Positions 1-64,000 of a stretch of 64,000 nucleotides of DNA are shown one piece after another. This DNA comes from Mangifera indica (lineage: Eukaryota > Streptophyta > Magnoliopsida > Sapindales > Anacardiaceae). The stretch lies in assembly GCF_011075055.1 (NCBI RefSeq), contig NC_058149.1:1937001-2001000 (forward strand). Direction: 5' to 3'. Positions within the stretch are counted from its first letter, which is position 1. Every line of letters begins with the position of its first letter. The notes under the pieces are model-generated. The model saw only the letters and a list, made by a program, of their open reading frames with translations, had not been told where the DNA came from and searched no databases. The position numbers and the translations under genes were made by a program.

Positions 1-264
1 TTCTTGTTGCATATCATGTTTCCATCTTAGGTCTTGAATAGCTTGGTTAAAATTCCTAAGTTCATCTAGGGAAGAAATAGAAGCTACAAAAACTCATAGT
101 CATATAATCACGAGTTTGAGATTTGAATTTCATGAGAAATACACAAGTGCATCTAGAAAAGTTATCAACAATTGTTAAAAAATAAGGTGTTCCACTTAAA
201 GAAGGCTAATTATATCGACCCCAAATATCCACATGAATAAGAACAAAACATTTTGATAATTATT

Positions 265-1058
265 TCCATTCTTTCCACAATGATCACATACCTTTTGATA
301 ATTATTTCCAGTTTGTTTGGTTTGTCCTCGTGAACGATCAGTCTTTGTTGCAAAGATTGCACCTTCAAATGTGGGTTACGGTTGTCGTCTTTGTGTGATT
401 GTTTGTTGTTCTTGCAAAGCTAAAGAAAATATCTTGCTTAAAGTTGGTGTTGGCTCCATGGATAAAGCGTTTGATCAAAGACAATCAAAATTACTATTCA
501 GTCTTAAAAATTGATATGTCTTTTCCATCTCTCAACATCGTTAATGATCTTTTGTGACATGACAGGTGCAAATTGGTATAGGATCACACATATGCAATTC
601 CTCCCACAAGGTTTTAAATTTGGTGAAATATTGAGTCAACAATTCATCGTCTCCTTGGACCAAATTCAAGAATCCCTTTTGAATTTTGTATAGGCAGGGG
701 GCATTGCTTTGCTCTTATCTCTCACAAAGCTCATTCCATATATTGCAAGCAATCTCTGCATATTAAACATTCTCTTGGATTTCTTTTCCCAAAGAATTTC
801 TAAACCACGCATGCACCATCGTTTTATTTTTTTCCATCGTTGAAAATCTCTCAAGGTATTGTTTGGCTGAGGCAAACTTCCATTAATGAAGTTGCCCTTC
901 CCTTTTGCATATAAAGTTGTCTCCATCGAACTCTTCCATGCTGCAAAATTGTCACTGTTATAAGATGTTGGTACAAAGATTAGGCTTGGATGATCTAAAG
1001 GATACAGAAGGTATAGAGAATCATTTATCTCGTTTGTCGTGATACTGGCTAAAAACAA
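265..1058 (-). pseudogene. Decayed copia gag (UBN2/gag-type with zinc-knuckle trace)
   Basis: The first 130 codons (1058 downward) are open and include a copia-like N-terminal region with HPSLIFVPTSYNSDNFAAWK and FINGSLPQP, the classic start of copia gag. Further on, broken frames still read like QYFTKFKTLWEEL and CDHCGKNG, the latter at about 290-267 being the zinc knuckle. Stops and frameshifts separate these blocks, so no functional protein is expected. The zinc-knuckle end is flanked by a direct repeat (250-267 and 293-310) of TTTTGATAATTATTTCCA, suggesting rearrangement by short homology. Confidence 0.8.
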
Positions 1059-1091
1059 TGACTTGTATTGGTTTGTATTTTATATGAGGTA

Positions 1092-1104
1092 GGCTCTGAT
1101 ACTA
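1092..1104 (-). other. Primer-binding site for initiator tRNA-Met
   Basis: On the minus strand this reads TAGTATCAGAGCC, one change from the TGGTATCAGAGCC typical of plant copia elements. It sits directly after the LTR end, which fixes the orientation of the element. Confidence 0.85.
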
Positions 1105-1427
1105 TGAGAAAAAATAATATTTGATAAAACTTTCAACTTATGCATTCCAATATTGTGTAAGATTATAAACAATGGAGATACCTCCTAATAAGGAAGAAAA
1201 AATATACAATGAGATAATTAAACTGTTAAATAAAGGTCTTATAATATGTATAAGGTAACTAACATATTTGAGTTTATTGATTCATATCAATTAGATTATT
1301 TAGTCATATCAATTATACTAATTAAAATATTTGATCTATCAACTCAATATATTAACTGTATCGATTAAAATATTTGACACATTAAAATATTTGACATATC
1401 AACTCAATATGTCAATGTATATTCTCA
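1105..1427 (-). repeat. Copia LTR (5' LTR of the relic)
   Basis: The 323-bp segment begins TGAGAA and ends TTCTCA on the plus strand, the short terminal inverted repeat expected of an LTR (TG...CA). It abuts the primer-binding site exactly. It contains internal near-repeats around ATTAAAATATTTGA. The far boundary is inferred from the inverted repeat because no partner LTR is in the window. Confidence 0.75.
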
Positions 1428-2258
1428 ACCAAAAAAAACTTGAGTTTTCTAGTTATGGTTTTGACAGTGGTAGTCATAATCATCTTCATCAAGTTTTGTT
1501 TCAATGAATTAATGTTGAAAGCTACCTACATTGCCTTACTGAAGATGAATACCTGTTATTATTATGAGAGATCGAGACTTGCACGTGTGTGGCGTTCAAT
1601 TGGATTTAGAGCCCATTGAAGAAAGTGATTTGTGACAACGGTCAATGGCACACGGTTGCACAGAAATGTGTCACCTCAATCTTTGTCTTGGCTAGGCTGG
1701 TTTGTTGGCCGCTTTCTGTACAACCCATGTTCGATGAAACAAGGAAGAACGGACATTAACACGCAAAGCTTTATTTCATTGTCGTCTCTTTGAGTTTAAT
1801 CCAATCCACAAATGCATGGCATTGCATTTATCACAACAGCTAGCGTCGTTATTTCTATTAAGACCATATATTTTCTCTAAATTTTTGTACAGTCCATGTT
1901 ATTTTAATGGGATTTTTCTTCAGTCTTGATTGTGTTTGTATGTGAAAAGCTTCTAACTATACTAGATTACACAAAAGAAAATCAGCTAACTCAAGAGAAT
2001 TTCTTCATAATACCTTGATTTTTCATTAAAAATGAGATTAGAGTTTATAAATCTTTTTATGCACAATACAAAATTGCCAAAATACAATAGTTGTCAGATG
2101 TAACAATAATCGTTAATTTCTAACTGAAAAAAATAACTAACTTAATTACAGATCTTGGTAACATCAACCACCGGTACAATATCTCCTGCAATTTAGGTTT
2201 CGATTGTAAGAAGCATCCAAATTTATACAAAGTAAAATATCTCCTACAATAAAACAAC

Positions 2259-2312
<54 letters not shown>

Positions 2313-2354
2313 CGTACAACGTGTTTTACAAATTTTTGTGTATATATAAATAAC
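1428..2354. other. Non-coding stretch, no gene recognised
   Basis: About 900 bp between the copia LTR and the first MITE. It is less AT-rich around 1560-1830 but has no ORF or motif that I recognise. The only clear feature is the AT microsatellite near 2263. Confidence 0.5.
2263..2310. repeat. (AT)24 microsatellite
   Basis: Uninterrupted AT dinucleotide run of 48 bases. Confidence 0.97.
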
Positions 2355-2520
2355 AAACTTATGTACACCCAATTTTAAATATTCAAACGGATATCTAAAT
2401 TACATGTCAATATATAAATGAGTAATTTTGAATTAATGATAAAATAATACTTGATTATATGATGATATATCATCTAAATATTTAATTGAATATTCAAAAC
2501 TAGATACACATAATATTATT
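2355..2520. repeat. Hairpin MITE family copy a
   Basis: Two arms carrying the family signatures (TTTTAAATATTCAA ... TTGAATATTCAAAACTAG) fold around a central TTTTGAATTAATGATAAAAT. The right end is ACACATAATATTATT, the usual family terminus. Confidence 0.75.
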
Positions 2521-3002
2521 CGTATTTAAATATTAGGGCTATGATTAATGACCTTTTTTTTGCACAATTTTTGAGCCGTTAGATTAAAAACTTTACATGG
2601 CTGAAACTGAATCTAAATTATGTTATTTTACAAGTTCATTAGATGTTCAAGATGCTTGAACTCTCAGCCATCCAAAATATATCTGATAGTTATATAAAAA
2701 AAAATTTCAATATTATTAATGGTACTTTTGAGTAGAAACTTCCTCTGTAATCCAACCCTAAATTAGGCACAATCAACTTCCTTATCTTCCAGTTGTCTTA
2801 ATTTGTCAATTTTCTACTTTCCAAATTCTAAAATTATGGCTTGCATGTTTTTATTTGCTTAAAAATCCAATAATGTCACCAACCTGAATTCAATTGGGAT
2901 ATCGACCTTTAAACTTCCAGCAATGCTTCTCATTGAAAAATTAAGTGCAATGATTTGCACTTAATTGACTAACACCTACTTGGCTAATCCAATTATTCAA
3001 AA

Positions 3003-3138
3003 ATAATAATATAACTAGGTGCATTCAATCTTAATTATTTGATTGAATATTCAAATAATTTATTATCATATAATTAAATAATTTTAAATTAAAAATAAAA
3101 TAATATTTAATCACGTAATAATATATAATTTAAATATT
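3003..3138. repeat. Hairpin MITE copy b, split by a later insertion
   Basis: The left arm and the centre (TTTTAAATTAAAAATAAAAT) are present and stop at TTAAATATT (3130-3138). The same 9-mer recurs at 3944-3952 and is followed by the MITE continuation TTATTAGATATT, so the right arm was displaced by the element at 3139-3943. Confidence 0.7.
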
Positions 3139-3943
3139 GGTCGGAGGACTTATTCCCACCCAAGTTTAGATACATTTTAAAAGTCATATCCACAAAATTT
3201 AAAAACACAAAGTCTTATTCATGTGCTAACTGTCATTAAAATTTTCTCTTAGAAGCAAAGATAAAATCATTATTTTACTAATAATATTAAAAAATATAAA
3301 ATCTATTTTTGCAGTAAAATTTTAAAAATTAACAACTTCACCCCTAGCTAAAGTATTCTAACTTTCAAAAGTAACATTTCCTCCCCTCAAAAAAACCTAG
3401 GGTTTATTTTCTAGTTGCTCTTTGACCATCAGAGACGACGCTTTAACACACAAATTTCTGACCACCTTTCATCTCTCCTGTGTTTCTAGGAGATGCGACG
3501 AAGATGTGTCGTCGACTCTATCAATTCTTCTAGAATAGACGAAGTCTTCATCAATTCTAGACAAATCGACGAAGATGAGCATCTTTGTTGATTTTTTTTT
3601 AAATCGATGACGTCTTCTTACTTCAGAGAGTGAAGATCTGGTGATCAGAGATGGTAAGTTAAAATACAATCATAAGTGACCTAAGATGATGGTTATAGAA
3701 CGTTTGAAAAAAAACCTTAAGTTTTGAAGGGAGAGAGAGAATGTTACTTTTAAAAGTTAAAAAACTTTAGATAGAAATGAAGTTGTTATTTTTTAAAATT
3801 TTGAAAAAAAAACATATAAAATTTTTTTTTAATATTATTAATAAAATAATAATTTTACTTTTATCTCAAATAATAAATTTTAATAATAATTAATTTATAA
3901 ATAAGATTTTAAATTTTTTAAATTTTATAAATATGATGTACAC
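3139..3943. mobile_element. Long-inverted-repeat (MULE-like) element A
   Basis: The left end is GGTCGGAGGACTTATTCCCA. Arms of about 230-250 bp (3139-3390 and roughly 3715-3943) are reverse complements at moderate identity; for example TAATAATATTAAAAAATA and AACAACTTCA on the left match the reverse complement on the right. The less AT-rich core (3391-3714) carries repeated CGACGAAGATG-type motifs and shares segments with element B. A 9-bp target duplication TTAAATATT flanks it, a size typical of Mutator-like elements. There is no transposase ORF, so it is non-autonomous. The right arm lacks the outer 30 or so bases of the left terminus. Superfamily assignment is inference. Confidence 0.7.
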
Positions 3944-3952
3944 TTAAATATT

Positions 3953-4500
3953 TTATTAGATATTGGTATCATTGCTTTTCAAAAAATTATACAGGAAATT
4001 AATGTTACATTAATGGTGGTTCAGTTGTTTTTAGGTCATGTCGGCAGCAGTCGGCAAATTTTGATTGGATTTTGCCCAAACAAAGGCTTGCCCAGCATAC
4101 CTTTTTGAAGATTAATCAGATGAAAAGTGCATGGTTTAAACTGTTCGATATCGATCGGCAGAGTTCACAGGAAAAGTTTGATTTTACTTCTTATCTCCAA
4201 GAATCTTTTAATGATTTGTAATCCTTTCAGTTTTATTGATTGATGGATGGATGGAAACATTCCACTTCTCACTATTCACATTGAATTTAATCACGTCGAG
4301 AGTAAAATTTTTACATTTTTGTAATGAGTCCAATCAAGGACCAGCTCAAAATTAAAATTATAATCCAACTGGTAAGTTAGGATTTCAGTGTGAGTTTAAT
4401 TTGTTCGAATCAATATGAACTCTTATTTAGACCAGTTTTATTGTCGTTTGACCAAAATTTGTATACATTTTAATTTCATTTTCAAAGTGCCGTAATAATG
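3953..4500. other. Non-coding stretch upstream of small bHLH gene
   Basis: Begins with the displaced MITE tail and continues as ordinary AT-rich DNA with no coding signal. It includes a short tandem GATTGATGGATGGATGG tract near 4238. Confidence 0.45.
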
Positions 4501-4672
4501 GTATAATAAAATTATGTATATATAATTTTAAATATTTAATTAGATATTTAGATTATGTATTATTATATAATTGAATGATTTTGAATTAAAAATAAAATAA
4601 CATAAAATTATATAATGATATACCTGAATATTCAATTATATGCTCAAAATTAAATGTATATAATATTATTGT
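4501..4672. repeat. Hairpin MITE copy c, promoter-proximal
   Basis: One of the best copies: left arm AAATTATGTATATATAATTT, centre TTTTGAATTAAAAATAAAAT, right arm ending AAATGTATATAATATTATTG. It ends about 75 bp before the TATA box of the bHLH gene at 4815, so it lies in that gene's proximal promoter. Confidence 0.85.
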
Positions 4673-4748
4673 ATAAATATTATTTTATTATACATTCGTG
4701 TGCACTTTCACCCATGTGCGAATGTTTCTTTCTGATGCATATATTGCC

Positions 4749-4756
4749 TATAAAAG
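4749..4756 (+). promoter_or_regulatory. TATA box of the small bHLH gene
   Basis: TATAAAAG, 59 bp before the ATG at 4815. Transcription should start near 4780, leaving a leader of about 35 bases. This rules out translation starts upstream of the box. Confidence 0.7.
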
Positions 4757-4814
4757 CCATCTCCTTGATCATAATAAACCAATTCGTTTTTCTTTCATTA
4801 ATCTCTGCATCATA

Positions 4815-5057
4815 ATGAGATCAAGGAGGTCTCTCCGTTTGAGAAGAAAGAAAGCAGGAGTGATGAATCATAAGGCTTCTCAAACTTCATCAACTCAAAG
4901 GAAGATTAAGCAGCTTCAAAGGATCGTTAATATTAATCCTGGCAGCAGCCAAGAAATGGACATGGAGACTTTGTTTCAAAGAGTTGCTGATTACATCTTT
5001 TCACTGCAAGTTAAAGTGAGTTTGCTCCAGAAATTATCTGATTTTTATGATGTTTAG
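4815..5057 (+). CDS. Atypical bHLH protein, 80 aa (UPBEAT1/PAR/IBH1 type)
   Basis: A small single-exon gene. Residues 1-20 are strongly basic (RSRRSLRLRRKK). Residues 28-38 (RKIKQLQRIV) form helix 1, the loop contains NPGSSQEMD, and residues 51-72 (ETLFQRVADYIFSLQVKVSL) form helix 2. The Glu/Arg pattern needed for E-box binding is absent, as in the non-canonical plant bHLH group that includes UPBEAT1, PAR1/2 and IBH1. The Met-Asp-x-x-x-LF-Q-x-x-A-D-Y-I pattern in helix 2 looks closest to UPBEAT1-like proteins. Such proteins work in the nucleus, either by dimerising with and blocking other bHLHs or, for UPBEAT1, by repressing peroxidase genes in the root. The ATG at 4815 is chosen because the frame upstream runs past the TATA box without a credible ATG. 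A related gene lies at 23950-23699. Family membership is firm; the exact orthologue is not. Confidence 0.75.
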   Translation: MRSRRSLRLRRKKAGVMNHKASQTSSTQRKIKQLQRIVNINPGSSQEMDMETLFQRVADYIFSLQVKVSLLQKLSDFYDV

Positions 5058-6132
5058 AGACATCTTGGTTGCATCTTGTTTTGATAAGATTTTATTAAGT
5101 GGTATGTTCATGCAATTATATTAAATAAATAAGTTCGCCTATGAAGAGAGAAGGCAAAGGCGTAAAGATCTCTTTCTCTTTCATCTTCACAAATCAGGGT
5201 GGATTTGATTTGAATTGTTCAAGTTTGAATCGATATTCAATTCGAGCAAACTAAGTTTGAGTAGAGTAGTTGTAGTTCAACTCAATCATGTTGTTGAAAA
5301 TTTGTTGGTAAATTCATCTTTTCCAGTAATTTTTCTTTTTCTTTAACTTTTTACTTTCTAATAACCTAATTTATTTTTCTCTAACAACCTTTTTTCTTTT
5401 TATTCTTCCATAGTTTTCTAGAGACTTTTCCAATGATTGCATCACCAATCAAGTGAATCGAATCTTATTTCGAATTCGAATTGAGCTCGCTAACCTTGTT
5501 TGGGTTAGATCTGGCTCAAATTCACCCATATTTACAAGTTGAGAAGGGTTCATAACTATAATATTATTAACTAGTGATTAGATTAATACGTATACGTTAA
5601 GAAATTATTAATAATCTATTTTATCTTTACTGATATTATTTAAAATTTTGAGATAATTAGATGGTTTTCAATACTGTTTATTTTATCAGCATCTTTCTAA
5701 TAATATTATGCATTTAACTTAAATAAGGTCAAGTTTAAGTGATCTCAAACTTAATTCAAGTTAAATCTATCCGTAATTTTGAGATTAGGTATACGAACAG
5801 TCAAATTTACCACCGCAAATTTTTATTTTATATATTCATTTTGGAAAGTGGGAAACATTCAAAACGATAAGTACAAGAAGATTAATTAATTGCAACTAAC
5901 GAATTATAAATTGTTAATGGTAGGGCTACCTGCATGCAAAACATGATACTGTAAAATTTGGTAGTTGAATGCATCTATCAAACTCCAATTATTTTGCAGT
6001 TGTATCGAAGCTTGGACTGAGAACGACAACCCTAAAGTGTTTTTTGGTTTTTTCCATTCCAAGTCAAAGCCAATCTTATTATAAATCTCATATGTGTCGA
6101 TGAACATATATACGGTCAATAAAATATATTTA
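5058..6132. other. Non-coding stretch after the small bHLH gene
   Basis: No gene recognised. 5200-5530 is rich in TTGAATTCGAGCTC-like words, a dispersed repeat style seen in many intergenic parts of this window (7560-8000, 9420-9500, 32640-32960, 33290-33850, 48340-48660, 49290-49520, 61060-61190). Its element class is unknown to me. Confidence 0.4.
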
Positions 6133-6186
6133 ATAAAATTATATGTATTTAATTTTAAATATCTAATTAAATATACAGTTTACGTG

Positions 6187-6244
<58 letters not shown>

Positions 6245-6312
6245 AATCATATGATAACATATCATTTAGATATCCAATTAGATATTTAAAACTAAACGTA
6301 CATAACATTGTT
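6133..6312. repeat. Hairpin MITE copy d with internal TA microsatellite
   Basis: Left arm TTATATGTATTTAATTTTAA and right arm ATTTAAAACTAAACGTACAT are intact, but the usual centre has been replaced by a TA run (6188-6242). Confidence 0.75.
6188..6242. repeat. (TA)n microsatellite inside MITE d
   Basis: About 55 bases of pure TA, located where the loop of the hairpin should be. Confidence 0.95.
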
Positions 6313-6449
6313 TATATATTTTTGTTCACAGGTTGTTACAATTTTTAGTCAAAATTAAATAAAAATCAATGATTTTTTATTGAACTTTGAACCTTTTGGC
6401 GGCTTAAATTTATACCAAGATGCGTGTAACAATATGATATTACATTATC

Positions 6450-6538
6450 ATTTGTTATGTGTTATCATATGATTGATATTGAATGCACATATTAAATATT
6501 GAATTAGGTTTTTAAAACTAGATAAATATAATATATAT
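6450..6538. repeat. Hairpin MITE copy e, partial
   Basis: Only one degraded arm is recognisable (TGTGTTATCATATGATTGAT through AAACTAGATAAATATAATAT). Confidence 0.4.
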
Positions 6539-8370
6539 TTTTTTTATAACCAAAGACTCATCCATATTTATTTGATAGGTAAACCCGAGGTACAGTGTTA
6601 AACATATAATCACTGTACTAGATAAATCAAGGTTTCACAAACATAACTAAACTCAAATCAGATAAACATAATATTATTTGTATATTTTATTGTTAAAAAA
6701 TTTTAATCCAAATTAATTAAAGATGATGATTTGTAATTGAGCCTCTTGACAAATTAATTTTCTAAGTTTATCACATGAAATCTTCATAAGACCCAACTTA
6801 TAAATGGTAAGGTCTATAATTAAACTTTTTATTATGAAATTATTTAATTTGTATAAATTATCGATAATTATATCATTCACGTATATGGTATAAATTAATC
6901 TTATATTAACATAAATTTTTTTATAACCATATGAGAGATTAATTATTATCATATAGATAGTACTATAACTGTACCATTCTACAAATATTCATATAATAAA
7001 TTCAATCTGATTAATCGATCAAAATTGAATTTGATATAACTAATTAGTTATATTGACACATAAGAGGAACGACAAAATAAAATTTAATTCAATGAGGTAA
7101 AATTATCAATCAATCATTTGAATTTGGAACGAAATTAATTAAAATTTCCAACTTCGTACCTCGTTACTAGGAAGGAAGAGTTACCTTTTGACAAGTGGGC
7201 AATCAAACCAAGAATATGAAAAGCTTTAGTCAACAGGGAAGGTCAATTATTCAATAATTAGTCAATTTCGAAAATAACAATGTCGAAAAAGGTTATTTAA
7301 ATATTATTATTATTATTATAATACAAATTAATCTCATTATAAAAATTTATAATTTTGTTATTTAGAAAATATTATAATTATACATATGAAAATATTTAAT
7401 TTTATTTATCATTGTTTAATTATAATTCAAAGGTTATAACCATTAAAAACTTAACAACGTAGAGTATATTAAACCTTCTCATTTTAATTTTTCCTTCATC
7501 TTTCAAATTTTATTAAAACCCACTGTTGGTATGATATAATGATGGTTGGATCCATTTGAATTGCAATTCAACCTTAGAAAAAAATACAAATAAGTCAAGT
7601 CAAATTGAGTTAAGTATTGTTTGACTTGAGTTAAATTCGATTATATTATTATATAGCTTGAATTAGTAAGGTCTTAAATCGAGCTTAAGGCAAAAATGTT
7701 TAACTTCAGTTCAACTAAAACAATTACATTCAAACCATTTAACTTATATATTTATTATTTACTATCTATATTCAAAATTAGGAAATATAATCTTAGAGAT
7801 ATAATTACAAGACTTTAAATTTTTAAAGATTTGTTGATATCTTACTCTAGTTAAGTTATGAGCTTGCAAATTTATTGAGACAACCAATAATAAATTCAAG
7901 TTTAATTCAACAATAATTAAATCGAGTTAAGCTAACTTAACTTAAACTGGGTTAAAACGATTTTTAATCATAACCCGATTTGAATTTAAAATTTAATACG
8001 AGTTTGAAACTTTGACTCAACCAACATATAACAATATTTTTGTGACAATTAGGAATAATAGCGTGTTTGGTGAAAATGGGAATACCATGGATTCATAATA
8101 ATAATAATAATAATATAGTTAAATTTGATAATTACAAATCGTCAAAATAAAAAATCAGAAAAGAAGAAATCAAATCAGAAGATTGGTGAAAAAATTAAGG
8201 AAAATAAGGTGATGATTGAAGGGTGAGTTGGTGTAAAGCTTTTCAAGGACAAGATAGGGTCCCATCCATGTGTTAACATGTGTCTGCGTACATATGTCAC
8301 GTGCATGCATGCGTGCACCTCCCTCCCTTATTTAATGTCATTATTATTTTGTACCCTGTTGAAACCACAG
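6539..8370. other. Non-coding AT-rich stretch
   Basis: No gene seen. It contains short ATT repeats (around 7303 and 8095), one tract of TTGAGTTAAG-like words (7560-8000) and, near its end, the RY/G-box palindrome at 8298-8317. Confidence 0.4.
8298..8317. other. G-box plus RY palindromic cluster
   Basis: CACGTGCATGCATGCGTGCA combines a CACGTG G-box with overlapping CATGCA RY motifs in a near-palindrome. In plants these motifs bind bZIP/bHLH and B3 factors. No gene starts close by, so a regulatory role is unproven. Confidence 0.3.
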
Positions 8371-8490
8371 TAAAATTATGTGTAAATTTTTTTATATTAA
8401 ATATTATTTTATTTTAAATTTAAAATTATTTAATTATATAATAATATATTATTATTTATACATAAAATTACATATATATATAATATAACT
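8371..8490. repeat. Hairpin MITE, AT-richer subfamily, partial
   Basis: Arms TAAAATTATGTGTAA and the reverse complement of CATAAAATTACATATA flank a centre ATTTTATTTTAAATTTAAAA. It resembles the fuller copy at 47731-47900. Confidence 0.5.
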
Positions 8491-9208
8491 CTTAAATGTA
8501 TAATATCATATTTATAAAAATACAAATTAAAACTACACAAGAATAAGTATATGATCTCACATAAGAAGATAAAAATGAGTGGTATTTCTTATGTAATGGT
8601 GACGCTTTGTATAATTAATAAGAAAAATATAGTAACGAATAAAAGATGGTTTTTATATGATTCACTCTATTGTTTGGAAGTTTATATCTATATTATAACC
8701 ACACTTTGATAGAATAAATATAAAATATTATAAATGAGTTATCGAAAGAGTTTTCGAAATGATTTTCTACCCCTATACAATCATTTGTTTATATAGAAGT
8801 ACGAGATTAGATTCGATAAGAATTATATTAATATGATATTTTGATAAAATTAGGAGATAAAGACGTCATAATAATAATAATCTCATATAAATCCAAAATA
8901 AGGATAAAAGATTTTAAGGGTACAAGAGAATTGTTAATATTCATTTTTCCCCTTGTTTTTTTATGAGAAGCAATTGTACATTAATGAAGTTTGACCCAAA
9001 AGATTAAATTATGTAAGTGGCAAGAGAGTCAATTTAAAGTAATGCCGTAAATTACGGAAGTCGACCCCCCATCCCAAAGGGCCCAAACCATCGCTTTCTT
9101 TATTTGTTATATATATATATATATTACACATGATTACATTAAATTATTTCACATAATACTGGTACAAATTGTTGAAAAAATAAAACTGTTTGATCTTTTA
9201 TATATATA
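8491..9208. other. Non-coding stretch
   Basis: No gene seen; a short TA run lies at about 9109-9124. Confidence 0.4.
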
Positions 9209-9385
9209 CAATAAAATTATATGTAAAAATAATAAACATAAATTTGTATAAAAACGATAATATATCACCATGTAATTGAGCGATTTTAAATTATAGATAA
9301 AATAATATTCAATCACATAGTGATATATTTTTATTAGTACATAAATTTGTAGTTATTATTTATGCACATAACATTATTATATAAG
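9209..9385. repeat. Hairpin MITE copy g
   Basis: Left ATAAAATTATATGTAAAAAT, centre GATTTTAAATTATAGATAAA, right TATGCACATAACATTATTAT. Confidence 0.65.
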
Positions 9386-10439
9386 TATTTCTTTCATTCT
9401 GAAAGTTAAAAAAGTTTTGTAATTAGATGTTTCAAGTTTAATTGTCAATTCAGTTCGTTCAAACTCTATATGAGAGTTTGAACTTGAACAATGGGTAAGC
9501 AAGACTATTGATCTCTAGTCATAAAAAGTGTTTGGCTTGATAAAATCAACTCGTATATTTAGAATAAATGATATCATTTTAATCAATTTAAAATAATATC
9601 GTTTTTGTGCTAATATTATATTATGTAAGAAAATAATAATAATATCATTTTGCGTAAAGTTAAAAAGACATTATCTTTCTCTAAATTTATCATCCTCGGC
9701 CTCAATTCACATTGGTCCAGGCTTATATCTATGATATCAAGTTCATATTAGTTTGAGCTCACATTCATTGATAAGACGATTATACTTTTTAATAATATGG
9801 GCGACTTCAATATTCATTGATCCTAAATATGTATATGAAACAATCAGCCTTATTTTAATTAGGCCACAAAGAAAATCTATAATATTTTGTAGTAGATTTA
9901 GACCGAATTGAATTTGAATGAAGATCAATTTGAACTTAACTAAAATTTAGAAAAACAATTCAAATTAATAAACAAAAATACTAAAAAAATAGAAGAATTA
10001 TCATCAAAAAAAGAAAAAAAAATTACTAACAAGATGAACTTTGGTGTCAACATCGATCTTGAGCTAAGTTTGATGAGTTGAAATTATTTTAGCTTGAATT
10101 CAAATTATTTAAATTGAATGTGAATTAAAGTTTGAACCAATTTAATTCGAATCCACTATTAATTAATGATATTCCAATTACACTATAATTAAGTTTTTGT
10201 ACCCAATAACATAAACTTTAATAAATAAATTCATTTCAAGGGTTTCTTGCCATTGCAATGAAAGGTCCCATTGTATCAAATGATAGAACAACAATGCCAA
10301 ATATTAAGTTAGAGTTACAAATATTGCGTAAGCTTTCAAGAATTGTTAAAAAGAGAAAAAGATTTGAGAGACAAAGTAGGCACTTGAAAAGAAGAAAATG
10401 CATGGCAAAGAAAAGGATTTGATACGCATACATTTAGGG
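9386..10439. other. Non-coding stretch
   Basis: No coding evidence. Contains TTTGAGCTCA-like dispersed words (9420-9500, 9950-10160). Confidence 0.4.
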
Positions 10440-10595
10440 TACTCAAATTATGTGTTATTATGAATATTTAATTAAATACTTATATGATGTGTTATTATGT
10501 GATTGAATATTGTTTTATTCTTAATTCAAAATCACTGAATTACATAATAATATATCATCTACGTATACAAAATTAGGTACATATAATTTTATTAC
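10440..10595. repeat. Hairpin MITE copy h
   Basis: The centre is in the opposite orientation (TTATTCTTAATTCAAAATCA) to most copies, with arms TATGTGTTATTATGAATATT and AAATTAGGTACATATAATTT. Confidence 0.65.
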
Positions 10596-11640
10596 TGAAC
10601 AAAAATACATAGTTAAAGTTAATTATTTATACATGTCTACAAGTAGACCTAAGTGTCCATATCTTCACACATTCTTCAAGATAGATGATTATGATTTGTT
10701 TTACAAAACTATGAATCTTAAAACAAGTCTAATTTCCTCTTAGAGCTTTAAAAAAACTCTACTTTCCTCTATGAGATTATTTATTAAAGTTTTTACAAAG
10801 ATTCTCTTATGTATTTTGTAATGCTTATGAGACAAGTTGAATCAAACCTAATCGGATCTCATACGAGCTCAAGCTTTATTCCGAATGTGACACAATGTTA
10901 AAGATGCATATTGCAACATTGTTTGAATCGTAATATTCACAAAACTAAGCATGTGAATTGACAATGCAACCATGGTGTTGCTTTCTTTAACAACTTTGGT
11001 CAATTTAATTAATTAACTTTTACATATAAGTAATGTAATGGGTTATATATATACAAATTATATATATGTTAATGCGGAAAAAAAGGTATATATATAAAGA
11101 TAAAATTATCTTAAAGTATATATAAATGGAAATTAATAAAACAAGTAATTGTTGAAGAAAATCAGAGGATTGAGGGAGGCCTCATAAGGGCAATACTTTT
11201 AAAACCCCCATGTGGAGACCATGTGGGGGACTTTTTTTTTTCAATAGCCAAAGCTCATGCCCTAGAATTTCTCATCATAGGACCCATTTTCTTTCTCAAC
11301 TTCTCCATATTTTCCGGATCCTGCCAATTCTTCCTTTCGCTTTCTTTTTTCTCTCTCTCTTTCTAGTGAGCATGTTGTCTATTCAAACACTAGAGCCCCC
11401 CCCTCCCCATTTAATTTCTTTACTTTTTTATTAATATTACCTTTTAATCTTTTTATGTGATATAATCATATGTTTATAAACGTTTGGTTCAATAAAACTT
11501 GGTCGAAAATTTCAGTTTAATGAAAAATAAGATTATATTATTTATATGTAATCCACCATAATATATTTTTTATCCTTTAAATCGCTATCTTAATAACAAT
11601 AAAAGGTTATTATAGGTTAAATGATTTTTTATTACAATAA
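10596..11640. other. Non-coding stretch
   Basis: No gene accepted. 11180-11440 is pyrimidine-rich and less AT-rich, and contains CCCCATGTGGAGACCATGTG, a near-palindrome. It has an open frame of about 70 codons starting from ATG at 11210, but the composition is CT-rich low-complexity sequence. Confidence 0.35.
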
Positions 11641-11766
11641 AAAATGTGTCATTGTGTGATTGAATAATTTTGAATTAAAAATAAAATATCATTTTATCAT
11701 ATAATAATACATTATTTATGTATCAATTAGATACTCAAAATTGAGTGTATATAATATTATTTTTCT
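11641..11766. repeat. Hairpin MITE copy i
   Basis: Centre TTTTGAATTAAAAATAAAAT and right arm ATACTCAAAATTGAGTGTAT with terminus ATAATATTAT; the left arm is shortened. Confidence 0.65.
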
Positions 11767-12230
11767 AATTATTGGGCAAGATTTTCCAAGCGAGACGGAT
11801 TTTTATTGATTTACTTAGTTTAATTGGATTTAATAAGAATAAAGAGGAGAAAAAATTAGCTGAACATATTAGAACCCTAAGCTCAAAGTATAATTAATAT
11901 CTAGAATGGTTTCAAATGCTTTATTCTCTTCTTCGTATGAGGATGATAGTTAATTATAGGTAATATTATGTAACCATCTCTTTTGAATAAAGCTCCATAT
12001 AGGCTAATATTTTGACTTTTTTAGACATTGATTTAATTCTATGAATTTAAGCTTGCAAAATTAGCGGGTTAGAACAGATGAAAGGCCTTCCTCTCTCGAG
12101 AAAATTGCCATAAATTATGAACTACAAGTTCATGCTAAAGTATTGAAGTCATTATGGTTAAACTAATAAAACAGTGATTAATTATTTAATTAAATTTGGA
12201 TGAACAATTTATTTATTTATTAAGTAGTGT

Positions 12231-12300
12231 TATGAGTATAAATAATGTGCACAACTTCGTGTACAAATAATGACATGTTACTATATGATTGAGTAATTTA
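12231..12300. repeat. Hairpin MITE copy j, left part only
   Basis: TGACATGTTACTATATGATT followed by GAGTAATTTAAATTT matches the left arm and the start of the centre. The rest is absent. Confidence 0.35.
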
Positions 12301-12563
12301 AATTTTTTTTCTCAAAGACTATTGAGACTGCTTTTTCAATCAATAATCAATCATTTTCTCCCAGTGGCTTGTAGCTTTCTTGCTTCTGTAACCTCATCAA
12401 GCACATCTCATGTGTTGGTGCTGCAAAAAAGAACACAACATACTTCATATACAATCCCAAATAATTGCCATATATAATCCCTATCATGAGTGTAAATAAA
12501 TTTTCTGATAGTAACTAGCTAGCACAACTACGAGGACACAGGTCGAATTTCTCATGAAATTAA

Positions 12564-12732
12564 CAATAAAATTATGTGTTCACACTTTTGATATATAATT
12601 TAGGTATATAAATATTGAATTATTATGTGATTGAATGATTTTAAATTAAAGATAAAATAACATTCAATCACATGATAACGTATTATTTGTATATTCAAAC
12701 TATATATTAAAAATGTGTAACATAGTATTGAT
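12564..12732. repeat. Hairpin MITE copy k
   Basis: Left AATAAAATTATGTGTTCACA, centre GATTTTAAATTAAAGATAAA, right ATTCAATCACATGATAACGT through AAAATGTGTAACATAGTATT. Confidence 0.75.
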
Positions 12733-13097
12733 TTGAAATTAAATGTGTTTTGGCAATGTGGAAGGTGAAAAGAGAAGGAAAAAAGGCATAAGGTTGAATT
12801 CAATTGTCAATTTCTGATTCATTTCTCTTCTGTGTTTAAACACAAACCAATTGGTCATTTACTGCATTTTGTTTGTATTCACAACAACGTACAAATGTTA
12901 GGCACCTTTAATTTTGAATAAAACAATACTTACAAACAAATTGAATTTATCTTTAAAAATTAAAGTAACAATTTATAATTAAATAATATAATTATTAATT
13001 TTTTTCTGTCACATCAAAATCCTTTAATTAGATATTATCACATTAAATTATATAAATAAATTTATATAATTTATTTATATATATAATATACTCATAA

Positions 13098-13257
13098 AGT
13101 TTTTAGTAATATACATATAATTTTAAATACTTAATTAAGTATTTAAATAATGTATCATTATATAATTGATCTATCCAAATAATATATCATTATATAACTA
13201 TTTTTAAATATCTAATTGAATACTTAAAATTATATGTATAAAATTTTATTTTATTGT
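13098..13257. repeat. Hairpin MITE copy l, just upstream of IBL1
   Basis: Arms TTTTAAATACTTAATTAAGT and TCTAATTGAATACTTAAAAT with a rearranged centre. It ends about 45 bp before the TATA-rich IBL1 promoter, the same relation as copy c has to the small bHLH gene. Confidence 0.6.
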
Positions 13258-13301
13258 AAATCTTTTCACTCTCTCTTTCTTTGTATTTTCCTATTAAATT
13301 T

Positions 13302-13320
13302 CTATATATATATATATATT
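13302..13320 (+). promoter_or_regulatory. TATA-rich core promoter of IBL1
   Basis: CTATATATATATATATATT about 30 bp before the start of a CT-rich leader (13345 onward). It is the only TATA-like sequence in the right place for the gene at 13848. Confidence 0.5.
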
Positions 13321-13342
13321 CTCTAGGGTTTCCTAGTGGGCC

Positions 13343-13539
13343 ATGCACACCATGTGCCCGCATGTGCTGTGTCTTTCTCTAAAAGGCCCACCACCTCTCT
13401 TAGCCCTTAAATGGAGTTTCCTCATATTCCTTCTCTTTGTCATTCCTCCATTTTCATCTCTCTCAAAACTTTCATTCACTTTCTTGGATCTGTAACTCTG
13501 CAACTCTTTGCTCATCTTGTTCCTCACACAATCTCATGA
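13343..13539 (+). other. Two overlapping upstream ORFs in the IBL1 leader
   Basis: If transcription starts just after the TATA run, the leader contains ATG at 13343 (50 codons, ends at a TAA near 13495) and, in another frame, ATG at 13411 (42 codons, stop at 13537-13539). Both end before the leader intron. Either could lower translation of the main ORF. Conservation of the peptides is unknown. Confidence 0.35.
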
Positions 13540-13603
13540 TTCTAATTTCTTCTTCTCTTCTTTCATACGCAACAACAGGTTAACATATCTAGCAATTACT
13601 CAG

Positions 13604-13846
13604 GTACGTACATTAATTTCACATACGTATGTTTCCACTTCATTAACTAGTTAATTTTTGCTTGTAGTCATTCATTCGCGCAATTTTAAACCCTAGTTGA
13701 ATTTTTTCTTCCATTAAACTCAAGACTTTTCCTTTCATGAAGAACATTATTTTTACTTGAAGAAGCTTTACACATCAACTTCTTTTTCAGATATTTTAAT
13801 TTAGTTGAAAGAAGTCAAAAAAAAAAACCTATATCTTTTTCTGCAG
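13604..13846 (+). other. 5'-leader intron of IBL1
   Basis: Donor ACTCAG^GTACGTAC and acceptor TTTTTCTGCAG^GATG bound a 243-bp AT-rich intron ending one base before the IBL1 start codon. Both sites fit plant consensus well. Confidence 0.7.
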
Positions 13847-13847
13847 G

Positions 13848-14423
13848 ATGCGTTCATCGAGCTCATTGAAGCGGGAGTTTCTGAAGAAATGGATATTGGG
13901 TCTCCAGGTATGTAATTCTTCGAAGAATATGAGCGTTTTCGAGAGAAAGAAGGCGATAAAGCTATCGGCGGACGTGGCGATGGCGTCTGCCAGAAAAGGT
14001 AAAACTTGTTGGAGCCGTGCTTTGATTGCTAACGCTTCAAGCAACGAAAATGGCGAAGAATTAGTCAAAAAAATTCTGGGTTCTGATTACGAGAAGCTAA
14101 AGAGGAATTCAACAGTGAGCAGGAGGAGGACGAGATGCAGGAAGATCTTGAAGAGGAGCTACAATAGAATTCGAAAAGCGATGAAAAGATCAACACCTTC
14201 TCGAGCAAAACGTTTCGACTCTTCATCAGTTGCGAAGAAAATGATTAAAAAGAGAACACAAGTGTTGAAAAGCTTAGTCCCGGGTGGAGAATCCATGGAT
14301 GAAGCACTGTTGATTGAAGAAACCCTAGATTACATAATGTCGGTTCGAGCTCAAATAGATGTAATGAGGAGTTTTGCCAACGCCACTGAGACAAAAAACC
14401 CAAGAGAAGATCAACAATGGTGA
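13848..14423 (+). CDS. IBL1: IBH1-LIKE 1 type bHLH transcription regulator, 191 aa
   Basis: A single coding exon starting one base after a strong splice acceptor. Residues 1-65 carry the IBH1/IBL family N-terminal block (LKREFLKKWILGLQ; FERKKAIKLSADVAMASAR; CWSRALIANAS). Residues 92-120 are basic, with RRRTRC and RKAMKRS. Residues 128-178 form the HLH: KKMIKKRTQVLKSLVPGG, then MDEALLIEETLDYIMSVRAQ. The HER-type DNA-contact residues are missing, so the protein should act by dimerising with DNA-binding bHLHs. In Arabidopsis, IBH1 and IBL1 oppose PRE/ACE growth-promoting bHLHs downstream of brassinosteroid and gibberellin and restrict cell elongation. Full length compares well with the family. 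The leader has an intron and possible upstream ORFs. bHLH147-150 proteins are the main alternative; the N-terminal block favours IBL1. Confidence 0.87.
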   Translation: MRSSSSLKREFLKKWILGLQVCNSSKNMSVFERKKAIKLSADVAMASARKGKTCWSRALIANASSNENGEELVKKILGSDYEKLKRNSTVSRRRTRCRKILKRSYNRIRKAMKRSTPSRAKRFDSSSVAKKMIKKRTQVLKSLVPGGESMDEALLIEETLDYIMSVRAQIDVMRSFANATETKNPREDQQW

Positions 14424-15142
14424 ACAAACAGTAGATTCTCTCTATTTAATTCCGAATATTATTACAATTAATTACCTTTTACTTTCCTCAATTTTATCTC
14501 CCTTTTTTGCAAGAATATAGATAGATAGTTATCATGAAGTTGCCTCTAGGTATGTAAATATGAACTCTATAAATTTATAAATGTTACTTTACTTAATTCC
14601 CTTGATTTTCTTTTCACTTTTTGCTTTCATATATGAAATTTTGAATATTGGAATTGAATGTCTCTTGGCGTTTGAAGTATCGCTTACACAGCAAGGTGTG
14701 TTATTCTTCTGTACTAATTTTGGTTAAGAGACTGAGAGGGGTTTCGTATTGTTGAAGACAAACTGCACGGCCGTGCAAATTCTTCGGAGAATTGCATTTA
14801 TCAGGGATTCTTCTCCTCCATATATCATCCATTGCCACATTTTATTTATTATATACGTTTGAGAATCAATTTTGGTATGCGTACAAAGATTTATACGCAT
14901 AATTTTCCGAGGTATATATGTACTGTTTTGAGTTTAATCAAGAGATTGAAATTAAGGGTAAACAGGAATAACAATTTGATCAGTAAGAGTGAGACCTGGT
15001 CAGCATATATTCAACATTTCAAGGGGAATGTTCAAACCTTGGACTTGCAAAAAAGCAAACAGTCTCTTTCTTTCTTTCTTCTTTTGACTTATGCTATGTA
15101 TATTGACATCAGTGAATTAATCAATGAAAATTTGTAGAGGAA
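14424..15142. other. IBL1 3' region and non-coding flank
   Basis: No second gene is seen. The frame open at 14832-15137 begins at TTG, not ATG, and has no family features. Confidence 0.5.
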
Positions 15143-15308
15143 TGCTATGTGTGCGGTGCACCAAGTTTTAAGTATCAAACTGATTGTATCTAGATAATGT
15201 GTTACTATATAATTTAGTATTTTTTTATCTTTAATTCAAAATCATACAATCATATAATGACATTTTATTCAAATACTCAATTAGATACTCAAAATTGAGT
15301 TCTCACTG
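15143..15308. repeat. Hairpin MITE copy m
   Basis: Inverted orientation relative to most copies: centre TTTATCTTTAATTCAAAATC, arm GATACTCAAAATTGAGTTCT. Confidence 0.65.
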
Positions 15309-16197
15309 TTTTATTGAAGTTTGTATCAACAAAGAAGAATAATAATATTCAGTAAAAAAAAATTAAATTGTTGCCAAAATAACAATGAGCAATGTCTTCT
15401 CTTTTGTCTCCAAGAAGAGTTTTTGATTGATTGATGATGGAACACAAACATAATGTAGCCATTGAAGCCCAATGCATTAGTATTAATGTATGTCTATTTA
15501 CAAAGATTTTCAACTAATAATTAAGCCCTGCAGTGTATCACACACATCAATCTGAGCTAGGCTCACGTAAAATGTTGAAATCAGTTTTCACAAGGATCTT
15601 AGTACCTTATTTATATCATTAATCTTATTTTCCACTTGAGATCAAGTGTTGCATTTATCTTATAACCCAATACTCAATCTGATGATGGGCAAAAATGTAA
15701 TATTCAATATTCGATGATAAGATATATTTGATGATATGGGTAGTTGTATGAAAAGAAAGAAATGTAGGGGACTAGTGGATAATTTGTATTGAAATCGTAT
15801 TAGAAGATGTCACTGTTACTATTAGTGGTGACGGAATCTGTTAAGTCTGTTTCATATAAAAACAAACATATATTTTTGTATCAAAACGTTTGAATCACCC
15901 ATGAACTTTTCTTCAACTCTAGATTTAGGGTTTCTCTTGTCCTTGCTCTGTAATTTCGCTCAATCTTGATAGCTCCTCAATCAACCCCTTCTGCAGTTCC
16001 TTCAAGATAATTCAAATATCCTAAATTGTCAAGTTAGAACATTACTATAAATATCGTCTGAACGAGAATTTTTAGTGTCAAATAGAAGCATCGGAATACT
16101 CCTCAAATTTAAAATATCAAATTATATATATGAGAGTGTCATTTACAAAATACTAGTGTTTTAACTTGAAATTCTTGTTAGTACTAAAATTATTAAA

Positions 16198-16306
16198 AAT
16201 ATAATTATGTATATACACTTTTAAGTGATCAATTAAATATATAAATGATGTATTATTAATTATATGCTAACACATTAAAGATAAAATAATATTCAATCAC
16301 ATATTC
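16198..16306. repeat. Hairpin MITE copy n, shortened
   Basis: TAATTATGTATATACACTTT on the left, TAAAGATAAAATAATATTCA on the right; part of the right arm is missing. Confidence 0.5.
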
Positions 16307-19300
16307 AGGTTAACCTACTCTTCTAATTACTATTCAAAAATAAAGTAATCAATATATATTTCAATGGTCTCACATGTGCATGAATTAAATATAAACGAAA
16401 AATAACAAGGCATCCCATTTATGTCAATAGGACTCTTAATTCATCACCTGATTGTCACATCATTGATTATCACCAAAATAATGTATGGTGAGATAACAAT
16501 ATTCAAGGGCTAGCTAGCTAATAGCTATCAGTTTGATTAGAGGAAAAATTTTCATCACTTAGTTAAAAAAAAATTTGGCAAAGGTAGTTTAAATAGTAAA
16601 ATAACGAGATTTCAAATTTAAAAATAAGGGTTTAAAACTTTTACAATGATATTGTAATATTTAACTTTTGATATACTTGGTATAATATTTGCATAGCCAA
16701 TTTTGGATTTAAGATTTTACCTGTTTAGATTGTTCAATTCAATCTCAAATAAATGGTTTGACTCTAATAAGATTTTTTTTTTTTTAAAAAAATAGAAAGA
16801 AAATAATTGTTCTAAGATGAGGTTGAAAATGAATCATATATTGTACTTTATAATAAACAAACTAAACATATTTATGTTTCAATTATAAGATTGATCTGTC
16901 TTTTATGGTTCCTAAGTCTCCTATCTGATCAAATTGATGCTGTAAATTGGTAGCCAGCTATGTGCTTAAACTCTTTCGGTTTTCTTTATGTTGACTGAGC
17001 TTTCAAATCTCACCTTATCACAGCCACTCCGCAGCTTCAAGAAACAGTGGAAATGACTGGAGCATGCATGGAGATGTATGGCTATTTTTGGGTGCACGTC
17101 TCCATTTATAAAGTGGGTGACTTGCCTTTCATAATGATTTTTTTTTTTTTTGTATTTTATTCTTCCAAATCTGTAGAAATGATAGAGAATTTTTATTTTA
17201 CCCTCTCAATTAATTAGACATATTTTACATGAGCAAATAAAATAAAAATACAGATTTTAAATGGTCAATTTAACATTTTTCTGGGTTAATACCCTTCCGG
17301 TTAATTAGATGTCTCGTCTTTTTCTTTTATCAATAATTTTTACTCTACACTACAGTATAGAAAATCAATATATATTATACAAGATCTTTCAACAAATTTG
17401 TAAAATTAACAAGAATTTAAGCATGGAGTAGCTTATAATTCTGTGGTAGATTACCTCAAAAATTGAAATAAAAGCCTTTTTTTATGCATGAAAGAAAAAT
17501 TGTATTATATATCTTACAAGGAAATCCAAGAGTTAGTTTTCTACCTGAAAGTTCAAGATTCGACTAACATGATTTCTCTTTCATATGAAAATTTTTTAAA
17601 AATAAATCTCTGAATTACTCAGTATAGTGATTATAGGTTTACTTATTATATTCCTAAAATTATCTGTCCGATGAAGTTAAACAATATTTTTCAATTATAA
17701 AAAAATAATAAAAGTATAAAATAAAAAAATCTGCTAATTTTATTATACCCGTAAAAATGTTACAAAAATTTTACTAATTTTGCTATACTCACAAAAATTT
17801 TACTAATTTTTGCTGTACTCATAAAATTTTACAAAAACTAGATTTTTTTTTTTAACTTGTTTGGAGACATGATGCTAGCGTGTCTCACGGTGTGCACCAA
17901 TCAACTCTTTCCTTCCATTAGCAGCACAATCCTAGCCTTGATAGGTGGGTTGAATCTTCAGCATTAGAGCAAAGAATTTTGAATACCCAGAACATGCTTA
18001 GTATCTCATGTTACTTGAGGATTAAGTTGGATGTGTATTAAAGTATGAGTGATAATCTCACTCTTAAGCTAGTTTTTGAGATAGGAAAACTCGATGTTAC
18101 TTTGATACATCTGATGTGTCATATCAGGACCCAAAGTCTAAAAGCAAATCCATTCAAAATCCACTGAAAGGTACTAATATGTATGAGTCTAAATCCAACT
18201 TTGATAAAATCTCATCACCGAAAGCTCAAGTGAGAGATTTGTTGTGAATGGTGTTGGACGAATACCCCATGTGTGATAAAGCATGTAAGTGAGAGAAAAT
18301 TTCATCCTTTAAACTAGCTTTTGATAATTTTTGAAACAAATCAAGCCCATACTTAGAAAAAAAACAAACAAACAAACAAATCAAGCCTATATTATAGGAT
18401 GCATTAGCATGAGATAACATGATAAAATCCAACATGTTAGTCCTATATTATTAATATTTGAAACCGAAAAAATAGAAACAGTTAGAGATATTCGCATTTT
18501 CATTGTCAAAAATGAAATTATACTTTTCAAGGATATGTTCATGGACTTAAGCCACAATTTGTACTATAATTCTTTATTTATTTATTTATTTATTTATTTT
18601 CCTAACCCAATATATGAATTTGTCTTTTAGATTCCAACTAAGCTTGGAAGTATTATTACCTTGAGGGTTTTTTCTTTGATGGCATGATATATTCTTTTCA
18701 ACGTTGAACAAAGACTTATCTGTCTTCTACAATATTTGGTCAAAGGAATATTTGATTAAATTCAATAAGGTTAACAAGACAAAGACAAATCTGCCTCAAT
18801 TGGGTAATTTTTGTCACTTCCATTGGAGTCCATAAAGGTCTATTTTCAATTCCCTTAGGATTCACACAACATTTTTTTGAAATATAAAAAGTGATACCCC
18901 AATTATTCTCTTATTCAAATATTTTTCTTTTTTTTTTTAAGAAAAGAATGACAAATAAATTGAATTTTTTGTATTGGTCTGGAGAACGCACGATAGCACA
19001 ACGAATTGGGCTTGGCCTTATCTGTTAAGCCCAGAATTGGTATTAAGTTTCCTTCAGCCCAAAGAAGCCACAGTGATTATTATTATATCAGATAAATTTT
19101 AAAGCAATAAACTAAATTAAATATCAATATATCATAAACTTTGATTATCGTAAAATATAACATAGAATGTCTACTAGAAATAACAAACTTTCTCGTATCT
19201 TCTTTTAGAATAATATTTCCATTATATTAAATCCTCATAATTGAAGTCATATTAAAAATTCCACTCAAATTAAAATTAGTAAATAAAATTTATATACACA

Positions 19301-20224
19301 CGTATATATGTATATATGTATGTATTATTCAAGTAATACCATGTGTACGAACGATGAGTACTATAAGTGCAAAGCAAGTGGAGTTTGAGCTTGAACTTGA
19401 ATTACTTAATGAATGATCTATGCACAAGTGATATTTTGTCTATATACAGGGTGTTCATACATCTTGAATAGTCATACACAATTTGTTAACTTCTTCTCGC
19501 ATTGAGTCTTTTGAAGATTAAAGGGGTATTGTGTTGCATTTTTTAAGTACGATTTTTTCTGATTTGTTGACTTTTTCCTGCTTTGACTCATTTGAAGATG
19601 AATGGCTCATTGAACGAATAGTACCTTTTGCTAATTACTGTCTTAGACAAAGAGTGTACGGTCGTATGTATTTCATGCATAGTTGTTCACCATGTATTTG
19701 AGTTGTCCAAGAATTCTATAGCCAAGAATGATCAAAGGTTACGGGATGTGTGTGCTTGTGAATGTGTTGTAATATACCTATGAATGAACGTTTGTCATTT
19801 GTAAACAATCGTTCATCTGCACGTTCCTATATTTTTCAACTTTTATCTATTTTGATCATGACTTAAGTGATACTCTAAACAAATTAGTTACTTTTTACAC
19901 TTTTTTGTTTATAATCAAAACATTTTGAGATCCAACACATTCAGTTAAAGTAATCTATTGGATTGATAAGAAAATTGCAGCTTAATTTCTTAAAATATAA
20001 TTTGGGTTAGAAATTAAAATTCATTGGTGGCTCTCTTGATCACAGCCACCATTAAGAAGCAAAGAAGAAGCATCTCAAAACATAAAATATTAGCTTATCA
20101 CATGAGCTAATTATCACACCACCTTCAACCAAATTTCCAAAAGCATGCACATGCCCACTTGTAAAATTAACATCAATTAATCAACTTGTACAAAAAGTTT
20201 CTTCTCAATTATAAATAAAACTTC
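16307..20224. other. 3.9-kb gene-free stretch
   Basis: No gene, tRNA or recognisable element. Simple runs include AAAC repeats (about 18361-18380) and TTTA repeats (18572-18598). 19330-19870 is less AT-rich and may be an old decayed insertion, but no family was recognised. Confidence 0.4.
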
Positions 20225-20376
20225 GTTTGAATAGTTGATTGGATATTTAGAGAATATGTCACCTTGTGATTAGAAGAGGATTTTAAATTAATGATAAAGT
20301 AATACTCAATCATATATAAACATATCATCTGAATATTCAATTAGATACTCAAAACAAAATACACATAATATTACTC
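20225..20376. repeat. Hairpin MITE copy o
   Basis: Centre GATTTTAAATTAATGATAAA, right arm GATACTCAAAACAAAATACA with terminus CATAATATTACT. Confidence 0.65.
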
Positions 20377-21440
20377 CTCAACTAACTTCCACATTTTGTG
20401 CAAATTTAATACAAAAAGTTTAGCATTAAGAAGAATCATTTTAGAGGGTTGTGAATAATTAACCTAAAGATTTATTCTAATCAAAGAATGTTTAGCTTCA
20501 ATGATACTTGTCTTGTTCCTTTTTCATCAAAGGGAACAGGCCCCAAGTGCATGCTTAATTATAATGTTTCATCACTGTTCTCTTTGCTTTGGCTAGCTTG
20601 AGGGGCAAATGTGGTGGCCCTGGACAGCTCTAGCTTCTAATTTTTATTGTTTGTTCACATTCACTTATTACAATCCCTTCATATGTACTTCAATCTATGG
20701 TTTTCAGTTAGAGGTACTTAAGAGTAAGAGCTTTCTCAAATCTCTTATAATTTTGAATATGAAAGATAATCGATAAGAATTATGTAAGTTATAAGGTTTA
20801 ATTTATTTTATTCAAGCTAATCTTAAGTTGAGTTCAAGTCAAACATTTCTATTTCAAGTTTGAGTTTTGTCTAAAATGCTATCGAGCTAAGTAATATTCA
20901 ACATGGCTTAGCTCAATTGTAACCCTCTATGGGTCTCCTTAGGATTATCATTTCATACAAATCTTCATGCTTCCGTAATGGTTAGCATGTGTTATCTCTA
21001 ATTGAAATCTTGGGGACTCACCCTAATCAAAATCTTGCTATCTATGAACTCTTGTGATTCCAAGTAGGACCTAATTGTTTCCACCTCCATGTTCATCTAA
21101 ATTCATAAACAATAATATTAATCCACTTACTCTTTCTAACTGTAGCATCCCATCTGTCTATTTTCTTTATGCAGCAGCAACTTTTAGTCGCTTCCCAGGT
21201 TTGTTACAGACTGATCAGTCCCAGCAACAGCAATGTTACCTAATATAACAGTACAGTTATCTCTAGACAAATAATTTTCTAGGTAGGCATGGTCCATGCT
21301 TAAAAGTATATGCACATTAAATTATAACATTGATATGATGGTGCTGATTTAGCAATGTTTATTTAAATGTAAAAGCATGTTTAGAGTCATTTATATCTCA
21401 AACCAAGTATCCTTTTCTCATTCTCATTGAGTTCAAAACA
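20377..21440. other. Upstream region of the VAN3-binding-like gene
   Basis: Non-coding. No clear TATA box was fixed. The last 60 bp are pyrimidine-rich and lead into the ATG at 21441. Confidence 0.4.
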
Positions 21441-23240
21441 ATGGATTCCAATTTCAAGCCTAGCCCTTCTGAGGCACATCCTGAAACCATGGATTTTCTG
21501 TCTAGTGCTTGGTGCAATTTTGCAGTTCAAGCTCTTCAACCTGCAGAATTACAAGACAAATCCATTGTTCTTTTAGATAGCTCAATGAAGAAGTTTGAGA
21601 GTGACATCAAAGTTCCATTTACAGTGGGTTGAATTGAACTGAATTGAATATCAGAATGGTTTCTTTGTGTTTGTATTTTGTTACTTGTAAGAGCAATGAA
21701 ATAAGATTTTTTTTTTTTTGTTCTCACAGAAAATGGACAAGAGCATTAAGATGGATGATCCAGATTTTCAGCGTCTTCCTCCTTGGAAATCCAATGATGT
21801 GAAGGTAATTAATAATGATCTGGTGCTGTAAGTACCATGGAATCAAAACAATTCTTTCGCTTCGATTGATCTGATTTCATTCAAATTGATTTTCAGTCCT
21901 GGATTTGGATGCAACAAGCAATGCATCCTGAATTGAACTACAGCAGCTGTTTTCGTAAAAAATGGGTAAGTCATACAAGCAAAGTTGGTTTTTAGCCATG
22001 GCAGAAAGTTATGAGAGAAATAATTAGCATAATTCTTCTTGCAGTTGCCTTGGAAGATAGTGCCAATTAAGACTGTTTCAATCAAGAAATGGTTGAGGGA
22101 GTTTAAGCAGAAGCGAAAGGAGGAAGACCGGTTACAGAAGGCTGAAGTGCATGCAGCAATATCAGTAGCTGGAATTGCTGCAGCACTGGCTGCAATTGCA
22201 GCTGAAAATTCAAAGAAGGATGATTCTGGCACAACAAAGGAGGCTGCAGTAGCCTCTGCAGCTACTTTGGTCGCGGCGCAATGTGCGCAAGTTGCAGAAG
22301 CAATGGGGGCAAAAAGAGAGCAACTTAGCAGTGTCATAGGCTCAGCCATGAGTGCTACAAGTACTAGTGACATCTTAACACTCACTGCTGCAGCTACAAC
22401 ATGTAAAAACAATCATCCTTTACTTACAAATAACTGAGAAAATTGATAAAATTTCACTTTTCCAATCTTCCATCTGTTCCAGCATTAAGAGGAGCTGCAA
22501 CGCTCAAGGCAAGATCAGGGTGCAAGAACAGATTAAATGGCGGTGCGCCTATCCTGCCCATCGAAAACAACAATGATCTTAAATTCAACTTTGAGAAGTG
22601 TAGATCAGTACTAGCCAAAGGCACTGAACTTAGCATTGAATCACCTCATGGTACTTCATTTTTGACAAGATTATTAGACTTTTACAAGTTTTTGATTCTT
22701 GGCGAGTTAATATTCATGTATTCTGTTTGGTAACCAGGAAAATACATGTTGAGATCAGTTTCCATCACTATAAACAACCAGGCTAAGGTCAGAAGTTAAT
22801 TCCATTCTGGTTTAAACATTCATATTAACAAATCCTGAAGAATCTAAATTTAATACTTATTTATTCCAACAGGTTATACTTAAACTGAGGAAGCTTAATC
22901 TGTTGAAAAGCAAGAAGGAGAGTAAGTTTCAATTTCACTTTTTGCCCTTTTTTTTTTCCTTTCCCTTTTGTTTGAAAAGATTAAAGTTTAAGTGTACTAA
23001 TCAAGACTGATTTGTTTAGGTATCATACTCGACCTGCATGCAGAGCTGTATAAAGATGCAGAAGCAGAACAAGAGACTGATACATGTTATCTCATTGTAT
23101 TGACTACTAATCTGGGTACAATTAAGCTAGACATGGCAGAAGATTATCAGCGTTACAAGATATGGGCGACAACGATCAGTCATATGCTTTTGCTCTCAAC
23201 TAATATGACTAAATACCAACTTCAATTCTTCAAAAACTGA
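21441..23240 (+). CDS. VAN3-binding protein / FORKED-like (DUF828 + PH-like), 390 aa
   Basis: Eight exons joined at GT-AG sites with continuous frame: 21441-21623, 21730-21804, 21897-21965, 22045-22402, 22483-22650, 22738-22787, 22873-22921, 23020-23240. The protein opens with the family N-terminal block ([19 protein letters not shown]) and has the SVKSW-like segment SNDVKSWIWMQQ. Next comes [20 protein letters not shown], then the Ala-rich DUF828 core ([35 protein letters not shown]). The C-terminal third (exons 5-8) is the plant PH-like domain ([15 protein letters not shown] start). In Arabidopsis, VAN3-binding protein and FORKED1 act with the ARF-GAP VAN3/SFC at the trans-Golgi in PIN1 recycling and leaf vein patterning. 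At 390 aa it is on the short side for the family. Which paralogue it is remains open. Confidence 0.87.
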
Positions 23241-23698
23241 AGCTACTCCATGTACTTTGATGAGCTACATCAATTAGCATATTTATATTTCATTGTAGAC
23301 TATGTAATTAACATCAACTATATTGCAGTTGTTGCTTAATACATGAATATATTGTTCTTACCGTCTTTAACAGGCGAATTTTGTCACCCCTGAATCATTG
23401 TTACAAATTACAATTAAACAGGTCTCTGAACTGTTCATTTTACAAAATGTGAACATGCAACAATAAGTCTGCATACTCCAAAGAAAAGAAAAATCCAGTA
23501 TTGAGGTGTCATGAAAGCAACAGCAGCCTGAAATTATTGAAAGGATATGATAAGTAATATACAGGAGTCAAATCAAAATAATGAACCATTGTCATTGTGT
23601 TATTATTTTGTCGAAACCATGCTGCAGATGCATGTTACAAGATGGATGGAACTTACATTTTGATGCAATTGTGCTTGAGTTGATGATGAACATTTCCA

Positions 23699-23950
23699 TT
23701 ATATCCCATAGTAATTTGTCAGGCTTCTTAGAATATGAACTTGGAATTTTAGTTTTACAATATGCTCAATAGATTTATGAAACAAAGTTGCAGTATCAGC
23801 CTTTTCACAACCTGGAATGATCCTTCTCAGAGTAGAAAGATTTCTTTGTACAGAAAAGTTAGCAAATTTCACCTTCTTTCTCATTCTCAAGCACCCCATC
23901 TTCATTTTTTTGTTTCGATTATTCCTCAACAAGAAGCCGGCTCTTCTCAT
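23699..23950 (-). CDS. Second small atypical bHLH protein, 83 aa
   Basis: Start ATG at 23950 (minus); codons upstream in the frame begin at TTG, so the longer frame is rejected. A TATAAAT at 24052-24046 (minus) is placed correctly. The N-terminus is basic (MRRAGFLLRNNRNKKMKMG; RMRKKVK), then helix 1 (VQRNLSTLRRIIPGCEK) and helix 2 (TATLFHKSIEHIVKLKFQVH), ending RSLTNYYGI. The layout and C-terminal ending resemble the 80-aa protein at 4815-5057 (KLSDFYDV), suggesting related genes. DNA-contact residues are lacking, so a dimerising or inhibitory role is inferred from the family. It is convergent with the VAN3-binding-like gene, whose stop lies about 460 bp away. Confidence 0.7.
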   Translation of the reverse strand: MRRAGFLLRNNRNKKMKMGCLRMRKKVKFANFSVQRNLSTLRRIIPGCEKADTATLFHKSIEHIVKLKFQVHILRSLTNYYGI

Positions 23951-24045
23951 GGTAACTAAAGCAAAAAAATACAATGCAAATTCTGAGGCTTAAGATTCAG
24001 AGAAGCAAGGAGCCTATGCAGATGACTTACAATTCATTTACACCA

Positions 24046-24052
24046 ATTTATA
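24046..24052 (-). promoter_or_regulatory. TATA box of the minus-strand small bHLH gene
   Basis: TATAAAT on the minus strand, 96 bp before the ATG at 23950. Confidence 0.5.
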
Positions 24053-24576
24053 AACTGTTTCACTGTAAAGCTCATGATGGGGCAGATATGGAGCAATGGT
24101 TGTGGGGTTCTTTTTCAGTTGTCATATTGTGATTGTTTTCGCTTACATTTGTTTAAGAAATAGCTTTAAAACTTTCTGCTGCTCTTGAAAATATGACATA
24201 ACACCATTTCTTAATATTATAGCCACTGATAATCTCCAAATATGGAAGATTTTTCAGGATCAAGACTGTTGAATGTCGTGGTGAGGGCCATGAAATTGTT
24301 TGTTTTATGGGTATATTTTAAGTAATTTTTGTCTCCTAATCTCATTTTTATTCATCCTAAAATGTTCCTTTACTTTTCTTCCTGTTCTCAGAAAGAGACT
24401 TGTTTAGTTTATTTCTGAATTTCTGATGGTCAGCCATTACTATCCAACAGCTCCAATATCATGGGCCAGAATGCGCTTTTCATGTCGATCCGGTATATGC
24501 TAGTTTACTAACTACCCCAAAGACTAGCATATTAGGTGATATTATCTACCCGGTTTTTAAAATCAAGACCTAGCCC

Positions 24577-25046
24577 ATGTTTATTCGACATTTGGGAGTA
24601 ACACCAGTCACTTTAGCAACAGTGCAGGCACCTAAATGTGAACCCATCAAGTTGTCTGCTTTCTCCCAGAATAATATGGAGCCTGCGTGTAGAACTGAAA
24701 AAGGGACTCTTTTTCGTACATGGGAGTGATCCTCAAAACATCTTTTTCCCATTGGTACCTAATTTGGCTGCAGGTGGGTCATTTTTCAGCTAGATAACAA
24801 GAAGGGCTTGACATTGTCCTTCAGGTTTTTATGTCATCTTTCTATAGTTTTCCAGGACTTGGCAGATCAGATGAATGGATAAGCCTCAAGTCTTTTCATT
24901 ATGGGCAGTGCGAAACTGAAGAGGACCTCAATATGGTTAAGAGCTCAAAGATGTGGGCTAATAAGTCAGATAGGCCACCTTGCATCACCACTACTAGCGT
25001 TTCATGGAGGGATGACGACGCGCCAGGTAAGAGACAAATACTCTAA
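24577..25046 (+). other. Unrecognised possible gene fragment
   Basis: Two open frames from ATG: 24577-24729 (50 codons, MFIRHLGVTPVTLATVQAP...) and 24831-25046 (71 codons, with SFYSFPGLGRSDEWISLKSF and MWANKSDRPPCITTTSVSW). The amino-acid mix looks more protein-like than the AT-rich surroundings and the base composition is higher in GC. No domain is recognised and no splice pair joining the two was established. It may be a decayed gene or transposon fragment. Confidence 0.25.
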
Positions 25047-26335
25047 CCCCCGTTCTCATCTCTTATATCAAGATAATAGAGAATTCTTATTCCTTTTTTT
25101 TTGTTGAGAAAATTTATTTTTTCTTTCTCATTTCAATTTTAATAAAAAATAATTAAATATTTATTAAAAATCAAAAGATATTTATAATAATTTAAAATTT
25201 TTAAATTAATTTAATATTTAAGATTTTGAAAGATTTAAGAAAGAGAATATTATCTCTGACCTCTATCCGTTTATAATTTTAAAGATTTTATCTATCTTCG
25301 TCCTCAATCCCATCTCTATTCCTATCAAGAAATGTATTCCCTATTCAAGAAAAGGTAGGTCAGGGATCCAATTTTGAGGATCGAATTCCCACCCCTTTTT
25401 TTTTTTGGCTTGAGTTCATTGTGCCGGTGGTGGTAGGTCAAAATGTGGATATGCATACATTGCTGCAATGCCGGTAGATTTTTTGATAAATTGATTCTGA
25501 GATATCCAGCAGTACGGAAAAAATGAAAGACTCATGGTCGAAGAACTTAACAAGATTCTACCTAAATCATGCCTTAATGATTCAGATGGAATGATTTTGC
25601 CTCCTTGGTAACATAACTACTATAAATTTTAGTTTGAATATACTACAAAAGCACATAAGGCTGCAAAAAGCAGGTTTAGATTGGATCAAGTCCAGTTCTA
25701 GTTGACAATAATGGATCATAAAGGACTAGCCACAATGCAGAGAAAGCTCAGCGAAAAAGTTTCCCTAGAGAAGGAAGATGACACCAAGAAATTACCCAAT
25801 GCCCATATAGTGGAATACTCTGATTCAATAGTCTAGTTGATTGTTAAGACTGTATAAGAATTCACAAACTATATAATCAATTTTCAGTTAGTATCTTCAA
25901 TGTATGTAGAATGTCAATACATACCCACCATATCCCGCGCTTTGTCAACATGAAATTCCTTAAGATTATTACATTTACCCCTCTTACATGATTTAATGTC
26001 TATGTCGAAATTTACCCAACATCACTTAAAATAACACACAAAATAACTCTGATATCCTGGTCCATTAGCTCAATCCTCTGTCAAAATATCGTTCGTTTCA
26101 GATACATAATTAATCATAATTTTGTTTTTTGTATTTACATTCCAAAACACGTTGTGATTGTTTAAAAATTCACTATATGTTTAACTATTTATATCTTATC
26201 ATCCTCAAACAATGTGAGATACTCACACATACCTGTCATCTTTCTCATGTTCTGTCAATATAAAATTTACGTAAAGGTGTTACAATTATTCGACATAAAT
26301 ATCCTTCCCCTTGATTCTACTTTTATACGTATACA
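25047..26335. other. Non-coding stretch
   Basis: No gene. Segments near 25917-26000 and 26225-26310 share words such as ACATACC and TGTCAA-AT-AAATT, possibly an old duplication, but similarity is too low to define units. Confidence 0.35.
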
Positions 26336-27252
26336 TTCTTGAGATATATATATATACCCAAACTCATATTTATTGACTTTCAAAAACTCAAATATTTATT
26401 CATTTATTACATTTTATTGTTATTGTCAGGGGTAAAATTGTTATTTAAAAATTTTATTTAAACTCATATTTTAAGATTATCATTAAGTTTTCAAATGTTT
26501 ATTTCAACTCTATAAACTTATATTTTTCAAGTTTAAAAACTGATTTCTCTCCCTCACCCACCCCCCCCCCCCCCCAAGTCTAAGGGTACAAAACTCTATT
26601 TTTTTGTCATATACATCACCCCCTCAAATTTCTAGAAAATTTTAATTGTACCCCTATTCTTCCTTTCTCCTTCTCTTCAATGATAATTCGTTGCCACCTG
26701 TCATCAGTCTACCCTCTCGCCTTCCTAGTTGCTCTCCCTTCTCTCTCTGACCGTCTTTATCTCCAAGGAAGAAGAAAGGTGTTTGTTTGAGACGTAGACT
26801 CGTCATCAAAGTCTTCATTAGACAAAGACCTTTCATCTTTGTCTCCGACAAAGATAACCAAAAAAAGAAGGTAGTGATCAACAACCAATGGCAACGAATC
26901 GTCGCTAAAGAGAAGGAGAAAGGAAGAATATGGGTGCAACTGAAATTTTCTAGAATTTTGAAGGGCAATTGTATATGAAAAAAATAGAGTTTTGCAACCC
27001 TAGACTTAGATTGTTGGGAGGGGTGAAGGTTAATTTTTAAACCTGAAAAATATGAGTTTAAAGGATAAAAATAAAAATCTAAAAATTTAGGGATAATCCT
27101 AAAATATATATTTAAATAAAATTTCTAAATAACTATTTTACCTTTGACAATAACAGTAAAATTTAACAAACAGATGAATATTTGGTTTTCAAAAATTAAT
27201 TGTATGAGTTTAAGATTGCACTAAACCTTAGGTGGGAATAAGTCTTTTGGCC
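26336..27252. mobile_element. Long-inverted-repeat (MULE-like) element B
   Basis: Arms of about 300 bp face each other (26345-26660 and 26945-27252). Left CAATAACAATAAAATG-type sequence (reverse complement), AAACTCATATTTTAAG and ACAAAACTCTATTTTTTT match the reverse complement of the right arm. The right terminus reads, on the minus strand, GGCCAAAAGACTTATTCCCA, matching the left ends of elements A and C. The core shares segments with element A. No transposase ORF is seen. A C15 run interrupts the left arm (26561-26575). A target duplication could not be identified because the right flank is poly-A. Confidence 0.7.
26561..26575. repeat. C15 homopolymer
   Basis: Fifteen consecutive C within the left arm of element B; the matching right arm has only a short G stretch. 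Length may be affected by sequencing error. Confidence 0.85.
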
Positions 27253-27593
27253 AAAAAAAAAATGACACCGACACATGAGAAATTTATACATATGTATAAA
27301 GTTGACAGCCATGGACTCAGCCTTTTTTGTCAGTCATATTCTGCTAGACAACAAGATTAGGGGAACTCAACAATGGTATAACATAGAATTTTTTATGGAC
27401 TTCAAATGGGAATAACAAATTTAGTATAAGCTTATCAACAAAATAAAGAGGAAATTTAAAAGTAGAAAAACAAATTTACATTTAGCATTTAAGAGTAACA
27501 AATACAACTCAACAATCAGCTTAGAATTCAAAAATAATTTGGTCAGCAAGTCTCAAGATTAGATAACAAAATCCTACTGCATCAGATCAACTG

Positions 27594-30500
27594 TCACTGG
27601 CCGGTCAAAGTATAGACAACAACAGATGCCTGAAGATCTCGGTCCACCTTGAAGTGAGCATGGAAAAACCGTTGTAACTAGCATAACAAACACGATTTAG
27701 TTTGAAATGAAGAAAACGCTAAAAGTTGTGAGCGAACCAACAGAAAAGTGAAAGATGATTTAAAAAAAAACACTTGAGATACAAGTTTGAGCATGTACCT
27801 CTTTGTAAGAATATGAAATGAGTAGATCCCTCAGTAGTTTTTCCTCTGAACTAAACAGGACAACATGACTTGGTAGAGACCTATTTTTCGCAATTTCTGA
27901 TGTAAAACCGACAGGGTCAATCAAGAATTGATCCGACTCATCTAGTTCCTTATCTTCTCTGTTGAACAAAACACCAAACCAACAACGATTAGAAGGCAAT
28001 GGATATCAAGACTGTAGAAAATATAATCCAACCAGCAGGGCAGTATAAAGACCTTGGTGAACAGTCCAGAAACCGCATGGGCAGGTTGCAATGCAGCGTG
28101 GAGTAGTAAGGTGTGGCATGACAAGGCATTAGGAAAAGAACACTTTTCACTTTCTCATTCTGAGCTTCTTTAGAGAGATAGTTCATCACATCTTCAGCTC
28201 CTCTCTGCCACACATAATTTAAGGAATGCATCAGCCAAAAGGGAAAAATATTACAACAAATTTTGCATCAGATTTTCCATTTTCTGGTTTTGTTACTTAA
28301 CCCAGTTAGTTACCTGATGAACCAAGCTCATATACATGGCCATTGGAATATTGGTAGCAAGCAAGAAGAAAATTGTAAATTGCGTTTTTGTAGGCCACTT
28401 GGAATGATCATGTAAAGAACTTTTCTTTTTGTTATCAGTTCTTTCCGTCTTGGCTAAATTATAACCAGAGAACATTAAAGCTAGGGGAAGCACAGGAAGG
28501 ACAAACCTGCATTATAGCATAATTAAAGGATGTCATTTATGAACTAAAGCAAAGAAGCTGACGCTGCATTTTCATATCCTCACAAACTGAAACATTTTGA
28601 AATGGTATTCTTACCTGAATTCCTTATGACCTAGTAGACTGTAGATTGCAAGAACCCATACTATAAGACCACAAAGTTTCCAGTGTTTAGATTTCATGAT
28701 GCCATAAAATGAAAATGGCATGAAAGTGAAGATCATGACTGGAAATCCACTGCTGAAGTACCAGTGCCACTTGTGAGTTCCATAATAATCTCCACCAGAA
28801 GAAAGAAAATTGAACTTCAGAAAATTAAGAGGCACTAAAATCCAGGAGCCATACATCAAGCGATCTAGTAAGCATGTAAGTCCAAGCATCACGGCCCTGA
28901 TACCATATGTAAGAGTATAAGGAATCAAGATGAAATAACCATCTACACTCTGTAGAGTGTCTCATGAATGTGCACTGCTACAAGGACTCTGCACTATTCC
29001 TAGAAGTACAAAAGACAGATGCCCAACATAAAGTATGACATAGCTGTTTCCACTCATCATAATATAGCAAATTGTGAATAGCAATTTGATTGCAGGGGCA
29101 TGATAGTAATGAGCAATAGTTACAGTCAGAGACCACTGCAAATATCAGCAGGAACTTTATCTTTTACTTCAATGACTTCTTATAATTAAGTAAATATGCA
29201 AATTGACAATATTCCATCATCCAAATTTTCTTGTAAATGGTGATTTATACAGAACATATTCAGAATCTTGAGTTACTGGCCTAGATTTGTTACAGATATG
29301 GAAAATAATCTACAGAGGACAGCCACAACTATACCTTCCAGAAAAAATTAGAAAGAAAATGATTCATTAAATTTTGTAAAGTTACAAACCTTAGTCACAA
29401 TTGGTTGTTTGAATAATTTTATTTTAAGTAATCATCTATTACAAGCAATTCTGATGGATAAGAGAATCAAAATATTAAAAACAGAGTGAAATGAAAATTA
29501 ATTATAATCTATACCCCTTAGTCCATACAAACAGAGGCATATGATATACAGAACTATAAATATGATAATCAAGCTCAGGACATGTGGAATAGATAAGAGA
29601 AACAAAAAGTTAAAAACAATTACATCAGGGAGCAATAAATTAATACCTACCCAATTGGGAGCACCTCTAGAAAAACAAATCTAAGTCTATCACGTGTAAC
29701 AAGTAACTCAAGAAGGCCAACATACAACCATATAATAGCACTTGTTGGTCGAATGGCACAAGCTAATGCTGCCACTGCCAATCCCCACTTCCTTGAAACA
29801 GGGTGAACTTTGCCAGCAGAAACTCTCATGCAAGGCCAATAGTATAGGCCTGCAAGGGTAAGAACAGTCTCCAAACTATTTGATAATGTGCGGTTGAAAC
29901 AGTAAAACATGAACCAATTTGTCAATTGACAAAACAACTGCAGAAGAGTTAAGTACATCAACTACAACCAGCAGCACGATGGACAATGCAATGCCTTTTG
30001 TTTTAACAAAAATGCAAAGTTCAAGTAGGAAATGAAAGAATAACATTAAATTAAGAAAACTAAAGTTCACTCTACTAAGAACACATAAAAGAAGGATACT
30101 GCCCATTTTGCAACATGACCACCAAAGAGGACATGAGAAAGTTTATACACGTATAGATCACCAACTGCAGAAAACACAGACTGCAGCAGCCGTGGAGCCT
30201 TTATCTACAAAGCATAGAAGAAAAGATATAAGTGTGTCTTTGAACAACAAAAATAAAAAGCACTACTTTCATCCACCAGTAATTTGAAATCATGAGTGGA
30301 TGCAACATAGCCAAAATGAAGGGACTAGTACATTCCTATTGCAAACAGATGACTGCATATAAAAGCATTTCATTTTGATGATTTTCTAAACCATAATTTC
30401 TCAATAACAAAAAATAAAAAAAAAACTTATGCCAGCAGGAAAACTGAACCCACTATTTATACTTTGAAACCTACTACAGTTGTAGAATCCAGTCCCATCC

Positions 30501-32089
30501 TATATTCAAGATTGAGTGAACCAAGAAAATTAAGAAAATTAAACAAGCATGAATAGTCATACAAAATAATATGATGAGTTCCACTTATGGCTAAAAAGGA
30601 TCAAGTTGTCACTAATATGAGCAACTGCTCGCTCAGTGAACCAATGCCCTGCATTGTTCGCACAAAAATAAGAACATACTTATTAATCAAAGACTTAGCC
30701 ATGAAACTCTCTCAACCATTGCTATAACAAAAATTATTCATGCTCTAAAATAAATCATCCCATTTCACTTCCTTCAGGGTCATTCAACAAATACTTAGAT
30801 GTAGAGACACAATGAACCAGTGAATGAGGACTTCCTTATCTTAGCCCAAAAACCATTAATCTCATCGAAAGGTTCTCAGAACCAATATGAATACATCAAA
30901 GTATGGTAGAACTTCCATGCACTCTGTTACAATTACCAATACTGTATACAAACAAATACATATTACTTTATTTACCATGACCAATGGAGTATCAAGATGC
31001 AGCAGAGCAAGAATTTTGTAAAGGAGAGCAAACAGCATTGGATGCAAATAACTTCGAATCCCCTTCTTCCACTCCCATGTCAAATGACCATACCTGTCAT
31101 TTTGATCAGTCCAAACACAAAACATTTACCACCATTGTACTGAAAAAATACTTTCACTTCAAAAAAGATTTCACTACATATTTCTGGCCTGATCAATAAT
31201 AAACAATATGAAACAGCAATAACAGAAACCCAATACGTAAATTCTTCTAAACAGAAATTCAGCACAGATACATTTGCAATTTCCATTTAGTAACCATTCT
31301 AAAGGCACTTTGAAAGCAATTCCACGCCTTTCAAATTAAATACTGCAAAACTTAAACAGAAAATAGCAATTCTTTTCCAAACAGAAATTCAACACATACC
31401 CATTGGCAGTTTCCTATTAGTAAACATCTTAAACGCACTTCAACAGCTTTCAAATAAAAAATTACGCAGAAATTTGCATTTTCTTAAACATATATTTATC
31501 ATAGACCCACTTGCAGGTTCTTACGAACAAACATTTTGAGAGAACTTCCTCAGCTTTCAAAATCAAAATCTGCAACAACTACAGACCCTAAAAAAGTCTA
31601 AACAATTTTCCAGTTTATAACCTTTTTTAGGCATTTCCACTACTTCCAAAATCAAACTCTGCAAACAATTTTACCTCATAAAAATGCTAATCACTAAGAA
31701 ACAAAAACAACACATACCCTTTACCAAAACTATTCTAAACAGAAACATGAAAACAGTCCCATTTGCAAGTTTCTTACTAATATTCATTCTGAAAGCACTT
31801 TCCCTGCTTCCAAAATCACAAAAATTACAAACCCTCTAAACATACCAGCAAAACATAATTATTTAGTAAAGATTTACCCAAAAACCATGCGATGGGCGAC
31901 TTCAAGGGCTTGCCAGTGCTCATCCGGATTGAAATAAGTTTGAATCAACAAAGCATTCACAATTCTCAAAGCCAAACAAACAGCAAAGACTCTTTTTTCT
32001 GAAGCGAATAAAACAGAGCTTGAAGATTCGGTTTCGGCTTCTTCATCGGAAGGGTTGACAGGATGTGTATTAACACGTCTTCGTCTCAT
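27594..32089 (-). CDS. PIGB: GPI mannosyltransferase 3 (PIG-B), 530 aa
   Basis: Nine exons on the minus strand, all GT-AG and in frame: 32089-31878, 31093-30976, 30204-30100, 29937-29651, 28896-28615, 28506-28314, 28204-28053, 27958-27799, 27677-27594. It transfers the third mannose onto the GPI-anchor precursor in the ER lumen (GT22, dolichol-phosphate-mannose dependent). Evidence: the luminal acidic motif [14 protein letters not shown] (Asp56-Glu57), then [106 protein letters not shown]; and [13 protein letters not shown]. The C-terminus ends [20 protein letters not shown]. Many hydrophobic membrane segments. Length is normal for plants, with no break or missing key motif. A long poorly conserved N-terminal tail ([20 protein letters not shown]) is cytosolic by inference. 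Confidence 0.93.
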
Positions 32090-35000
32090 CGTGTTGGGAC
32101 GGACTGAACTTTGAGTTCAGTCCCTAATCCGGTGACATTCGGGATGCTATTATTACTAAATCCACAATTTCCCTCGGGTTTTATAAAATTACAGTAATCC
32201 TATTGAAGTTTCTGAAATAACAAAAACATCCCTGTCGTTAGTTAGTAAACCGTTAACTTATACCGTCAACATAAATGGTAAAAGGTTAATTATGTCAATA
32301 TCTATCATCAACTTCCATTGAATAACAAAATTTTCGTTTAGTTTAAATACGGACACCTTATAAATATCTTATCATTAGGGGTACCCCCAAAACAATATTG
32401 TTACATGAAATGCCACTTTTACCCCAAAATAACCAGAATGGACACTATTATTTTAGGTATAATGATATTTCACAAGTATTATTAAATTTGTCATCAAATA
32501 AAAAAATAATAAATATTGAGTTCACTTGACCCCTAATATATGATTAACTAACAAAAATCCCCTTTTTAGTTAAATTAGATGCTATAATAATGGTGTAATC
32601 TAGTTAAGAAGTATTTAACTCATGATCAGTTTAATTACCCTAAGACAAGTTTAAACTTGAAACCATTGAGCTAATAAAATTTCAGTTTTAGCTCGAGCTT
32701 AAGACAAAAATGACTAATTCAAACTCGACTTAAAAATTACATTTAAACTATAATTTTATAAAAAATTATATATAAACCTTCTAATTTATATATTTATCAA
32801 TTGATCAATACATATATAGTCATTAGGTAACACTTTAGGGTTGTAAAGGTAAAATTAAATTTTTCTGGAACCGTGAGTTTACAAGTTCCCCTAAGCCAAT
32901 TAATAACAAACTTAAACTCAATTCGTGAACCCAACTCGAGGTGCTTGAACTTGACTCAACAATTAAAAGTAATGGAACTTTCTTTTATTTTTTGGTTATT
33001 TAGTAAATAGATTTCAAGTCACATTTTTTAGAAATAAAGGAAGTATTTGATTGTATTAAAATTTAATTTGAATTTTCTACTCAATATCATAGCCCAATCT
33101 TAATTAAATTAGGGAATGAAGCTTATTTAGCAAATGGGTGGGGAAATTTAGAACCTTCTCTTTGAAACCCTAATTCAATGAAAAATGGACTTAAAAATTA
33201 GCCCCATAAATGAAAATGAAGACAACCAAGCAAGCCCAATGGGCTTAAAAATGAATAGTTCAAAAATCAGGCCTTAGATCTAGGGTTAAACTTGGATCCG
33301 AATCAAGTCAACTTAATTTAGCTTGATGTTCAACTTTATTTGAGTCTAATTTGAGCGAGTTTCATCTTGATAGGTCAACTCAAATTTAATTCATATCCCA
33401 CTAATGATACTATCTATCTCACCAATGAGATCATTTATTTTACTGGTGACTTTCCAACAACATCATATAAATTCCAAGGAATGAAATATAATATTTATAA
33501 TTATAATTTTGAAATTATTTTAATTTATTAGGACTTATGACAAAGGTTATTTGGTTCTTACATGACATTACTTAAAATGAGGGTTAAATTTGATTTAAAC
33601 CGAGCTAAAATATAGCTAAGTTTGAGACCAATTCAAATAAATAAAAAATGTTTGAAACCGGTTTGAGATTGATGAGTTGAAATTTAAACTCAATTTAAAA
33701 ATAATTTAACTTTTGATTTAATCCAAATCCGCTTAAATTTGAATGTTCATAATTTTGCTTTTTCATGAAAACGTGCTAATCCTTGGCTCAAGGAGCTCTG
33801 CCCAAATCGATTTGAATTTGAGCTCAAACAACTCAGATCAAATCAAGCCATACACAACCCTTTTAAGTCCATAATGGCGGTCCAAAAGGCCCAATCTGTA
33901 GGAGGTACAAACAAATCTTCTACATTTTTTTTACACGCATTATTCACAAATATATATACATTCATTATATGATTGAATAATTTTAAATTAAAGATATTAT
34001 TACTTTTTTTTTAAATGATTTTACAATCCAACATGAATCAATCTGGGCATAAAGTTACTGTAGGGAAAGAAAGCAAAATTTTTATATTGTGAAAATGAGA
34101 TCCAGAATCTGAATATAGAACTTAAAGTAGCAAAAAAAATAATAATAATAAATTTATGGGATCTGATGTTCATAGGATATCTAAATTGGTGGGCTAGATT
34201 CTTAACCAAAAAAACTACTTCAAATGATTTGAAACTTCCAAATTTATATGAAATTAGGTTTAGAACAACTCTATCGAATTATTTTACCTTCTTCGATCAA
34301 CTTGTACTATATATACCATTTTTTTCATCTGTTTGATCATCAGAACGATGAGTTGCTTTCAAAATGAATGCATGTTTAATACATTTTTATAGTAAAACAT
34401 ATACATAACATGATAGGTATGTTTTATCAAAAATATTCTCATCTATGCAATGATTATATATACTTAGAGTGAGAGATGGGTGTATAAGTTTGAAAATTAT
34501 ACACTATTTCAAATACGACTCATTGTTATCCTTACTTTCGAAACCAGCATTTTAATTTAATCCCATAATTAATGTTGATTGAATTTAAATATAAATAAAT
34601 AATAAAGATTATGTCGACATTTTATATAATCTTAAATACGTTGTATTATAAAATTTAATATAATCCGATCAAATTTGGTACCGAAAAAAAAAAAAACCCC
34701 TTTGGTGAAATAGATGTGATTTTTCATCTACACCCCATAACATTTATATTTTTTCTTCACCCACTCAATTATCATAATGTCAAGTTGCTTTCAAAACCAA
34801 TTACATATTTAATACATTTCTCATACCCATTAATAAAAATATTGCGATGTGTATTTTTCATTGAAGACTTTTCTGCCTCTCATATAAGATGAGTATGATA
34901 TGATGTTTCATCGAAAACTTGTTTTTCTTGCATATAAACCTAACATATGAGCATGCATAGAAGTTTGATAGATGTTATACGCCTGATTCAAACTCAATCG

Positions 35001-36017
35001 ATTGCCATCCCTCTTTGAACCCTAAATTTCGAATTAATTCCACTTCAAGTAGGATAAAATTGATTATATAGAACACAATCCCTGTCCAACCCAAAACAAA
35101 TAAAGAAATATCAAGGACAATCACATTAAGTAGTGGAAAGGTGGTCCCGTAAGTAATTTGAATGACAAAAAGTGTGGACACTCAAACAATGAAGAGGCAA
35201 TAGATTCGAAACTACTAGTAGCGTGGTGTATCAGCCTTGAAGGAGTGGTCCAATTAAGATAAAGGTTTCAACCCAAAAAAATATATATTGGGAAGGTGTC
35301 ACAAGTAGCACAAAGACAAAACCCACTCCACACAACAACTCCCCATGGCCTTAATAACATCAGCCATTAATGTTGAGTCCCTCAACTATTTAATGCCACA
35401 GCCTGTAACCATAATGACCTTACTTGGCATTTCCTGCTAAATTGCATGAAAATTATGTAAGTCATAATCAATGGGCAGTAACCACCATTTCAAATTCAAT
35501 TCTGGTTCATCTTTTCAGTCAAAAACTGATAGATACCATATTAAATGACCCTCATTTAACTCCAATGGCACATTCAATTCATTAGATTTTAAAATAAGGC
35601 TGTCAAAATCTTCTGTTTGGGGCCTAAATTTATTGCCTCCTCTTATCAAATTTGACCATTGATTCAACTCAAGCTTTATGTTCTTGAAACATAGATATCA
35701 TCGTATTGATGTTTAAGACCAGAAACAAACTATGGCCAAGAATTTGGAAAATCTTAATTAAGCAACAGAGAGATTGATGTTATTGATGTTTAAAGGCAAA
35801 ATAAAAATGGCATGAAGAAGACAAAAGGAAGAAGACAATTATAAAGAATAATGAAATTTTGAGCAAATGAGAATGCAACAACTATGTATAGCTTTCATTT
35901 TTTTTCCTCTTTCTTTTTGTTCTTCTACACATCATTCAATTCTGCCTTGCACAATGGAGAAATTATAACACAAGTTTTCCTGGAAAATGAATCCAAGAAA
36001 ATAAACAAGTAAAGAAA
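32090..36017. other. Gap between PIGB and the ATL gene
   Basis: 3.9 kb without a gene. It includes dispersed TTGAACTCGAGC-like tracts (32640-32960, 33290-33850) and a partial hairpin MITE at 33950-34010. Housekeeping-type words (GAAACCCTAA and AGCCCAATGGGCTT) occur near 33167-33247, without an associated ORF. Confidence 0.4.
33950..34010. repeat. Hairpin MITE copy p, partial
   Basis: Only TATATGATTGAATAATTTTA and AATTAAAGATATTATTA of the centre remain. Confidence 0.4.
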
Positions 36018-37619
36018 CTAAATATTTGGTGTAAAAGATGAATGAACAACCTTGTTTTGTTTCCCCAACAGCCAATGTAGAGTCCTCCTTGCAAATGATG
36101 GTGTCTTTGCCTGCAAATCCACACTGCCACCGCTTTGATTTTCCTCATCGCCTCGACTAAATTCACTTCCTCCAGTTTCCCATCTAGCAATGCCAATCTC
36201 AGAAGCAGTCCTCCTAGCACCAGCATTTGCATTCTTTGATTTCATATCCCCAACTCGACCTAATTCACTTCCTCCAGTTTCCCATCTAGCAATGCCAATC
36301 TCTGAAGCAGTCCTCCTAGCACCGGCATTTGCATTCTTCAATTTCATATCCCCAGCAACATTTCTAGTCACTGGAAACCGGAATGAGAAAGCCCTTCTTG
36401 ACGGGTCTTCTGGTAAAATCTGCTTCTCCTTCTTACCTCGAAGCCATATTTTCGAGATAGAGAAGCTATCCCTGTTCCTTCTGCTCCTCCCAACAGCATT
36501 CTCCTTGCTAGAACTAATACTAGCACCAAAATTAGTTTCAAGGCCTTTAAAATTGTCGAAGCCACTGAATTCTCTTCTCGATTCACAATCACATTCAGAC
36601 ATAGCTGGCCTGTAACCCAGTGGCAAAGAAGGTTTCTTGCTAGCCTGTTTTTTCATGGGGGTTCTGATTGGCACTTGCAATGAAGAATTCTCATCCATTA
36701 CATACTCAAAAGACCCCATGGAAAAGCACCTTCTGGCATCAATATTATTAGTACTACTAGTTTCAGCAGCATCCACATTTCTGAACTTTCCCAGTTTAAC
36801 AGGCACAACTTTTTCCCCTGAATCTACAACAACTGTTGCAGGTGGTGAGGGAATTCCATTTCCATCTTCTTTTGTTAAAATTTCACAAGATTTTTGAGTA
36901 TAATCAATGTGAGATGATCCAAATTCACTGTCTCCACAACGGCCAAGATGGGAACTTGATCTAAGAATTGAACTTGTTCTGCCTAGATTAGCACTTTCTC
37001 TATCAGCAACAATCTCTCTAGAGCTCTCACTCCCAGATTCAAGAATAAGAACAACAGGAGAACAACTATTGTTTGGAGAGAAATCAGGGAGCAAACTGGC
37101 TCTGCATAAAGGGCAGGTAGAGTGAGACAATAGCCATGTGTCTATACACTCCATGTGAAAGGCATGGCTACATTTTGGTAACAATCTGAGCTTATCTTCA
37201 GGCTCAAATTCACACAAGCAAACAGCACAATCAAAAGGGTCCTTGAGTCCAATAATGGCTTTGTAATAGAACACAGGCAAAGTGTCTATAAAAGACTGGT
37301 CAACTCCACCATCATGAAGGTGAAAGAGTTGTTGTAATTGCCCTTGAAGAGAAGTTACAGTATCTAAATCTTCAGGTTCTCTACCGGGAGGCCTCAAAAG
37401 AAACCTAACTAAAAGGTGAAGCAAACCAGAAATGAAGAAAATCACAGCTAGAATTATAATGGTAAGCAAAATACTAGGACTGACCTTATTGTTAAAATTG
37501 AAACCATCATTAACATCTTGTGGAGGAGAAGGTGATGGTGGCGGCTGAGGAATAAAAGATGGTTGCAATGAAGGAGAAAGAATCAAGTTTTCCTTGATTT
37601 CAAGGTGAAACCGACCCAT
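36018..37619 (-). CDS. ATL-family RING-H2 E3 ubiquitin ligase, 533 aa, with internal duplication
   Basis: An intronless ORF from ATG at 37619. A proline-rich N-terminus ([14 protein letters not shown]) precedes one membrane segment at about residues 49-72 ([20 protein letters not shown]). A basic stop-transfer and the ATL GLD-type segment ([19 protein letters not shown]) follow. The RING-H2 is at residues 131-172: Cys131, Cys134, Cys150, His152, His155, Cys158, Cys169, Cys172, with the PLCR ending. The long C-terminal tail is Ser/Arg-rich and poorly conserved. Organisation and length are like the larger ATL13/ATL46/ATL47 group; it would ubiquitinate membrane-associated or defence/development targets, unknown here. 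A 34-residue unit ([20 protein letters not shown]...) occurs twice in tandem in the tail. Confidence 0.9.
36161..36364 (-). repeat. In-frame 102-bp tandem duplication inside the ATL gene
   Basis: Units 36161-36262 and 36263-36364 differ at only about four positions over their first 90 or so bases. Each encodes 34 residues containing [20 protein letters not shown], so the frame is kept. The high identity points to a recent event. Confidence 0.92.
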
Positions 37620-38264
37620 TTTTTGTAAACAAAAGTTGCAGAAAACTCACCAAGATTGAAACTTTACTGTAAATTCAAATGCTTTCAAGAACCCCATTTG
37701 GTGCTACAAACAAAATCCCACCCCAAAACCAGTTTCAAGTTTAGAACTGTATTTGGGTGTGCAAAATAAAATACAAAAGCAGGAATTTTGAAAATAAAAA
37801 TCCAATTTTTTTTGTAAATGGAAACTGCAAGTCAAATGCACAAAGATACACAGAGAGTGAGAGACAGAGGATTGATTGTGAATTGAAAAGGTATGTGTTA
37901 AAAATGGGATGAGAATCTGAGCTTTTACAAACAACCAATAAATCCGCCAAACAGTACGAAAAGAAAATTTTAAACTCCCATTAAGCTACTAACAAAAATT
38001 AAAATTTTAAGCACCCAAAACTCCAGTCATCAACACAGCGAAAAAAGAAAACATTTTTGTAAAACACTTTCTCTTATCTTGTGGGTTGACTTTGAAAAAG
38101 AACTCACCATTTGCATCAACTCCAAGGCACCATTAATGTCCCCAAGAGCAATAAAAAACATAAGATGCAAATCCTGAAGCTCACTCAAAATCTTGATTTA
38201 AAGTTAGTTTTTCCTCTAATAAAATTCCCCTTTTCAGGTCTTTATATGGTATATTTCAGCAGAA
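37620..38264. promoter_or_regulatory. Shared upstream region between ATL gene and the small ORF
   Basis: A 645-bp region separates divergent starts at 37619 (minus) and 38265 (plus). If the small ORF is real this would act as a bidirectional promoter. No firm TATA box was assigned. Confidence 0.3.
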
Positions 38265-38459
38265 ATGTACAATGAATCACAGTTTGAAGCTGAAGTGCAA
38301 AGACAAAAGAGAGATGAATGTTACAAAGCAAAGAGCTTTGGAATAATTGGAAAGAGTTTGAAGAAGATTAAGAAAAAGGCAGGCAAATTATACGGAGCTC
38401 TTTCTGGCTATTCAATAGACAATTGGTTAATGGGAAGTTTACTGGACCCCATAGCCTAG
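38265..38459 (+). CDS. Possible small protein, 64 aa, unrecognised
   Basis: ATG at 38265 opens a frame encoding a charged, lysine-rich peptide (MYNESQFEAEVQRQKRDECY ... GIIGKSLKKIKKKAGKLYGA) ending LMGSLLDPIA. The composition is not typical of random AT-rich frames. The bases before the ATG (TATTTCAGCAGAAATG) could be a splice acceptor of an upstream non-coding exon. I do not recognise a family. It could be a real short plant gene, a last exon, or chance. Confidence 0.35.
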   Translation: MYNESQFEAEVQRQKRDECYKAKSFGIIGKSLKKIKKKAGKLYGALSGYSIDNWLMGSLLDPIA

Positions 38460-39524
38460 ATGATCGCACACGCTTCTTTTGGAACCATTTCTTCTTAAAG
38501 AATTCTCCATGTGCTTTTTGTGCTGTGTGATGTCTTTTTTTTTTTTTTTTTAAATAACAAAATAATAATAATAATAATAATTAAGAGTTTTCGGAAAATA
38601 TTTGTTTATTATTTTTCAAATATAGAAAATTTGAAAGGTGGGTGGTGAAAATACCCTTTGTTGTTATATTTGATGACTATGATTATTAGATGACTATGAT
38701 TATTAATCATGTTTGTCATATGAGTAATTATACGGCAATTTTTTATCTACAAATTATCTATCGAGAAGTGATAGTATGTAAATTAAAAACTATAATTTGT
38801 CATTGTATTTGATAACATGATTATTAATCATAATTGATATATCTAAATAGCTTGTATCTGTAGGTATATCGAGGGTTAAGGGTAATTTTGTCTATATAAA
38901 ATAATAAATAATGATAAAATTATAATAAAATCTATGTTATTTTAATAATTTGATTATCTCTTATATTAATATTTGTAATAAAAAAATAAATTATCAGAAT
39001 GTTTACTTTAAACCAAATGCCCCTTAAATGTAATTGATATAATTAGAACAACCTTCTCTGATCCTTTAAAGAATATTACTCAGGGAGGGGAGAGTAAATA
39101 TGCATAAGAAAGCATACACTTGGTGTTTATGTTTCATCCTCAATTAAGTTGGGAGACTCTCACAAAAACCAATAATCTTCTTTGGTACTCTCATCCTCTC
39201 ATGACATCTCCTTATAATTTTTATACATATTTTATCAAAATATTCTCCTAAAATCATTAATGTTATAAACGTGAACACGAACTTTTAAATGCATAACAGA
39301 TCTACCCATGTTAAAAAATAATTTCATATCAAACTCTTTATTTACTATTATCTTATGTCATCATAATAGATATCATGATCTAGTAACGTCTTCAATGTCA
39401 CTATCATAATTTAGTCGATTTTGATACAAAATTGGAGTAAATATGTTATATATAATTATCTAAAATTTATACTATGTGAAGTGGTATGAAGTACAATAAT
39501 AATAAGAATACTATTATAATAACT
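38460..39524. other. Non-coding stretch with possible MITE
   Basis: Begins with T17 (38535-38551) and an AAT microsatellite (38561-38582). 38650-39030 is AT-rich with repeated GATTATTA words; the far end, reversed, reads AAGGGGCATTTGGTTTAAAG, a style common at ends of plant TIR elements. A matching left end was not found. Confidence 0.35.
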
Positions 39525-39665
39525 ATAAAATTATGTGTATTTATAATAAATATCAATTTGAGTATCAATGATAATATATCATTATATAATTAAGTGATTT
39601 TGAATTAAATATATAATAATATAATAAAAGATTTTTTAGTATCTAAATTAATATTAAGTTGTAAG
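39525..39665. repeat. Hairpin MITE copy q
   Basis: Left ATAAAATTATGTGTATTTAT, centre GATTTTGAATTAAATATATA; the right arm is decayed. Confidence 0.55.
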
Positions 39666-40066
39666 TGTAGATAGGTATGTAATATTGTTCTAACAATAAA
39701 CATGACCCATAAAATATATCATTTAACACTGTCTAAATAAAGGTAAAAAAAACATGTCCAACACAAGCCTGTCCAATTTGACAAATGTTACATGGTAGTT
39801 TTTAAGTGGAACCAAAAGCTCATCTAGAAGAATGGCTTATCTTGACTTCTATCTTCAAAAGCAAGCGACAACATTTTAGGTTTGCTAAGTGTTTTTCTGC
39901 ATAGTTTTTTTGCATATCTTTGCCTCAAAATTTGCATTTTTGCATTGAGGGAAACATGGATAATGATCTTGTTGTTAAAAATAGTAAGGCAATCTAGTTA
40001 TCATAAAAAATAAATAAATAAATAAAAAACCTCAATTTAATTTCAATTTATATAGTTTTTGGAAAT

Positions 40067-40226
40067 AATAAAATTATGTGTATTCAGTTTTGAGTATTCA
40101 ATTAGGAATCTAAATAATACGTTATTGTGTGATATGATGATTTTGAATTAAGATAAAACAACATTTAATAACACATAATCTAAATACTCAACTGAGTATT
40201 TAAAACTGAATATACATAATATTGTT
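40067..40226. repeat. Hairpin MITE copy r, best-preserved member
   Basis: Left arm AAATTATGTGTATTCAGTTT continues TGAGTATTCAATTAGGAATC. The centre is GATTTTGAATTAAGATAAAA. The right arm reversed reads AATATTATGTATATTCAGTT then TTAAATACTCAGTTGAGTAT. The arms pair over about 60-65 bp. It is a good type copy for the family. Confidence 0.88.
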
Positions 40227-40506
40227 TTTTCAGAAAACACGTTAAAGTGGTCAATTTATATTGTTATTTTACAATGTTTTTGATGATCTAAAACTATACC
40301 ATATGAAACAACAAAACCCAAAATTCAAAAGGCGCTAATGTTTGTCATTCAAATGTTATTTTTTTCAAGAAATCAAAGATAAATATAGAGCAAGTGCAGT
40401 ACAAAATTTTAGGGCAAAGAATAAAGAGATCGATGAGCACGCCAGCCAAATTAAAAAAAAAATGTTTAAATATTTTCTTTTTCCCATTTTGCTCTCCTTT
40501 TTGTGT

Positions 40507-40526
40507 TGCATGCATGCACGCATGCA
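40507..40526. other. RY-motif palindrome
   Basis: Near-palindromic TTGCATGCATGCACGCATGC with several overlapping CATGCA (RY) boxes, the B3-factor target. Not attached to a recognised gene. Confidence 0.3.
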
Positions 40527-40871
40527 AAAGTTGAGCAAAACATCCCATGGATGGAAATGGAGCTGCAGCTTCTTCTTCTTCTTCTGCAACTTCCAAGAGT
40601 GACATAAACATTAAAGGTTAAGAAAATGTGAAAGCAATTAAGAACATCTCCAAAACCAGCAAAGTTTTTTTTTTTTTTAAAAAAATTTAGGGGCTTTTTA
40701 ATCAAGTTAAATATTTATTATAATCACAGTAATTAGTTTCACTGGATGAAGATTAAAGGTTTTGAGTACTGGAGCGAAACCAGAAAGTTTAAATTTATGT
40801 GCAAAAATATTAATCTTGTTAATGCAAAGATAATATTAACAAGGATGAAAGATGGACAAATTTTATTTTAA

Positions 40872-40966
40872 AATAGAATAATAGTGTGATTGTATACCTT
40901 AATTTAAAATTATTTAATCTGATATATTATTTAAATTTTTAATTAGTTACTCAAAATCAATGTTTT
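40872..40966. repeat. Hairpin MITE copy s, degraded
   Basis: Weak match: ATTTAAAATTATTTAATCTG, then ATTATTTAAATTTTTAATTA and TACTCAAAATCAATG. Confidence 0.35.
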
Positions 40967-41899
40967 TAAAATCGGATCAAACTGATTGATTACGACTAAT
41001 TAAACTGTAAACTAGTCTACAATCTATTCCAATTTTATAATCCGATTCGGTTTATATATAAATAATAACTTGTTTAAATTTTCGTTAAATTCGATAGACC
41101 CATTAAACCGAAACACTATTTAAAACCAATAAAACCCAATTTACACACTACAAACAATTTTTGTCTTATTAAAACTTCAAAAAGTTATAATTTGTAAAAT
41201 TTTAATTGAATTAATGATAAAATTTGTGATTTGTTTTTTTTTAATCTACGTAATAGAGTGGTAATTGTTGAATTAACATATTTAAAATTATGTTTTATGT
41301 TTAAAAAATATGATAAAGGTTTAACAATTTGATAATATATTGAACTGCTTAATTGCCTAACCAAACCAACTGAACCATAAACCATTGAAATAATTAGTTT
41401 AACCATCAATTTGATTTTAAAAATAATATTTAAAATTAAATATATATAATTTTATAAATTCTTTTTTTTTTTTAACGAGGGAGTATCCAAAGAGATGGAA
41501 GATTGATTTTTAAAGTTTTAAGCAAGGTATAATGTCTTATTATTTTATCATTCACATGTATTAAACAATTTAAATTCACCGAATCCAAAGCTTAGTTTGG
41601 ATTAATGAAGACTACTATTTAAAAAATGCCAATCCCAAGGTATCATTTATTTTTTCTATTTCATTTGGTTCTTGCTAGAGTGATGTTCCTTTGTTTAGAT
41701 AATTGAATTTATTAAATCGACCTTATTAATTGCTTACGGGTTTTAAAATATTTAGCCTAATCTAATTAAGATTAACATAGGTTAATTATTTTTCATGTGG
41801 GTATCAAGCATATCGTCACTTTCTTTGCTTTTCTCTTTAATTATTTGATTCCTTAAGTTGCCCGTTACGTGTTCTTATTTATTATATTCCTCATCAATC

Positions 41900-41940
<41 letters not shown>

Positions 41941-44900
41941 TTGGAAAACGCAAATATTTGGGATCTCTTAGCAAATTAATATTAATCAAATTCAAAGCAT
42001 AAGAATAATTAAATATATCCATCAAAATCAAAACAATTTAAATTTATTAATCAAATTATTTTTTTATTTATTACTCCAAAATCAACCAAAATTATTTATT
42101 GTACTCCTCATCAATCTCTTCATTATAATAATAATGTAGAAACAACACAAATATTTGGGATCTCTAAGCAAATTAATAATAATTAAAAATATTTTATTTT
42201 CTTCTTCAAGACCAGCTTCAAAGCAAATATTTGGCAATATTCACCTTCCAAAGTTGACAATGGGCAAAAGGGGTCATTTTCCAAGAAAACATTGTGGAAA
42301 ATTTGCAACAAAAACTATGCCTAATCCTTGACAATTTGGAGCATCCCAGTATGTTAATTTGATGTAAAAAATTTACTAGAGTTTGGACTTTTCTTTTTGG
42401 CATCAACAAAATCAATCTTCTAATGGGCATAGAAAGATTTCCGAACTTCTATACTTATTTATTTTGTTATATTTTATTTATAGGAGATAACAAAGTCTTG
42501 AAATTAGGAATTGAAAATGGAAAGCTTGTAGCTGGGTGACGGCAAAATGATGTAATTTTATATTGAGTCATTTAATTTTCCCATCCAAAAATTGGCATTA
42601 AATCAGTTTCCACTCTTAATTGGTATAAATTTTTAGGCTATTTTTTGTGTTTTCACCATAGAGTTAAATCGATAAAATAAAATAAAAACTGTCATTTCAA
42701 TTCATGGATATTGAAATTTAAAAGGTTTTGATTCATAATTGGGTATATTTATTTATAAAATAATTGTGAGGCTCAATGCCATACTTTATTCATGAAGATT
42801 TATAAATATTGAATTAATTTTTTAATGATGGGTTTATTAAAAAAGAATTTGGTAATACTTTAATTGAGCAAATTTTGGTAATAATTTAATTTAATATTGG
42901 CATGCACCATCCCATATTTTAAAATAAGAAATAAGTTTACTATTTTTTTAAAAAAAAAAAAACACATTGATCTTTATTGGTCAAATTATATATAGAAAAC
43001 TTTCATGCGTAGACTTAAATAATAACTCACAAATATAAACTACCGAATAAATATATTATCAGTTTGGTAATATTATATAATCAACAAAAATCATAATATT
43101 AATTTATTTTTATTATACACTTTGATTTAAGATATAAATATTTGATATCAATTCGATAATGTTAACGAACTATGGTTTATAACAGAATTTCATATGGGAC
43201 TGGATCAAGACATAGTCAATTTGCTTTAACTGAGTGTTTGATTTGATTCGAATTCGAATTAACTTGAATTCAGTTTGAGTATTCATATATATAATAAATC
43301 GAAGATCATAAAACCAAGTCAACTATGAATATTGAAGTCAGCTCTTAACAACACCCAACAACAAATTGACATAAAAATATAAAACTAGTATGAAATTAGG
43401 GGAAAAAAAATATAAAAAGATTGGTTTTTCTTTCTGGGTGTTGAAAATTGAGATTTAAGCATAACTAATCCAACTCAATTTGCATCGTTGTCAACAACTT
43501 CCTTTGTCTTGAGTGATTTTAATGTCAAAGGTTAGTTCATAAATCTCACCAAATAATATCAAAGTCAGAATCAAATATTTGATTTCATTTGTTTCAAAAT
43601 TCCCATGTAGATTTCCCAAAAGAGAGAAAGAGGGTTAATTCTACACTTGCCAGTTTGTAATATATATATATATAATTGTTAAGCGGGCCTAATAAATCGA
43701 TTTTGACTTGTTCAAACCTAAACACGTACAAAATTTCAAGTTTAGGCTTCGGGTTTGTCTACTTGAGTCTCGTATTTTTAAATTAAGTTTGGTATATTAA
43801 CTTCTTTTTTTTTTATTCAAGTCTATTTTGGGTTTCTTTTAGAGTATGTGTTATATCTTTATAAATATACAAAAGCACTCTTACAAATCTCTACAAGTTT
43901 GAAAACTTGATAATTACATCTATACCCATGATGAATCTTCGTAACAAAGTTCAATAATTTAATGGACAAATATTTTTATATAGGTTGGCCCAAGATTTGA
44001 ATTTTGTTCGATTTGAAACTAAAATCTTAGGATTGAATAATCAGATCTTAGGCTTGCCCAACCCAATTAACATATCTATTCATACATTAAAATACATCGT
44101 TTAATATGTAAAAATTAATTAAAAAATGTTAGTCAGTGTAGCATCATTCAAGAAAAATTATATAACATCCAACTCAACAACTTTACGCATTATCAACGTA
44201 TTGTTTTCTTTATCTATATAATTCGTTACACTTTTGTTTTAAACTTTACAACCCAAAACGTATTTTGAAATTAGAGAATTCATAAGTTACTTAACTAATA
44301 TTTTTTTACCATTCATAAACGATATGAGATGTTTATACTTATTCAACAATTCTCGTATACTTTGTTCATATGGGATTAATGAAGCAATCCTAATGCAAAC
44401 ATATCATTGAGATTTAAAGTCTTACCAATTGTTTCAATAATTAATTGAATTATTAAAAAAAGACATCTAAAGTGTACAAAAAAATGATAAATATAACTTG
44501 ACAAAAGAGAGATGTAGACTTTAAAAAGAGGTGAGAAACCCCATGTAGAATGAAATAAAATTATTCACATTGTACCCAGAAAACAACAAGGCTTTAAATT
44601 TTATTTTTCAGGTTTCAAAATTGGGATCTGAAATATGATTAGAAATGTCAATGATTCCAAGGAAGAAATTATATAGCCATAGCCTGATCCTGTAAAAAAA
44701 TTGTTCCATTTCAGAAAGTCTCCACATTGTTAGGATCTTGGTTCTCTACTCTATAATTTATTTAATTTATTTTTATTATTTTTTTATAATTGTCTATACT
44801 CTATAACATGAAGAAGAATCATATCATTCCCACTGTCCCACATAATCCTTTTCAATTAGGGCTGTCAATCTTTGCAATCACACCTCATTCCATTATGAAT

Positions 44901-45281
44901 TAACTTAACACGGTTTAACCGAATTAGGGTTGATTTTAATTATTTTAAATTGTATTGTGTTCGGATTGACAAATCTCAATTTATGAACCTATTCATAATA
45001 ACAAAGTTAAAAATAGAATTTAAGAGGACCAAAGATTGTATAACGGTAAAAATATAAGAGGTAAACAATAAATTTAGAAAGGTTGATATAAAATTTTAAA
45101 ATTTTTATTGATATTTTATATTTAAAAAAATAAAATCAAAGTGGGATAGTTGACCCATAACCAGTCCTCCCCTTTACGCACCATCGAGTAACATAATTAA
45201 TAAACAAATTAAATATGTATTTAAAAATAACATTATGTTAGACACCATCAAATACGGTTTTAATAAGTATATATTAATCAA
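40967..45281. other. 4.3-kb gene-free stretch
   Basis: No ORF with family features on either strand. It contains a TAA microsatellite (41903-41939), poly-A/poly-T runs and diverged AT-rich repeats. Confidence 0.45.
41903..41939. repeat. (TAA)12 microsatellite
   Basis: Uninterrupted trinucleotide run. Confidence 0.95.
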
Positions 45282-45430
45282 TACTACGTATTTTTAATTT
45301 TGAGTATCTAATTGAGTATTTAGATTATATATTATTATTTGATTATGTGTTATTTTATTATTAATATAAATTTAATAAATCATATGATAATATATTATTT
45401 GAATCCTCGAAACTAGTCCACATAATTTTT
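45282..45430. repeat. Hairpin MITE copy t
   Basis: Left TTTTGAGTATCTAATTGAGT, right TATGATAATATATTATTTGA, with a changed centre (TTATTAATATAAATTTAATA). Confidence 0.6.
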
Positions 45431-45640
45431 TTTTTTGTAATTATATATTAACCTTTTTTAATGGTTCAAAATCACATAGAATGCAACAACAATGGCTGTC
45501 TCAAGCATTAATTAGAGTTCCATCCAAATTGCTCTATGACAAATTGAACATTGACTAGTGATGAATCCATTACAATATGTGGACCTTTAAATTTATAACA
45601 ATAATAATTGTTAAATAGACCATACTATAAAAATTACAAT

Positions 45641-45643
<3 letters not shown>

Positions 45644-45712
<69 letters not shown>
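45644..45712. repeat. Compound (TA)n-(GA)n microsatellite
   Basis: TA run 45644-45673 passing directly into a GA run 45674-45712. GAGA tracts can bind BPC proteins, but no gene is near. Confidence 0.96.
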
Positions 45713-45715
<3 letters not shown>

Positions 45716-45927
45716 TTTTTATGTATTTAAATGTTTTTAAACATAATAATATGTATTTGTGACATATTTAACTGGATTTTAATGATAGTACGGTTCAACG
45801 GAAGTTTCTGTTCCAAATTCGATTTAGTGGGATTTGGAATCAAGTGTTGAGTTATTTTTGAATGCATTTAGATAAAGTTTGAGCTCGCTAGGCTAAGAAG
45901 TTTTTAGCTCGAGCTCAAAATCTAATC

Positions 45928-46012
45928 GCAATAAAACTATGTATAGTGTAAAGATGTTGTGTTATTGCGTAATTATATATGTATTTAAAATTAGATGTAC
46001 ATAACATTGCTC
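45928..46012. repeat. Hairpin MITE copy u, partial
   Basis: AATAAAACTATGTATAGTGT and ATTAGATGTACATAACATTG ends are visible; most of the interior is deleted. Confidence 0.4.
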
Positions 46013-47730
46013 GAAAGAAAGCACCTGAATAAGATTACTCATTTTTTTCATTGGGCTAGAATGAGCCGTCAACCCAGTGGGCTAATAGAGCCTACGATAA
46101 ATAGAGACAATTTTGATGGGCCCATTCAAATTGGGCCATTAGTAGGGTTTTAAGCCCAATATATGGTCTATTTTATTATAGGAATGAGCGGTTCTTGGGC
46201 CAATCTTTGTGCATTAGTGCATATCCATTTAAAAGCTTCATTATAAGAAAGTTTCCTTGAGTTCAATACACAAGAATTTGATGAAAAATAAAGAGTAAGT
46301 GAAAAAAAAATTTACTTTCAAAATCACTTAATCATATATTATTATATTAGTTTATATAAATAATATGAAATTGATTAATATTAAACTACCTGTAATTATG
46401 AGGGATTTTAATATAATTAATTTTTTTCCCATAATTTCAGGGATATTGAAAATAACCTTATGAAACGTTTAATAATTTTAAAAATATATAATACTTTCTA
46501 ACAAAAGTGAATATACTTAGTTTTATTCATCCCAAAAAAGTTTTCTTATTATAGCTATATTTTTAGGCTAAAATTTGTTGTCAAATTTGCTAATATTATC
46601 AAGTCTAATCACTAGCATAAAAATTAAGAAGTTGAAGTTGAGCAAATGGTGTTAGGCTAGAACTAAGGTTTTTAGAGTAGAATTGGATTTTGATGCATTC
46701 AAAAGATTGGTCTACGGGGTGATAAGCTCAATTATGCAAAAATAATATGTTTCAAAACTAATGTCTGAGTCTCTTTATTCTTAATATTAATTTATACTAA
46801 CATTAACATAAGAGTCGGTTTAGTTCAACCCTAGATCAATTTAATTTGATAACAAAAACAAGTTTTAGCCTAAATTGAAATCGATTGGATTTTTTTTGGG
46901 GTTTAGAACACTAGCTAAGACTTGGCATAATTAATTAAAATTAAGGAAGGCAAACTTGAATTCATCAAGTATAATACAACCCAAATTTTTAATATGTATG
47001 TCGAGTCAATAAATGTAAGTCATATCACTATACCAATAAAAATATGTACACTAACAACTACATTTTGTTTTTGTTTTTATAATGAGAAACTCTATTCAAA
47101 TCAGACAGTCACATTACGTTAAAATCATCCACATCGAATAAGATAAACTTTAGATCTAATGATTAATCTCATAATCACAGAATTAAGTAAATAAATAGTT
47201 TGATCTTAATATATCAACATATAAGATTTGAACTCATTCTCTTTCATACATGAAACATTATATTTTGTTATTCAAACTAGAAGTGACGATGGGTCAGATT
47301 GACCCTAAGACTAGACCCAGTAAAAGGTCCTATAGGCTAGACCAACCTATGATAAGTATGAGACTCACGGTTCTATCCTATATATAGAGGGTTAGGCCAA
47401 ACCCTACAATAATGAGTCAGGTCGAACCCAACAGTAATGGGTTGCCTATTAATTTTAATAAAAAAAATTATATTATATTTATTATTTAATTAATTAAATT
47501 TTTAATAATGATGAAAATAGTAATGCGCTATTCATAAACCTCGTGTCAAGGCGTAATGCACTACGAGCTCTTCTAGGTTAGACCATTTTTCCATACTTCT
47601 GGCTAGCCTGCCGCCCATTTAACACCTTTAATTGCACCTTTAAAAACTCAATTATAAAAAAATATATATATAGTAGTGTTAGAGAAAAGTAAATAATATA
47701 AATTAGTCATATCTAATTGGTTATTCTAAT
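46013..47730. other. Non-coding stretch with orphan promoter-like motifs
   Basis: 46070-46165 holds GGGCCCA, TTGGGCC and AAGCCCAA boxes with TAGGGTTTT, the site II/telo-box combination of growth and ribosomal gene promoters. No gene follows on either strand. The remainder shows no recognised feature. Confidence 0.35.
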
Positions 47731-47900
47731 TATAATAAAATTATATATATAAATAATATGTGTAATTTTATATATAATTAATAATATATTATTATATAAT
47801 TAGATATTATTTTATTTTTAATTTTAAATTATTTAACTATATAATAATATATTATTAATTATATATAAAATTATATATATTATTTATACATATAAAATTA
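47731..47900. repeat. Hairpin MITE, AT-richer subfamily, full copy
   Basis: A near-perfect inverted repeat. Left TAATAAAATTATATATATAA and TATAATTAATAATATATTAT are mirrored on the right, around a centre of TTATTTTTAATTTTAAATTA. Confidence 0.8.
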
Positions 47901-50570
47901 CTCTTCTAATTAATATAATTGAGTGATTGATTCATTGTCCGTTAACATAGAAATGGATAGGTTCCCAGAGGCCCACTTGAGGCAAAACAGACAAAGCATT
48001 TTGTAGCTAATTATGCTTAATTAATTAATTAATTAATTATAAAAATATTATGAAAACATCCCCAACCATGTAATTAGAGATGACAACTTGACTATAAAAA
48101 TGGGTTTTTGCCTGTACAAAGAAAGAACTTTCCAATGTAAGTGCGGGATAGGGATAAAGACAAAAAATAATTCAGGGAAGCAAGAATGGGACAAGAATCG
48201 AAATAAATATATTTGCTTTGCATCATACCCTCCTCACCCTATATCCATTTTTAGGATATATTTTACGAAAATATTTATTCTATTTTTAATTGTCTACATA
48301 ATGTTATTACTTTGATGATAATTAATCAGGTGTGAGAAGAACAGTTAGGTTCAAATTAAATTTTTTTGAATTTGAGTTAAAGTTTGACTTGAATGTGTCT
48401 AAAACTAGTCAGTTTTAAATAAACTCGAATTTAAGTTTGAGCCAATATTTTTGAATTTGTTTGAGCTTGTTTTAACTAAGATGTGTTAAAATAACTTTGT
48501 TTTATTAATGAGTTAGTTAAAAGTTCAAACTTAAACTAAATCAAATTCGAGTTTAACTGTAACAAGTTCGAAGAGCCTAAATTTGAGTTCAAGCTCTATT
48601 ATATATAAATTAAATTGAGCTCAAACTCAAACAAATTTGAATTTAATTTAATTTGAATCTTATCCTAACAAAGAAGATGGATGGAAAAAAAAACATTTAT
48701 AATAAGAAATGTGAATTCCCTATGATCCTTTAATTAAAACGAGTGATAATTGAGATGTTTCTCTCCTTGCGAGAACATAAACAGGGGAGAGCCATCTGAG
48801 CCATCCCATTCCCGACCTGACCCTACTCATTGTCATCATCTCTTTTTGCAATAATATTGCTTTAAAAATACTAGTGAGTGCAATGCAATGCATGACTAAA
48901 GCACTTTACATCCAAGTGCTTTTCTGCTTTTCGGGGGTTGCTATTATATCCTTCACATGCTATTTTAATATTAATTTTCGAGAATTATTATTATTATATT
49001 TTAGAACAAGCAATTTGATCAATTTATCACTTTTCCCACTTTTGAAGAAGCACTTTACCATATTAATTATTTATTTTACAAAGGATAGATAATTATTCCT
49101 TATTATTTAACTTTGAATTCCACTATCTAATATCAATAATCTAAATAAAATAAAAGTATTCATCTTTAAATATATAAATCTTACCAACTTTGTCCTTTTC
49201 CATTCTTCATATGTATTTAAGAGTGGATGCAATAAGAACCAGGCCTAGAACAATTGCACATATCCTTCAAAACATGTTATTTTAGCTAGAGAGTTTAAAT
49301 CAGTATTCGACTCGATTTTAATCAAATTTGAACTAAAATTTCAGTTTGTTAGTTCAATTTAAGTTCAATTCAAAATTTTTTTCATAATATTATTTATTCT
49401 GTTGATTATGCTATTTCAGTTTCAGTTTGATTTGAACTCAAATTAACTTATATTCAGACTCAATTAGACTTAAATCTAACCCCAATTTTAGTCGAATTTT
49501 CTGAACACACATTGATCTAAATAGTACTCAAAACAAATTTCAAACTGATGCTAGGAATCCTTTCATCCAAAATAACAGGAGTGATGAATCTTGACAGTTT
49601 TATGATTTGTTTAATCAAATATCGTCTCTATCTCCTATTTTTACAATCTCTTGATTTTTTAAAAAAATCACAATCACCCAATTTATTTAAAAACAAATTT
49701 CCTTATATGTTTAAATTCAATCTACTAGCGTCCGTATGTATTTGCTTTCAATAATGTAATTATTAATGACACAATCGTTCGTGTCTTTTGTCCTATAAAT
49801 ATATTATAAATACAAGATTATATCCTTATTTTGTCAAAACCTTAATTAGCAAATACAGGAAAAGAAAAATGGTATTTGAGTTATATAGGTATTATACCAC
49901 GAATAATAAAAAAAAATATTTTTATAAAAAAGGGTTTCCAAAATTCATTTATAGAAAGAATACGAAACGTGTATATACGGGTTTAATATGATATATCGTA
50001 ATAATTTTAATATTTTTCGTAAATCTTCTATTGAAAATCAAAATAACAATTCAAACATAAAGTATTTAATTAACTATTAAATCTAATATAATATAATACA
50101 TAATCAAAATTTTTTGTACAATAAGTAATATACCAGTCAGTTAGAAAAAGTAAACAAATTAATCAGTTTGGATTTCAGAGTTCGGATCAAAATGAATCTT
50201 TATATAGAAATTAATACTGAGAATTAAGAAAGAAATACTGTTAAGTTTTTTTTAAACGACAGTGGTATTTTAGTAAATAAGTGAAAATAGAAGGGACAAT
50301 TTTATACTTTAAGTTTAGTCAAAAATGCAAAAAACGACAAATGTAAAATATGACGTATAATTCAGAAAGAGCATAAAATACACGTTTAATAAATTTTAGG
50401 TTTAAAAATTCTTTCAACGTATTTAATACGCAAATAATATATGTATTTATTAACTTGGGTCTAAACTTCTCCAAAACAATAACTTACATATGATAGTTAA
50501 TGTAGACTAATTAGTGATAAGCTGTATTATTTTGAAAAAAATTTTTGATAATCATTCCATTATTAGTTTT
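47901..50570. other. Gene-free stretch
   Basis: No recognised gene. Contains TTGAATTTGAGTT-like tracts (48340-48660, 49290-49520) and (TTAA)n near 48017-48038. Open frames of 60-75 codons here have AT-driven compositions and no domains. Confidence 0.45.
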
Positions 50571-50610
50571 AATAAAATTGTGTATTTATTTTGAGTATAT
50601 AAATAAATAA

Positions 50611-50696
<86 letters not shown>

Positions 50697-50770
50697 TTAA
50701 ATGATTAAGTGATTTTGAATTAAAAATAAAATAATAATAAATAATATTATAATATATTATGTGTATACTC
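50571..50770. repeat. Hairpin MITE copy w with long TA run
   Basis: AATAAAATTGTGTATTTATT, TTGAGTATAT, then a TA run, then centre GATTTTGAATTAAAAATAAA. The right arm is shortened. Confidence 0.65.
50614..50694. repeat. (AT)40 microsatellite inside MITE w
   Basis: 81 bases, the longest dinucleotide run in the window. Confidence 0.96.
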
Positions 50771-51659
50771 ATTTGTGTCATAAAGAATAAGTACTCATAG
50801 ATTTGCTCCTCTAATTCTGTATATGGTGGAATTTTTACCATCAACAATGCTATTTTAGCCAAATTTTATGAATAAAAACATTATTCTAAATAGATTGAGA
50901 AACAAATTCACATTTTTATTATCAAGCACACATTTAATTAATTTTAATCTAATTTAAACAGTGATTAAATCCAGTAAGTTTATGAATTTCCCTCCAAAGA
51001 GAAGAACATGGCAGCAACCACCACAAAAAGTTGACTTAAACAAAGTATAATTTTATCGAAGGCCAAGGGTAATGATGGAGAGAAGACACAAGCTGTTACC
51101 ACATTTGTTAGTTGAGTTTGCACTAAAAGTTTGCTGTCTTATTATCCATTTTTATCTATATATTTTTCGTTTATTTTTCCACCTTATAATTCCCCCTTAT
51201 ATTTGGCAAGTTTCTAGTTTCATTTTTTTTCCAATTTTAAGATTGGCGTTCTTTTGCAGTCTGATCCACTTGGCTACTTTGATATATTGTAAATTTGGAT
51301 TCTTTGGTTAAAAATTGGCAAGTGGGTATTTTAGTTTTTGATTCTTGAGGCAATTTCTGATCTGGGTACTGGAGATTTTGTTTCTTGAATGAGAATTTGG
51401 AAATGGGTAATTGATTGTTTGATGAAGGAATTGAATTGGGTTATGGAGGTTTTGGTGTGTCGATGGTTTTGTTTCTGAAGGAGAGTTGGGGAACGTTTTG
51501 TTTGGTCGGTGAAAGAATTAAATAGGATCTTCCAATTGGAGTTCTGTGATGGATGCTTGTTTGGTTTCTTGAAGTTCACGAGATCTTTAAGTAATTTGAA
51601 AAAGGAAGAAAACAATCGCATTCAGATTAAGTTTTGTTTTTTAATGGAGGGGTTAAAGA

Positions 51660-51989
51660 GGGAGTAGTTAAATTCTTTCGATTTTTTTTTTAAAAAGAAT
51701 TAACAGGAGTCCTCTCCTCTTTGTCTCTCTCTCAATTAGCATCAAAACCAGTGAGATTCGTGCGGTTACAACCAATTGTTATGAAAATTATGTGAGAAAG
51801 ATTCTGTTTTGTTCAGGGTTGTTACTCGTTTGGTTGATGCGAAGAATTTTATGCGCAAAAGAAGATTACTTTCTTGTATTTTACATTATCCTCGTACACT
51901 TCCTATGATTGCTTTAAGGTTTTGAAGAATTAGAAGTCTTTTGTACTGTTCCATTTATCAGTATTCAGGGTCTTTACAAGGGGAAAAAG
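51660..51989 (+). other. Probable XBAT32 5' leader
   Basis: CT-rich start (CCTCTCCTCTTTGTCTCTCT near 51712) and moderate GC suggest transcribed leader sequence running to the ATG at 51990. It contains several short upstream ATGs. The transcription start and a leader intron cannot be fixed from sequence. Confidence 0.4.
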
Positions 51990-54900
51990 ATGAAGTTTCT
52001 AAGCATCGTAGGTAATTCATTTGGGTGTTCGGCTTCTGGGGAGCGTTTAGTTTCGGCTGCAAGAGATGGTGATCTTCAAGAAGCCAAGGCCTTGTTGGAA
52101 TACAACCCAAGGCTGGTGAGGTATTCAACTTTCGGTGTGCGAAATTCACCTCTTCATTATTCTGCAGCCCAGGGCCACCATGAGGTATGCAATTGTTGAA
52201 GATAGTTCCATGTTCTGAATTACATGTTTACTTTCTGTTGTTCTGATGATTGTCCTTTTATATCTTTAGATAGTTTCACTTCTGATCGAGTCTGGGGTGG
52301 ATATTAATCTCAGGAATTATCGTGGTCAGGTATAATCAGTTTATATGTCTTATTGAATATTTTGGTTTATTTTGATCATTTATCAGTTTTGATTTCAGTT
52401 TTTGATCGCTTGAATGTTCAGATTGGTAAACTTAATTTCATATTTCAATTTCGCTCATCTTTGCATTCATCGTTTTGGTGAACAGACTGCTTTGATGCAA
52501 GCTTGTCAACATGGTCACTGGGAGGTTGTTCTGACCTTAATTCTTTATAAAGCCAATGTAAGATATTTCTCTACATCTCCATTTTCCTTGATTCGTTACA
52601 GATTTTTGTGATAAAATTATGATAAACTTTTGGGAATTGGTTCTAAGATTCACAGAGCAGATTATCTGAACGGGGGTACTGCACTCCACTTGGCCGCTTT
52701 AAATGGTCATTCTCAATGTATCCGGCTACTTCTTGCAGATTACATTCCTGGTAAGCCCAATGTTTGGAACAGGTTAAGGAAAAAGTCAAACGAAGATGAA
52801 TTGATCTTAGAATTCAATGAAAGGTACTTTCATTTAAATTTCCTCTTGCATTTGGTGATAGTTCTTGAGTTTACTGTTTTGATTTATTTTTCTGCCATTT
52901 GATTGCACCAGTGCACTCCATGAAGTAATTAATAGAACGTCTGATGGAGGAATTACTGCTCTTCATATGGCAGCACTAAATGAACATGTTGAAAGCGTTC
53001 ATTTACTCTTGGATTTAGGGGCTTCTGTTTCTGAGGTCACTGTGGAAGATGGAACTACAATTGATCTTATAGGTTATCCCCTATTCTCCACCTTTCAAAG
53101 GAACTATCTTTGTCCAAATGCATTGTTAGTTTTACTTGGTTGGTGTTTAATGGAATTTGTTTTGAACTGAAAAATTTATTCTGCACTCTTCTTGATCCTC
53201 CAATCCTCCTCCTTTCTCTTCCCATCATTCGTATTTGCTTATCAGATTGTGAACATTTGATTGGTTTGCTGAAATGATATAACTTTCACAGAAAGTTTTA
53301 GGCATGTGCCTTTCAGAAAGTAACATCTATCTCTTTCAGTCACTCATTGATTTGTTCTTTGAAGATTTCTTGAAATAATCAATTCTACTTAACCTTCCCA
53401 GCTTCCATATTGATGTTATTTGCTTCAGTTCACATTATTTATTGAAGTGCATGTTGTTGCCAATTGCAGGAGCTGGGAGCACACCGCTTCATTACGCTGC
53501 GTGTGGTGGTAATGCTCAATGTTGTCAAGTATGTTTTCAATTAAATATTTGAATTTTGATTTTGCTGTTACATTTGTCTTGAAGACTTAGATTTGTGTCT
53601 TTATTGTGAATAGCTTTTGATTGCCATGGGAGCAAGTTTGACTGCTGAAAATGCAAATGGGTATGCATTTTTTTCTCCTCGGCTTGTATATACATAAAAA
53701 TTTATGATGTTTTAATATTAGTTTTCAGTGAGCTATTTGGTGTTTTTTTACCAGTGTCCTTTATATGTCTTCTATTCAAGTAGACTTCAAGAAAGCATAG
53801 ACATTTATATGTGTTATACCACTTGTTTTTGTAATGATGTTTTAAATTAGCTTAGTTTGCGTTGTTGTATGTGTATGCAAGGGGAAGGGGTAAAGTTGTT
53901 GGGTTTAACTCTAGAAACTTTTGAAGCTGCTGAGGCCAAAACAGCAGCAGTAGTCTATGCAGTGGAAGGAGTCTCTCTTAAGCCTGGAAACTCCCTTGCT
54001 TTCAATTGAAACCTCAAGAGCTTAGCCTTTCAAGATGGAAGAGGTGTCCAACAGGTTGCAAAGGCGAGTAGTTATCACTCTCTTGAGTGGATATGAGCAA
54101 GTCAAAACTGTAAAATGTGCTTGACAAACTTTATTATAAGTGGAAATGGAGAAAACTCGTGATGCAAATGAACTATTCTTCCATGTGCCATCAGCATGGT
54201 GGCTTTTGAGGAACAAGATCACTTGCTAATGGGCATTTGGCTGTATTTCTATTGAAGATGCCAAGTTGTGCCAACTTTTGACTGCTTATGTCTAGCTATA
54301 CTAGCTTGAAGATGGTTATTCTTAAAACTTTTTCAAGTCCTTTGACTTGTGATATACTAAAGTGAGATTCTGTGAGTTAGGTGTTGTGCCTTAACTGAAA
54401 TTAGAAAACAGTTAACGTCATCCATGAAGTGACTGGTAGTGAACAAGATGATCCTCTCTTAGAAATTGCACTTTCTCATATATCCCTTAGAGTTTGTTAA
54501 TTTCAGTTTAGGGTTACGGTATTAGCAATCAAATAATTGGAGGGAGAATGGAGCGTTAGATCCAGTTCTCTGTCTCTTGTGTGCTCCTCTACACGGTAAA
54601 TAGATCAAAGCTGTCAAAATATGATATACATCTAGATCCTGGAAGTCTCTGGTATCATATTGTGATGGCCATTTTTAAATTCATTTGCTTTCTTTTATTC
54701 TGTGGCTCGGTTGAGTGCATCAATTCCATGAGAGAAACTTGATTGGTTGATTATAACCATAAGCCCAATGATTTTAAACTTTTTTTTTTTAAATTTTTCA
54801 AGAACTTTTGACAAAATGTTGGCACAAAGTGATGATAAGAAGGCTCAATGTGTAGTGGTAGTTGGTTGTTATGTGCTTTTGATGATGCCCAAATATGTGC

Positions 54901-57244
54901 ACAAGGAACAGGGAGGGCGGTGTTTATCAGGGCGAAGATCTGCATTTCTTATGTGGGATGTTGAATGCTTTTTGGTTCATAGTTTTGCATTAGGATTTTT
55001 ACCCCGGATATATGCATTTCTCAAAGTCTTTTTCTTTATCATATTTTATTATTTTTTAAATAATACTTATTGAAGAGTGGGAACTATAGGCATTCTTGGA
55101 TGTGGGAATGTTATATTTTGATACTTTGTGGAGACTTTATGGAGATAAAACCTTTTTGCTTCTTTTCCCTAGTAATTGTGTGCCATTCCTTCTTATTAAG
55201 ATGTATTCATTTATGTAACATTGTTGACATAGCCCTGTAATATTTCAATTGTTCAAGATGGACTCCTTTGATGGTTGCTCGTTCATGGCATAGAAGTTGT
55301 CTCGAGCAGATTCTAAGTACTCAGCCAGAATGTCAATTAGAGGTTCTTCCTTCACCATATCTGTCTCTTCCCCTTAAGAGCATTGTCAAGATTGCTAGGT
55401 AAGTAAATATATACATATATTCTATATTTTATATTAAGTTATAAACTGCACCAGCGTATGGTCTTCCACAGCATATAAGCCTTAATTTCTTTTTTTGTAC
55501 TTCTAAATTTCTATACCATTTGAATTTATGTGTTTTTGAGTATTTCCTTAAGAATCCTTTTGGGTGCCCCATGAGTATTAGCATCTCTATTGTCCTCACA
55601 GCCAATAAGCTTTGTATTTTCATATTTTGCTCTGATCAAACCACTAGTTTGAAGGCTCTGAAATTTTTCTTGAAAGTTTTGTAGCATCTTAATAGAAATC
55701 CTGCAAAAAGAAACCAAAGAGATGTCTTCTTTTCCATCTGAAACTTTCTTCCATATTTTCTAAGTCTTATGATTAGAAGCAGTAGAGAAACTTTATGTAT
55801 ATTTGTGCACACAGAGGCTAATGGATTGTGACACATGGTGCACTTTACCACCTTGGCATAAGGGAATGACTGATTATATGTTGGATACTTTGAGTTCTTA
55901 ACTTGTATGTTGTCATTTGCAGAGAATGTGGATGGAGGAATAGCACTTCTGTACCCACATGCCAAGATCCTTGCGTCGTTTGTTTAGAAAGAGTGTGCAC
56001 AGTAGCAGCAGAAGGTATGTTATCAGCAATCTCTCTCTTTTGAATCTTTAGCCACATGCCAAGATGCATGTGTTGCTTGTTGGCAAGAAGACAAATGGAA
56101 ATTCGACCATATTTCGTATCAGTCTAACTGTATACCATCTTATATGTTCTTGCCCCAACAAATATGCATTCAAATATGTGCAGATTTCATTCACACGCAG
56201 TCAGGCATTTAGACATAAGTCCATGATAGGGGTTGAGTACGTGAATGAAGTGGCTTAGATATTCCCATTTACACAAATGCAAGCACAAAAATTTAGACTT
56301 TGACATTATGGCTTTAGATGATGGAGTTGAATTAAGTGCTCACGTTGTAGGAGTCTAGGAACTAGAATGCAAAAATAATGGTGGGCATGTGTTATTGCTT
56401 TGTCAACGGAAATATATTGGTGGTTGCAGTGACTTATTCAAGTAGCAGTTATGGTGGTATTTGGTGATGGAAGCGATATGTTGATGGCTCTTGGTGGTAA
56501 CATTAGGATCGGCAATGCAACATAGATATGGTTGTTCAAAATTATAATGTCAACTCCCCAAAAAATGGAAAATATAAGGTTTTAATTGTGTTAGTACATG
56601 TATTAATGTCAACATTCATGAAGTTTTCTTTGATCTCTTTTGATATTAGGATTGTTTTTTTCTTTCCAATTCTACTCAAATCTTTCCATAGCCGAGACAA
56701 TGATACAAATTGCTATAATGCAGGTTGTGATCACGAGTTCTGCACACAATGTGCCCTATATCTCTGCTCGACAAACTGCACCTCAACCGTCTCGAAAGGC
56801 CCCCTTGGCTCAATTCCCTGTCCTCTTTGCCGGCATGGCATAGTTTCATTTGAGATGCTGCCGGAGACAAAACCAGTCAAGGACATTGCAAGAACAAGTG
56901 CAGCCCTGGCATTTTGCACCTGTTCAGGACCAGGTGACATAACAGAATCAACTTCACTAACAACAGCCTTCTGCAAGCCAGGTTTCGACTGCTCCCGAAT
57001 CACACCTCTTGGTAGCCTAAGTTGCCAGAAGTTCCCATCAATAAAACTCAACTCCAGTTTTTGCATGGGAGCCCCAGAAACTAGTTCTTCATTAGTTTCT
57101 CGTACGGTTGACCGGAACAGACTTGACAACCATTTGGTAAGGTATTCAAAATCGAATTTTAGACGGTCAGTCTCCAACAACGAGCGGCGAAGGTCATGGT
57201 TTTCTGCACTCAATCAGTATGTAGCTACAGGCAGTGGATGCTAA
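51990..57244 (+). CDS. XBAT32: E3 ubiquitin ligase XBAT32 (ankyrin repeats + RING), 507 aa
   Basis: Ten exons, GT-AG, frame intact: 51990-52184, 52270-52329, 52486-52557, 52648-52823, 52912-53072, 53470-53528, 53614-53660, 55258-55398, 55923-56014, 56724-57244. The start [20 protein letters not shown] is the family signature. Ankyrin repeats occupy about residues 10-270 ([86 protein letters not shown]). The RING finger is at residues 321-370: Cys321, Cys324, Cys336, His338, Cys341, Cys344, Cys367, Cys370. The tail ends [19 protein letters not shown]. In Arabidopsis, XBAT32 ubiquitinates ACC synthases ACS4/ACS7, limiting ethylene and promoting lateral roots. Intron 7 (53661-55257) is unusually long at 1.6 kb. 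Confidence 0.95.
53661..55257 (+). other. Large intron 7 of XBAT32
   Basis: 1,597 bp against 80-700 bp for the other introns. It contains a less AT-rich block (53880-54230) and an open frame at 54747-55073 that has no start ATG near its beginning and no domain. It may hold an old insertion, but no terminal repeats were found. Confidence 0.5.
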
Positions 57245-58135
57245 AAAGTTTTTTTATCACAGCTTTTTCATATCCCAATACTTGTTTTTTTCTTCCAAAT
57301 ATTAAACTTGATTCTTTCAATTATAAAGATAATTGGGTTTGTAAATATTTTTTTAAAACTTGTCTCTGGAAACGTTATCAAGTTCTTTTGTAGAAAGGAC
57401 TCTTATTCAGGAATAGTGTCAACGCTATCACAACTGTCACATATCTGAAAAAAAAAAACTTCTATGCAATAGATGGACCTGTAATCAATCAATACACATG
57501 TTCACACATGCATGTAAGTATGTATTATACAAATGTTCACATATGTATTATACAAGTTTTACATTTATGTATTAGTAAATATACGAATAGTAACAAAACC
57601 TGATTATACAAGTAAATTTGAGTTGAATGAGTCTGAATTGGGTCAATTAAAGCAAGGTTTGAATTCAGAAAATTCAATTCAAACGGGTAATGAGTCATCA
57701 AAAGAAGTCATATAAAAAAATTACAGAAGAAAAAGGAGGGTTGAAAATGAAGAATGATTGGAAAAGAAGAAAAGCTATAAGAGAAGATAAAAAAATAAAT
57801 GATTTCTTGCAACTCACTCAAGTAAGGTAGGGACAATTTAAATTTGAATTTTAGTTTGAGTATGACTCATTTAAATTTACTTAAGTTAGCTTAAAATTTT
57901 GTGCCACACATGCATATAAATAATTAAAAAAATTTATACAAGAAAAACTTTAAATTCTAGTTCTTATCACATTTGTGAAATTATTATTTATTTGGTATAA
58001 TAATTATGAATTCGATCATTATAATTTGAGATTACTCATCCAATCATTACAGATATATCCCTTATTAACAGAAGAAAAAAGAAAAATTTCTTCTACATCA
58101 CATATGTTGACATGGCTTACTCTCATATTTTGATT
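57245..58135. other. XBAT32 3' flank
   Basis: No gene. Ends with the target-site copy TATTTTGATT (58126-58135) next to element C. Confidence 0.4.
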
Positions 58136-58648
58136 GGCCAAAAAATTTATTCCCACCTAAGGTACGGTGAAATCCCAAACATCCACTTTCTACCTTTTAA
58201 AAGCTCAAACACTCATCTATGAATTAAAATCTGTTAATTTTTTTAGTTATGGTAAAGGTAAAATCGTTATTTAACAAAAATCCAAGTTTCGACTCTTTGT
58301 TTGGATTATATCAAATTCAAATATAGTTAGTCGATATTGAGCACTAGAGGGAGAAATGACACCGGGAGAGAGAGAGATCAACTATCGTTGGCTGAAAATT
58401 CATTGACGAAATTGAAAACCTTAAGTAGAGGAAAAATATCACTTTTTAAAATTTAATTTAAAAAAAAAAAAGTTAGTTTTTCAAGTTAAGGAAGTAAAAT
58501 GATATAAACTTTAAATATTATTATTAAATGACGATTTTATCTTTAACCTTAACTGAAAAATTTAATAGATTTTAATTTATGAGTAGGTATTTGAGTTTTT
58601 GAAAATTAAAAGATGAGAGTTTAAGATTTCAATATAGCTTAGATGCCT
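58136..58648. mobile_element. Long-inverted-repeat (MULE-like) element C
   Basis: The left end GGCCAAAAAATTTATTCCCA matches the termini of elements A and B. Arms of about 115-140 bp (left to about 58282, right from about 58510) are reverse complements (AATTAAAATCTGTTAA against AATTAAAATCTATTAA). It is flanked by TATTTTGATT at 58126-58135 and 58649-58658. A paralogous segment at 59011-59088 runs straight through the site without the element. There is no transposase. Confidence 0.78.
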
Positions 58649-59149
58649 TATTTTGATTATATGACAATGTTTTTTCTCTAGTTTCATGTTTTTATGACTA
58701 CTTTGAACATAGTTTGAATTTAGAAAGTCCAATAGAAACTCAAGCTCAGTTGAGTTAGCGACGAATTGTTAGAGAAGTTACCAAAGAAGTAGACAAATGA
58801 TTACTGAAGAAGAAGAAGAAAATAGTTGGAGAAAATAAATTACCATAAAAGGTTAAAAAAGTCCTCGTAAAAGATTAATTTGTGGACAATTGGCTTGACT
58901 TGACCTATAGTTACTTTAGTTTAAGTTTCGCTTGTTCAAACCAAGTTTGCAGCAGGTGGAACTCTCCACATCTGTGCATCAGATGCATGTAACCAATAAA
59001 AATTTTTGTACTATATCACATATGCTGACATGGCTTGTTCTTATTCGTTGATTAAATGACAACTTTGTTCCTTAGTTTCATGTTTTAAAGCCTTGGATTG
59101 TACAACAAACATACCTAAAATCTGCAAAGAGGAACAATAAATACACACA
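58649..59149. other. Non-coding stretch containing the paralogous empty site
   Basis: 59011-59088 (ATCACATATGCTGACATGGC ... GTTGATTAAATGACAACTTT) is collinear with the two flanks of element C joined together. Confidence 0.6.
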
Positions 59150-59283
59150 GTTGAATCCCATCTTCCCCATTAAAAGAGAAGCTGCAGCCACCCATCCAAT
59201 GTGCAAACTGCAAACCCCAAAATGGATTGCTTTAATTACCCCCCATAACCATCCCAGTGAAAAAGCTCAACGTTGACACAAGA
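59150..59283. repeat. Direct duplication unit Y1
   Basis: Shares about 80% identity with 59934-60066, including ACCCCAAAATGGATTGCTTT and CAGTGAAAAAGCTC. No coding sense seen. Confidence 0.8.
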
Positions 59284-59325
59284 TATGTCAACAACAGAGC
59301 TTTTATTTCTTCACTTGGAGTCCCC

Positions 59326-59411
59326 CACACACACACACACACATGGCTTCATCAGAATCAGAATCATCTTCAAGCTATAGCTGCTCTGCTGCTGCATGTT
59401 CCATTTCTTAG
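59326..59411 (+). other. CA repeat followed by a 22-codon ORF
   Basis: (CA)8 at 59326-59342 runs into an ATG at 59343 with a 22-codon frame (MASSESESSSSYSCSAAACS...), stop at 59409-59411. The sequence looks like the N-terminus of a Ser-rich protein, but no exon follows that I can support. Confidence 0.2.
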
Positions 59412-59933
59412 TCTTACGTAGGCAAAGAGAGAAAATTTCAGAGAGCCTGATTTGGATTGACCATGTGTTGTCACATCACTGACCTTTGTTATGATTATCT
59501 TCAACATCAAAAGCTGTCAAACTTCCTGTTCTTCCCATGCTTGGCTTTGCCCACCACGCTCTCTCTTTCGGAAAGAATATTTCATATTCATCGCTTAGGG
59601 TTTGAATGACTTACAGTTTGGTAGTGAATATGACTTTAAGACACACCGATAAAAATATCAGTTGGTGATAAACAGTATTAATTTTTTTAAATTTGAATTT
59701 GAACCATAGGAGTAGACAATGACAAGTTCTAAGGTTCCTGTGAAGGTAGACAATGACAGTTTGGTCCTGGTTTTGGACGTGGGTTCGAAAAGATCAAAAT
59801 TCATTATAATTATATCATGATGAAATATTTAACTTGCTTAATATAGGGATTATATGATTGTCATTGAATTTGTGATTTTCTTTGTTTGGTATAATCGGCA
59901 AAAAGAGATTTTTTTACTCAAATAGTAAAAATA

Positions 59934-60066
59934 GTTGAATCTCCATTCTCTCCGTTAAAGTGAAGCTGCATGCAGCCACCTATGCAAAGTGCAATTTGAG
60001 ACCCCAAAATGGATAGCTTTAATTACCCATGGCCATTCCAGTGAAAAGCTCGACGTTGATACAAGA
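59934..60066. repeat. Direct duplication unit Y2
   Basis: Partner of 59150-59283, spaced 784 bp; carries a 4-bp insertion (TGCA) after AAGCTGCA. Confidence 0.8.
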
Positions 60067-61405
60067 CAAGGCTTTGGAAACGTCACACTTTCGTCCGAGA
60101 GTGTGAAAGAGAAACTATGATAAACATGACAGTTGATAGCTTACAATTACGATAATAAATTATAAAAAGGTGCATTTCTTGGAAAGACTCTGGATTCTTC
60201 AAATCAGATCACTACGTTGTGGGTCACTGCCTGGGTTGTGATGAGGTTGACAATACATATTTGGATGAAATCTTTTATTGGTTATCAAAAGATAATGAAA
60301 ATCGTTCTCAAAAATTCATTCTTTCGTTTGACATGGGAAGAGATACATAAACCCTGCAATATTTATTCCTGAATCAGTAGGCTTCTACCACTGGGTTTTA
60401 AGACAACTATATATCTTTCTCTACAGCTACGAAGAAATAAAAGATGTAGGAATTGAAGGTGAAATATATGCCCTTTTCAGTTCCAAAGAAAGTCTAATTG
60501 ACATTCCCTGGCATTATTGGAGACCTTCACTGTACCGGTCACGCCATTCTATCTTTAACAGTCTTCCGATGCAGATCGATCATGTATAACTTACGCAAAA
60601 AATAAAAAAAGATCGATCATGTATAATTTTTGTATAAGATTATAAATTCTGTGTTTTTAGTAAATGCATGCATATATAAACTTGACCTATAATTTATTTA
60701 ATAAAAATGCATGCATGGTGATGGCCATAGAGACAAATGACCCTTCGATAAAAGGGGTTTTTATTAACCATATATTGAGCATTACCTAGTTTAACGTGCA
60801 CCTACGGCTGAATTTGAGCCACATTTGTTGGATTTGGAAAATGAGTTTCTCTCTATTAAGTTTGGTAAGTAAATTCAAATCTTAGTAAAAATTTTATAAT
60901 TAAATATTTTTGAATTTAAACTCAAATTTTAAAAATGTTTAGTTTTTTAATATTGTGAAAATAAATTTTTTTAATAAAAATGGATTAAAATATTATTAAT
61001 TTAATTGATATGTATTAAAATAATATTATTTTAATTATTTTTTGTTTGATTATATTATTAAGTTTGAAACTTGAATATGAACTGAACTTAAACTCAATTT
61101 TTTTAAAATAAATTGAGCTCAAATAACTATAAAATAAATTTTATAAATTCAAACTTAAACGAATTCAAATTTGATTCAGTTTAAATTTTGACTTATATGC
61201 ACATATTATTTCTGAAAAAAAAAAAAAAGTAATGGTAGGAGGGTATCATTTTAGTCATTAAAACTTTAGGACACAAAGGAAAAAGTTTCCCTTGTTCTCA
61301 CAGTGTAATAACTCTCGCTAATCTTTTGGATCTTGAAATGGATTGATCTCGACGTGACTGTTAAGTTTACAGCACGTTCTTCAATGAAGTCTGTTGGAAT
61401 AATTG
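60067..61405. other. Non-coding stretch
   Basis: No gene recognised. It contains a TTTGAATTCAAAC-like tract (60880-61190) and A13 near 61217. Confidence 0.4.
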
Positions 61406-61476
61406 CTCTCTCTCTCTCTACTTTCCTTTTCATCTTCTTCCTCTCCAGAGAAAAAGAACCCTAACCCTAACCCTAG
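61406..61476. promoter_or_regulatory. CT tract plus tandem telo-box, possible gene leader
   Basis: A (CT)7 run (61406-61419) is followed by AACCCTAACCCTAACCCTAG (61457-61476), an arrangement common in leaders of plant translation and ribosomal genes. The next ATG (61498) gives only 14 codons, and I see no gene body, so it may be a non-coding transcript or a dead promoter. Confidence 0.3.
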
Positions 61477-62451
61477 CTCTATCTTCGCAAAATCTTATGG
61501 GAGGCACTAATGTTGTAATTATATTCTCAATTCATTTGTGATTTTTTCTTTTTGATGAGAAAAGGCATCAAAAGATCTTGTTTGACAGTGGATCTATGAA
61601 TCATTGGGGAGTGTGTGCTACTCTCAAGTCATCCGTAGTCTAACTCTATTGATGTTTGGGAAGAACTTAAGCACACGGTACAAGCCATTTTCATGCAGGC
61701 CTCCTGGGTCTATGAGCTCTCAGCTCTGTCAAATCACCAGCTTTTTATAACTTAATTAAACTTTAGTAAATGCTATCATTAATTCATCATACATACATGC
61801 ATGTTGAATAACCTATGGTCTGTAAACACATGATCATACATATATTGTCACAGCCTCACAGATTTCTTAATTTTAATATATAGTTCTAAATTGCAGTACT
61901 TTTATCATCATTAATCTGTGAAGATTAGAGTTCATTTATTACAATGTCAATCCCGAAGTTTGGTGGCATATTCTTTCTTCCTGCTGCTGCTTAATATTGT
62001 AATAACTTATATGTATTCAGCAAGATATAAAATTATTTTGAATAATCTATTATCTTCTAATTAGATCCTATTGCCCTTTACTCCAATTAACTCTGTTTAT
62101 AGATTCAAGTGTGAATTTAAACCAAATTAATTTGGATTTAAGTATATGTTTGATTCAAAAAAGTTGAAATCAAGTTAGTGTTTTAGTTCAATTCGAGTTT
62201 AATTAATTTATTTTTTTGATAATATTATTCACTTTATTAATAATATTATTTATCTTATCAATGATATTATTTCATTAAAAACACTATTATCTCACTAATA
62301 GTTCCTTAATAACATTATATACCGATTAAAATGAGCTCAAGTAAAACATTAAGTAATCAAATTAAGTTCAAGCTTGACTATATTATTAATTTATAAAAAG
62401 TTTAAGGAGAAGCATTGCTACATAACAAATGGCAATGTAAATAATTCATTA
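61477..62451. other. Non-coding stretch after telo-box
   Basis: No ORF or known microRNA hairpin recognised. 61555-61740 is less AT-rich and could be transcribed. Confidence 0.35.
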
Positions 62452-62932
62452 AGGTGTGTTTAGTTGGGGTAATGTTTTATTACAAAAATTAAAAAATTAC
62501 ATTAAAGATAGATTATTTAAAATATTACTAGGTATAAATGATTATTATGTTTGATAAATTTTTATAGGTATAAATAATTATTGTATTTGATTAGAGGTAA
62601 TTAAAAAATATTAATATATTATTTTATTTAAATATACTTAGAAATAATTATTCTAAAATATTTTTTATATTATTTATTATATTAATTAAAAATATAATAT
62701 TTTTTAAATTAATAAATAGAAATAGAAATTATAATAAATTTAAAATTATATTAATAATTTTTTAATATATAAAATAGAGACGATAATTAAATTATTATTT
62801 GTCACATTATAATTAATAATAAAAAATTAAATATTACTTAAATTTTTTATTATTTTTATAATCAAATAAAATATTATTAATAATAAAAAAATAAATTATC
62901 ATAATAATTTTTTTATACGTTAAAACAGACCT
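62452..62932. mobile_element. AT-rich TIR element (non-autonomous)
   Basis: The left end AGGTGTGTTTAGTT and the right end reversed AGGTCTGTTTTAAC form terminal inverted repeats with 9 of the first 11 bases equal. The interior is extremely AT-rich and non-coding. No clear target duplication, so superfamily is unknown. Confidence 0.5.
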
Positions 62933-63469
62933 CATTTTGTAGTTATCAAAGTTGATCAATTTAAATTTGTCATTTCACAACTTCAAAATTTAAGTGTCAT
63001 CCCTTGTTCCATCGCAAAAAATTCACAGTTACGGGAAGATATGAACATTATACATGTAGGACAAAATTGGAAATACTCAAAGAAGGTTAGGGTTTTACTT
63101 TTACGAGAGTGGAAACTGAGAGAGAAAGGGCAGCATGTTACTTTATGGCCCTTTCAAATTTACGTAACTCAGTAGGTAAAAGATCATGTGCAACAAAAGA
63201 GGAAGACGAAGAGAGTCCGCAATAAAATATTTGGTCTTTAATTCTTTGTTACGTCAAATTCAATTTTACTTTCACTCCTCCTGCTATTCTTGTACTTTCT
63301 CTCCTATCACTTCCCGGTTACTTCTTGAATGAAAGACACAGTTCATCTCTTTACGTACTTTGGAATGTCAGCTCCCTCAGCTTTCCCATTTATTTCTTTT
63401 TTTTCTTTTTTTTTCTGATTTTTCTAATTGATTAAACTTTGAATTTCGATCTCAATTGCCTTTTTGGCC
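62933..63469. other. Upstream region of TAS3
   Basis: Non-coding; becomes CT-rich towards the TATA box (63280-63440). No known auxin-response element was confirmed. Confidence 0.4.
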
Positions 63470-63478
63470 TATTTATAT
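63470..63478 (+). promoter_or_regulatory. TATA box of the TAS3 locus
   Basis: TATTTATAT about 190 bp before the 5' miR390 site, predicting a transcript start near 63500. Confidence 0.5.
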
Positions 63479-63524
63479 GACTTCACCACTCAGCTCAACT
63501 CTCACTAACAAAACGAACAACGCA

Positions 63525-63659
63525 ATGTTGTCTTCAACACCCTTCATTTCTATCTCTATCTGCGTCTCGTTTCAGCTTTATATTCAAGCTTTCTTGCTGT
63601 TTCTAGCAATGGAGTTCTTTGAAAAATGGAGATGCAAGGAGGATACATCTAGGGTTTGA
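63525..63659 (+). CDS. Short ORF upstream of the 5' miR390 site in TAS3 (44 aa)
   Basis: The first ATG likely inside the transcript (63525) opens 44 codons (MLSSTPFISISICVSFQLYI...) ending in TGA at 63657-63659, 7 bases before the 5' miR390 site. A nested in-frame ATG lies at 63609. The peptide is not a known domain. In known TAS3 RNAs, a short ORF ending just before the AGO7-bound site guides ribosomes there and helps SGS3-dependent siRNA production, so the position matters more than the peptide. Confidence 0.55.
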   Translation: MLSSTPFISISICVSFQLYIQAFLLFLAMEFFEKWRCKEDTSRV

Positions 63660-63666
63660 TTCTTAT

Positions 63667-63687
63667 GGTGCTATCCCAACTGAGCTT
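63667..63687 (+). other. 5' miR390 site of TAS3, non-cleavable type
   Basis: Compared with the perfect miR390 complement it has a G:U pair at miRNA position 19 and mismatches at positions 9 and 10 (CCCAACTGAG in place of CCCTCCTGAG). Central mismatches prevent slicing but permit AGO7 binding, exactly as known for the TAS3 5' site. Confidence 0.93.
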
Positions 63688-63714
63688 TTCATGATTTTTA
63701 TTTTTTATTTTTTT

Positions 63715-63735
63715 TTCTTGACCTTGCAAGGCTTT
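63715..63735 (+). ncRNA. tasiR-ARF
   Basis: Starts TTCTTGACCTTGCAAGGC, the conserved tasiR-ARF core. The usual T at position 13 is C here, which changes a G:U into a G:C pair with the conserved ARF3/ARF4 target core CTTGCAAGGTCAAGAA. Position 17 is G instead of A, a wobble. Single copy; the next 21-nt register shows no second tasiR-ARF. Confidence 0.92.
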
Positions 63736-63891
63736 TTCGGTTTTGCATCTTCTCCATGACCGCCCTCTATTCCATTTTAATTCTTGATGAAACATCTCAG
63801 CTTCACCCATTTGCCCATTCTTTCTTTCATTTACATTCCGTCAATTTTTATTTTTGTTTTCAATCTCACCGGCCCTCCCACGTTCTTCATC

Positions 63892-63912
63892 AGTTCTATC
63901 CCTCCTGAGCTT
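63892..63912 (+). other. 3' miR390 site of TAS3, cleavable type
   Basis: Contains CTATCCCTCCTGAGCTT, pairing perfectly with miR390 positions 1-17. Differences are restricted to positions 18-21. The predicted slice lies between 63902 and 63903. Confidence 0.95.
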
Positions 63913-64000
63913 TGAAATTTTGTGTTGTTTCGCTTAGATTTTGTGTTGTTTCATTATATCTATTGTACTGTTCAAAATGTCGCTGCAATGAGAAATGGCT

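Follow-up and report, generated by a model that had tools for sequence, protein, structure and literature searches.

TAS3 trans-acting siRNA genes are common to land plants (PMC5902766). Two classes of them have been described, one with two tasiR-ARFs and a 5' miR390 site that cannot be cut, and the other with a single tasiR-ARF and a 5' site paired at its centre (PMC4254747, PMC5954288); the same two classes are given for cassava (PMC4124141) and in an account of land-plant TAS3 evolution (PMC3835848). The rule separating them is not strict, since in tea, which also has two one-tasiARF loci, a two-tasiARF gene is seemingly cut at its 5' site (PMC10673657), and the TAS3 paralogs of spruce have 5' sites of both kinds; the 5' sites of the Arabidopsis TAS3 loci are, in the source that describes the spruce genes, all said to be uncut (PMC5902766). 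A first-pass annotation of the DNA considered here had held that an uncut 5' site defines TAS3. That definition is too narrow, as one-tasiARF TAS3 genes with a cut 5' site exist (PMC4124141, PMC5954288) and the 5' site of the one-tasiARF gene of lotus has been judged cuttable (PMC4254747).

We analysed a 64-kb stretch of Mangifera indica DNA (C13:1937001-2001000, hereafter the window) together with the 391-Mb genome from which it comes. A segment close to the end of the window contains two miR390 sites and a tasiR-ARF, and we are confident from its sequence features that it is a functional TAS3 gene; as a TAS3 locus it is very probably genuine, and it is probably active. It is a familiar kind of gene with a slightly unusual one-product layout. 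No other copy of the segment was found in the genome, positions 63500-64000 matching only themselves when used as a DNA query, and an Rfam scan of the whole window returned no match at the gathering threshold. The same was true of three TAS3 loci scanned likewise (L004, L015 and L016).

The 5' miR390 site (GGTGCTATCCCAACTGAGCTT, 63667-63687, forward strand) is unpaired at miR390 positions 9 (G:A) and 10 (A:A) and has a G:U pair at position 19, giving a score of 4.5 where flaws at miRNA positions 2-13 count double; it is predicted to be bound but uncut. The 3' site (AGTTCTATCCCTCCTGAGCTT, 63892-63912, forward strand) is paired from position 1 to 17, and hence across the cut point, with flaws only at positions 18, 19 and 21 (score 2.5) and a predicted cut at 63902/63903. 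This cut, and the one at 63677/63678 that would apply if the 5' site were cut, agree with the first-pass annotation, which had also placed both sites and the tasiR-ARF correctly, base for base. Its description of the locus as complete is sound for the functional core and not beyond it, the window ending 97 nt past the cut. The two sites lie on the same strand 225 nt apart, within the spacing of roughly 150-260 nt covered by the two-hit cases compared.

miR390-like and tasiR-ARF-like stretches might in principle have come together fortuitously in AT-rich DNA, and weaker miR390-like matches do exist in the window, the next best being at 58742 and 28488 (7.0 each). We find such an origin scarcely credible: in 12 first-order Markov shuffles of the window, searched on both strands, the best miR390 score per shuffle was 7.5-9.5, so that the real sites at 2.5 and 4.5 beat all 12, and the order, strand and spacing of the sites are right, with an exact 17-nt tasiR-ARF pattern between them. 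At 58742 (minus strand) the match is slightly better than that of any shuffle, but the six tasiR-ARF-like places that rank highest in the window all lie away from it, and we therefore regard it as a chance match. A clear gap is also seen genome-wide in the scores of flanking miR390 sites. The pattern TTCTTGACCTTGYAAGR, allowing at most one mismatch, occurs at 36 places (8 for the reversed control), and miR390 sites were sought up to 400 nt on each side of all of these tasiR-ARF-like places, a search that misses more changed tasiR-ARFs. Five of the 36 places are flanked on both sides by miR390 sites with scores of 5 or less. They make up three loci, namely the C13 locus with its single tasiR-ARF and the loci of C3 and C7, each carrying a pair of tasiR-ARFs; 30 other places score 10 or worse on both sides. 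At the remaining place, in the C14:6002749 region, the upstream miR390 site scores 2.0 and the best downstream one 12.5, and no recognisable 3' miR390 site was found within 1.2 kb. The 5' sites of the C3 and C7 loci are unpaired at positions 10-11 and that of C14 is paired there; at C14 the 5' cut and the tasiR-ARF are 65 nt apart, which puts the latter near D4, the position described for cassava TAS3c (PMC4124141). Between the C13 and C3 TAS3 loci, the same-strand core matches are both miR390 sites plus the tasiR-ARF and its adjoining T-rich stretch. Two further candidates were rejected: a C18 place with a tasiR-ARF-like stretch lacks a miR390 site, and a C21 locus, where a poor tasiR-ARF-like stretch accompanies a miR390-like site, was not accepted as a decayed relative, since past a 16-nt site match its similarity is scattered and AT-rich.

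The tasiR-ARF of the C13 locus (TTCTTGACCTTGCAAGGCTTT, 63715-63735) is on the sense strand between the two miR390 sites, matches the 17-nt tasiR-ARF pattern exactly and has two mismatches to the tasiR-ARF consensus; the next best place in the window has five. That place lies outside the locus, in which no second tasiR-ARF was found; TTCTTGA at about 63781, considered by eye for this role, matches over seven bases. Between the 3' cut and the start of the tasiR-ARF are 188 nt, 1 nt short of 9x21, and strict-register D9(+) would be 63714-63734. Except for this 1-nt offset, the tested sequence features agree with the TAS3 identity first proposed for the segment. Offsets in the opposite direction are found at C7 (1 nt) and C3 (2 nt), and small offsets have precedent, as longan siRNAs in strict register begin 1 nt inside the usual tasiR-ARF (PMC4680215) and a 2-nt register shift is described for lotus TAS3c (PMC4254747). 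A fit to the register within 1 nt is expected by chance in 3 of 21 cases, and the near-register position is weak support for TAS3. The first phased siRNA predicted by computing from the cut, 5'D1(+), would occupy 63882-63902 on the forward strand and end at the cut; at the equivalent place of the C3 and C7 loci, the 21-mer is identical to a D1+ read reported from longan (PMC4680215).

A TATA-like box (TATTTATA, 63470-63477, forward strand) suggests a transcription start at about 63500-63507. From the first ATG after this putative start runs a forward-strand frame of 44 aa (63525-63659), with an in-frame inner ATG at 63609 (16 aa), and its TGA (63657-63659) leaves a gap of 7 nt to the 5' miR390 site. 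Two shorter frames, read in another register, terminate 14 nt short of the site. The corresponding gap is 7 nt at C14 and 3 nt at both C3 and C7, where the short frames appear by eye to be spliced. Other frames are present as well, one at C3 ending 29 nt before the 5' site and others, in different registers, crossing the site at C7 and C14 (to stops 64 and 273 nt beyond the first base of the site, respectively). Of random positions, 9.3% (743/8000) show a stop within 10 nt that closes a frame of 8 codons or more; all four loci pass this test with the minimum set at 8 or at 13 codons, and at 16 the unspliced C7 frame fails. The test was framed after the C13 locus had been seen, and C3 and C7 are pair-like, so that a fair count is two further lineages, or about 0.9%. 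In Arabidopsis, TAS3a carries ribosome-occupied small ORFs, and TAS3 with its ribosome-bound part deleted gave less transcript and less siRNA; in the account given there cutting efficiency was not lowered and was, by one measure, raised (PMC12127299). The role of translation in TAS3 is, on that result, not settled. Ribosome stalling has been placed upstream of the miR390 site, with a nearby stop codon needed in an artificial locus (PMC5207768), and stalling near the 5' site has been described as important (PMC8860578). Frames stopping 3-7 nt before the 5' site at four loci fit the stalling model, and this close stop-to-site distance offers a simple comparative test of that model of siRNA production.

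The C13 TAS3 is thus in between the described classes, having a single tasiR-ARF yet an unpaired 5' centre. Like the two-tasiARF genes (AtTAS3a, longan DlTAS3 and the C3 and C7 loci), it has two miR390 sites, the 5' one unpaired at its centre and the 3' one paired across the cut, and a tasiR-ARF on the sense strand, and like C3 and C7 it has a short frame that stops just before the 5' site. It differs from them in carrying one tasiR-ARF rather than a tandem pair. The tasiR-ARF lies 27 nt behind the 5' site (77-79 nt in C3 and C7), the cut-to-cut distance is 225 nt as against 257-258 nt, the nearest register is D9 rather than D8 and D7, and outside the motifs there is little similarity. The one-tasiARF genes (cassava TAS3c, lotus TAS3c, watermelon TAS3b and C14) share with it the single tasiR-ARF, and the 20 nt around the tasiR-ARF are identical in C13 and C14, but their 5' sites are paired at positions 10-11 and, where the sources describe this, cut or judged cuttable, whereas that of C13 is unpaired at 9-10. 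We tentatively raise the possibility, which we rate as somewhat doubtful, of a third eudicot TAS3 design, with a single tasiR-ARF, a 5' site bound but uncut, and a stop codon held within 3-7 nt of it. Short frames of different TAS3 groups in this genome do not look related, and such a design, if true, would mean selection on the place where ribosomes stop and not on the peptide. Neither the in-between layout nor the stop distance is claimed as new, as the literature searched did not settle whether either had been described before.

The other members of the TAS3 circuit are found in the same genome. The 21-nt miR390 used as the query is present, letter for letter, in four folded MIR390 hairpins (Rfam MIR390, 93.8-104.7 bits; gathering threshold 77), and it is therefore the plant's own. 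Allowing at most one mismatch, the pattern GCTCAGGAGGGATAG occurs at 21 places genome-wide (12 for the reversed control), and the eight exact places are the 3' sites of the three TAS3 loci on C3, C7 and C13, the four hairpins, and C2:13244498. At this last place, and at C13:1717947, the frames read as leucine-rich repeats (IPPELG) and are near-complementary to miR390 (scores 2 and 1.5, respectively), possibly through the chance of codon use or as direct targets. As for tasiR-ARF targets, gene copies on C2, C6, C9 and C12 each have two tasiR-ARF sites, 186-210 nt apart, in frames reading VLQGQE. In the C2 and C9 copies the sites are followed by an AUX_IAA match (ARF4-like), the scanned pieces of the C6 and C12 copies (ARF3-like) lack an AUX_IAA match, and ARF_AD fragments in all four are below the curated cut-off. 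Genes on C8 and C5 have one site and an AUX_IAA match each (ARF2-like); a second C5 place (score 3.0) has no Pfam match. The numbering of these genes as ARF2, ARF3 and ARF4 is our own reading. The C13 tasiR-ARF pairs with one site in every ARF3/ARF4-like copy (4/4) with two G:U pairs as the only flaws, and the resulting score of 1.0 equals that of the better C3 tasiR-ARF; against the ARF2-like sites it scores 1.5 and 3.5. The two miR390 sites, the tasiR-ARF and this same-genome miR390/ARF circuit together argue for the identity of the C13 locus as TAS3, most likely a working one.

The TAS3 locus lies 6.4 kb downstream of an ankyrin/RING gene (51918-57241, forward strand, the outer limits of the exon-size frames seen) that serves as a synteny anchor. 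Pfam gave ankyrin matches in the gene, and an XB3/XBAT31 RING match at 43.1 bits fell under the curated cut-off of 50; we read the gene as XBAT32-like. On C17 there is a relative of its last exon, with 76% identity and two stops inside the matched stretch, and in the 29.9 kb of C17 read this exon and a stretch matching window-equivalent 68380-69794 occur in the same order and about 11 kb apart, as on C13. For the DNA that separates the neighbouring genes (C13 57346-68380), blastn against the C17 stretch gave nothing as good as E 0.001 (four matches overall, none there), and the C17 stretch contains neither a pair of miR390 sites nor, at up to 3 mismatches in 17, a tasiR-ARF. When the search was loosened, a single AT-rich match at E 0.001 appeared downstream of the TAS3 core, and the best one inside the core was at E 0.41. 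C17:10561760, the second-best miR390-like place of the C17 stretch (8.5), is at the position expected of a TAS3 remnant and was not accepted as one, since its flank is unconvincing (73.7% over 38 nt, E 0.41). The C17 counterpart was lost, has decayed or never existed, and the C13 TAS3 is in this respect unlike the C3 and C7 loci and the ARF-like genes, which look paired.

A matching C17 region without a recognisable TAS3, in a genome where two two-tasiARF TAS3 loci have both miR390 sites present, is what might be seen if the C13 locus were a recently silenced relic, its sites intact, its promoter or transcript dead, and the work done by C3 and C7. We consider this very unlikely, as the sites and tasiR-ARF core are intact though the intergenic DNA has no C17 match at E 0.001, and the locus has both a TATA-like box and a short frame that terminates close upstream of the 5' site. 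Intact 21-nt sites in such DNA suggest that the sites are under selection. A functional TAS3 gene is thus our preferred reading, although this copy may be dispensable given the lack of a recognisable C17 TAS3 and the two other two-hit loci.

The same block of the window holds an auxin-canalisation gene (PF05703) at about 21.3-22.4 kb (forward strand) and a RING-H2 gene (PF13639) at 36.0-37.6 kb (reverse strand). XBAT32 is At5g57740 in Arabidopsis, and these two genes and the XBAT32-like gene may match the gene order near At5g57740-57780. AtTAS3c is At5g57735 (PMC4680215). The C13 TAS3 is possibly its ortholog, the likeness being one of position beside an XBAT32 or XBAT32-like gene. Also noted in this region were a DPBB_1 match (PF03330, 55.4 bits; expansin- or EG45-like) at 7615-7905 (forward strand) of L032, about 6.6 kb past the window end, Alg9-like mannosyltransferase exons (PF03901) at about 28.6-30.0 kb of the window (reverse strand), a frame at 666-1058 (reverse strand) resembling by eye a copia-type retroelement gag fragment, and a long TA microsatellite at about 50.6 kb, visible as IYIY runs. 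The downstream gene, acetyltransferase-like by eye, was left unnamed, as three exon-size frames had no Pfam match.

Our current working hypothesis for the C13 locus follows established TAS3 biology for transcription, stalling, cutting, dicing and target action. The transcript would begin near 63503, and ribosomes translating the short frame would halt just before the 5' miR390 site, which AGO7-miR390 would occupy without cutting. The 3' site would be cut by AGO7-miR390 at 63902/63903, the upstream fragment would be converted to double-stranded RNA via SGS3 and RDR6, and DCL4 would dice this from the cut in 21-nt steps, the ninth step giving a tasiR-ARF that would cut ARF3, ARF4 and probably ARF2 mRNAs. 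The local additions worth having are the layout, the absent C17 counterpart and the stop-codon spacing. The finding adds to the Mangifera indica genome, which also holds miR390 genes and ARF-like targets, a TAS3 copy at a place that a protein-based annotation would miss.
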